Shown: piece after piece, positions 1-37,373 of the stretch
Layout of the letters: each line of letters begins with the position of its first letter
Position numbering within the stretch: position 1 is the stretch's first letter
Origin: a virus
Strand: one strand, 5' to 3'
IMG/VR virus record: IMGVR_UViG_3300037517_001005
Location: 1 to 37,373 of that record
DNA: 37,373 nucleotides
Program-made: the position numbers and the translations under genes
Notes under the pieces: generated by a model
The model's input: the letters and a program-made list of their open reading frames with translations, nothing else
Database searches by the model: none
What the model was told of the DNA's origin: nothing

Positions 1-572
1 GCCGAGCCGAAGAAACCAAGTTGATCTTCCGTAAACTTCTTTAACTCGGGGTTAACATATCTATCCCGCTGTTCCCGATACTTCTGAGAGATTACGTCCG
101 AAGCTGTCGTAGTATCCGTCATTCCGAGAGCCGATGCGTAACCAGCGGTACCTGCTTCCATAGCCCCGAAACCAGACTGTGCTTGCTGAGCCAACTGCTC
201 TACATAATTAGGAGCATTGAAGATAGGCTTACGCAGATTGTCGATCTTGGCGATATCGGTGAAGACACCCTCGGTGTACTTTACATCCTCTTCGGTGGCC
301 AGTTCACCATTCTGAGCCAAGTATTGGGTGGCGTAGTTCTGCCAATCGTCAAATAGGTTTTGTTTCTGGGCTGGGGACAGGTCTGCGAATCTAGGATCGT
401 TCCTGTAGGTTTCCCATTGGGTAAACGCAGGGGCTTCCTGTTCTTCTTGGACTGGTGCTTGAGCCTGCTGGGGTACTGGTTGTTCTGGAACTTCCTCGGG
501 TCCAACACCTTCTGCTAGAGCTTGCTGTTCTTCCAAGGCTGTTAAAAAATCATCCTCGGTAAGTTCAGCCAT
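1..572 (-). CDS. N-terminal part of a large virion protein (runs off the left edge)
   Basis: An open frame begins with ATG at 572 (MAELTEDDFLTALEEQQ) and stays open for 190 codons to the window edge, so the C-terminus is missing. The first ~50 residues are acidic and rich in Gln, Pro and Glu. A helical segment with DPRFADLSPAQKQNLFDDW follows. No catalytic motif is visible in this part. It is the last visible gene of the leftward virion operon, directly after two probable internal virion proteins. In podoviruses that position usually holds the largest ejection or internal core protein, sometimes carrying a lytic transglycosylase or other enzymatic domain. That role is inferred from position only. 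Spacing to the upstream gene is 32 nt. Confidence 0.75.
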   Translation of the reverse strand, partial: MAELTEDDFLTALEEQQALAEGVGPEEVPEQPVPQQAQAPVQEEQEAPAFTQWETYRNDPRFADLSPAQKQNLFDDWQNYATQYLAQNGELATEEDVKYTEGVFTDIAKIDNLRKPIFNAPNYVEQLAQQAQSGFGAMEAGTAGYASALGMTDTTTASDVISQKYREQRDRYVNPELKKFTEDQLGFFGS

Positions 573-604
573 AACCAATTAAGTATCAAAATTTATGGCT
601 TAGA

Positions 605-2005
605 TCAACCTGAAATAGAGGCTTTAACTCCCTCGCTAACGACCGGAGCACCGAACGGGTTGGCAACTGCGGGAGGTCGAATCGGGAATACTTGTTTTCC
701 GGCGGCTTGTTGTGCCCTAGCTTCCGCTTCCGTCAATCGCATACCCTCTTCGCTAACGTACCCAATAACCGCTGTCTCGGTGGTGGCTGGGGTAGTTGTC
801 GAGCTCATGGGGCTAGCCGAAGGCTGTGGCCTTGGGGTTGTAGCTGGAGCTGGGAAAGATGGAGGCTGTAAGGTTCTCTTCTTTGCCCCACCCGCTGGGG
901 TTGCCTGTGGTTGACCTGTAGTCTGAGGCAGTTGGGTGGTTGCTTTCTGTTCTAGCAACTTCACTCCCATATCTACTACCTTCTGGAGCGAATCCTTCTT
1001 AACTACGAGCCCATCTCTCTCCGCTTGAAGACCAGCTTTCTTAAGCTCGTTATCTTCGTCAGCGATCTTAGAATCTAGTTCTGCAATATTATTCTCGGCA
1101 GATTTTATCTGGGCATCGAGGACTTCAAAGTCCGCTTTTTCGTAGGTCTTAACCCCAGCAGAAGTGCCAGTACCAGTCCTCGAGGGTGCGAACACCCTTG
1201 GTGCAGTACTCTTCAACGTCGTACCGTCTGGTAGCTTAAGCTCCCGTGTTACAATATTACCTTCTGCAAGATTCTGTGCTGCGAATCTACCTTCCGCCTC
1301 TGTCGTACGAACCTCGTTAATTTTACGCCTGAGTTGTCGGACAGCAGCAGCGAAACCGTCTGGGTCATCGTTCTGATTAAGCTTGGCATTTCTCCAATAA
1401 TCTACGGCTCGGGTCTCCCCAATATTTATATCGTCAAGTATCCCGTCATCGAAAGCACCCTGCACCTCGACCGCATCTTCCGTGTATTTGTTAGCTTTAA
1501 AAATCTGATACTGTTCATCGTACGGCCCGAGAATACCCTGTACAATTTTGTAGGCATTCGGGTTATTCCCGAACATTTTAAATACTCTCACCCTAGCCTG
1601 TGGGTATTGTTGGTCGTTTCCACCATTCGGGGAGAAAGCTTCAAGCGCTCCAAGAATCTCGTCTTTCTTCGCCCATGTCTCCTCTAGTTGGTTAAAGTTT
1701 CTCTTTTGGGTATCGTACGCAAACTTTTTAAGTTCAAAATCTAAATCCCCAACTCGAATATCCTGATCCTGCCTCTCCCGTCTGAGGTCGAAATCCCTAT
1801 CGTTCTGGACGACTAGCTGTTGGAACTGTTTTTCTCTTAGTGACTGAGCTCGGTTAGCGTTTTCGATATTCGTAACAGCATTCCATTGCTTAATAAAATT
1901 CGCAGCTTGGGCTGTGGCTTGGGCATTATCGTCCCCAGCGTTATACGAAATCTCTGCCATGCTAGGGACTTGGAACTGTCCTGGGAGTTGGTATTGGTCT
2001 GCCAT
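605..2005 (-). CDS. Putative internal virion (ejection) protein, coiled-coil
   Basis: This 466-residue protein starts with ATG at 2005 after an AGGAAA Shine-Dalgarno. Residues ~50-120 form a long charged helix (LREKQFQQLVVQNDRDFDLR). A second coiled coil lies near residues 290-350 (SAENNIAELDSKIADEDNELKK). The tail is rich in Pro, Ala and Thr, disordered in appearance, and ends in a small folded-looking segment. Such helical, Ala/Gln-rich proteins next to connector and glycine-rich virion genes are typical of podovirus DNA-ejection proteins, which leave the capsid ahead of the genome. No enzymatic motif was seen. The ejection role is inferred from composition and position. A structural tail protein is the main alternative. 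Confidence 0.65.
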   Translation of the reverse strand: MADQYQLPGQFQVPSMAEISYNAGDDNAQATAQAANFIKQWNAVTNIENANRAQSLREKQFQQLVVQNDRDFDLRRERQDQDIRVGDLDFELKKFAYDTQKRNFNQLEETWAKKDEILGALEAFSPNGGNDQQYPQARVRVFKMFGNNPNAYKIVQGILGPYDEQYQIFKANKYTEDAVEVQGAFDDGILDDINIGETRAVDYWRNAKLNQNDDPDGFAAAVRQLRRKINEVRTTEAEGRFAAQNLAEGNIVTRELKLPDGTTLKSTAPRVFAPSRTGTGTSAGVKTYEKADFEVLDAQIKSAENNIAELDSKIADEDNELKKAGLQAERDGLVVKKDSLQKVVDMGVKLLEQKATTQLPQTTGQPQATPAGGAKKRTLQPPSFPAPATTPRPQPSASPMSSTTTPATTETAVIGYVSEEGMRLTEAEARAQQAAGKQVFPIRPPAVANPFGAPVVSEGVKASISG

Positions 2006-2007
2006 AA

Positions 2008-2994
2008 TTAGTATTTCCTAATTGATTGCATTCCCTGTCCGCCAAGACCACCCATATACGCATTAGTCAAGTTATCGTAAATCATATTACCAGAATACTG
2101 CGGAGCCCCAAAGGAAGCCGTCGGCATTGTGAAAGCTTGCCCAATAGAACTAAAAGCTGTCGGAGAAACGCTTCCCCCACCGGTGTTCCCAAGCAAGCCC
2201 GCTGCACCACCCCCACCACCGAGTAATCCCCCACCAAACAAAGAACTCCCTAAACCAGCTAGGGGACCCATAGCCATACCGGACTGTCCAGCTCCTAGCT
2301 GAAATCCGCCACCCCCAGCGAGACTTCCCAGTCCGCTACCGAGCATGCCACCGATTGCTGTCCCGATTCCCGGAGCTACGAAGCTACCGGCAATTCCTCC
2401 CACTAAGCCACCAATAGTCCCGAGCATACTACCACTACTTCTGGCGTTAGCCACATCATAGTTGTATTTATTAATGGCGTTTTGGTTGGCTACATTCGCT
2501 TGGTCTTGGGCTGCCTTTAAATCTTCGCCACGCAACTGACCTGTTGTGAACAAGTAGTTCTGAGTCTGCTGGGGTGAAAGGAAGTTCGCAAGATCAACAA
2601 GTCCAGGAGTATAAGCTGCTCCCTGTTGCATTAGCTCCATTGAGGTCAGCCCGAAATCGCGAGCTTGGAGATTCTGAGCCATCCCACTTGTCGCCGGAAC
2701 TCCGAGTGCCATGGCCTGTTCAGCTCCTTGTCTTTGCACTTGGGCCTGAACATCAGCAGGCACAGCCCCTCCCAGCAACTGGTTGACTAGCGTACTTATC
2801 TGAGTTGTCGCCCCAAGTGTTCCGGGCAAACCCGTTTCAAGTTCCTGTCGGAACTGCCTATTCAAATTAGAAGCAAACGCCGAAAGTGCTGGAACTTGGG
2901 CTTCCTGCCCTAGGAATTTCCCAAACGTTTCAGAAAGAGGAACCTCGCGAGGAGCCTGCAACTGCGGTGGTTTTGGAGCTCTCCGACCTCCCAT
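2008..2994 (-). CDS. Putative internal virion protein with glycine-zipper segment
   Basis: This 328-residue protein starts with ATG at 2994. The N-terminal ~180 residues are helical and Gln/Ala-rich. Residues ~190-280 are an extreme Gly-rich stretch of small residues (SMLGTIGGLVGGIAGSFV and later Gly runs) that reads as a glycine-zipper hydrophobic domain able to insert into membranes. Ejection proteins of short-tailed phages (the P22 gp7/gp16/gp20 and T7 gp14 groups) commonly have this architecture and help build the trans-envelope DNA channel. The gene sits 2 nt from a small possible gp13-like gene and 2 nt from the coiled-coil protein downstream, so the three probably act together. No sequence-specific family motif was identified. 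Confidence 0.65.
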   Translation of the reverse strand: MGGRRAPKPPQLQAPREVPLSETFGKFLGQEAQVPALSAFASNLNRQFRQELETGLPGTLGATTQISTLVNQLLGGAVPADVQAQVQRQGAEQAMALGVPATSGMAQNLQARDFGLTSMELMQQGAAYTPGLVDLANFLSPQQTQNYLFTTGQLRGEDLKAAQDQANVANQNAINKYNYDVANARSSGSMLGTIGGLVGGIAGSFVAPGIGTAIGGMLGSGLGSLAGGGGFQLGAGQSGMAMGPLAGLGSSLFGGGLLGGGGGAAGLLGNTGGGSVSPTAFSSIGQAFTMPTASFGAPQYSGNMIYDNLTNAYMGGLGGQGMQSIRKY

Positions 2995-2995
2995 A

Positions 2996-3388
2996 TTAAG
3001 CCATCCTCTCCGCTAAAGCCCAAGGTAATACACGCATGCGGTCATTGTATTTACCCCTCTCGAAACAAATCCATTTTCTCACACCAGAAACTGCCATAGC
3101 GCTACGAACCAACTCGCCTCTGATATGGTTGTCGTCCGAGGCTAGAACTACAATCGCAACTCCTTGGGAATTAAAGTCGTTCCCCCACTCCCTGATATCC
3201 TCGGGCTTATCTACAAACTGTAAAGCCAAAACCCCGTCAACTTTACCCTTGCTATTTTGATGCACAATAAGTTGGCCAAGGTCAGAAAAGAACTGGATCA
3301 TGCTTTTAAGATCCTTCTTATTCCAATGCCGATAGAAGGGAATTTTCTTTTCGACGTAGGTTGTCACTTGACCATTGATATCTTTCAT
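2996..3388 (-). CDS. Small virion-associated protein, possibly T7 gp13/GNAT-like
   Basis: This 130-residue protein starts with ATG at 3388. It has an alternating helix/strand pattern: a helix at residues 24-40, strands in GKVDGVLALQFVD and GVAIVVLASDD, then a helix and a basic C-terminus (MRVLPWALAERM). The VDGVLALQF strand after a variable loop resembles the central strand of GNAT-fold proteins. In T7-like phages a GNAT-like protein of similar size (gp13, internal core protein A, ~138 aa) is needed for virion assembly and lies beside the other internal proteins, as here. No acetyl-CoA pyrophosphate loop motif is clear, so enzymatic activity is not claimed. Assignment rests on size, context and a weak fold impression. 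Confidence 0.5.
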   Translation of the reverse strand: MKDINGQVTTYVEKKIPFYRHWNKKDLKSMIQFFSDLGQLIVHQNSKGKVDGVLALQFVDKPEDIREWGNDFNSQGVAIVVLASDDNHIRGELVRSAMAVSGVRKWICFERGKYNDRMRVLPWALAERMA

Positions 3389-3417
3389 TTTAAGCCGTTC
3401 GTCAATAATTGCTTGCG

Positions 3418-4764
3418 TTATAGGATATGGGGTATATCACCCATGGCGAAGCCCAAACCCTGAACCTGCATGTTGAGTCTGGCCCCACCCCGCTTCTCAA
3501 GAAGCTCAGCTCGGAGGAGTTCGATAGCCTTGTTTTCGTGGAAGGTAAAGAAATCTGGTTTTTCAGTTTGCATCAAGGCGGTAACCATCTCTACCATAGC
3601 AGGGTAGTTTTTGATCGCCATCTCGGAGGAGTCACTGGTCTTCGGTACAAACCGCTTCTTGGCTAGGATAACGATATCGGTGTTTGGAACCGCGCACCCG
3701 CAGTCTGGACGGTTCACAAAATAACGACGTTGAGATTCGTACAAACCGGTAGAGTTGTTCAGAACATAACCCTCTCCACGATCGACTACTGTGCTTACCG
3801 AATCGTTGTTAACAGTTCTATACCCGGGCCCGTTCTCGTGAAAGTCGTACTCCCTCGCAAACAAATCCATCCTCTGATTGTCATGGGCTACAAACAAAAT
3901 CGAGTCTACTTCATTAGGGAGATAGATTTCCCCGTTGGTGGGTACGCTTACAGTATACTGGTCAATCGTCCCGAACCATTTACCCTTGGTCATCAGATGT
4001 TCCTCGGCTCGATCAATTGCGTAGAAGAGGACTGCGTCGTCGGTGTGGAGACCGTCCTTGAGATCGAGAGCCATGCGAGCCCTCATGTAACCCATGGTTC
4101 CGGGTGAAGAGCTTGTGATGATGGACTGATAGTTTAATCGGCGAGCGCCCTCGAGTGTCTTGTCTAACACTACAGACAAACGCTCAACGGCCTTAGCTTC
4201 GAATGTCTGAGCTAGATCGAGCTGTCCGTTCTGTTCCCGCCAAAGGGCGAGGAGCATAAGGCGGAGAGCATCTAAGTCTTGGATGATTAGAAGATCGGTG
4301 TCGGCAGCGGCTGGTTGGAACTGAAGTTTTCCCGTGATCTCAACAAGCGAGGCGTTTCCAGAAACTCGATAGGTGCGGTAATTAGAGGAACTCGGGTCAC
4401 GGCTGACCTTCACGATGGATTGTCCGTCGGCCAAGAAAGCCTGCTCACTATTGGTTAGGAACATGCTCTGGGCGCCGACTGGAGAAATGGGAACTGAGGA
4501 ACTTGTCACCCGCAAGATCGTGTTGATGCCAAAACCACCGAACCCCGTGGCTTGGCTGATGCTACCCGTGTAATCGGGAAGTACGAACAGACCTGCGTTT
4601 ACCTGTACAACATATTTGGCAAGAACGCCCAACCAAGAACGCACCGCATAGAGACGTCTCTGCGCCTCGTTAATGCGGGCGGTGACACGCGAGTCATCTT
4701 GGTATACGCCATTGTCGACGTATACAGAAAGCGTAGCCTTGGCTTCTGCTAGGGTGATTGCCAT
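3418..4764 (-). CDS. Head-tail connector (gatekeeper/adaptor), internally duplicated
   Basis: This 448-residue protein starts with ATG at 4764. Both halves carry the pattern of podovirus connector proteins (T7 gp11 / P22 gp4 type): an N-terminal helix followed by Trp, a beta segment ending in Leu-Pro, and a C-terminal helical pair. The copies are in register at an offset of 219-221 residues: DD at 23/242, Ile31/Ile250, Trp44/Trp263, Tyr51/Tyr270, LP 62/282, KA 191/412 and GAR 206/427. Single-copy relatives are about 200 residues, so this reads as a fused tandem dimer. It would sit under the portal and link it to the tail hub. It is followed closely by internal virion genes and preceded at 3 nt by a chaperone-like gene. 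Confidence 0.7.
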   Translation of the reverse strand: MAITLAEAKATLSVYVDNGVYQDDSRVTARINEAQRRLYAVRSWLGVLAKYVVQVNAGLFVLPDYTGSISQATGFGGFGINTILRVTSSSVPISPVGAQSMFLTNSEQAFLADGQSIVKVSRDPSSSNYRTYRVSGNASLVEITGKLQFQPAAADTDLLIIQDLDALRLMLLALWREQNGQLDLAQTFEAKAVERLSVVLDKTLEGARRLNYQSIITSSSPGTMGYMRARMALDLKDGLHTDDAVLFYAIDRAEEHLMTKGKWFGTIDQYTVSVPTNGEIYLPNEVDSILFVAHDNQRMDLFAREYDFHENGPGYRTVNNDSVSTVVDRGEGYVLNNSTGLYESQRRYFVNRPDCGCAVPNTDIVILAKKRFVPKTSDSSEMAIKNYPAMVEMVTALMQTEKPDFFTFHENKAIELLRAELLEKRGGARLNMQVQGLGFAMGDIPHIL

Positions 4765-4767
4765 GGC

Positions 4768-5127
4768 TTACGCTGGTGGTACTGGCCAGATTACGTCTTG
4801 TGGTGTAGGGAAATCCTTGGTTACGTCACGAAGCTTCTGGCGGTACTCCACCCAAGCAGATTTGTTGGGGATAGTAACATCAGACAACTGTGTCCAATCC
4901 GACTGCTGAAGCTTCCAGTCCCTAGTGTTCCGTGTGGGTGCCCAGATATAATCATCCTCCACATTTGGCCAAGCTGCTTCTAGTTCAGCTTCGGTTGGTT
5001 GGGGTTGGGGATAAGACCAATCAATAAGTTGAGGTCCGTTACCATCCGCCTGATCGACGATATTGTAGTCAGAACCAAACACAATTTCGGGGTAGATGTA
5101 AGAGATAAGGGCTGGGATAATAACCAT
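4768..5127 (-). CDS. Tail assembly chaperone-like protein
   Basis: This 119-residue acidic, Trp/Pro-rich protein starts with ATG at 5127. Its C-terminal half contains RNTRDWKLQQSDWTQLSDVT followed by NKSAWVEYRQKLRDV. That arrangement (RD..L..SDWT...D....K..W..YRQ.LRD) is the hallmark of the small phage tail-fibre/tail assembly chaperone family found downstream of fibre genes. It probably assists folding or attachment of fibre proteins and need not be part of the virion. It lies 1 nt after the C1q-like fibre gene and 3 nt before the connector gene, consistent with late co-expression. Family recognition is good; the precise client is unknown. Confidence 0.75.
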   Translation of the reverse strand: MVIIPALISYIYPEIVFGSDYNIVDQADGNGPQLIDWSYPQPQPTEAELEAAWPNVEDDYIWAPTRNTRDWKLQQSDWTQLSDVTIPNKSAWVEYRQKLRDVTKDFPTPQDVIWPVPPA

Positions 5128-5128
5128 A

Positions 5129-5956
5129 TTAAGCTCCTAGATAGAAACCATGTATGTATGTTGCATACGTTAAACTAGCGATTGCGTTTGTTGCAGTACC
5201 GGACCCGACAGACCATGTTGTAAACGTAGTTTTGCCGTATAGCTCGAAAGTATCTGAAGTACCGTTAAAAAACATAACTCCGCTGACCCCAGCGTCGCTG
5301 GAGATCCCCGTATTTGCTCCGGTTGACCCCACATAACCATGCAACCCATTAGTAGCAGAACCGTTTTTGTAAATAGCGATAGCCCCCGCATAACCACTAC
5401 CACCACCAGGACAAAAAATATGACCGTGAATATAATAGTATCCAGAAACTGTTGGAGTAAAAGTGCTCGAAGCTAGGGTAATGATTGAGCTTTGATTAAA
5501 CAGAGTCGTGTCAAAAGTGCATTTTGTAGTTGTGTCCGCAGTTACTGTTTGATCCGCGCTCTTGTAGAAAAAGAAAGCTCTGTTCGCCACCGCGGGTGTT
5601 ACAAGAGAAACAATATCAGAAACCAACCCCCGCTTGGTGTTACCCGAATCACTTGCATCCAATATGAGAACGCTGTCTGCTCCCACTATGGTCACAACAG
5701 GAGCAGCGGTGATATAGTTCTTAACATAGTCTAGGAATCCGCTGGAGCTCACCGTGATCTTCATAATCGGACGAGTCGTCGATGTTGTGTCGAACCATAC
5801 GATATCCGACGTGAATCCCGTATTGGTGTTGGAGAACACGACCTTGCTACTCAGGGCAAAAGCGGGAACGTCCAAGTACTGTGCGAACAGTTCTAGGAGA
5901 TCCTGCGGTGTGCCATAGCAGGTATCGTTGGGAAGGGTTCCTGGGATTAGGGCCAT
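5129..5956 (-). CDS. Tail fibre-like protein with C1q-like C-terminal domain
   Basis: This 275-residue protein starts with ATG at 5956. Residues 1-~60 (containing CYGTPQDLLELFAQYLDVPAF) look like a fibre N-terminal adaptor. A middle beta segment covers ~60-125. Residues ~126-275 match the C1q/TNF-like jelly-roll pattern: ANRAFFFYKSADQTVTADT, then STFTPTVSGYYYIHGHIF, then a small-residue-rich tail. Trimeric C1q-like heads are common at the tips of phage fibres and bind host surface ligands. It is the last gene of a compact bank of fibre genes and is directly followed by the chaperone-like gene. Receptor binding is inferred from the family. Confidence 0.7.
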   Translation of the reverse strand: MALIPGTLPNDTCYGTPQDLLELFAQYLDVPAFALSSKVVFSNTNTGFTSDIVWFDTTSTTRPIMKITVSSSGFLDYVKNYITAAPVVTIVGADSVLILDASDSGNTKRGLVSDIVSLVTPAVANRAFFFYKSADQTVTADTTTKCTFDTTLFNQSSIITLASSTFTPTVSGYYYIHGHIFCPGGGSGYAGAIAIYKNGSATNGLHGYVGSTGANTGISSDAGVSGVMFFNGTSDTFELYGKTTFTTWSVGSGTATNAIASLTYATYIHGFYLGA

Positions 5957-5960
5957 ATAA

Positions 5961-6494
5961 TTATCCTAAAATATAAACTGAATTTATGACCTTATCTGTT
6001 AACGTTCTGTTTGTTGCTCCCCCAGCGTACGCAGTAACAATCGAACAAGAGCCTGTAGCTAAAGATGCTACTTCCAATACGTTAATTACCGTTACGGAAC
6101 TACCATTATCCGTAGACCCGATAACAGCATAATTAGTTGAGGCCATAGCTGTTGAAAAATTGATGGTATACGACCCAGTAGCTGTTTTCAGAACACTCGT
6201 CACATTACCGCTAGCTGCCCCGTTCCCGTAAATAAATCTGTTGGTAAACGCAGCAGTCACAGTCCCACTAGTATCTTTAGTCCCATCAAAATTAACCCAA
6301 GCCCTCACACCGTAGACCGGGGCTGCTCCCGTGGTGGTGGCCAAGTTTGTGGCCGTGGCAGCATTACCAACCAGAGCACCCGTGAAGGTCGTGGCCGCTA
6401 CATCGCCGGCATTGTTGATGACGACTTGATCTACACCTGCGACGGTGATCACCCCGCTGGTGTTCGTAGATTCTGCTCTAAACCCCATGCTCAT
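5961..6494 (-). CDS. Fibre-type structural protein
   Basis: This 177-residue protein starts at ATG 6494, overlapping the upstream stop as ATGA. An in-frame ATG two codons later (MSMGF) is an alternative. The N-terminus ([20 protein letters not shown], then [17 protein letters not shown]) is the repetitive beta motif common in phage fibre shafts. The C-terminal ~110 residues start at [17 protein letters not shown] and contain a segment on a Ser/Thr/Ala-rich beta scaffold ([18 protein letters not shown]), a pattern widespread in tail fibre tips. It probably contributes to a receptor-binding appendage together with its neighbours. No enzymatic motif was seen. Confidence 0.65.
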
Positions 6495-6661
6495 TTGGTT
6501 TCTCCTTGTTCGTCAGCAGGAAGCGGAGTGTTGCCTTCGGCAAGCCATTTTAGGTAGGATTGATAATCCGTGTTGGCTGGGTCGAATGGAATAAATGAGT
6601 TATCATAAATCCGCACAACGCCACAGCTTCTGCCAAATAGTTTAACAGATTGTTTATACAT
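6491..6661 (-). CDS. Small fibre-associated protein (56 aa)
   Basis: I chose the ATG at 6661 ([20 protein letters not shown]). It lies 2 nt after the upstream fibre stop, whereas the in-frame upstream ATG at 6736 would overlap that gene by 74 nt with no coding need. The C-terminus contains [20 protein letters not shown] followed by LPAD, a segment typical of small phage proteins that accompany tail fibres (asparagine/aspartate-rich, Y..YL.WL..GN). It could be a chaperone or a short adaptor. It overlaps the next gene by 4 nt (ATGA). The function is not established here. Confidence 0.6.
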
Positions 6662-6662
6662 A

Positions 6663-7688
6663 CTATAACTCCGAATTATATTGCAAAAATGCGTTTGCGT
6701 TTGATGCGTATAATGTGACGGCAACAGTTTGACCAATGTTATTATTTTGCGTTATCCACCAACAGCTTGATGGCGATGTATTAGCTGCCTGCAAGTTTGT
6801 GGCTGTCCTTGTTACGGCTGCAACATAAATAGTAAAATCTGAAGCAGCACTTACAGATGCAACTGGAGAGCTTCTCATCGTTGGAAATGTATCTGGAAAA
6901 TCCTGCTGAACATTTGTTACTACTGCATTCCCAGCAAGCGCAAGACCATTTATGGTTAACGCAGCTTTCTTTAAGTAATACCTTTGGCACAAAGCTAATT
7001 CAGAACCAATAGCCCGAGTTTCAAACGTACTGGCACTTCCGCCCCTTTCGAGCTGAACTCCTGCGAACTTTACTGAATCATCTGCGCCTGCTGTTCCAGA
7101 TGGAACCCAATTGAATTGAAGCCCTAATTCGGTTGCGTTTGCTGGGACGGTCCCAGTTAATGTATATCGCGTCCAAGTTGAAGTGATTGCTTGAGTCGTA
7201 GAAGCAACAGATACGATTCCGGTATAATTATAAACTCTTTGGTCCGTTCCAGTACCCGAATAAATAATAACTCCAATTGAAGAACCTCCGGAAAAATTTG
7301 CCCCCGTCTTTGCCCAGAATGAAAGTGTTACTTGGTTATCGGCTAGATCATAAACATCCGAAGACTCGGCAGAATACCATAGACTTATCGCCTCCGTACC
7401 CGTGTTACCAGCAACTCTTTGTAAAGCTAGAGCAAACTCAAACCCAGTTAATCCAGAAGCTATGCGACTTACCACAGCACCCGAAACGTCAGCAGCCCTA
7501 TTGCAACCCCACCTATCAGCCGTGTAAAAATTAGTTGATAGTGGGTTAGAAATTGTCGTGCCGCGTTGCCAAATCCTGAAGTCGCCATTAATAATTCGAT
7601 TCTTGAACGTACCTCCAGCAACAGCAGCCGAGCTCTGAGTGGTCAGATCTGCGAAGGTGATTGTGGATCCTGAAATTGCTATGCTCAT
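6663..7688 (-). CDS. Tail fibre/receptor-binding protein with carbohydrate-binding-like domain
   Basis: This 341-residue protein starts at ATG 7688, overlapping the previous stop (ATGA). After a short beta N-terminus it has [20 protein letters not shown] and, shortly after, FYTADRWGC. This signature (NG.F..WQRGT ... ADRW) belongs to a widespread group of phage fibre and collar proteins. A jelly-roll carbohydrate-binding-like module spans residues ~35-220 and ends in [15 protein letters not shown]. The last ~110 residues form a separate Ser/Thr/Asn-rich tip. This protein is a good candidate for direct glycan binding. The bank of neighbouring fibre genes suggests a composite appendage. Confidence 0.75.
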
Positions 7689-8257
7689 CCTGCGATCTCC
7701 ATGAGTGTTATTGTCGAAATACCCCTAGTAACATAGTTTGCGTCTACGTCATTGTAGTTTGAATTAAGACAAAGCTGATAACCAGCCAGTACCAAATACT
7801 GCATCTTATAAGTAGTCGATGATGTTGTTGCTGGGCTATCTAAGAAAGTAATGCTGATAGTAGATCCAGTATTTTGTGAGTTTGAATAAAGATCACCAGC
7901 AGAAGACACTCTTCTTGAACCAGTCGGAGAGTTTGTATTTACAGCTATTGGAGTTGACCCTCGCATTAACCTTACAGAACAGTTTGATGTTGCTCCACCA
8001 TATAGAGAAACCATAACCAAGATTTTATTGCTGGTGCTAGAAGGAGTAATGACTGCGGATAAATTAGGAATATCCGCAAAAGTAGAACTTGTCAGACTGT
8101 TTTGGACATTCGTATTCACGCCTTGTACAACCTGTAATACAGCACCGGCCCCAAAGTTTGTACGAGCCGCACCGCTGGCTAATTTAGCAGCCGTGACGTT
8201 GGCGTCTTTGATATTGCCAGTAACGATTAGGTCTGTACCGCTAAGGGAAAGAGCCAT
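7685..8257 (-). CDS. Fibre-type structural protein
   Basis: I chose the ATG at 8257 (MALSLSGTDLIVTGNIKDAN), giving 190 residues. It shares one base with the upstream stop (TAATG), the coupling style used across this operon. An ATG five codons upstream is less likely. The N-terminus is the familiar fibre shaft motif ending AAKLASGAA. The rest is a beta-rich domain with VLQVVQGVNTNVQNSLTSST and SNKILVMVSLYG, patterns seen in many phage fibre head domains. No enzymatic residues are recognisable. It likely contributes a knob or shaft to the host-recognition apparatus. Confidence 0.65.
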   Translation of the reverse strand: MALSLSGTDLIVTGNIKDANVTAAKLASGAARTNFGAGAVLQVVQGVNTNVQNSLTSSTFADIPNLSAVITPSSTSNKILVMVSLYGGATSNCSVRLMRGSTPIAVNTNSPTGSRRVSSAGDLYSNSQNTGSTISITFLDSPATTSSTTYKMQYLVLAGYQLCLNSNYNDVDANYVTRGISTITLMEIAG

Positions 8258-8562
8258 TAGACGATACTCCAAGTTGAACCGGTCGGGACTGTCACGGTGA
8301 CGAGATTGTTAATCGTAATTGGCCCGAAAGACCCAGCATTAGCCCCGGCTGAAATCGAATAATCCACCGTAATATTTGTGGGATTCTCCCAAAAAGCCAG
8401 ATTGCCCGCCCCACCCTTTGCACCTGATCCCGGCGGGATGAGGGTCTTGATATTGGCGATGGTGACCTTCTGGGTGATACCGCCTGCGACAATGGGGAGA
8501 ATGGCCGTGTCTGGAGGGGTGGTTACAAGCTCCGTTAGGTTTGAGATCTTTACGCCAGCCAT
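8257..8562 (-). CDS. Small fibre/adaptor structural protein
   Basis: This 101-residue protein starts with ATG at 8562 after a good Shine-Dalgarno (AGGAGAT, ~8 nt away). The N-terminal half (VKISNLTELVTTPPDTAILP, then a VAGGITQKVTIANIKTLI segment) is a recurring N-terminal module of phage fibres: an ISNL.E....PPDT.I motif followed by a beta-strand and helix. The C-terminal half is beta-rich. It may be a short adaptor anchoring longer fibres, or a stand-alone small fibre. It is coupled by a 1-nt overlap to the next gene. Confidence 0.65.
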   Translation of the reverse strand: MAGVKISNLTELVTTPPDTAILPIVAGGITQKVTIANIKTLIPPGSGAKGGAGNLAFWENPTNITVDYSISAGANAGSFGPITINNLVTVTVPTGSTWSIV

Positions 8563-8594
8563 TGAAATCTATCTCCTGTAAAAGTATTTCCAAG

Positions 8595-9293
8595 TCAAGT
8601 GAATAGCTCGTCCTCGTCCGTCACGTTCGGATCGATTTCTGCTGGAAAAAAGGCTACCACAACACGGGTCAGAGCCGATGGGGCTATCGTTGCGTTGGAT
8701 AGGACTGCCGAGCTTAAGGTCAAACTACTAACGGTAGTGCTAGCGGGTATCAATGGAGAACCCCCAATTTTAACCTGTCCGGTTGTTGGTCTAAAAGACA
8801 TAAGCGTATTTGTGACACCGGAGGGAGTGGAGCCCAAGGCGTTGCTCGAAAGGGTTACGTTTGGGGCTGAGATACTTAGAACGGTCGTCCCGTATGGGAA
8901 GTAAGTAGTAACAAGTTCAACGATATCGCCGGCCGAGATTCCATCAGTAACGCCACCATTGGTAATGGTGATTGTGGGAGAACCTGAAGTAGCAGTAAAT
9001 GTTTTTACAATAGCTACGGCGTATGCGAAATACCCTACCTTTACGTTTTGGAAATCAGTTACTGTTAGGGGCGGTACGGGCGCAGTAGAAGATGCGCTTA
9101 AAGTGGCACTCCCAGCGCTACCAATATCACAATTCACCCACTCAGCTTCCTCGGCCAACACGAGCTCGCCATCTGCAATGTTGGGGTCGTTGTTTACGCT
9201 GTCCTCACCAGCGATAGATAGAACGCCGCCTAGCGGGGGAACAGTAAATCCCGGAGGGCAACAATTCAATTCTTCGCATGTAGCTTCAGACAT
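8595..9293 (-). CDS. Structural protein of unknown fold, Cys-rich N-terminus
   Basis: This 232-residue protein starts with ATG at 9293, sharing one base with the stop of the tail hub gene (TAATG). The N-terminus MSEATCEELNCCPPGFTVPP holds three cysteines. The rest is beta-rich with low-complexity Thr/Ser/Val strands (TFTATSGSPTITITNGGVTD) resembling an Ig-like or fibre domain, and the C-terminus is acidic. Being the first gene after the tail hub, it may attach to the hub as a tail or fibre adaptor. I do not recognise a family. The cysteine cluster is unusual for a fibre protein. Confidence 0.6.
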   Translation of the reverse strand: MSEATCEELNCCPPGFTVPPLGGVLSIAGEDSVNNDPNIADGELVLAEEAEWVNCDIGSAGSATLSASSTAPVPPLTVTDFQNVKVGYFAYAVAIVKTFTATSGSPTITITNGGVTDGISAGDIVELVTTYFPYGTTVLSISAPNVTLSSNALGSTPSGVTNTLMSFRPTTGQVKIGGSPLIPASTTVSSLTLSSAVLSNATIAPSALTRVVVAFFPAEIDPNVTDEDELFT

Positions 9294-11815
9294 TAGACAA
9301 CCTCCACATAATCGGTTCCCTGATACTGTTCAAGTTGGCGCTGGCCAAGAACAAGGAAGCGGGTGAGCTGGGCGTGGCCAACCCATTCGATACGGAATTG
9401 GAAATCGTTGCCGAAATAATAAGGTCGTCCGACAATCGGATCAGAATCGGCTGGGGGCGTGGGCATGCGAATCTGTGGGCGGTACTGGGGTTGAAAGTTC
9501 TTTGGGGCAAACATGTCTTCGCAACTGGCTGTCCCGTTAGGCCCAGGAGTCTTGACTGGAATAACTGTAAAGTCAGTTCCAACGCCCGTGATAGTGTAAA
9601 TATAGTTTGGGAAGGCTCCTGTTCTGGTTACGGTAGTAAAAGTAATCCCCGCTGCGGTAAGGGCATTTGTCATCAGTAAAACGTCAGCAACAGGGTTTGA
9701 CTCTACGAACTGTAATGGTTCGGTATAAATAGAACCGCCCGCAGCTGGAACCGAAAGCCTATACCACTTTATGGTGGATGTGGAAAAACCGATTGTCACC
9801 GATTGAGAAGCAAGATTGAACTCAGTTCCTACACCAGTTATCACGCAATTTTCTACTGTGGCGCATCGGGAGAATTCATGCCACTCCCGCCAACAGGCGT
9901 ACTCATCGGGTCTCCAATATATTTTGAAATCTGTGTTACCGCGTAAAGACCCCAACCATAGATCGGCTCGGATGAGTTTCTTTACTTCGGATGGAGAACC
10001 AAGTTGAAAGCTTCGTGTCTCTAAGATAGACGTAATTGGGATAGGCGCCGCATTGACTGGCTCATCGGCAAAGATGTCTGAGGTGATCTCCCATAGGGTG
10101 TTTGTCGCGTTGACTTCGTAATCGACACAGAATGCGAAAGCTCTGGGTTTTCCATCAACAACCCCAGAGACCAATTTAGTAACGTCCAAACCCCTCCAAA
10201 ATCCGTCGTAGCAAGAAGCCCTCTGGGCGCCGATCGAAGCTAAAGTTGTGAAATCGAGCGCCACAATCGAAGAAAAGGTAATGGGTCTTTTAGTTAGCGT
10301 AGTAGAGGAAATACCTGTGAAATCAATTTTAGGGGTGGCTGTGAAAAGAAAACGATTATCGAACACTATAGCGCTACAATTCTTTAACATGTTCTTTGTA
10401 TCGTATTCTAGAACTGCATTCATCTCTGCGGAGATTGGGACACGACCAAAAGAATTGAACTCGGCCCTAGCATTACGATAAGTACGGAGACCGTCGAAAG
10501 ACCGGAAGAAAACGTCACCGTTAGCAGTTGCTAAAGACTCTTGGCCAGTAGACCCAATTGAAGCTAGGGCGATACGCTGGAACCCAGCCGTACTCTTCCA
10601 TTGAGTTCTAGGAACAGCCACGGAAAGGGATAGAACCCCTGTTTCACAAAAAATCAAAAGATCGCCTACGCCAGCCCCTGAGTCTTGAACTGGCATGAAA
10701 ATAAGACCTGTGATCTTGCCTAGAAAACCGGGGACTTGCAGAGAACCACCCTCGTCCAAATAGGTTGTTTCAGTAAAGCGAAGAAGATCTGAAGCAGCTC
10801 CAACATTCGCTTTCGTAACAAAACCACCGGTTCCAGATGTGGCCGACGACGGGCTAGCAGCATCAATTATAATAGTCGATCCCGTTGTTCCACTTTTACA
10901 CTCCCAAGTCCCATTCACCCCATTGCTTGAAGAATGGCCAGAGACAGTAATTATATCTCCTGGGGAATACCCGTGAGCGGTAGCGGTAGTAATAGAATAA
11001 GTTGCAGCCGCAAGGGCCCCAGAACCAGCAGTAATAGTTACCTGATCGGTGCTGCCTCCGTATGCCAAATCACCAGCCGTGCCAGAAGTCCGCTCAGTAT
11101 TGGCGACGAACAACCGCCCTTGCCCATATGCCATCACAGTGCCGATCGGCACTTGGGAAATCTTGCCAGTAGAACCAGCCGGTCCTTTACCGCCAATCCA
11201 AAGGTTGTCGCCATCCCAAATTCGAGGGGCGCTACTCCCATCTTGAATAATCAAATAGTTCTCAGCTTGGACAAAATAACAGTCAGCATATATATCAATC
11301 GGACTCATTGCGTACGCCGTGCCCGTCCCAACACCCGGAGCAGTTGTACACACAAATTGTTCCCCTACGGTGTTAGCGGTAGCCCCATAACTTGTCCAAG
11401 TCGTAGTCCCCACAGTCTTAATTATGTATGACTCCCCTAAGACAATATCGGGAGCTTCAACAACGGGGAATACTCTTTGAACTTCGTATGTTCCTAAATC
11501 GATTTTAATAACAAATCCGCTCATCACAGAAATCACACAAGGATTTCTATCTGTTCTACGATCTTGGTAATAATACCCACCCTGAAAGAGACCGTTAACG
11601 AAAGAATCTAAACCACCATTTGCTTCGACATTTGCGTTAGCCAGAATCAACTGACGGAATCCGGGGCGAGTGGTGGGTGTTCCGCCACGGAAGGTAACGT
11701 TCACAGCCCGAGAAACAGCATTGTCCGAAATCAGATTTGGAGCTCTGCTCGAATCCATCCCGCCTGAGAAATCACGTTGTCCCTCAAGGAGTAACGTGGA
11801 ATCAGCTATAGCCAT
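9293..11815 (-). CDS. Tail hub / tail tubular protein B-like (nozzle)
   Basis: This 840-residue protein starts with ATG at 11815. The N-terminus LEGQRDFSGGMDSSRAPNLI followed by SDNAVSRAVNVTFRGG and TRPGF is the classic opening of large podovirus tail hub proteins (T7 gp12/P22 gp10-like class): a F.GG.....P......A....N....GG...RPGF pattern. The length fits the class. The body shows WD/beta-propeller-like repeats, for example GDLLIFCETGVLSLS and GDVFFRSFDGLRTYR. It would form the central nozzle below the connector. Unusually, a bank of fibre genes separates it from the duplicated connector gene by ~4.5 kb. Confidence 0.75.
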   Translation of the reverse strand: MAIADSTLLLEGQRDFSGGMDSSRAPNLISDNAVSRAVNVTFRGGTPTTRPGFRQLILANANVEANGGLDSFVNGLFQGGYYYQDRRTDRNPCVISVMSGFVIKIDLGTYEVQRVFPVVEAPDIVLGESYIIKTVGTTTWTSYGATANTVGEQFVCTTAPGVGTGTAYAMSPIDIYADCYFVQAENYLIIQDGSSAPRIWDGDNLWIGGKGPAGSTGKISQVPIGTVMAYGQGRLFVANTERTSGTAGDLAYGGSTDQVTITAGSGALAAATYSITTATAHGYSPGDIITVSGHSSSNGVNGTWECKSGTTGSTIIIDAASPSSATSGTGGFVTKANVGAASDLLRFTETTYLDEGGSLQVPGFLGKITGLIFMPVQDSGAGVGDLLIFCETGVLSLSVAVPRTQWKSTAGFQRIALASIGSTGQESLATANGDVFFRSFDGLRTYRNARAEFNSFGRVPISAEMNAVLEYDTKNMLKNCSAIVFDNRFLFTATPKIDFTGISSTTLTKRPITFSSIVALDFTTLASIGAQRASCYDGFWRGLDVTKLVSGVVDGKPRAFAFCVDYEVNATNTLWEITSDIFADEPVNAAPIPITSILETRSFQLGSPSEVKKLIRADLWLGSLRGNTDFKIYWRPDEYACWREWHEFSRCATVENCVITGVGTEFNLASQSVTIGFSTSTIKWYRLSVPAAGGSIYTEPLQFVESNPVADVLLMTNALTAAGITFTTVTRTGAFPNYIYTITGVGTDFTVIPVKTPGPNGTASCEDMFAPKNFQPQYRPQIRMPTPPADSDPIVGRPYYFGNDFQFRIEWVGHAQLTRFLVLGQRQLEQYQGTDYVEVV

Positions 11816-11851
11816 AGAATCGTATGTATCGTATTCTCAAACGGACGGCAA

Positions 11852-12262
11852 CTAGTCTTTGATAACAGCCCAGTTATCCCGCCATTTTGAATTAGGTTCC
11901 AAGTAGATAGACTTGGTTTTAGGCATCTTAGATCGAGGCATAACAAATAAAGCATCTTGCGTGATATGATAAAAGATAAAGGTATCGCAATCGCTTCTGC
12001 TGTAGATGCTCTTGGTTTTATTTATATTCTTCATAGACCCCCACCCATATCCCGGCCCCTTAACTGCTAAGAATTTAATCTTTCTTCTGCGTTGGTCTTC
12101 GTTACCGATGGTCGACTTAACTTGAATACGATGAAGTTTACCACCCCAATCTGATACCAAGTCATACCCAGCATCAAATACCGGAAGGCTAACTAGGAAA
12201 CCATGTTCCAATAGCTTGGCCGAAACTCTTTGTACTCCGACGGCTCCGATTCTTAAACTCAC
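11852..12262 (-). CDS. PD-(D/E)XK nuclease-like protein
   Basis: This 136-residue protein starts at GTG 12262, overlapping the endolysin stop as GTGA; no in-frame ATG exists before residue ~77. The first 50 residues match the PDDEXK_5-type fold: a helix (GAVGVQRVSAKLLEHG), strand-turn VSLPVFDAGYDLVSDWG with Asp34, and HRIQVKST with Gln47 and Lys49, giving a D...QxK active site. The Glu normally following the GxxG helix start is replaced (Val10/Gln11), so activity may be altered. A basic segment and a C-terminal aromatic region follow. Possible roles are DNA processing during packaging or a homing-type stand-alone nuclease. Position between lysis and tail genes suggests late expression. Confidence 0.65.
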   Translation of the reverse strand: MSLRIGAVGVQRVSAKLLEHGFLVSLPVFDAGYDLVSDWGGKLHRIQVKSTIGNEDQRRRKIKFLAVKGPGYGWGSMKNINKTKSIYSRSDCDTFIFYHITQDALFVMPRSKMPKTKSIYLEPNSKWRDNWAVIKD

Positions 12263-12738
12263 AGCCAGTCCTTTGCTAACAGGGAACTCAAGAGACGCCG
12301 GCGTCGGTATACGCCATCTCCGTCTCTACTGCCCCCGTTGTTGGTGTTGCCCTCAATCGTTATGGCAAAATCGCCGGATACCCTCTCGATTAATCCCGTG
12401 TGCCCCACTCTTTTAAGGCTTTGAAAATAGATCCCGAAGGTATCTGCTTCGGAGGGTAATCGACCACGCCCTCGATCCCAGTTCGGTTTTTTGACGAAAT
12501 CAGGCGACCACGCACTTCTCGGGTAGGGATTACGATCTCGCCCGAGGGCAGAGTCGCCAACCCAGACGACGTAGGCTGCGCACCACGGGGCTCCCGACTT
12601 TTCGAGCCCGACGCTTTTGAGGATTTCTTCGACTTCTTTCCCGTCGTTTCTTCCTGTTGCTTCTTTGATTCCGATTGTTGATTTCGCGAACGCCATGATT
12701 TTTCCACGGCTATAACTTTGCGGGTCAGGACTTCCCAT
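12259..12738 (-). CDS. Endolysin, CHAP-type amidase/peptidase
   Basis: This is a single-domain CHAP hydrolase of 159 residues from the chosen ATG at 12738. Visible catalytic elements are Cys53 in GAPWCAAYVVW, His113 in VGHTGLIE and the acidic/amide partner in TIEGNTN (Glu129/Asn131). Such enzymes cut peptide or amide bonds in peptidoglycan. I chose this ATG because GGAGG lies 7 nt upstream. An in-frame GTG at 12816 would add 26 residues (hydrophobic VPILPALGFATLVLSGGFG) that could act as a signal-anchor, but it has no Shine-Dalgarno and overlaps the holin gene by 19 nt. The gene follows the holin directly and is coupled to the nuclease gene (GTGA). Confidence 0.85.
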   Translation of the reverse strand: MGSPDPQSYSRGKIMAFAKSTIGIKEATGRNDGKEVEEILKSVGLEKSGAPWCAAYVVWVGDSALGRDRNPYPRSAWSPDFVKKPNWDRGRGRLPSEADTFGIYFQSLKRVGHTGLIERVSGDFAITIEGNTNNGGSRDGDGVYRRRRLLSSLLAKDWL

Positions 12739-12745
12739 TCCAAAT

Positions 12746-12750
12746 CCTCC
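12746..12750 (-). promoter_or_regulatory. Ribosome binding site deciding the endolysin start
   Basis: The minus strand reads GGAGG here with a 7-nt spacer to the ATG at 12736-12738. It supports the shorter, cytosolic form of the endolysin over the GTG-initiated, N-terminally extended form. Confidence 0.7.
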
Positions 12751-12797
12751 AGAGAGAACCAACGTCGCAAAGCCCAGAGCTGGAAGGATCGGAACAT

Positions 12798-13145
12798 TTA
12801 GGAACCTCGGGTACACAGGGCGAATGTAATCAAAAGCCCGATGAAGAGATAGACCAGTAGCTTGGCTTTCGTCTCTGGGTGTAGGGTACGGAAGTCGTCG
12901 GCAAAAGCCTCGGTGTCCAGATACTTGTCGAAGGGCTTCCAGTCGAAAGCGATAACTAACCAGACCACGAATACCCCTAGGAGAAACTTCACCGTGCCAA
13001 ACACCAGCAGGTGTAGGGCTCCAATGTCTATAACGCCCGCTGTGGGGTTGATATGCTGAAGGAGGGGTCCCAGCCCAAAGAACAGGCCAAGGGCTACCAC
13101 AAGGGCTATTAGGCCCTGTACGTTGGTCTTAAGGAAGTTCACCAA
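12798..13145 (-). CDS. Putative holin, three membrane segments
   Basis: This 115-residue protein starts with ATG at 13145. Three hydrophobic segments are visible at about residues 11-29, 41-66 and 95-112. A polar, acidic loop (WKPFDKYLDTEAFADDF) precedes the last one, and the tail is short. Three segments, small size and placement directly before the endolysin match class I holins, which permeabilise the inner membrane at a set time. It overlaps the candidate spanin gene by 7 nt upstream. No family motif was recognised, so the call rests on topology and context. Confidence 0.7.
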   Translation of the reverse strand: MVNFLKTNVQGLIALVVALGLFFGLGPLLQHINPTAGVIDIGALHLLVFGTVKFLLGVFVVWLVIAFDWKPFDKYLDTEAFADDFRTLHPETKAKLLVYLFIGLLITFALCTRGS

Positions 13146-13525
13146 GGAATCCCCACGAACTTCCTAGCCACGAACATGATACCGCTAAAGATAAAGCCCC
13201 TAAAGACCCATAGTCCTAAAGCGATAAGAGCACCACGATAGATCCATAGTTCTTTCAAGGCTTTCCTCTGCTTGGCCTTCCAGTCGTTGGCTTCTTTCGC
13301 CATACGTTCGTAATCCCCAGCTTGAGCTTCGCAAGCGGCTTGGGCGGAAGATAGTTGAGACTTAAGGCTACCGAACTCCTTCTTGATGGCGGGAAGGTTG
13401 CCGGCGTTGACCGCTTGTTCGACAGCATCGACCCTCCGAGTAACCCCACCAAATTCTGGGGATCCCTTGGGTTTAATTGTGGAACAACCGACCAATAACA
13501 ATAACGGGAGGATTAGTAATCTCAT
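13139..13525 (-). CDS. Candidate unimolecular spanin (lipoprotein with C-terminal membrane segment)
   Basis: I chose the ATG at 13525 (MRLLILPLLLLVGC), giving 128 residues; 28 in-frame upstream residues lack lipoprotein logic. Residues 1-14 are a lipoprotein signal ending in the lipobox LVGC with Cys14. Residues ~28-94 form a charged, helical periplasmic segment, probably coiled coil. Residues ~95-120 are hydrophobic (one Arg at 109), ending in a short basic tail. An N-terminal outer-membrane lipid anchor plus a C-terminal inner-membrane segment is exactly the u-spanin design of phage T1 gp11 (131 aa). Neighbours are the holin and endolysin. Its job would be fusing inner and outer membranes at lysis. 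Confidence 0.65.
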   Translation of the reverse strand: MRLLILPLLLLVGCSTIKPKGSPEFGGVTRRVDAVEQAVNAGNLPAIKKEFGSLKSQLSSAQAACEAQAGDYERMAKEANDWKAKQRKALKELWIYRGALIALGLWVFRGFIFSGIMFVARKFVGIPW

Positions 13526-13553
13526 GGGCTTAATATAGCTCCATGCGTAAGAA

Positions 13554-13751
13554 TTACGAACCAAAAAAGTGTTTCCGAATGACTGGCCCAAACCAAGACA
13601 CACAAGCAATCAGAGCACCGACGACAGCCGACTGTTTCCACCAAGCCTGCTCGACCTTACGAAGCCGATCCTCGTGGTCATTGAGGTGGGCCAAGGTGGC
13701 ATCGAGCTTTGTTTCGATGCGAGCCAGTCTTTCGTTATCCTTCGGTGCCAT
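13554..13751 (-). CDS. XhlA-like small membrane protein (lysis-associated)
   Basis: This 65-residue protein starts with ATG at 13751. Residues 1-36 form an amphipathic helix (NERLARIETKLDATLAHLND) and residues ~39-56 one hydrophobic segment, followed by a basic tail. This is the XhlA/holin-accessory layout: an N-terminal coiled coil facing the cytoplasm and one C-terminal membrane helix. In other phages such proteins assist holins. It is the first gene of the lysis group here, 28 nt upstream of the spanin gene. Alternatively it could be a second holin or an antiholin. Confidence 0.65.
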   Translation of the reverse strand: MAPKDNERLARIETKLDATLAHLNDHEDRLRKVEQAWWKQSAVVGALIACVSWFGPVIRKHFFGS

Positions 13752-13760
13752 ACACTTACC

Positions 13761-13886
13761 TTACACGTTTTCTGCTATTTTGACAAACCACTCGTCGTTT
13801 TCGTCTTGGTAGATAGTAATGAACCCCTCGTCACAAAGGTATTTGATACATGCTAAGAGGTCTTCTTCTTTGGGGGTTGGGTTCAT
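13761..13886 (-). CDS. Small hypothetical protein (41 aa)
   Basis: An ATG at 13886 opens a 41-codon frame ending in TAA at 13761-13763, encoding an acidic helix-strand miniprotein (PKEEDLLACIKYLCDEGFIT then IYQDENDEWFVK). It fills the gap between the fibre-like gene and the lysis genes, ending 9 nt before the XhlA-like start. The composition looks protein-like, with a winged-helix-like helix-turn-strand-strand feel. No clear Shine-Dalgarno is present and no family is recognised. Confidence is moderate because the frame is short. Confidence 0.5.
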   Translation of the reverse strand: MNPTPKEEDLLACIKYLCDEGFITIYQDENDEWFVKIAENV

Positions 13887-13925
13887 TAGTAAATCGCATA
13901 TTTAGATTGTTTGTAGTCCATGCGA

Positions 13926-14468
13926 TTAAGACAAGGTTATAGAAATATCTCTTATCCCAATAGGCTGAGCAGACCAAAAGGCAAGTCGAATTGAAATTCC
14001 TGCTGGAGCAGTAGTAGTGAACGAAACTGTTCTTGGAGAGGATGGTGAATCGGTTCCACTTAAAATAGTTTCATTACCATTTGCAATAAGATCGCCATTT
14101 GTGGAATTATAAAAGGCAAATCCCAATAAACCATTATTTCCTGTGGCAAGCATACAAGCTTTCAATGTCAAAGTGGCTGTAGCAGGAGCTGGAAGTGTGC
14201 CAACCAAGTCTTGGTAAAATCTCTGAAAAGGAGAAGAATCCGACAATTGCGATAAATTTGCGTAAAAAACGCCATCAATTGATAGAACAGAATAAGTGTT
14301 GTCATCCGTCTTTTCGCTATTCCACCCAAACGGAACTCCGCCGTACCATCCTCCACCTAGGTTGGTCAGACCTGTGAGGTTGCTAAAGTTTCGGTTGGTT
14401 ATCGCAACATTAACGCCACTAACTTTTCTAGTCTGCGGTAACGATAAGCCTAAGCCGAGTTTCGGCAT
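13926..14468 (-). CDS. Fibre/appendage protein, jelly-roll-like
   Basis: This 180-residue protein starts with ATG at 14468. After a short N-terminus (MPKLGLGLSLPQTRKVSG) it has ITNRNFSNLTGLTNLGGGWY. The body is beta-rich and ends in AGISIRLAFWSAQPIGIRDI plus a final strand. The start (N.NFS......GG.W..G.P.GW) and the end resemble galactose-binding-like carbohydrate modules of phage appendages. It is the last of the second bank of fibre genes before the lysis cassette. Glycan binding is inferred from the fold impression only. Confidence 0.6.
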   Translation of the reverse strand: MPKLGLGLSLPQTRKVSGVNVAITNRNFSNLTGLTNLGGGWYGGVPFGWNSEKTDDNTYSVLSIDGVFYANLSQLSDSSPFQRFYQDLVGTLPAPATATLTLKACMLATGNNGLLGFAFYNSTNGDLIANGNETILSGTDSPSSPRTVSFTTTAPAGISIRLAFWSAQPIGIRDISITLS

Positions 14469-14474
14469 GGCGGT

Positions 14475-14792
14475 TTATCCTGCCTTGTAGGCGATAAGAA
14501 GACCGCTAGTGATCGTTACTGAACGAATATCACCGTACACAATAGTCCCAGCGGGAAGAGTGGTTACAAGAGAAGCAGACCCAGTAATCCCAGCAGCTGT
14601 GATAGCGCTAACTGCGGTACTGGATAGAGCTTGAATAGCAACGAAAGGACCATCAGAAGCCGTGCCAGTCCCAGAGAGAACAGTAGACCCGCTAAGACCG
14701 AGGGTCTGACGGCTGAGTTCATTCGCTTTGTTAGCAGCCCTCTGGACGTCGTCCAAGGGTAAGGGTGCTGTGCCTTCGGGATATAGTGCCAT
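14475..14792 (-). CDS. Small virion appendage protein with PLPLD N-terminal module
   Basis: This 105-residue protein starts with ATG at 14792 after an AAGGAA Shine-Dalgarno. Its opening MALYPEGTAPLPLDDVQRAA followed by NKANELSR parallels the opening of the 434-residue structural protein encoded at 18.4-19.7 kb (MPAYFPENNNPLPLDTEVRS, then LQKINDLL). The shared module probably docks both proteins to the same virion site. The rest is a small Ser/Thr/Gly/Ala-rich beta domain. No enzymatic motif was seen. It may be a short adaptor or decoration protein. Confidence 0.6.
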   Translation of the reverse strand: MALYPEGTAPLPLDDVQRAANKANELSRQTLGLSGSTVLSGTGTASDGPFVAIQALSSTAVSAITAAGITGSASLVTTLPAGTIVYGDIRSVTITSGLLIAYKAG

Positions 14793-14813
14793 ATTTTATT
14801 CCTTACGTGTTTA

Positions 14814-15917
14814 TTAGCTCGGTAGTAAAAGAGCAATCTTGCGCTGAACTCCGTTTATGTAAATGTTTAAATATTCTCCTACGGCAGCCGCCCCTGCGGT
14901 GGCAACATTAAGATTCGTCATTGCATTCCCCCCTGTACCGCCAATAGAAAGCGAGCCGTCAACTGCTGGAGAAACTGCACTTCTCCCAAGAACAATACAT
15001 CTTTGTCTGCCAGAATTATCAACATCGGCTTCGTGTCCAATTATGATATTACTGCCACCGCCCACAATAGTATCTCCCGCCTGTTTGCCTATGGCTACGT
15101 TTCCTTCTGGTGTATTTTGGTTTTTAAGAGCATCCACTCCAATAGCGATATTGTTTGAACCAGAGGTATTTTCTTTTAACGACTGATGACCAATGGAGAT
15201 ATTGTCGCTAGCGGTGTTTTTATTTAAGGCATCATTCCCTATTGCAACATTTTTGTTGCCTGTTTGGTTTGTGTAGAGTGCGCTTGTTCCCTGCGCTATA
15301 TTGTCTGACCCGCTTGTATTTTTATTTAAAGCATCTATCCCGATGGCCAAATTGTTAGCCCCCCCGATATTCTCCTTCATCGACTGGTGGCCTAGGGCAA
15401 TATTTTGGGCTGCGGTTGAGTTTTTTAGAGTGTCAAAACCGATTGCGATACTCCTTGAAGAATTTGTGGTGTAGAGAGCGCTTGTTCCAATAGCAATATT
15501 AGATGCGCCCACGAAGTTGCTTCTTAGCGAATCAGCGCCAATAGCTACATTATGATCGCCAGTTGTGTTATTACGCAAGGCTTGTGAACCAACGGCTACA
15601 TTCTGATTCGACACTGTGTCTCGAAGCGCGTTAACTCCAACAGCAACATTATTACTATTTCCCTGACTACTATATAATGCACCTGCACCGACAGCAACAT
15701 TATCGCTTCCGGTTTGGTTTGAATAGAGAGCTTCTTCCCCAACAACTGAATTACCAGATCCAGTTGTATTCGATTCGAAAGAATTTCTTCCGATAGCAGT
15801 ATTCGAGGGAACCCCGCCAGTCTTCCAAGATGCTACTGTAAAAGATATCTGGCCATAAGCTACGGCTCGGTTAAACTGGTCTACCCATTCTCCGCCAGCA
15901 GGTGCGTTTGTTTGCAT
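14814..15917 (-). CDS. YadA-head-like repeat fibre protein
   Basis: This 367-residue protein starts with ATG at 15917 (AAGGGA Shine-Dalgarno). Residues ~38-318 consist of about sixteen 16-17-residue repeats of the form N-(V/I)-A-(I/V)-G-x-x-(A/S)-L. Examples are NVAVGVNALRDTVSNQ, NIAIGTSALYTTN and NVAIGNDALNKN. This is the left-handed parallel beta-roll repeat of trimeric autotransporter (YadA) heads, also used in phage fibres. The C-terminal ~45 residues form a separate cap. Residues 10-25 carry a docking-like motif shared with the next upstream gene product. It likely forms a rigid trimeric adhesive fibre. Confidence 0.8.
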   Translation of the reverse strand: MQTNAPAGGEWVDQFNRAVAYGQISFTVASWKTGGVPSNTAIGRNSFESNTTGSGNSVVGEEALYSNQTGSDNVAVGAGALYSSQGNSNNVAVGVNALRDTVSNQNVAVGSQALRNNTTGDHNVAIGADSLRSNFVGASNIAIGTSALYTTNSSRSIAIGFDTLKNSTAAQNIALGHQSMKENIGGANNLAIGIDALNKNTSGSDNIAQGTSALYTNQTGNKNVAIGNDALNKNTASDNISIGHQSLKENTSGSNNIAIGVDALKNQNTPEGNVAIGKQAGDTIVGGGSNIIIGHEADVDNSGRQRCIVLGRSAVSPAVDGSLSIGGTGGNAMTNLNVATAGAAAVGEYLNIYINGVQRKIALLLPS

Positions 15918-15926
15918 CTATATCCC

Positions 15927-16241
15927 TTAAGTTACGGTCGTTACGAGCTGACCAGCAGCACCTGCCCTGTTGCATTGTAAAACAAAATCGTTATTGGCAC
16001 GAGCGTAGGTATCAACGGATTCAATCAAACTTGGGTTTGCGATTTGAGCATTGGTCACTTGACCAGAACCTACTGCCCGTTGGAAGTTACGAACAAAATC
16101 GTCTGAAGCTGGGTAATAGCTACTGCCTTGGAGATTTTCTCCGGTAGTACCACGCAATTGAGCACGAGTAATTTGCCCGAAAAGCAAAGCCCTTCGGAGT
16201 TGGCTTACGAATTCGATATTGGCTTGAGTTGGTTCTGACAT
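15927..16241 (-). CDS. Small virion protein with three FV..RA..GQ repeats
   Basis: This 104-residue protein starts with ATG at 16241 after a strong Shine-Dalgarno (AAGGAGG). It is built from three copies of a 16-residue helical motif spaced 37-38 residues apart: residues 10-25 (EFVSQLRRALLFGQIT), 48-63 (DFVRNFQRAVGSGQVT) and 85-100 (DFVLQCNRAGAAGQLV). The same motif opens the adjacent YadA-like fibre at the same residue positions. I infer a multivalent adaptor or a fibre-docking protein. I know no named family for it. It overlaps the upstream gene by 37 nt. Confidence 0.65.
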   Translation of the reverse strand: MSEPTQANIEFVSQLRRALLFGQITRAQLRGTTGENLQGSSYYPASDDFVRNFQRAVGSGQVTNAQIANPSLIESVDTYARANNDFVLQCNRAGAAGQLVTTVT

Positions 16242-16519
16242 AGTTTCTCCCTCCTTCTATTCCTGATAGTTCGTAGTTTGTCAATCTTTCCTCTTACTTT
16301 TCTTTCGATAGCTTCTGCCGATACACGAATATTGGCAGCTTCACAAAGACCGGGAACTTGATCGAAAAACAAATCAAAATGTAATGCGGTGAAAGAATTT
16401 TTCGGGTCAAGCTTACGGCCAATAGGTGCGGTGAGGGCGAAGTCTAGATCATGGAGTCCCTGCTCGACAATCGCGCAGACAAACTCTCTCCAGCCTTCGC
16501 CCTTCACCTCACGCTTCAC
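16205..16519 (-). CDS. Hypothetical protein, basic C-terminus
   Basis: This 104-residue frame starts at GTG 16519 directly after the upstream TAA; no ATG exists further in. The N-terminal half includes EFVCAIVEQGLHDLDFALTA, and the C-terminal third is strongly basic and helical (KVRGKIDKLRTIRNRRREK), suggesting nucleic-acid or capsid contact. It fills the gap between two well-supported genes, which favours it being real, although it overlaps the following gene by 37 nt. I do not recognise a family. Confidence 0.55.
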   Translation of the reverse strand: MKREVKGEGWREFVCAIVEQGLHDLDFALTAPIGRKLDPKNSFTALHFDLFFDQVPGLCEAANIRVSAEAIERKVRGKIDKLRTIRNRRREKLCQNQLKPISNS

Positions 16520-16768
16520 TTAAGACATCATCCCTTCGGGGGCAGCTGCCATTTCGATGGCTTCGGCGAATCCAGCTTCAGCGGGTGCTTTGCTGGTCTC
16601 TTCCGCCTCTTCCATCTCGGGCATTTCCGCTTCGGCTCCTTCGATAGAAACCAAGTCCAAAGATTTGCCACCGTGTTTAAACGTGGCCATAGCTTCGAAC
16701 GTGTCTCCCTCGACGACGCCTTCGGGCGGAGTGAAACCCTTCGGGACTGCAAACGTAGCAATCTTCAT
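16520..16768 (-). CDS. Small acidic virion-associated protein
   Basis: I chose the ATG at 16768 (MKIATFAVPKGFTPPEGVVE), giving 82 residues, because AAAGGAG lies 8 nt upstream. The frame is open upstream to another ATG at 16861 (MSCGCNECMAKRGRGP...), which would add 31 residues with a CGCNEC cluster. That start lacks a Shine-Dalgarno and sits 7 nt after the T-tract of the capsid terminator. The protein has a small beta domain with EGDTFEAMATFKHGGKSLDL and an acidic Glu/Ala/Met tail. It directly follows the capsid gene, where small head-associated proteins are common. The function is unknown. Confidence 0.6.
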   Translation of the reverse strand: MKIATFAVPKGFTPPEGVVEGDTFEAMATFKHGGKSLDLVSIEGAEAEMPEMEEAEETSKAPAEAGFAEAIEMAAAPEGMMS

Positions 16769-16867
16769 ATTCTTTTCTCCTTTGTTAGGAGCGACAGCAA
16801 TCACGACCATGGTAGGACCACGACCGCGTTTCGCCATACACTCGTTGCATCCACAACTCATATTTAT

Positions 16868-16909
16868 AAAAAGAAGGGAGGCGCAGGGATGTAACCTACG
16901 CCCCCCTTC
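16868..16909 (-). terminator. Intrinsic terminator after the major capsid gene
   Basis: On the minus strand a 15-bp stem (16895-16909 with 16873-16887) closes a 7-nt loop and is followed at once by TTTTT (16872-16868). Two positions that mismatch on the plus strand become G-U pairs in minus-strand RNA, so the hairpin is fully paired only in the capsid transcript. This strand-specific pairing and the T-tract make a strong Rho-independent terminator 17 nt after the capsid stop. It would raise capsid mRNA relative to downstream genes. Confidence 0.85.
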
Positions 16910-16925
16910 AATTCAATTACTCAGA

Positions 16926-18149
16926 TTACGAGTAGCAACCAACGAGGCCGAAGTCGGCCGCGCAGCGCTTGTGGCGAATAACCACACCGAGCTCAGGACG
17001 AACGGGTTTCGAACCGGAGCTAAAGATAGCCCGGAAGAATCCGATCGTGCCGTCAGGGTTACAATCCCGGCTGGGGATATTCCGCCAGCGGAAGTCACCG
17101 CGGTAGCTCTGCGGGTCGAATGCCATAGCTCCGGTGGAGCTGATGGGTTTCGCGACCAGCGAGGTGAACACGTCGGGATGGAAGATAATGGAATCTTCGT
17201 ATTCCGCCGTGAAGTACGCGGGATTCGGGATGAACCGAGTGCCCTTCGATGCGTTAGCATCTGTGGCATACGGATAGCGACGAACCCAAGCTCCGCCGAC
17301 GAAGTCGTAGCGAGGAGTCATGGTGTCTACCAAGTGGTAGAAACCAGCGTAGCTACGTTCGACGCCGAGAGGCTGGATCAGTTCGCTGGGTTTCGCAAAA
17401 CGGAGATCCTGACGGATGTCCGCGTTGAGCTTGATTAAGTCGTCAGAAGCCTCGGGGGAGGTGATGAGCAAGAACACGGGAGCACCGTTTTCTTTGCCGT
17501 ATGCATTCTGACCAGCGCCGTCACGAATCAACCTAGAGTAGAAGTACCGCAGGATTCCCTGGGTCAACCGGCTCGAAGGCAGATTGCTCGTGCTGAACGA
17601 ACCTTTGGTCTGGCCGGAAGCCGCCAAGAGTTCGGTCTGGTTAGCGTTGACGTTGTAGTTAGCGAGACGAACGTATTCGTCACGGTAACGGTTTTCCCAA
17701 GCATACTGCGTGTTTTCGGACAGAACCGACATGATATTGCGGAGCTGTTCCTGCCGCTTCACGGGGAAGCGAAGGTCGTTCAAGCAGATATCAGGCGAGT
17801 TGATTGCAGCCTGCTGGAGGTTATAGGTTCGCAGAGTCTGGGCGAAGCCGAGGTCGTTACCGGCCACAGCGCAGGTTCCGGGTCCGGTGTTAGAACCGGT
17901 AGGGGTAGCGCCGATGACTTGGGTGCCGACACCGTTATACGCAACGTCAGTAAACGTGATCCCAGCACCGGAAGCCGGCAGGGTCCGCTCATAGATCAGA
18001 ACGTTAACAGTTGTGCCCATCTCATCCGGCCAAGCTTCTTGCTTAACCAGAGTCGTCCACGGGGACGTGTTCAAAGTCTTCCGATAGATATCCGCACCGA
18101 TACGGCCGGACTCAGTAATCAGAAGATTCTCAATATTTGTACATGCCAT
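16926..18149 (-). CDS. Major capsid protein
   Basis: This 407-residue protein starts with ATG at 18149 after an AAGGAG Shine-Dalgarno. The sequence reads as a podovirus HK97-fold-type major head protein: N-terminal arm (MACTNIENLLITESGRIGAD), a long helix region NTQYAWENRYRDEYVRLANY, and a domain with PSELIQPLGVERSYAGFYHL, then FIPNPAYFTAEYEDSIIFHP typical of the A/P domains, and a Cys-containing C-terminus. Order (portal, scaffold, then this) and its private promoter-like site, long leader and terminator all fit the most abundant virion protein. The exact family was not confirmed. Confidence 0.8.
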   Translation of the reverse strand: MACTNIENLLITESGRIGADIYRKTLNTSPWTTLVKQEAWPDEMGTTVNVLIYERTLPASGAGITFTDVAYNGVGTQVIGATPTGSNTGPGTCAVAGNDLGFAQTLRTYNLQQAAINSPDICLNDLRFPVKRQEQLRNIMSVLSENTQYAWENRYRDEYVRLANYNVNANQTELLAASGQTKGSFSTSNLPSSRLTQGILRYFYSRLIRDGAGQNAYGKENGAPVFLLITSPEASDDLIKLNADIRQDLRFAKPSELIQPLGVERSYAGFYHLVDTMTPRYDFVGGAWVRRYPYATDANASKGTRFIPNPAYFTAEYEDSIIFHPDVFTSLVAKPISSTGAMAFDPQSYRGDFRWRNIPSRDCNPDGTIGFFRAIFSSGSKPVRPELGVVIRHKRCAADFGLVGCYS

Positions 18150-18361
18150 ATTAGTTATCTCCTTGTTGAAGTAATGACTGAAGACTTCTCATCACACGAT
18201 GAGCGTGTCTCTTTGTCGTTTCTTAGTTTAAGAGCCGGCAAGCCCTAGAAGTTAGTTGGATATCCGTTAGCCGTCGGATACCGCGTCGGTGTCATTTAAG
18301 CGTAGCCTGTAGGGCGCAGGCGAGTTAGCCCCATCGCATCGACACCTCTGCCAAAGAACTG
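18150..18361 (-). ncRNA. Structured 5' leader of the capsid mRNA (candidate regulatory RNA)
   Basis: This 250-bp gene-free interval would give a ~210-nt leader. On the minus strand three elements are visible. An outer stem GGTGTC/GACACC (18341-18346 with 18288-18293) encloses a hairpin GCCTG/CAGGC (18317-18321 with 18305-18309). The loop of that hairpin (GCCC, 18312-18315) can pair with GGGC at 18328-18331, an H-type pseudoknot order. Next, a GGTATCCG/CGGATATCC hairpin occupies 18258-18282. Last, CTCATC-GTGT-GATGAG lies at 18188-18203, just ahead of the Shine-Dalgarno. No known riboswitch or ribozyme consensus was recognised. Regulation of capsid translation or mRNA stability is inferred. Confidence 0.5.
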
Positions 18362-18367
18362 AGATAC

Positions 18368-18395
18368 GATGTAACTAGTTGATGCAGGGTGTCAA
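18368..18395 (-). promoter_or_regulatory. Promoter-like site for the capsid gene
   Basis: The minus strand has a perfect -35-like TTGACA (18390-18395), a 16-nt spacer and TACATC (18368-18373) as a weak -10. It starts 4 nt after the stop codon of the upstream gene. The pattern TTGAC-N14-AGTTAC recurs exactly at 19.7 kb. Transcription would begin near 18361. Confidence 0.5.
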
Positions 18396-18399
18396 GACC

Positions 18400-19704
18400 C
18401 TACCGAGAAATCTCTTCCCAATCCATTGAGGCAAAGATATTGTTACCGCCTCCCCCAACAGTCTGGGCGGCTACCGCGATAGTTATCTCATAGGCTGTAG
18501 AAGTAAAGGTATCTCGCTCTAATTGAAAACGGAAAAGGGCTTCCTTTAAGATATCGAGAGCCGGGTTAGACTGGTTAGATTGGCTGATGAATCCGCTAGC
18601 GAGAATACGCCCACCAGACACACCTGTTCCGTTTATTTTATATTCCACAGCACTGTCAGATCCTGGGTCTGTCCAAGAACCACCAGCAGTTGTAGTGCCA
18701 GCCAATACTCTCCAATTATAGTTCCCAGTAGAAGCGGGTAAAACAGAAAGAGCAGTAAGGATGACGACGGCGTCTAACCGAGTAGATTTTAAGCGAATAG
18801 ACACAATAGGGTAATACGTCCCAGCGACGGACATGTTATATGGAACTGTAATGACTGTACCTGCAGCCTTTTGAGTCCCGTATAGTTGATATCCACCCTC
18901 CGATATAACAGTCGAACAGACCTGCTTAAGAGTACTAGAACCGGAAGTAGCACCGGTATTCTCAATCTCAAGGCGAAGAGGAAGACTAGCTGTAGTGATG
19001 TAAGTAGAAGTAATTAGATTGGCGTGGTGGAAAGAGTGGCAAGTAATAAACTGACCATTGATTACAAAACCAAGACGCACAGTCCCAAGACCAAGCCATT
19101 CGATATCCATCCACATGATTTGAGCTTTAGCGATATCGAGAGTCAAACCAGAAGGGCCGGAACCATCTAACTTATCGCCATTCCAATTGGCTTGGTTAAC
19201 AGTAGTTGTAGTTCCGGTAGAAAGACTCCTCTCGACGAAACTCAGGGTAGTTCCATCAAGTTGGAGATACAGACCATTGTCTGTACCAAAATACCCAGCT
19301 CGTTGTCTCAAATTTGTTTTAGCCCCAGCAAAAACAAAAGTATTTAGAACTAACAAAGACTTACCGGGTTGGTAAGAGAAAACCTTGGTTGTTTCACGAA
19401 GCACTTTAGAACCAGAGGCAGCCGTAACAGTAAGGTCTATTAGTCCTTGATTGGCGTTGAAGGATACCGCACCACCCGTAGCTGTGGACGAATTCCATAA
19501 AGCGTTGTCTTGATACCTATGACTGGAATCAAACAGAGTAAAGGGGTTTGATACACGCAGACGACCAAATGCGTCGGAAGCAATTCCACTCCCATCTAAA
19601 GAGATACCAACGTTTCCGTTTAATAGATCATTTATTTTTTGAAGCGACCGAACTTCGGTATCTAGCGGTAGCGGGTTGTTATTCTCAGGAAAGTATGCTG
19701 GCAC
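18400..19704 (-). CDS. Virion structural protein, jelly-roll-like, with PLPLD N-terminal module
   Basis: This 434-residue protein starts at GTG 19704; no other plausible start exists before residue ~195. The N-terminus has the FPENNNPLPLD docking-like module shared with the 105-residue protein at 14.5 kb. It continues with SDAFGRLRVSNPFTLFDSSH, an FGR.RVS.P.TLFD motif I associate with large phage structural proteins. Residues ~75-240 look like a concanavalin/jelly-roll fold (NTFVFAGAKTNLRQRAGYFG), followed by a second beta domain. It probably decorates the head or neck. No Shine-Dalgarno precedes the GTG, which lies where a promoter-like site would start transcription. Confidence 0.7.
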   Translation of the reverse strand: MPAYFPENNNPLPLDTEVRSLQKINDLLNGNVGISLDGSGIASDAFGRLRVSNPFTLFDSSHRYQDNALWNSSTATGGAVSFNANQGLIDLTVTAASGSKVLRETTKVFSYQPGKSLLVLNTFVFAGAKTNLRQRAGYFGTDNGLYLQLDGTTLSFVERSLSTGTTTTVNQANWNGDKLDGSGPSGLTLDIAKAQIMWMDIEWLGLGTVRLGFVINGQFITCHSFHHANLITSTYITTASLPLRLEIENTGATSGSSTLKQVCSTVISEGGYQLYGTQKAAGTVITVPYNMSVAGTYYPIVSIRLKSTRLDAVVILTALSVLPASTGNYNWRVLAGTTTAGGSWTDPGSDSAVEYKINGTGVSGGRILASGFISQSNQSNPALDILKEALFRFQLERDTFTSTAYEITIAVAAQTVGGGGNNIFASMDWEEISR

Positions 19705-19710
19705 GGGCTG

Positions 19711-19738
19711 AAGGTAACTGAATGGGGGTGCAGGTCAA
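19711..19738 (-). promoter_or_regulatory. Second copy of the promoter-like motif
   Basis: The minus strand has TTGACC (19733-19738), a 16-nt spacer and TACCTT (19711-19716), sharing TTGAC-N14-AGTTAC with the site at 18.4 kb. It lies just after the glycosyltransferase stop codon. The predicted start of transcription coincides with the GTG at 19704, so the mRNA would be leaderless, or the site is not a promoter. Confidence 0.35.
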
Positions 19739-19742
19739 TGAC

Positions 19743-20438
19743 CTACTCTAGGAGTTTTTCTAGTTCTTGGCGATTAGCGTCGATGCCTCCCCAAGACCAA
19801 AACTGCCTGACAGTATCCTTATCCTGTTTAGGATCTCTCCATTCGAACTTATCCCTATGGTGCTTCCAAGCATAAGCCCCTAGGGTATTATACTCGCTAA
19901 ACCTACGATCTGGTCGAGTAGCAACGAAAGTGTCAAAAGGCACTTTATGGGTAGTCTGTAAAAAGTCCCTCATCTCTTTGTATAACCACCTAGGGAACGT
20001 ATGTGGTGGCCTACGCATAAACTCAAACTCGGGTTTCCACCCAATTGCCTCCTCGACAATGGGTTGCCAAGGGCATTCTCCAATCCTATCGTAGGGTTCG
20101 TAGTACAGGATGGCCTTGCCATCGTGGATGAAATTCTTTGGGAATACATCGTGCAACCACACAGTATCGGAATCGATGTGGCAGATGAAATCGGCATCGG
20201 AGTAGAGATCAGCGTTTAGCTTGGTTACTTGCTGGCCTAAGTAATCCTCTGCGTACCTAGGACAAATATGTACTTTCTCCAAGGTAAGATGATTCAACTC
20301 GTGCTGGTCACCATGGGGTACAACGATATGAATTTGGCGGAAACCTTTGGCTGACTTAGCGCAGGACTTCAGGCAATACGAAAGCCACTCGAAGTCTTTC
20401 TTGTAGCTACGGATGAATAGGTCTACAGAGGCTTGCAT
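19743..20438 (-). CDS. Glycosyltransferase, GT-A-like (DUF6492-like)
   Basis: This 231-residue protein starts with ATG at 20438. The N-terminus ASVDLFIRSYKKDFEWLSYC and the strand QIHIVVPHGD match nucleotide-sugar-binding GT-A folds. The metal-binding DxD motif is visible as HIDSDTVW (Asp89, Asp91), preceded by the conserved helix KLNADLYSDADF. The C-terminal half contains FSEYNTLGAYAW, the acceptor-side E.N..G.Y motif of this group. It would transfer a sugar from an activated donor in the cytoplasm. Its start overlaps the methyltransferase stop by 16 nt. It lies inside the head gene block, so virion proteins or co-expressed glycans are possible acceptors. Confidence 0.75.
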   Translation of the reverse strand: MQASVDLFIRSYKKDFEWLSYCLKSCAKSAKGFRQIHIVVPHGDQHELNHLTLEKVHICPRYAEDYLGQQVTKLNADLYSDADFICHIDSDTVWLHDVFPKNFIHDGKAILYYEPYDRIGECPWQPIVEEAIGWKPEFEFMRRPPHTFPRWLYKEMRDFLQTTHKVPFDTFVATRPDRRFSEYNTLGAYAWKHHRDKFEWRDPKQDKDTVRQFWSWGGIDANRQELEKLLE

Positions 20439-21076
20439 AAAAGATCGTATTGGGGTCCTTCCTCGGGCGGGAATGATTGTAATTCGTACCCAAGTTCAGA
20501 TCGTAGATAAGTGATTAATGAGATCGGTGATTCGCCTCGTTGCTGTAAGGCGTGTTCGTTAACCTCGATCCACATAACCGGACGATGCTTCGTGATTGTT
20601 TTCTTGGCACCCTTTAACGCTGATACTTCAAATCCCTCCACGTCCAACTTAAAGAAATCAAGCCGAGGTAGGTCGTACGAATCCAGAGTTACCACGAATA
20701 CAACCCTATCCCCAAATTCAGTTATACGACTTGATCCAGCGTTATCGGCTACGGAAAAGAACTGGCTACTCGGTTTATCACTAAGTCCAGCTTTGACCGT
20801 TATAGCCGAAGGACAGTTGTAAACTAAACACTCGTAAGCAGAGAGGTTGGGTTCGAAGGCGTAGACTCTCCCAGTAGAACCTACAGCCCTAGCATAGGCA
20901 ACGGTGTGGTCACCAATGAAAGCCCCAGCGTCGACGACGTAATCGCCATCCTTGATGTGCTTTAAAATTATCGGGAGAGAGTACTCGTCGTGATCCAACT
21001 TCCCAGTCTCTTCGACCCAGCGGGAAATATGCGAATCGTTTTCTAGTACCGCAATGTTATTTGGTAGGATCTTCAC
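20423..21076 (-). CDS. FkbM-family SAM-dependent methyltransferase
   Basis: This 217-residue protein starts at GTG 21076 (AGGAAA ~9 nt upstream), overlapping the preceding gene by 20 nt. The SAM-binding motif I is DYVVDAGAFIGDHTVAYARA (residues ~45-64), followed by the acidic ribose-binding VYAFEPN (Glu75) and the FkbM signature FFKLDVEGFEVSALKGA. Length and motif order fit a complete enzyme. FkbM enzymes O-methylate sugars or hydroxyl groups in glycans and natural products. Between two glycosyltransferase-like genes, methylation of the glycan being built is the natural reading. The acceptor is not known. Confidence 0.85.
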   Translation of the reverse strand: MKILPNNIAVLENDSHISRWVEETGKLDHDEYSLPIILKHIKDGDYVVDAGAFIGDHTVAYARAVGSTGRVYAFEPNLSAYECLVYNCPSAITVKAGLSDKPSSQFFSVADNAGSSRITEFGDRVVFVVTLDSYDLPRLDFFKLDVEGFEVSALKGAKKTITKHRPVMWIEVNEHALQQRGESPISLITYLRSELGYELQSFPPEEGPQYDLLCKPL

Positions 21077-21815
21077 TTCCTAGTTTCCTACGCATCCTAC
21101 GCTTTTTAGGTTTTACTTCGGGGGTCGTGGCTAATTCTACTTTCTTAGGGGAACGACGCTCACGAAGTCTTTCAATCAATGTGCCGTCCTTATTCTGGTG
21201 AAACAACAAAGCTTCCTTACTAACCATGGCATCAACGCTGGCCTGATCTGGGAAGGTGAAGTTACGCCCCTCGTCGTTACGCCAAACATGCTGAATCGAG
21301 TTTGTCCAATGGGCTTGACCAACAATCTGCTCCGCGCCAACAACGTCAAAAGCGGCAAGATCAGCATGGATCAAATTAAACGCCCGCTCCATGACATTCT
21401 TTGGGTAGATAGCGTTTCCGCTCATGTGCTCTGGAGTATTTTGAACATTGACCCGAGCACCCATAAAATACTGACCGCAGGTGCGATACTCAGAATCTAG
21501 AAGATCGAGCCATCCCGACACCAAAGGGATACAGTCTGGTTCGCACCAGAAATACGCTTCGGGATTCGGACTCCAAGTAATATGCTGGGCAACCCGCTTA
21601 AACAAATGGTTAGGGCTCATAGGCCAGCCACGTTCGTCTTCGTCGTGGGGTACGTACAATTCGTAAGAACGGCTAAGCTCGGTAGGATTGGGAACTCTAC
21701 GAGCACACGCAACCATCAAGCGATGACTACCAATGCCACCGAGTTCCTCAACCCAGTTAAGCCAACGAATCGCCTGCTCCCGATCCTGGGGACCGACTGG
21801 CAGTACGACTAGCAT
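21057..21815 (-). CDS. Glycosyltransferase-like protein
   Basis: This 252-residue protein starts with ATG at 21815, sharing one base with the scaffold stop (TAATG). The N-terminus MLVVLPVGPQDREQAIRWLN and the strand HRLMVACARR match a GT-A-like nucleotide-binding start. The core EAYFWCEPDCIPLVSGWLDL has an acidic ExD (Glu92, Asp94) where DxD is expected. Then come a loop with GNAIYPKNV and an acceptor-side aromatic region. The C-terminal ~40 residues are strongly basic (KPKKRRMRRKLG), unlike normal transferases. It is translationally coupled to the scaffold gene, so it is made with head proteins. The activity is inferred. Confidence 0.6.
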   Translation of the reverse strand: MLVVLPVGPQDREQAIRWLNWVEELGGIGSHRLMVACARRVPNPTELSRSYELYVPHDEDERGWPMSPNHLFKRVAQHITWSPNPEAYFWCEPDCIPLVSGWLDLLDSEYRTCGQYFMGARVNVQNTPEHMSGNAIYPKNVMERAFNLIHADLAAFDVVGAEQIVGQAHWTNSIQHVWRNDEGRNFTFPDQASVDAMVSKEALLFHQNKDGTLIERLRERRSPKKVELATTPEVKPKKRRMRRKLGSEDPTK

Positions 21816-23098
21816 TAGCGACCCATCGATTTTTCGAGAGCTTCTAGGAAGCCAACAGTAGAGGGCAACCCAGCAGACTGAGAATTATTCGTGCCTGCTC
21901 CTGCTGCCGGAGTAGCTGCTTGGAACTTCTGCAACTGAGCTTTAAGATCCGCGATAGTCGCGTTACTCTTTTCTGTAAGGTCGCGGACAACCTGAACGGC
22001 GAGAGGAAACAATACGGCTTGGTACGTGAGAGTGGCACGTTGTTGGTGATCGAGCGGTTGTTTATCCAGATAAACAGCTTGCTCTCGAAGAGCCTTGATG
22101 GTGTTATCCCATTCTGGGGTCTGTCCCCGCTTTAGGATTGGGAAAGAATCTTCGAACTGACTCCAAGTATTTTCGAAGGCAACGTCGGCTTGCTTGTCAA
22201 AAGTCAACCTAGCTTCTTGCTCAGCGGCCGTTTCCTGTCTCTCAATCTGAGCCAGAGTGTCGTTAGCAGTCTTGAGCATATCATCTTTTTTGGAGCGGAG
22301 TTGTTCAATCTCGTCCAACTTGGTCTTAACCGCCCAAGCATCCATCGCGTCTACTCCGTTCATCACATCCTTAAATTCAGCCCTGCGCTGAGCTGGATCT
22401 TTAATGTCCAACACTTTCAATACGTCTTTTACGTTGAGACCTTCGTAACCAGCTATGGAGTCGGCCAAACCCTTCTCGGCCTTAGCCAAGGGTTCGCTGA
22501 TAGTGCGTTTGTACTCGCGAGTTGATTCCACCCTGACCAAAGAAAGTTGACTCTCGTAATCCGAAACTAACTTGCGAGCTTCTTCCAGTTCAGATTTGAT
22601 GTTCTGGACTTCTGACGAAGCTTCTGCATTACCAGCGTTGCGAGACTTTTCAAGCTCTTGCTTAAGCGTTGCAAGCTCCTGTTCAGCGGCTTTCAACGCC
22701 CTTGCTTTAGCCGCAAAAGCAGAGTTAGCGGAGTTAGTTGCTTTTCCGGGGAGTTTTTCTTCTTCGGTAAGTTCGCCTTCTGCCCTTGCGACAGTTTTGG
22801 TTTTTTCCGATTCGGGAGTAAGTAAAGAGTCAATTAGTTTGGAAGGCGTTTTGATCTCGGGGGTTTTAGCCAGATCTGTTTCAACAGGCTTAGCCTCAGT
22901 CTCTTTGACGGCTTCTGCTGGAGCTGTAACAGCGGTGTTAGTCTCGGTAACTGGAGCTGTAGCAGGAGCTGGGGTAGCAACAGGTTCGATAACTGGGTTT
23001 TGGGAAAGGGGAGTAGCGGAAGCTAGGGGTGCCTCCGAATTGCCGAGAGCTGAATTAAGAGCTTCTCCGAGAGATCCGATATCAGAATTTGTTGCCAT
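21815..23098 (-). CDS. Scaffold (head assembly) protein
   Basis: This 427-residue protein starts with ATG at 23098. It has a Pro/Ala/Thr/Glu-rich disordered N-terminus (~1-125), long coiled coils at ~130-215 (AAEQELATLKQELEKS) and ~270-310 (DEIEQLRSKKDDMLK), and a helical C-terminal region followed by a flexible end. Composition, length and position between portal and major capsid gene are those of podovirus scaffolds, which guide capsid polymerisation and then leave. No protease motif was seen. Its stop codon is fused to the next gene's start (TAATG), an unusual partner since that gene is glycosyltransferase-like. Confidence 0.75.
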   Translation of the reverse strand: MATNSDIGSLGEALNSALGNSEAPLASATPLSQNPVIEPVATPAPATAPVTETNTAVTAPAEAVKETEAKPVETDLAKTPEIKTPSKLIDSLLTPESEKTKTVARAEGELTEEEKLPGKATNSANSAFAAKARALKAAEQELATLKQELEKSRNAGNAEASSEVQNIKSELEEARKLVSDYESQLSLVRVESTREYKRTISEPLAKAEKGLADSIAGYEGLNVKDVLKVLDIKDPAQRRAEFKDVMNGVDAMDAWAVKTKLDEIEQLRSKKDDMLKTANDTLAQIERQETAAEQEARLTFDKQADVAFENTWSQFEDSFPILKRGQTPEWDNTIKALREQAVYLDKQPLDHQQRATLTYQAVLFPLAVQVVRDLTEKSNATIADLKAQLQKFQAATPAAGAGTNNSQSAGLPSTVGFLEALEKSMGR

Positions 23099-23115
23099 AT
23101 ATTTGTTTTCTTATT

Positions 23116-23403
23116 TTATCTGGTTGCGTCTTCCCAAGGTCCTGGCAACTCTTGTTGCTCATTACTGGGTGTCTTGAGAAGTTCGATTGCTTTCACAGCG
23201 GCAAACCAACCTTCGGTTCTCGAATGAGCAAGGGCTCGAATATTAATGCTCTCGTTGTTGGTTGCTGTTGGGGTCAAAATACTAACTTGAGGAATACCAA
23301 GATGAATTAAAGCCGTTAAACCAGCCCGCATGTGGGGCTCTTGCCAAGTCTTTTCCCAAAGCTTTACGTAGTCGTCGCGCTTACTCCACTCTTGGAAAGT
23401 CAT
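23116..23403 (-). CDS. Small head-module protein
   Basis: This 95-residue protein starts with ATG at 23403. It has an N-terminal helical part (MTFQEWSKRDDYVKLWEKTW), a middle strand (GIPQVSILTPTATNNES) and another helix (SRTEGWFAAVKAIELLK). It lies between portal and scaffold, spaced 27 and 17 nt. Such small genes in this position may be head accessory proteins. I recognise no family, and no terminase small subunit motif is seen in it. Confidence 0.6.
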   Translation of the reverse strand: MTFQEWSKRDDYVKLWEKTWQEPHMRAGLTALIHLGIPQVSILTPTATNNESINIRALAHSRTEGWFAAVKAIELLKTPSNEQQELPGPWEDATR

Positions 23404-23430
23404 TCCTATGTTTGTCGCAGAATCCGAAAA

Positions 23431-25722
23431 TTAAGCAAGTCTTTTCTTTTCGACCGACAAACGATTCTTTTCGGACTGAGCCCGTAGCCGCTGAGCTGTC
23501 TGTGCGTCTCGAAGGGCCATACGTTGGCGAGCTTCTTCACTCTTGATCGCAATCTTAGCATCCGACGCGGCTCTATCAATCTCAGCGTCTGCCTGTACTT
23601 TAGCAATCTTAACTGCGTACTCGGCCTGTAGCTTGCCCTTAGCATCATCAACCTGCATCTGCATAGCGTCCTGTAACTGCTTCTGTTGCATCTGCGCCAT
23701 GGCTTCCTGCTGTTGCCGTTGTTCGCGGGCAAGACTCTCTCCGAGTCTCTGAACAGCTTGATTGATCTTATTGATGATATCTTTGTATTGGCCGACGGCA
23801 GCCTGACGACTGACATCGGAAGAAATCTGTTGAAGATGAGCGGCCATATGCGGTCCGGAAAGAGAAAGATATTTGAAGGCTTCTACCTGCGGTACGGCGT
23901 TCTGCTGAAGTGCTTGCAAGAATCGAACAGAATCCATTGCATGGATCTGTAAATGGACTGCGTGGTTTTCGCCGGGTTGGACGGTGACACTTCGGCCACT
24001 CTGCATAGAGTCGTTCTCAAGCTCAGCAATCTTGGCGTCCACGGGCAACCTTGGGGGTACAGCACTCGGAGAAGCATAACGATCAACCTGATCGTATCCA
24101 ACACGAACGGCGATACGGTCACGGATAACATTCGCACGACCCGTTTCATCGAGCATCGGTAACATCTGCATGAATTCGTTGTAAGCAAGCAACCGAGCTT
24201 GCGCACTACCGTACCCAACAGCCTTCATCGGAGTCACGTCGTAGACTTCTTTGAGAGCCTGCATGGGAACCCCTCGCTCTCGTAGGCGTCTGTGGAACTC
24301 CATAGCAATATCACCACCGGGTTGAGCTTCTCTCCAGTTGCCTAGAGCAAGTCGACGGAACTGTTCTTTAAGTAGCTTGCCCCATGGGACGTAATAAAAA
24401 TTCTGTGCCTGCGTAGAAAGTACTGCTTCCTTCTCGAGCTGGGCGCTTACTTCAGTTGCGGTACGCTCTTGCGATGCGGAGCTTACAACTTGTGAAGCAT
24501 AACTACCGGTGTTATTCCTGCGGATCGTAGAAAGCTCTTGAGCAATCGGTAAAGCGTTGTTGGCAAGATTCGGAGAAGTCCGCTCAACAATGTTGAGATT
24601 CGGGGGGAGAATCGCCATAGGACCGTTGTAAGCAATGGTAAGATTCTGCAAGTCATCCATCGTCTGTGGCTGAATCATTACTGAAGTCGACAACAAGGTC
24701 GAGTCGATGATAGCATTCCGCAAACGGTTATTGACTTGGATATGCGGATAAATCTTGTAGGCCAACCCTCGGACTGAATGCAAGTTGCCATTCGTGCCGA
24801 TACCGTAGGTAAACATCACTAAAGCTTCGTTGATGTTCGCGAAACGATTGTCTTTGCGGAAAAGGAAATTTTGGTTAGACCCATCGCGGAGTCCGATTGC
24901 GTGAGTCACCCTTCCGTCAAACTCCAACACATAATAGTGAACAGTCTGAATCTCAGCAGAACGGGCAAAAGAAAGCGAAAGATCGTTGTCTTTCAACATT
25001 ACTTGAATCTCTTCCCATTCGAGCCTTGTGCCAGAAACGTCAACCGGAACTGCGTTGATGATTGCTCTACGGGTTTCTTCTATATCCCATCCGACAGCTC
25101 TCGCGGCTTTGGGGTCTTTAATATGTTGATAAAGCTCGTGAGCATAATAGGAACGACGGGCGCAACAAAACTCAATACGGCTATCGCTAGCTGGAATACC
25201 ACGGGGCAGATAGAAATCCTTAAGTCCTGCGACCTTCCAACGCCAATCGATGTCATCGTCAAAGAAGGCGAAGCCGACGCCATAGGCCACAAACTCGTGA
25301 GCCAGCCGTTGCTGGTTGTAGAAGAACTCGTCCCAATCTTTGCGAAGAACTCGGTCAAACTCTTCAGAAATAATCTGGCTGTAATTGCCACGTTGGGTTG
25401 CGTCGCCGAACTTGGTCTTGACCTGAGCCAACATCGGGACGCCGTTAACCAAATCAGAATAAGCCGAAAGGGCATATTCCAAGTCAGCGGAAGCTTCCAA
25501 GAAATTCAGATTCGAACGATAAGACTGGCCGAGATTCCGCAGAGTGGACGGATTGTACGGTGGCTCACCATCGAGCATCGCTTGGACACGCACCCGTTGC
25601 GCTGCACTCTCAGCGTCCGCGTCAGTAAGATTTGTATAGATCGCAAAAGCTGATGAAGCATCTTTAAGCCTTGTTTTGGGTGGCCGACCCTCTGGGGAGA
25701 TTGTCTCTAGGTTCTGATCCAC
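23431..25722 (-). CDS. Portal protein
   Basis: This 763-residue protein starts at GTG 25722 with AGGAG 6 nt upstream. The N-terminal part has RVRVQAMLDGEPPYNPSTLR followed by NLNFLEASADLEYALSAYSD, the clip/wing-type opening of podovirus portals. The middle shows KDFYLPRGIPASDSRIEFCC and the VVSSASQERTATEVSAQLEK helix, the TA.EV motif typical of portal channel helices. The last ~150 residues form a long Gln/Arg/Ala-rich coiled coil like the barrel extension of P22-type portals. The length is within the large-portal range (P22 gp1 ~725). It follows the terminase by 35 nt. It forms the dodecameric DNA gate of the head. Confidence 0.85.
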   Translation of the reverse strand: MDQNLETISPEGRPPKTRLKDASSAFAIYTNLTDADAESAAQRVRVQAMLDGEPPYNPSTLRNLGQSYRSNLNFLEASADLEYALSAYSDLVNGVPMLAQVKTKFGDATQRGNYSQIISEEFDRVLRKDWDEFFYNQQRLAHEFVAYGVGFAFFDDDIDWRWKVAGLKDFYLPRGIPASDSRIEFCCARRSYYAHELYQHIKDPKAARAVGWDIEETRRAIINAVPVDVSGTRLEWEEIQVMLKDNDLSLSFARSAEIQTVHYYVLEFDGRVTHAIGLRDGSNQNFLFRKDNRFANINEALVMFTYGIGTNGNLHSVRGLAYKIYPHIQVNNRLRNAIIDSTLLSTSVMIQPQTMDDLQNLTIAYNGPMAILPPNLNIVERTSPNLANNALPIAQELSTIRRNNTGSYASQVVSSASQERTATEVSAQLEKEAVLSTQAQNFYYVPWGKLLKEQFRRLALGNWREAQPGGDIAMEFHRRLRERGVPMQALKEVYDVTPMKAVGYGSAQARLLAYNEFMQMLPMLDETGRANVIRDRIAVRVGYDQVDRYASPSAVPPRLPVDAKIAELENDSMQSGRSVTVQPGENHAVHLQIHAMDSVRFLQALQQNAVPQVEAFKYLSLSGPHMAAHLQQISSDVSRQAAVGQYKDIINKINQAVQRLGESLAREQRQQQEAMAQMQQKQLQDAMQMQVDDAKGKLQAEYAVKIAKVQADAEIDRAASDAKIAIKSEEARQRMALRDAQTAQRLRAQSEKNRLSVEKKRLA

Positions 25723-25757
25723 GTTAAACTCCTACGTACTCAATTACTTGACTCGGG

Positions 25758-27455
25758 TCAAGAATATAAGGCATCCACTTTTCTGGTAAAGGCTAGGAAA
25801 TCCTTGTATTTGCCACCCCCAGCCACGCTAGTCCCAGCTATGGCGTTAGCTCTTTGACGGCATACGTCCAACATAAGAAAGGCTGCATCAGCTATATCGG
25901 GTGATCTTCCGAACCTAGACTTCATGTCCCTCTTGGACTCAACAAAGATTTTACCCCGTTCGGCTGTGCGATACTGCCTAGCCACAAGTTCTCTGGCTAA
26001 ATCAATAGTTACACCCCTAACCTGCCCAGCCCTCAAGAACTCCCGCCCTACGTACCAAAGCTCGGATACCCTGTTCCCATAGGACTCGTCGGCCTTCATG
26101 CGGGAGCTTTTGCTAACAGGCATATTGCTGGGTCTCTCGGAGAACTTAACCCGAAGAACAGACGGACTCCATATAGTTGATATGATGTCGCACAAGGGGT
26201 CTCCCGCTCCCGTGGCGTCGACCGCTAGATATCGAGGGAGAACACCATACTTCTCGCACTCCTGTTTTAACAACTGGGCAATCTGGTAATTACGGGGATT
26301 GTCCTTTATCGAGGAGTTCTCTTGAAGTTCCACGTACTTATCGAAATGGACTGTCATACCGGCGTCGGTCTCCCCGTACTTTCCGAGAAACAGAACAGAC
26401 CTATCCCCACCGCTAGTAAATCCAGGATCGAATCCAGCCACAGCAATAGGTTGTTTAGCTCCTACCCACATAGCTGGCTTATGGGCTTCGAACTTACGAA
26501 GATCAGCCTCGCTGTAGATGTTCTCTTCGGAACCCGCGGGAGCGGGGAATGAACGGATGAACCGCCAGTAAGACAGAGAATTCTCGCCAAGACGTTTTCT
26601 GTCCTCTTCTAATTTCTTACCCGTAAGCAAGAAGGGCCACTTATCGTCATTATCTAAGTTAGGGGTCTTCTCTCCGTCTAAGTGCAGGCAGAACCCGTCT
26701 TTAGTTTCCCAACCACCCTCGTCTACCGTTATCGATTGCCACCCCTCTTTAGGGGTAACGAACTGGCCAAAGGGGTCGTAAGCTGAATTAAAGTTTCCGC
26801 AGGCAACGCATTGGAAGAAGGGGTTAGCCGAAAGATTGGCTGTGGCTTCGAAGATCGCGGGGGATACGTCCGTGGCCTCGTCAATCAAAAGGAACACCCG
26901 TTTGTTCTTAAGACCAAGCAACTTCTCGGAAGCTTCCTTTTCCTTATCCTTCGCAGACGGAACAAGCGTGATGCTGGATCGATCACTACTACCCTCTTCC
27001 AACACAAGCTTTCCCATCGAATCGACCAGCTTGCCCGGCATGACCTTCGCCTGCATGTGACGTTCACGGACTCGACCCCACATACGCTTACGGGCTTCAC
27101 GAACGGACGTAGTGGTGACCAAGACCAAGGTATCGAACGGAGCAGAGTACCAGTTAACTAACCCCCATAAACCAACAACCTCAGTCTTCGCCGAGGACTT
27201 GGGGCCAGAGATGCCTAGGTAATTCCATTTGCACAGCTCAACGATCTGGTCGTCCGCCCACGGGTTGCGTTGAAAACCTTGAGGATTCTTTTTGGGGTGA
27301 TACGGCCACAACATCTCGACCACATTCCAAAAGTGCTGTTCTTTGCCAAGACCCCCTGTCTCAGGAGTCAACCCTTCTCGGAAGGACAACAACTCGATCG
27401 TAAGTGCTGTAGCCCCTTCGGGCCACATTCGGCCATACTTCTCGATTTGGGACAT
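25758..27455 (-). CDS. terL: Terminase large subunit
   Basis: This is the packaging ATPase-nuclease, 565 residues from the ATG at 27455 (an in-frame TTG at 27485 would add 10). A Walker-A-like loop is GPKSSAKTE (residues ~84-92), and Walker B is VFLLIDEATDV (~187-197). The C-terminal RNase H-like nuclease has three aspartates: AVAGFDPG (Asp343), LAVDATGAGDP (Asp413) and DIADAAFLML (Asp523). All key elements are present, so the protein appears intact. It is the first gene of the leftward arm. No small terminase gene is recognisable nearby. Neither start has a good Shine-Dalgarno, and the ATG lies inside a small dyad. Confidence 0.9.
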   Translation of the reverse strand: MSQIEKYGRMWPEGATALTIELLSFREGLTPETGGLGKEQHFWNVVEMLWPYHPKKNPQGFQRNPWADDQIVELCKWNYLGISGPKSSAKTEVVGLWGLVNWYSAPFDTLVLVTTTSVREARKRMWGRVRERHMQAKVMPGKLVDSMGKLVLEEGSSDRSSITLVPSAKDKEKEASEKLLGLKNKRVFLLIDEATDVSPAIFEATANLSANPFFQCVACGNFNSAYDPFGQFVTPKEGWQSITVDEGGWETKDGFCLHLDGEKTPNLDNDDKWPFLLTGKKLEEDRKRLGENSLSYWRFIRSFPAPAGSEENIYSEADLRKFEAHKPAMWVGAKQPIAVAGFDPGFTSGGDRSVLFLGKYGETDAGMTVHFDKYVELQENSSIKDNPRNYQIAQLLKQECEKYGVLPRYLAVDATGAGDPLCDIISTIWSPSVLRVKFSERPSNMPVSKSSRMKADESYGNRVSELWYVGREFLRAGQVRGVTIDLARELVARQYRTAERGKIFVESKRDMKSRFGRSPDIADAAFLMLDVCRQRANAIAGTSVAGGGKYKDFLAFTRKVDALYS

Positions 27456-27468
27456 TACCTGATGGTAA
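27455..27468. promoter_or_regulatory. Dyad TTACC-TGAT-GGTAA at the terminase start
   Basis: A perfect 5-bp inverted repeat with a 4-nt centre overlaps the terminase ATG in the divergent region. It may be an operator or a small RNA hairpin; no regulator is visible in the window. Confidence 0.3.
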
Positions 27469-27489
27469 CAGAATCCCCTTGGCAATCCA

Positions 27490-27504
27490 CTCTTTTTATA
27501 AGAG
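27490..27504. promoter_or_regulatory. Dyad CTCTT-TTTAT-AAGAG before the rightward arm
   Basis: A perfect 5-bp inverted repeat with an AT-rich centre lies directly before the ATG at 27505. The TATAAG inside it (27497-27502) could be a -10 element for the plus strand, but no convincing -35 is seen 16-18 nt upstream. Confidence 0.3.
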
Positions 27505-28014
27505 ATGATCTGGATGGTAGCTATTGATCCCGGAGCAAGCGGAGGTATCGCATCTATAACTGTTAACGGTTTAGTCGACGCAGTAAAGATGCCTGAGACT
27601 GAAGGAGATGTGCTAGGTAAACTAAAGAGTTTGCGGACTTATCACGATGTTATTGTCATCGAACAAGTCGGTGGGTACGTAGGTGGGGCAGGAAGTCCCG
27701 GCTCGGCAATGTTTAACTTTGGTAGGGGATTCGGTTTTATCTTGGGCGTGGCAATGACTCTGGGATACAGAATCGAGATGGTTCGTCCGCAAGCGTGGCA
27801 GAAGGCGTTGAGCTTGGGAAATAGCAAGGGGATGGCCAGCAAGACGGAATGGAAGAATAAGTTAAAAGCCGAAGCCCAAAGAAGATTTCCAAATTTAAGC
27901 GTGACATTATCCACGGCCGATGCACTATTGATACTCGAATATGGCAGACATCACATTGTTCGAGTGGCAGAAACCGGGAGCGGAAGCGTTATTACAAAGC
28001 CTTCAGAAAAATAA
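27505..28014 (+). CDS. RuvC-like Holliday junction resolvase (RNase H fold)
   Basis: This 169-residue protein starts with ATG at 27505, or ATG 27514 three codons later. Catalytic elements of the RuvC fold are visible: VAIDPGASGGIA (Asp8), VIVIEQV (Glu53) and STADALLILEYGR (Asp139, Glu145). The glycine-rich segment YVGGAGSPGSAMFNFGRGFG is typical of phage RuvC-like resolvases. The enzyme would cut branched DNA formed during replication or recombination, or debranch DNA before packaging. It is the first rightward gene. Its last 74 nt overlap the next gene in another frame, an unusually long overlap. Confidence 0.8.
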   Translation: MIWMVAIDPGASGGIASITVNGLVDAVKMPETEGDVLGKLKSLRTYHDVIVIEQVGGYVGGAGSPGSAMFNFGRGFGFILGVAMTLGYRIEMVRPQAWQKALSLGNSKGMASKTEWKNKLKAEAQRRFPNLSVTLSTADALLILEYGRHHIVRVAETGSGSVITKPSEK

Positions 28015-29215
28015 CGTAGCCCTCGACGCCAGCGATACTGGCACGGGTAAGACGGCTAAAGCGGTCTGGTTAGCCCAACAATTAAGAGCAGACGTCATCG
28101 TCGTCTGCCCGAAAGCAGTCATCCCATCGTGGCGTGAATGGCTCGATCGAGGCGAGGTTAAACACGAAGTAATCAACTACGAAAAGCTCAAGACTGGAAA
28201 GACAAAGCTCGGAAAATGGAACGACGCGAAGAGTTGGGAGTGGACTTTCAGGGGAGCAAAACTTTTAATTTTTGACGAGGTACATCGATGCAAAGGAGCC
28301 ACAAGCGTTAATGCCAAGATACTTACAGGGTCTAAGAAGTACCCAGTATTGATGCTATCCGCTACCGCTGCAGAGAATCCGCTGGACATGCGAGCGACAG
28401 GCTTCATGCTTGGCCTACATGAATACCACGACTTCTACCGGTGGAATTACAAAATGGGTTGTCGACCTGCCCCATGGGGCCGTGGTCTGGCTTTCATGGG
28501 CGGAAAGAAAATGCTACAAGAAATTCACAGATCTATTTTTCCCGAGAAAGGACACCGCATACGAATCGCCGACCTTGGGGACGCTTTCCCAAGCAACTCC
28601 GTGTTCGCAGAGTGCTACGACATGGGGGACGTTGACGTCATCTACGAAAAAATGCAGGCGCAGCTTGCGGAATTGCGAAGCAAACGAACGCCCGAAAACC
28701 CGCTCACGATTAAACTCAGGGCGAGGCAAGAAGCGGAGTTGATGCGTGTACCTGTCTTTCTCGAGCTTACGGAACAGGCAATCGCAGAAGGAAATGCTGT
28801 GGTTGCTTTCTTCAACTTTCGACAATCACTTGAAGCCTACCGAAAGCTTGTCAGAGAGGAATCGGCAGAAATCATTGGCGATCAAAAAGATGAAGACCGT
28901 GTACAAAATATCGCGGACTTCCAAGCAAACAAAGTAAAAATATGTGCTTGCATGATTCAAGCGGGTGGTGTTGGATTGTCGCTCCATGACTTGCAAGGAG
29001 TACCAAGAATCAGTCTTATCGCGCCAACCTACTCGGCGATCGATACCAAGCAGGCTCTCGGAAGAATCCATCGTGCGGGAGCTTTGTCTGCCAGTCGGCA
29101 ATACTTGCTTTTCGCAAACGGAACCGTTGAAACACAAATCGCTAGGAGCCTCCGCCGAAAACTTCACAACATCGAAACACTTTCGGACGGGGACACATTA
29201 GGAGCAATACTATGA
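27941..29215 (+). CDS. SNF2-type superfamily 2 helicase/ATPase
   Basis: This 424-residue protein starts with ATG at 27941, required for the Q-like motif FEWQKPGA. Motif I is DTGTGKTAK (Lys37), motif II is LLIFDEVHRC (112-115), and motif III is MLSATAAENP. The second RecA domain shows VVAFFNFRQSLEAY, IQAGGVGLSLHDL and motif VI QALGRIHRAGA. This is a compact, complete SF2 core without accessory domains. Such phage helicases act in replication restart, recombination or branch migration. A RuvC-like resolvase upstream and a Cas4-like nuclease downstream support a recombination-type role. The next gene overlaps by 4 nt (ATGA). Confidence 0.85.
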   Translation: MADITLFEWQKPGAEALLQSLQKNNVALDASDTGTGKTAKAVWLAQQLRADVIVVCPKAVIPSWREWLDRGEVKHEVINYEKLKTGKTKLGKWNDAKSWEWTFRGAKLLIFDEVHRCKGATSVNAKILTGSKKYPVLMLSATAAENPLDMRATGFMLGLHEYHDFYRWNYKMGCRPAPWGRGLAFMGGKKMLQEIHRSIFPEKGHRIRIADLGDAFPSNSVFAECYDMGDVDVIYEKMQAQLAELRSKRTPENPLTIKLRARQEAELMRVPVFLELTEQAIAEGNAVVAFFNFRQSLEAYRKLVREESAEIIGDQKDEDRVQNIADFQANKVKICACMIQAGGVGLSLHDLQGVPRISLIAPTYSAIDTKQALGRIHRAGALSASRQYLLFANGTVETQIARSLRRKLHNIETLSDGDTLGAIL

Positions 29216-30303
29216 GCCACCACAAATACGGACCAAGTTCACTAAAATGGCGGGAGATCTGCCCGGGCTGGGATAACGAACCACAGCCAACGGAAGGCGG
29301 ATCTGTTGCTGCTCTAGAGGGAACGATGATGCACAAAGCACTCGAGACAGGGAACTACGAGGGCTTGGACGAATGGCAGAAAAAGAATGTGCTGATGGTG
29401 TCCGACGTTTTCCAGCAGATGAAGAACGAACTAGGCGAAATCGTCGCCGACCTTCCCGAAGTCCAGTTACAGATTGCCGAAGGAAAGACATTCGGAACTG
29501 CTGACATTGTTTTGATTGGGAAAGGCAAAGCCAAGATTGGTGACGCCAAGTTCGGATGGCATGCCGTAGACGATGCCGAAGAGAATATCCAAGGCTGGGC
29601 ATACGCCGTGGGCGTATTTGAAAAGTGGAAAGACGTTGACGAAGTCGAGGTGGTCTTCGCACAACCACGCATCAACATGATCAGCAGACATACTTTTAGT
29701 CGTGACAAAGACTACGATCGGCTTAGACTCCGCGTAGAAACAATCATCGCTCGAGCTCAGCAACCAGAACCGGAACTGAACCCGACGGAGAAAGGATGTC
29801 TCTACTGTGGAAACAAAGGCACATGCAAAGCACTACATTCAAAAGCCCTCGTCATCGGCAAAGGATACGACATGCTCCGAGACGCAGAGTTGCCGGTACT
29901 CGCAGACCCGCTTACTCTTGCGACTCCTGACCAGAGATCGCAGGCTGAATCCATCCGTCGCGTCATGGAAAGGTGGTGCGACAGCGTCAAGAAATCAAAT
30001 ATGGACTTCCGTATGTCGGGTGGTGACATCCCAGGCTATGAACTCAAAACTCGTGCGGGGAAAAAAGAAATTGTTGACGCCACGCAAACGTACGACATCA
30101 TCAAAGACAAATTAACAGCAGAACAATTTTCAGCGTGTGCCACGATATCGTGGAGCAAGCTCGAAAAGGCTTACGCGGAATCATTTCCGCGTGGCCAAAA
30201 ACAACAAGCAAAACAAGCTCTGGAGGATAAGCTCAACGAAGCCAATCTATTGAAAGGCGGAGGAGAGGTTACCTACTTGGCAAAAACAAAAGAAACAAAC
30301 TAA
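29212..30303 (+). CDS. Cas4/AddB-like PD-(D/E)XK nuclease (DUF2800-type)
   Basis: This 363-residue protein starts with ATG at 29212 (GGAG ~8 nt upstream). The nuclease core is GTMMHKALE (His41), GTADIVLIGKG (Asp98), AKIGDAKFG (Asp111, Lys113) and the QGWAYAVG helix (Gln127, Tyr131). Four cysteines fit an iron-sulphur clasp as in Cas4/AddB: Cys17 near the start and the cluster CLYCGNKGTC (Cys196, 199, 205). The C-terminal ~130 residues are extra. The DUF2800 name is from family memory and context next to PolA-type replication genes. It likely resects DNA ends for recombination or degrades host DNA. Confidence 0.8.
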   Translation: MSHHKYGPSSLKWREICPGWDNEPQPTEGGSVAALEGTMMHKALETGNYEGLDEWQKKNVLMVSDVFQQMKNELGEIVADLPEVQLQIAEGKTFGTADIVLIGKGKAKIGDAKFGWHAVDDAEENIQGWAYAVGVFEKWKDVDEVEVVFAQPRINMISRHTFSRDKDYDRLRLRVETIIARAQQPEPELNPTEKGCLYCGNKGTCKALHSKALVIGKGYDMLRDAELPVLADPLTLATPDQRSQAESIRRVMERWCDSVKKSNMDFRMSGGDIPGYELKTRAGKKEIVDATQTYDIIKDKLTAEQFSACATISWSKLEKAYAESFPRGQKQQAKQALEDKLNEANLLKGGGEVTYLAKTKETN

Positions 30304-30311
30304 ACAAATAT

Positions 30312-31055
30312 ATGAAGACATCATTTGCTCCTACTAAAGCAACTAAACCAACAGCAACCCCAGCAGTCGACGAATCGAAAGAGGAAGGCGCGATTATCGA
30401 GGCCCCAATGGCTTCGCTATCCGTCAACACATTGGCTGGCCAAGTCGAGGGAGAATTCTCGGCGAAGGACTTTACCGTCCCGCGCTTGAACCTCGTGGCT
30501 AAAACAGGCGAACTGTCCAACACGTTCCAGCCTGGATCATTCGTTTATAACCGCGAGGTCGTGATCGGCGACGGCAAGAAGCCAGCGAAGATCACCTTCC
30601 TGCGTCTCCAAAAGATCTACATCCAAGATGTGGTCTATGGTTCTGACCAGATCGCTAAGACCTTCAACCGTCTGTCCGACGTACGTGCGGCAGGTGGTGC
30701 GTTGGCCAACGATCCGGAAGCCGAGGCTGATACCGATCGGTACAGCGAAGCTCTCCAGACCATCATCGCCATCGAGGCACCGGACAAAGATAATCCTTTG
30801 TTCCCGTTCGCCGTCGGTGACAAGCAGTACGGTTTGGCTCAATGGCTCATGGCCAAGAGTGCATACCGCTCTGCCGGAAAGCAGGTCTTCACGGACAGTC
30901 AGTTGTTCCTGAAGTCTGGTCTCCACACAGCCTACTATGAGCTGACCAGCAAGATCCGTACGAGCCCCTCTGGTTCGTACTTCGTGCCCCAGCTCAAGAT
31001 CGGTGGGAAACATTCCCCCGAAAACTGTGAGCAGTTAAAAGCAATCTTCGGATAA
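30312..31055 (+). CDS. Putative ssDNA-binding / DNA-metabolism protein
   Basis: This 247-residue protein starts with ATG at 30312. A low-complexity N-terminus (~1-35) precedes a folded region with FTVPRLNLVAKTGELSNTFQ, AKITFLRLQKIYIQDVVYGS and a C-terminal strand SGSYFVPQLKIGG. Beta-rich strands with aromatic/basic residues suggest an OB-like fold. Proteins in this position, after a DUF2800-like nuclease and before PolA, are often ssDNA-binding. Its codons favour C/G-ending choices more than its small downstream neighbours, suggesting high expression, and an intrinsic terminator follows directly. The function is inferred from context. Confidence 0.5.
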   Translation: MKTSFAPTKATKPTATPAVDESKEEGAIIEAPMASLSVNTLAGQVEGEFSAKDFTVPRLNLVAKTGELSNTFQPGSFVYNREVVIGDGKKPAKITFLRLQKIYIQDVVYGSDQIAKTFNRLSDVRAAGGALANDPEAEADTDRYSEALQTIIAIEAPDKDNPLFPFAVGDKQYGLAQWLMAKSAYRSAGKQVFTDSQLFLKSGLHTAYYELTSKIRTSPSGSYFVPQLKIGGKHSPENCEQLKAIFG

Positions 31056-31062
31056 CTTTATT

Positions 31063-31102
31063 GGGGGCATCGGGTGTAATAGCCCGGTGCCCTCACTTTT
31101 TT
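31063..31102 (+). terminator. Intrinsic terminator closing the first rightward operon
   Basis: Plus-strand stem of 12 bp (31063-31074 with 31083-31094, including two G-U pairs), 8-nt loop, then TTTTTT at 31097-31102. It starts 8 nt after the stop of the putative ssDNA-binding gene. The next gene's ATG (31103) lies directly at the end of the T-tract. Confidence 0.85.
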
Positions 31103-31288
31103 ATGGACATTATTTTATATCAACTCTGGCTCTGGGTTTCCAAACGGTGGTTCGCATATCGAATCACAGGTATGGATAAAGACAGCCATCAAACGGAAAT
31201 AGTTATTTTTGCTAGCCAAAACGCAGATATCGACAAGGTTATGAAGATATGCGCTAACAGCGAAAATGAAGTGGAGAACAAAGGATGA
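31103..31288 (+). CDS. Small hypothetical protein (61 aa)
   Basis: I chose the ATG at 31103 (MDIILYQLWLWVSKRWFAYR), because the in-frame ATG at 31061 would translate through the terminator hairpin. The N-terminal ~20 residues are aromatic and hydrophobic, possibly membrane-associated; the rest is a polar strand-helix (TEIVIFASQNADIDKVMKIC). It ends in ATGA overlap with the next miniprotein. The start right after the terminator T-tract implies expression from read-through or a hidden promoter. No family is recognised. Confidence 0.5.
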   Translation: MDIILYQLWLWVSKRWFAYRITGMDKDSHQTEIVIFASQNADIDKVMKICANSENEVENKG

Positions 31289-31422
31289 TCAGGTTGCTTG
31301 GGGATCTAATCGGCCAGATCATGTTTTTAAGTATAGCCTTAATGTTGGGTTTCTGTTTAACGTTTTTCACAGTAGCTCTTATTCTGTGGGTGATTGAGAA
31401 AATACAAGGACTATTCAAATGA
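31285..31422 (+). CDS. Membrane miniprotein (45 aa)
   Basis: The frame is ATG 31285 to TGA 31420-31422 and has AAAGG just upstream. The peptide starts MIRLLGDLIGQIMFLSIALM and has one continuous hydrophobic helix (~residues 8-37) with a basic end (EKIQGLFK). Both ends are coupled by ATGA overlaps, to the 61-aa gene and to the 97-aa gene, which supports it strongly despite its length. Early single-pass miniproteins in phages may act on the host envelope, but the function here is unknown. Confidence 0.65.
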   Translation: MIRLLGDLIGQIMFLSIALMLGFCLTFFTVALILWVIEKIQGLFK

Positions 31423-31712
31423 GAAGAGGATCAAAAGTAGTTTGCATTGACGACAACTTCCCGAAGGAAGTAGTTAATTTCTATACCCACCTGCCAGTAA
31501 AGAACGCCCAATATATGGTGCGGGATGTTGGCATAGGGGTGGGGTGGAACAGCCAACCAGAAATTGTTGTTTACTTGAAGGACATGCCAAATCCAAACTC
31601 GTCTACACCACCATACCCTGAACGGGGATTCAACCAAGAACGGTTCAGGGAAATCGAGGAACCACCGCTGGAGGCGGAAGAGATCGAGGTGGAGGACGAG
31701 TTGTGCGTGTGA
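31419..31712 (+). CDS. Hypothetical protein (97 aa), acidic tail
   Basis: It starts with ATG at 31419 in an ATGA overlap. The fold starts GSKVVCIDDNFPKEVVNFYT and has PVKNAQYMVRDVGIGVGWNS, a small beta-barrel-like pattern (VV.IDD.FP ... L.P.....Y.VRDV) that I have seen in small early phage proteins of unknown role. The C-terminal ~25 residues are very acidic (EEPPLEAEEIEVEDELCV), suggesting DNA mimicry or a protein-binding tail. It overlaps the 3D-domain gene by 10 nt. No family name is assigned. Confidence 0.65.
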   Translation: MRRGSKVVCIDDNFPKEVVNFYTHLPVKNAQYMVRDVGIGVGWNSQPEIVVYLKDMPNPNSSTPPYPERGFNQERFREIEEPPLEAEEIEVEDELCV

Positions 31713-32137
31713 GGCATTTACTCGGAGTCCTTATCATCTGGTCGGTGCCGGTTAGCGCGACCAACTTAATGTGGGAAGTCGAACCTCCAAGGGTGTTGCT
31801 TGTACGCATTACTGCTTACTGGTGTGGCCAAGATCAATGGACAAGTAAGATGCAGTCCTCGACTGGGCGTAAGCTTGTCTCTGGCAAATCGTGTGCGGTG
31901 GACCCGTACGTAATTCCGTACGGTTCGTATGTGACTATCAAGGAGACTGGGAAAGTTGTGCGGGCAATAGACACCGGTACAGCAGTCGTCAACAGGAAAA
32001 GCGAATGGTCAAAACCTAAGAAAAAAAGACTTCCCGTCATCGATCTTTTCTTTAGAACACAGAAAGAAGCAGAACGCGAGATCGCCAAGATAGGCAGATA
32101 TGCCGAAGTGGAAATCCGCAAACAGGAGAATAAATGA
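31703..32137 (+). CDS. Exported 3D-domain (double-psi beta-barrel) protein
   Basis: This 144-residue protein starts at GTG 31703 with GGAGG 7 nt upstream. Residues 1-19 are a signal peptide (HLLGVLIIWSVPVSA). The mature part carries the three conserved aspartates that name the 3D domain: CAVDPYVIPYG (Asp67), VVRAIDTGTAV (Asp90) and PVIDLFF (Asp114). It also has the RITAYWCG start typical of the MltA/RlpA-related barrel. Such domains bind or cleave glycan strands of the cell wall. Two cysteines (41, 64) might pair in the periplasm. A cell-wall protein in the replication arm, not the lysis cassette, is unexpected. Confidence 0.75.
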   Translation: MRVRHLLGVLIIWSVPVSATNLMWEVEPPRVLLVRITAYWCGQDQWTSKMQSSTGRKLVSGKSCAVDPYVIPYGSYVTIKETGKVVRAIDTGTAVVNRKSEWSKPKKKRLPVIDLFFRTQKEAEREIAKIGRYAEVEIRKQENK

Positions 32138-32322
32138 AATACGATATAGAATGGATGATCGAAACATTAGAGAGAAGTAAGACAATGCTGGCTAAACTAA
32201 GGGATGATTGCGATACACATGCTGGCGCAGCAATCTTTAGGGCAACCATTTGCCAGATCGATGCAGCGAAACTCATGGCCAAATGTATCCAGAAGGATCT
32301 AGAAGATGAGCCAGCAAAATGA
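32134..32322 (+). CDS. Small helical hypothetical protein (62 aa)
   Basis: It starts with ATG at 32134 after a good Shine-Dalgarno (CAGGAG) and in an ATGA overlap with the 3D-domain gene. The protein is all-helical in appearance (DIEWMIETLERSKTMLAKLR) with three cysteines. It overlaps the next gene by 17 nt. No family or function is recognised; co-translation with neighbours suggests it belongs to the early host-interaction set. Confidence 0.6.
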   Translation: MKYDIEWMIETLERSKTMLAKLRDDCDTHAGAAIFRATICQIDAAKLMAKCIQKDLEDEPAK

Positions 32323-32611
32323 TTTTAGAGCGCCAAGTATTAGCGAGGTCGCGAATGAAGCTTTTTGCACCGTCACCCGCATCATGGAGAAAGGCTCGGA
32401 CAAAAGTACTTTTGGCCAATGGTTCTTCCAAGATAGCATCCGCTATAACGCAGATCGTGCAATTTCCCACATATGTCAGTCACTTATGCAACTCGATGGT
32501 AACCGGCCTAATCCGGATGCTCTCGGGGAGGATAGGGTAGCTCATATGGAAAGAGCCTTGGTTCGTTGTGCATTCCTACTTTTCAAAATGAAAAGAGGGA
32601 AAATTCAATGA
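32306..32611 (+). CDS. Hypothetical helical protein, weakly DUF5664-like
   Basis: This 101-residue protein starts with ATG at 32306 with AAGGA ~8 nt upstream. Helices contain FGQWFFQDSIRYNADRAISH and DALGEDRVAHMERALVRCAF. The spacing of a basic/aromatic helix, then His56, then a D...H (Asp77, His80) helix recalls DUF5664-type phage proteins, sometimes annotated as dNTP diphosphohydrolases. The match is by eye and weak, since the usual KYG..N motif is missing. The next gene starts in an ATGA overlap. Confidence 0.5.
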   Translation: MSQQNDFRAPSISEVANEAFCTVTRIMEKGSDKSTFGQWFFQDSIRYNADRAISHICQSLMQLDGNRPNPDALGEDRVAHMERALVRCAFLLFKMKRGKIQ

Positions 32612-32886
32612 GCGATGACTTTGGTCCATCCCAAAAACGTGAGAGCGTACGCATGGGTGTCTCAGGTCATAGTCGAGAGTTGACCATGGCGGAGATCGCC
32701 AAGTTCAACAAAGGCATGAATGACTTCTTTAAACGGCGAGGAATGCACTATGGAGATGGATTCCGAGGCATCATCGGTAGCGAAGTTAAGCATGCTAGAA
32801 AACGTAGACAAGCAGCTGAAGAAAAAGCTGGACAGATAAAAGATTCAAGCCCAACATCAAAAACTCGAAAGGAAAAGAAAAAATGA
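32608..32886 (+). CDS. Hypothetical basic protein (92 aa)
   Basis: I chose the ATG at 32608 (MSDDFGPSQKRESVRMGVSG) because it overlaps the upstream stop as ATGA; an ATG at 32566 lies inside that gene. The protein is polar with a helical N-terminal half (RELTMAEIAKFNKGMNDFFK) and a very basic, Lys-rich C-terminus, suggesting nucleic-acid binding. The FNKGMNDFFKRRG helix could be a helix-turn-helix-like element, but no clear motif is proven. It overlaps the next start (ATGA). Confidence 0.6.
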   Translation: MSDDFGPSQKRESVRMGVSGHSRELTMAEIAKFNKGMNDFFKRRGMHYGDGFRGIIGSEVKHARKRRQAAEEKAGQIKDSSPTSKTRKEKKK

Positions 32887-33161
32887 ATGAAGTAATAAAA
32901 GCTCTAAAGTTATTGTTGCGCGGGAGACTGTATCTTCTGCCGATTGATGCTCAGGAGGAGACAGGTTTGCGGTTTAATACTGACAAATCAGTAACCTTCA
33001 TGTATCCGGATCAAAAGTATCTCAACCAAGCAAAAGATAGCACAATGTCAGCAGTTATCTTCGGCTTCTACGCTCTGCACTGTATGCAGGACGTGGATAA
33101 AAAACATTTTGAAAAATGGTTGAAGACGTCGGTTAAACCTAAGAAAGGAAAAAACAAATGA
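32883..33161 (+). CDS. Hypothetical protein (92 aa)
   Basis: It starts with ATG at 32883, in an ATGA overlap and with AAAGGA ~8 nt upstream. The first 20 residues are helical and basic (MNEVIKALKLLLRGRLYLLP). A middle segment has SVTFMYPDQKYLNQAKDSTM, followed by an aromatic helix (VIFGFYALHCMQDV) and a Lys-rich end. No family is recognised. Position places it in the tightly coupled early cluster. Confidence 0.6.
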   Translation: MNEVIKALKLLLRGRLYLLPIDAQEETGLRFNTDKSVTFMYPDQKYLNQAKDSTMSAVIFGFYALHCMQDVDKKHFEKWLKTSVKPKKGKNK

Positions 33162-33418
33162 CATCAGTAATGATTCAATGCAAGTATGATAAAGAAGGTA
33201 AGGGAATGGATTTTGAGATCCGTATGTCCCAAGACGAAAACGTTTGTAACGAGGAGAAGTCCGCAGCAATGTTCTTGTTGCCCTACGTTCAGAAAGCTCT
33301 CGAACTCGGTATGGAAGATGCCAACAAAAAACTTGGCGGTACCATTGTCGACAAGCCCGCTGAAGGTGAGATCGCAACCTCCCTCGACGGTGGCCCTGCC
33401 ATCGTAACGCTGGACTAA
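33158..33418 (+). CDS. Hypothetical protein (86 aa)
   Basis: It starts with ATG at 33158 with AAAGGA 7 nt upstream and an ATGA overlap. The protein is acidic, with two strands (SVMIQCKYDK, GMDFEIRMSQDE) and a helix (AAMFLLPYVQKALELGMEDA), followed by a Gly/Pro-rich tail. This beta-beta-alpha layout is seen in small phage regulators or inhibitors, but no family is assigned. One untranslated base separates it from the next miniprotein. Confidence 0.6.
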   Translation: MTSVMIQCKYDKEGKGMDFEIRMSQDENVCNEEKSAAMFLLPYVQKALELGMEDANKKLGGTIVDKPAEGEIATSLDGGPAIVTLD

Positions 33419-33419
33419 T

Positions 33420-33578
33420 ATGCTCTTCACCTTGGTTGGTCTGGGTTCGTTTGTTATTGGCTGGATCGTTGGCTACGTAAAAGGAACCAACGCTGAAAGA
33501 AATAGCTGGATACGACAGATCAGGCAGGAAGAAGAATTGAGACATGTGTCTCAAGGCAATGCTTTTTGGCAGAAATAA
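33420..33578 (+). CDS. Membrane-anchored miniprotein (52 aa)
   Basis: The frame is ATG 33420 to TAA 33576-33578. The N-terminal ~20 residues are a hydrophobic helix (MLFTLVGLGSFVIGWIVGYV), followed by a charged cytoplasmic-type helix (NSWIRQIRQEEELRHVSQGN). An N-terminal membrane anchor with a short cytoplasmic tail is typical of small phage proteins placed next to early genes. The start lies one base past the preceding stop. The function is unknown. Confidence 0.6.
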   Translation: MLFTLVGLGSFVIGWIVGYVKGTNAERNSWIRQIRQEEELRHVSQGNAFWQK

Positions 33579-33588
33579 AACTTGGGTT

Positions 33589-33753
33589 ATGTCTTTTCAT
33601 TGTGGCCGTATCATCTGCGGTGCCCCCTGGAGGCATAACCCTATCAGAAGGGGGCAACCTTTTACCGTAGCGGTCCCGACGACGGAACAGATGAATCGGG
33701 CAAAAATTTTATGTACCACAAAACAGCACAACAACTATCAGAAGAATTTGTAG
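33589..33753 (+). CDS. Possible small protein (54 aa)
   Basis: A 54-codon frame from ATG 33589 (MSFHCGRIICGAPWRHNPIR) to TAG 33751-33753 occupies the otherwise gene-free interval 33579-33710 and overlaps the following gene by 43 nt. It is basic with three cysteines. No Shine-Dalgarno is clear, and a GC-rich hairpin lies inside it, so it may instead be untranslated leader. Confidence 0.3.
   Translation: MSFHCGRIICGAPWRHNPIRRGQPFTVAVPTTEQMNRAKILCTTKQHNNYQKNL
33619..33663 (+). terminator. GC-rich hairpin with weak T-tract (terminator or attenuator)
   Basis: TGCCCCCT (33621-33628) pairs perfectly with AGGGGGCA (33649-33656), extended by GG/CC across a one-base bulge. The 20-nt loop contains GGAGG, and the stem is followed by TTTT (33660-33663). 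The loop is long and the T-tract short, so partial termination or attenuation before the polymerase genes is more likely than a full stop. Confidence 0.4.
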
Positions 33754-34001
33754 TAATTCCTGACCCACGATTAGATGAAGCGGCGAAATCAGCAAAGCTG
33801 ATCGTCGAAGAATTTGGTCCCGTTGAGGTCATTGATAATCACGTAAAAGCTCACAAAGCTTTGGGGAAAATTTTAGAGGACGTGGACGAAAATGACACAC
33901 AAGGTATTGCGGCGTGTCTTGGAGTCATGGCGTTCATAGAAGAAGTACTAGCCAACGCAATTATCGGTGAAGACAAAATCACCATTATCAAAATCAAATG
34001 A
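33711..34001 (+). CDS. Hypothetical protein (96 aa)
   Basis: It starts with ATG at 33711; no good Shine-Dalgarno is visible. The protein is acidic and mostly helical: LSEEFVVIPDPRLDEAAKSA, then DNHVKAHKALGKILEDVDEN and a final helix AFIEEVLANAII, ending in a strand (EDKITIIKIK). It overlaps the DNA polymerase start in an ATGA arrangement, so it is co-translated with it, and an accessory role in replication is possible. No family is recognised. Confidence 0.6.
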   Translation: MYHKTAQQLSEEFVVIPDPRLDEAAKSAKLIVEEFGPVEVIDNHVKAHKALGKILEDVDENDTQGIAACLGVMAFIEEVLANAIIGEDKITIIKIK

Positions 34002-35761
34002 ATACCTACGCCATAGATTTTGAAACATACTACGACAAGGAAACTTCTATCACGACGCTGGGTACTTGGCATTACCTACGTCACGATAAAGCGGATATCT
34101 ACATGGTTGCCATCAAGGGGCCGGGAGTAGAATACGTTGGTCACCCCAAGAACGCACCGTGGGATAAGATTGACGGTCAGCGTTGGGTAGCACATAACTA
34201 CGCATTCGACGGATCGTGTATCGAGCGTCTGCACGAGTTGGGAATTACCAAGGCAAAGCCAAAGGAATTTTTCTGCACAGCAAATTTGGCTGCCTACATG
34301 GGTGCTCCCCGTAATCTGGCTGGAGCTTCCAAACAACTCCTCGGGGTAGACATGTCCAAAGATCCTCGCTCGGCCATGAAGGGCAAGACTTGGAATGAGG
34401 TTAAAGATACCGAGCAGGGTACAGAGTTTAAGCTATACGCAGCGAAGGACGCTCAGCATTGCTTAGACCTATACGAGACTTTCGGAGACCGCATGTCAGC
34501 CGTGGAGAGATTCCTATCCAACCACACCGTACGGGCTGGGTGGTATGGCATCAATGTTAACACCGAACTGGTCGACAAGGGGCTAAACGCTCTCGATTGG
34601 ATTCGTATCAAGGCGATTGAGCATATGCCTTGGAAGACTGACGGAGACTACACCAGCGACGTGCTATCCGTAACGGGACTAGCCAAGGCTTGCCGTGAGG
34701 CTGGCATCGAGGTACCCCCATCCACTTCCGAGGACGATCCCGGCTGTCAGCTATGGGAAGAAACCTATGGCGAGAAGTTCCCTTGGGTTGGGGCTATGAG
34801 GGACTGGCGTAAGGCCAACATGCTCTTACAGAAGATGCATATCCTTTATCGTCGCCGGCGTCCCGATGGGACTATGCCTTTCGGGCTAAAGTACTTTGGT
34901 GCCCATACCGGTAGGTGGTCAGGGGACAGCAAGTTCAACCTCCAGAACCTACCGAGAGACCCGTGCTTCGGGGTAGACCTGCGGGCTTGCCTCATCCCTA
35001 GGCCGGGGAAGAAGTTCATCATCTCCGACTTGTCCCAGATCGAGCCAAGGGTACTGGCATGGCTCGCGGGCAATACGGCTCTCCTTGAGGCTGTAGGGAA
35101 CGGCTATGGCATCTACGAAGCCTTTGCCATATCCACGGGGATGTGGAAGGGTGAGAAGGGCACCTTCAAGAAATCCAAGGATCTCTACGCCCTAGCCAAG
35201 GCTCAGGTCTTGGGGCTGGGCTATGGTTGCGGTTCTAAGAAGTTCGTTCTCATCGCCAAGCTCATGGCTGGCCTGACAATCACCGAAGCTAGGAGCAGGG
35301 ACTTGGTCGACGACTATCGTCGTAAAAATTTTAAAGTGGTGGAGCTATGGAGCAAGCTGGAGCGAGGGCTTCGGGAATCCAAAGGCGAAGACTACCACGT
35401 CGAGCTTCCATCAGGTCGGGCACAAAAGTATTGGGATGTCACGCCCCAAATGGGTAAGCATGGCAAACCAGACTGGAGAGCATCGCTGGAATTGGGGGGA
35501 CCAAAATATCCTCTTTACGGCGGACGGCTGTGTGAGAATCTAGTTCAAGCAACGGCGAGGGACGTGTTCGCAGAATGTGTCCAACGCCTAGAAAACCAAG
35601 GGCTTCGTGTTCTGTTTCACGTCCACGACGAAGTTATCCTTGAAGTTGATAAGGACGTGAAATGTAAGGACGTAGACCACATTATGAGTACCACACCAGA
35701 ATGGCTACCGGGTTGTCCCATTGGTAGCGAATCCAAAGACGCGGAGTGTTACGAGAAATGA
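33998..35761 (+). CDS. Family A DNA polymerase with 3'-5' exonuclease domain
   Basis: This 587-residue protein starts with ATG at 33998. The exonuclease domain has Exo I AIDFETY (Asp7, Glu9), Exo II HNYAFDG (Asp71) and Exo III LYAAKDAQHCLDLY (Asp151). The polymerase has GAHTGRWSGDSKFNLQNLPR, motif A IISDLSQIEPR (Asp344), motif B KAQVLGLGYG (Lys401, Leu405, Tyr409) and motif C HVHDEVILEV (His543, Asp544). No 5' nuclease domain is present, as usual for phage enzymes. At the position equivalent to E. coli Pol I Phe762 it has Leu405. It is the main replicase candidate and is coupled to the primase-helicase gene (ATGA). Confidence 0.92.
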   Translation: MNTYAIDFETYYDKETSITTLGTWHYLRHDKADIYMVAIKGPGVEYVGHPKNAPWDKIDGQRWVAHNYAFDGSCIERLHELGITKAKPKEFFCTANLAAYMGAPRNLAGASKQLLGVDMSKDPRSAMKGKTWNEVKDTEQGTEFKLYAAKDAQHCLDLYETFGDRMSAVERFLSNHTVRAGWYGINVNTELVDKGLNALDWIRIKAIEHMPWKTDGDYTSDVLSVTGLAKACREAGIEVPPSTSEDDPGCQLWEETYGEKFPWVGAMRDWRKANMLLQKMHILYRRRRPDGTMPFGLKYFGAHTGRWSGDSKFNLQNLPRDPCFGVDLRACLIPRPGKKFIISDLSQIEPRVLAWLAGNTALLEAVGNGYGIYEAFAISTGMWKGEKGTFKKSKDLYALAKAQVLGLGYGCGSKKFVLIAKLMAGLTITEARSRDLVDDYRRKNFKVVELWSKLERGLRESKGEDYHVELPSGRAQKYWDVTPQMGKHGKPDWRASLELGGPKYPLYGGRLCENLVQATARDVFAECVQRLENQGLRVLFHVHDEVILEVDKDVKCKDVDHIMSTTPEWLPGCPIGSESKDAECYEK

Positions 35762-37373
35762 AGACAACTCTTTTCTCACTCCCTAACCTATCGAGCGGAA
35801 ACATCACACCAGTCAAACCTTGGGAGATCAAAGACTGGCCAGAGTTCCCGAAAAGCAAAGATGCATTTAAAGACTGGGTGTCGTTAAGTACGACCGAAGG
35901 TCACTTCGTTTCCGCCTATGAGGGAATCAATCCTCACGGTCGGGTAAACAAAACGAATGCTCCGTGGAAGATGCACGGACTGATCGCTGACTATGACGCA
36001 GTCGTAACGCGTGAAGAAATCACCGACGGGTTAGGGCGTAGAACACGCACGGGTTTCAAACCCATGTTTGCACATCGTACTGTCAGCGGGAACTGCCGTG
36101 TCATCTGGATGTTTGAGGAACCAATCTCGTTGCTCCCTGGAGTGATGAAAGAATTCCTTGGACTACTAATAAAAGAAACCAATGCTAAGAATCTTTTTCC
36201 CGGACTCGACGATAACATCCAACGTCCCGAACAGTATTACTGCTGGATGCCACCGGCGATTACCTTCAGCGAAACACCAATCAAGGTTAACGCAATCCAT
36301 AATCTTTTGGGTATCGCTGTGGAGCGAGCCCGCAAGTATCGTGGCGAAGGTGACGCGGCAATCCCACTCGATAAAGTATTCGAGAGACTGCAAGCAACCT
36401 ATCCAGGAAAGTGGATGGGACCGTTTGAAGTCGGAGCCCGAGGCCCAGCGTTCTGGAGCCCCGAGGCTACAGCCAATTCAAACCCAACCGCAGCAATCGT
36501 TACCGAGACGGGCATGGTTGCCTTCTCACAGGAACGTAGCTTCTATAACTGGGCAGACTTGTTCGGTTCTAACTGGGTAAGGGAGTTTCAAGAGGATCAA
36601 TACGGTGGTGCCATCTCCAGTTTCTGGTTTGACGGCAAGTATTACTGGCGTCGGGACCTAGAAGGTAAGTGGAGGTCTACCGAGTCTGGGGTAGCCAAGC
36701 AAGATATCATTGGCTCTTTTGGGCTATCAGGAGCACCCGATCTACGGGGTACCCTATCCCAAGCGGACGAGGCGATGCGTAGGATACGTGATTCTCGCAT
36801 CATAGATGCCCCTGTACCGTGTCTTTATGACCCAAGAGAGGTCCTGATCCAGAATGGGCGTAGAGTGCTCAACATCTCGCGCCTACGCATTGTACAGCCA
36901 GCCGAGGGTTCCCATGCTTGGGGAGAGAACTTCCCATGGATAGCGAACTTCTTGGATAGGGCCCTAGACCCGCATGATTCACTTACGTTCCTCATGGCTT
37001 GGCTTAAGCGGTTTTACTGCTCCGCCCTCGAAGGTCGCCTCGTACCCGGTCAGGCAGTTTTCATAGCTGGCCCCGTCGGGAAAGGTAAAACTCTCTTCGG
37101 ATCACGCATTGTAGCTAGCCTCATGGGGGGAGGTAGCGACGCATCGGATTACCTCGTCAATGGTTCGTCGTTCAACGCCGAGCTGTTCGAAGTAGCCGTA
37201 TGGAACGTCGATGATTCCTCATCTGCGAATTCGTTGGAGTCCCACAAGAAGTTTAGTCAGATGATCAAGAAGGGTGTAGCGAACACACGCCATGCATATC
37301 ACAGGAAGTTCCATGATGCGCAGACCGTGGACTGGATGGGGCGGATCATCGATACGTTGAATGACGATCCAGA
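35758..37373 (+). CDS. Primase-helicase (AEP-like primase plus SF3-like helicase), partial at right edge
   Basis: The frame opens at ATG 35758, overlapping the polymerase stop (ATGA), and stays open for 538 codons to the window end. The N-terminal region has WKMHGLIADYDAVVTREE, an archaeo-eukaryotic-primase-type DxD (Asp78, Asp80). A strand follows (NCRVIWMFEEPIS), then GLDDNIQRPEQYYCWMPP, the D...RP.Q motif of that fold. The C-terminal region has Walker A IAGPVGKGKTLFGS (Lys444) and Walker B VAVWNVDDSS, as in SF3/P4-like phage helicases. Together with the polymerase it would form the replisome core. The end of the helicase domain lies beyond the window. Confidence 0.8.
   Translation, partial: MKTTLFSLPNLSSGNITPVKPWEIKDWPEFPKSKDAFKDWVSLSTTEGHFVSAYEGINPHGRVNKTNAPWKMHGLIADYDAVVTREEITDGLGRRTRTGFKPMFAHRTVSGNCRVIWMFEEPISLLPGVMKEFLGLLIKETNAKNLFPGLDDNIQRPEQYYCWMPPAITFSETPIKVNAIHNLLGIAVERARKYRGEGDAAIPLDKVFERLQATYPGKWMGPFEVGARGPAFWSPEATANSNPTAAIVTETGMVAFSQERSFYNWADLFGSNWVREFQEDQYGGAISSFWFDGKYYWRRDLEGKWRSTESGVAKQDIIGSFGLSGAPDLRGTLSQADEAMRRIRDSRIIDAPVPCLYDPREVLIQNGRRVLNISRLRIVQPAEGSHAWGENFPWIANFLDRALDPHDSLTFLMAWLKRFYCSALEGRLVPGQAVFIAGPVGKGKTLFGSRIVASLMGGGSDASDYLVNGSSFNAELFEVAVWNVDDSSSANSLESHKKFSQMIKKGVANTRHAYHRKFHDAQTVDWMGRIIDTLNDDP

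Follow-up and report, generated by a model that had tools for sequence, protein, structure and literature searches.

A candidate family of pseudoknotted RNA leaders upstream of the major capsid gene in uncultured phages

Results and Discussion

Capsid Locus and Promoter Region

The sequence analysed is IMG/VR virus record IMGVR_UViG_3300037517_001005 (37,373 nt, hereafter the window), and all features of the window given below lie on its minus strand. Exactly 250 nt (18399–18150) separate the gene of the major capsid protein (407 aa, 16926–18149) from its 5' neighbour, an ORF at 18400–19704 encoding a phrog_1645 virion protein, as the first-pass annotation had claimed, and the flanking genes are nearly gapless. 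The one further notable gap (16862–16925) holds a strong intrinsic terminator 3' of the capsid gene (16873–16909, 15 pairs, TTTTT), which gives the capsid gene the appearance of an insulated unit. A terminator 3' of the capsid gene is also present in the related loci L003, L004, L009 and L015, while in several relatives none was found within 160 nt of the capsid match.

The earlier label "capsid" for this ORF was right, since the AlphaFold model of the protein (33 homologues as input; mean pLDDT 67, i.e., moderate confidence) matches gp56, the major coat protein of phage N4 (best E 2.9e-11 in Foldseek), together with other HK97-fold capsids. The PDB gave 276 matches (E below 0.001), the viral structure library was matched as well, and the model shows an HK97-type fold. 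The 407-aa sequence gave no match in Pfam or PHROGs, and no member of the family was found in cultured phages or GTDB species genomes; despite this, the family is common in IMG/VR.

The gap opens with a perfect -35 element, TTGACA (18390–18395), at which the conservation between phages also starts. The best -10 candidate (TTACAT/TACATC, 18368–18374, within the conserved block AACTAGTTACATC) is weak, as TTACAT stands at a spacing of 15 nt and agrees with the consensus at 3 of 6 positions, and for this reason the window promoter is not listed by a standard sigma-70 scan. The idea that the capsid gene has a private promoter is thus only half supported: the -35 element stands, while the -10 element is poor. 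Most of the distant leaders discussed below have TTGAC or TTGCA at the equivalent position, although the general sigma-70 score across leaders is barely higher than in shuffled sequences (8.8 vs. 8.2) and the recurring part is the TTGAC half only. In the L115/L163 group, about 7 nt lie between a TATACT box and the start of the first pseudoknot.

The -10 of the capsid promoter has inverted repeats on its flanks or directly adjoining it in L019 (approx. 4750–4800) and in the leaders of L055, L060, L069, L104, L107 and L111, where they lie about 200–270 nt 5' of the capsid start; examples are TCCTGCTAGC...GCTAGCAGGA in L019 and GCTCTAATGG...CCATTAGAGC in L069. They resemble operators or 5'-end hairpins, and differ from subfamily to subfamily.

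Architecture of the Leader RNA in the Window

The leader of the window, about 210 nt long, contains two pseudoknots and one further hairpin. Its outer stem P1 (GGUGUC/GACACC with an inner GCG/CGC, 18288–18346) encloses pseudoknot 1 and is paired in 100% of cells of the close-relative alignment described below, the outer strands being GGTGTC at 18346–18341 and GACACC at 18293–18288. A second copy of GACACC overlaps the -35 element. In L015 and L016 this upstream copy is broken while the other still pairs, as G-U, which identifies the downstream copy as the conserved partner in P1. Pseudoknot 1 (GGGGC-UAACUC-GCCUG-C-GCCCU-A-CAGGC, 18305–18332) follows a strict H-type pattern, its four strands GGGGC (18332–18328), GCCTG (18321–18317), GCCCT (18315–18311) and CAGGC (18309–18305) standing in the required order. 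This pattern has no second occurrence on either strand of the 37-kb window, and 2 out of 1000 dinucleotide-shuffled versions of the leader contained one.

Downstream lie hairpins P2 (GGUAUCCG-ACGGCUAA-CGGAUAUC, 18282–18259) and P3 (AGGGC-UUGCCG-GCUCU, 18246–18231). The first-pass annotation had named the outer stem, the H-type order and two further hairpins, and all of these are there; what it overlooked is that the P2 loop CGGC and the P3 loop GCCG are complementary, which gives a loop-loop pseudoknot 2. Hairpin C (GAC/GUC, GAGAC/GUCUU and CUCAUC/GAUGAG, 18176–18217), which shows covariation, is directly 5' of the Shine-Dalgarno sequence AAGGAG (18159–18164), and the latter is 9 nt 5' of the ATG. 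Near the other end of the leader, the strand UUCUUUG (18352–18358) is complementary to CAAGGAG (18159–18165), a pairing that RNAalifold places at columns 42–48 with 239–245. It could occlude the Shine-Dalgarno sequence over a long range, or it may arise by chance because the strand is U-rich. The same pairing is possible in nearly all 16 close relatives, although their Shine-Dalgarno sequence is shifted. The nested minimum free energy of the single leader is not significant (z = -1.56), and nested single-sequence folding was therefore left out as evidence, so that the case is a comparative one.

Covariation and Linkage in Close Relatives

A capsid search of IMG/VR gave 51 loci. Relatives with 89–100% capsid identity have leaders that are 86–100% identical, and the structural alignment of the close relatives contains 16 leaders and 48 proposed pairs (768 cells). 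All 48 pairs, both pseudoknots included, are kept in 100% of the 768 cells, compared with at most 44% pairing in a control in which the partners were slid. Both sides of a pair changed at columns 124/137 (C-G to U-A in L015) and 194/220 (G-C to A-U in L015 and L016), and a third two-sided change, C-G to U-A at 188/226, came from RNAalifold, which extends hairpin C to include this pair. Arranged by element, P1 changes from G-C to G-U in two relatives, P2 has a double change from C-G to U-A in L015 besides UG/UA and GU/GC changes in other relatives, P3 changes from GU to AU in L015/L016, and hairpin C has double changes in L015/L016 (G-C to A-U and C-G to U-A). The top pair of stem 1 of pseudoknot 1 is G-U, with A-U in L007 and G-C in L009. 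In the 16-leader set, neither stem 2 of pseudoknot 1 nor the loop-loop pair of pseudoknot 2 varies, and consequently neither receives covariation support from it.

The departures within pairs amount to 84 G-U cells and 0 A-C cells, which means that the capsid-sense RNA is the folded strand. This bears on the explanation that the conservation serves the DNA (an operator, an origin or a packaging site) or a leader peptide, with RNA pairing only incidental to it. Although the inverted repeats flanking the -10 region in several relatives would agree with such an explanation, we find it scarcely credible, as G-U departures without A-C departures disfavour a DNA-level function as the sole cause, and pairing in pseudoknot order with two-sided changes also argues against it. 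A leader peptide or conserved upstream ORF was rejected by eye because of single-base indels (in the leaders of L011, L013 and L014) and the lack of a common frame.

Leader identity among relatives ranges from 84 to 99% and often exceeds that at third codon positions of the capsid gene (in L014, 97.7% vs. 80.1%). The 250 nt 5' of the leader drop to 17–40% identity where relatives carry another upstream gene, so conservation starts at the promoter. The leader core is found once per contig in 18 IMG/VR contigs, in 17 of them before the capsid gene and in one at the contig end, and a search of cultured phages found nothing similar to the leader DNA.

Leaders of Distant Capsid Homologues

Further searches recovered capsids of 35–55% identity, with their own leader at the equivalent place. 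This distant set consists of 46 non-redundant leaders, all with long non-coding sequence 5' of the capsid gene. The pseudoknot descriptor GAGC...S2...GGCUC...S2' was matched in 36 of the 46, compared with a mean of 0.1 in shuffled leaders; in 4.8 Mb of locus sequence, both strands included, it had 33 distinct matches outside leaders. Its stem 1 is GAGC/GGCUC and its stem 2 varies freely, e.g., CUCACGU/ACGUGAG, CUUUUAC/GUAAAAG, GUCGG/CCGAC, CCUGC/GCAGG and CAUUC/GAAUG. When the anchors were taken from the GGCUC motif, a few of them chosen by hand, the mean complementarity of stem 2 was 14.7 for own pairs and 8.9 (sd 0.9) for permuted ones, and none of 2000 permutations was as high. For a second pseudoknot type, S1-loop-S2-S1'-(G)YAA-S2', the corresponding values were 13.2 and 6.1 (0 of 5000), a figure which is biased upwards because the examples were chosen partly by their own pairing. 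The unpaired letters beside the stems also recur, namely GC-UAA and, in other subfamilies, G-Y-A-A.

The window subfamily itself is without GAGC/GGCUC, and what ties it to the distant leaders is a homologous capsid, the same position and the same construction, in which a strand ending in GC, followed by UAA, pairs with the 6–7-nt apical loop of a downstream hairpin. In the window, this corresponds to GGGGC-UAA ... GCCUG[C-GCCCU-A]CAGGC for pseudoknot 1 and CGGC-UAA ... AGGGC[UU-GCCG]GCUCU for pseudoknot 2, and the L043/L055/L060 group, read by eye, apparently has two GC-UAA units in tandem. The leader RNAs of the window and of the distant relatives are likely to share descent, of which alignment gives no proof.

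The first reading of the region as a structured leader resembling a cis-regulatory RNA, for which covariation in homologous leaders had been proposed as the check, has held up well: stems covary in close and distant capsid leaders, and the leader is present in single copy before the capsid gene. In our view, sequence comparison makes the structural part alone highly probable: the stems exist at the RNA level and stand in pseudoknot order, and the element is linked to the capsid gene and recurs in front of diverged homologues of that gene.

Several side observations belong to the same leaders. In L115, L157, L159, L162, L163 and L167, the Shine-Dalgarno sequence is within a small hairpin (GCCCUGAGGAGGGC in L115; GCCUUAGGAGAGGC). 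Start-stop pairs of the form ATG/GTG/TTG-AGC-TAA occur at the first pseudoknot strand in L055, L060 and L043 and are absent from other subfamilies, and are probably a coincidence. The pattern GGAACCNNNNNTTCCGCAA had 120 matches across IMG/VR, nearly all due to chance, and the genuine ones were capsid leaders again.

Comparison with Known RNA Families and Phage Systems

Membership of an Rfam 15 family requires a covariance-model score that reaches the gathering cut-off, and at this threshold the window and 11 relatives gave 0 matches. The E-value mode gave nothing relevant, and matches to snoRNA and STAXI models were sub-threshold. As Rfam gives no match in either mode, it agrees with the first-pass annotation, which had recognised no known RNA family. 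The leader can be regarded as a new RNA family, one that belongs to the established kind of structured phage mRNA leaders. A small-molecule riboswitch might be expected to combine pseudoknots, recurrent unpaired letters and a 5'-UTR position as the leader does; however, it is found only before the capsid gene, its subfamilies share no alternative terminator or ribosome-site switch, and no Rfam riboswitch was matched, so we hold this to be very improbable.

The STAXI motif (RF01728), which consists of two or three tandem pseudoknots near phage-related elements, is similar to the leader in its tandem pseudoknots and phage association, but differs in being near DNA-manipulation genes and in having UUCG tetraloops (PMC2864571). 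Its model had no match in the window or in any leader tested. A STAXI match of 23.9 bits (cut-off 40.5) is present in L068 at 4265–4377 (minus strand); relative to the capsid match it lies downstream and in the opposite orientation.

The open-access literature yielded no report of pseudoknots in a phage capsid leader. Phage N4 (Schitoviridae), whose capsid fold is nearest to that of the window, lacks the leader gap: its gp57 and coat genes are 11 nt apart, which rules it out as a carrier of the leader. Gene 10 of phage T7 forms a separate unit of promoter, leader, capsid gene and terminator, and is alike in being an insulated capsid transcription unit with its own leader; it differs in that T7 has a T7 promoter and an RNase III site, whereas here the capsid leader has pseudoknots.

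Phage HK022 put RNA (approx. 70 nt, two stem-loops), which acts on RNA polymerase and serves early genes rather than a capsid gene, is likewise a phage RNA element directly 3' of a promoter (PMC9378689). By analogy with put or EAR, the nascent leader could modify RNA polymerase and allow partial read-through of the post-capsid terminator into the downstream genes. The leader does lie directly 3' of the promoter and on the transcribed strand, with a strong terminator 3' of the capsid gene, and put itself would be the phage precedent (PMC9378689). We nevertheless consider antitermination improbable, since the leader does not have the size or the form of put (two pseudoknots and a hairpin in about 210 nt, vs. 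two stem-loops in about 70 nt), no terminator was found near the capsid match in several relatives, and neither EAR nor any other Rfam model was matched.

Proposed Role of the Leader

Because position, strand, linkage and covariation fit, we prefer to see the leader as a structured 5'-UTR acting in cis on a monocistronic capsid mRNA. Together with its promoter, leader and terminator, the capsid gene would form an insulated unit of its own. The leader RNA folds into two tandem pseudoknots, in each of which a GC-UAA strand pairs with the loop at the tip of a downstream hairpin, and a third hairpin precedes an open Shine-Dalgarno sequence. The least certain step is that the compact folded 5' end would shield the mRNA, which is presumably very abundant, from 5'-end-dependent decay (by RppH/RNase E or RNase J), while the ribosome site would stay open, so that capsid could be made in large excess over the products of neighbouring genes. 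Shielding with an open ribosome site is ranked first because the structures are near the presumed 5' end of the mRNA and far from the Shine-Dalgarno sequence of the window, and also because 5' structure is an established stabiliser of bacterial mRNAs in RNase E and RNase J hosts alike (PMC3997798). We give this whole reading, with two pseudoknots, 5' shield and open Shine-Dalgarno sequence, a probability of slightly under one half; that the leader is transcribed and sets the amount of capsid protein is, judging from the sequence, probable. The poor -10 of the window counts against the reading.

Two further features do not sit easily with plain shielding. The recurrent unpaired letters (GC-UAA; G-Y-A-A) go beyond what it needs and suggest a binding partner, and the Shine-Dalgarno sequence hidden in a hairpin in some relatives, such as L115, points to translational control. 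Autogenous binding, in which excess capsid (or scaffold) protein would bind the pseudoknots and repress capsid translation in the manner of gp32, is a strong rival for these same reasons. The recurrent letters stand next to freely varying stems, the leader occurs only before this capsid gene and is inherited with it, the hairpin-held Shine-Dalgarno sequence is seen in the L115, L159 and L162 groups, and UUCUUUG could pair with the Shine-Dalgarno sequence in the window. The precedent is gene 32 of T4 and RB69, the unusually stable mRNA of an abundant protein, which has an H-type pseudoknot in its 5' leader (PMC3014915). An H-type pseudoknot in the 5' leader is found here too, by sequence and covariation, but gene 32 has only one pseudoknot, which lies 67 nt 5' of the start codon, encodes an ssDNA-binding protein and belongs to T4-type phages (PMC3014915). 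In the window group, on the other hand, about 67 nt separate the end of the pseudoknots from the Shine-Dalgarno sequence, which is open; the capsid model has no obvious RNA-binding domain, and the architecture varies between subfamilies. On this balance an autogenous operator seems unlikely to us, and shielding by a structured 5' end remains the preferred explanation.

The capsid is normally the most abundant virion protein, and a pseudoknotted leader tied to its gene across a phage group, and kept with compensatory changes down to 35% capsid identity, offers a concrete and testable element for the setting of capsid dosage in tailed phages, as well as a candidate RNA family absent from Rfam. 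It is rather doubtful, though conceivable, that the tandem apical-loop GC-UAA pseudoknots would constitute an undescribed RNA class spread through a large uncultured phage clade, serving as a dedicated sensor-regulator of capsid supply, in which case capsid, scaffold or a host factor would bind the 5' end of the mRNA.

Genes 5' of the Capsid Promoter

In the window, the region 5' of the capsid promoter (18400–21815) encodes, besides the phrog_1645 virion protein, a DUF6492 protein and an FkbM-type methyltransferase. The capsid promoter seems to be an insertion point, with accessory genes entering on its 5' side. In distant relatives (e.g., L072 and L107), an ORF of 390–400 aa with a scaffold-like FLDAIEKRF tail adjoins this side.
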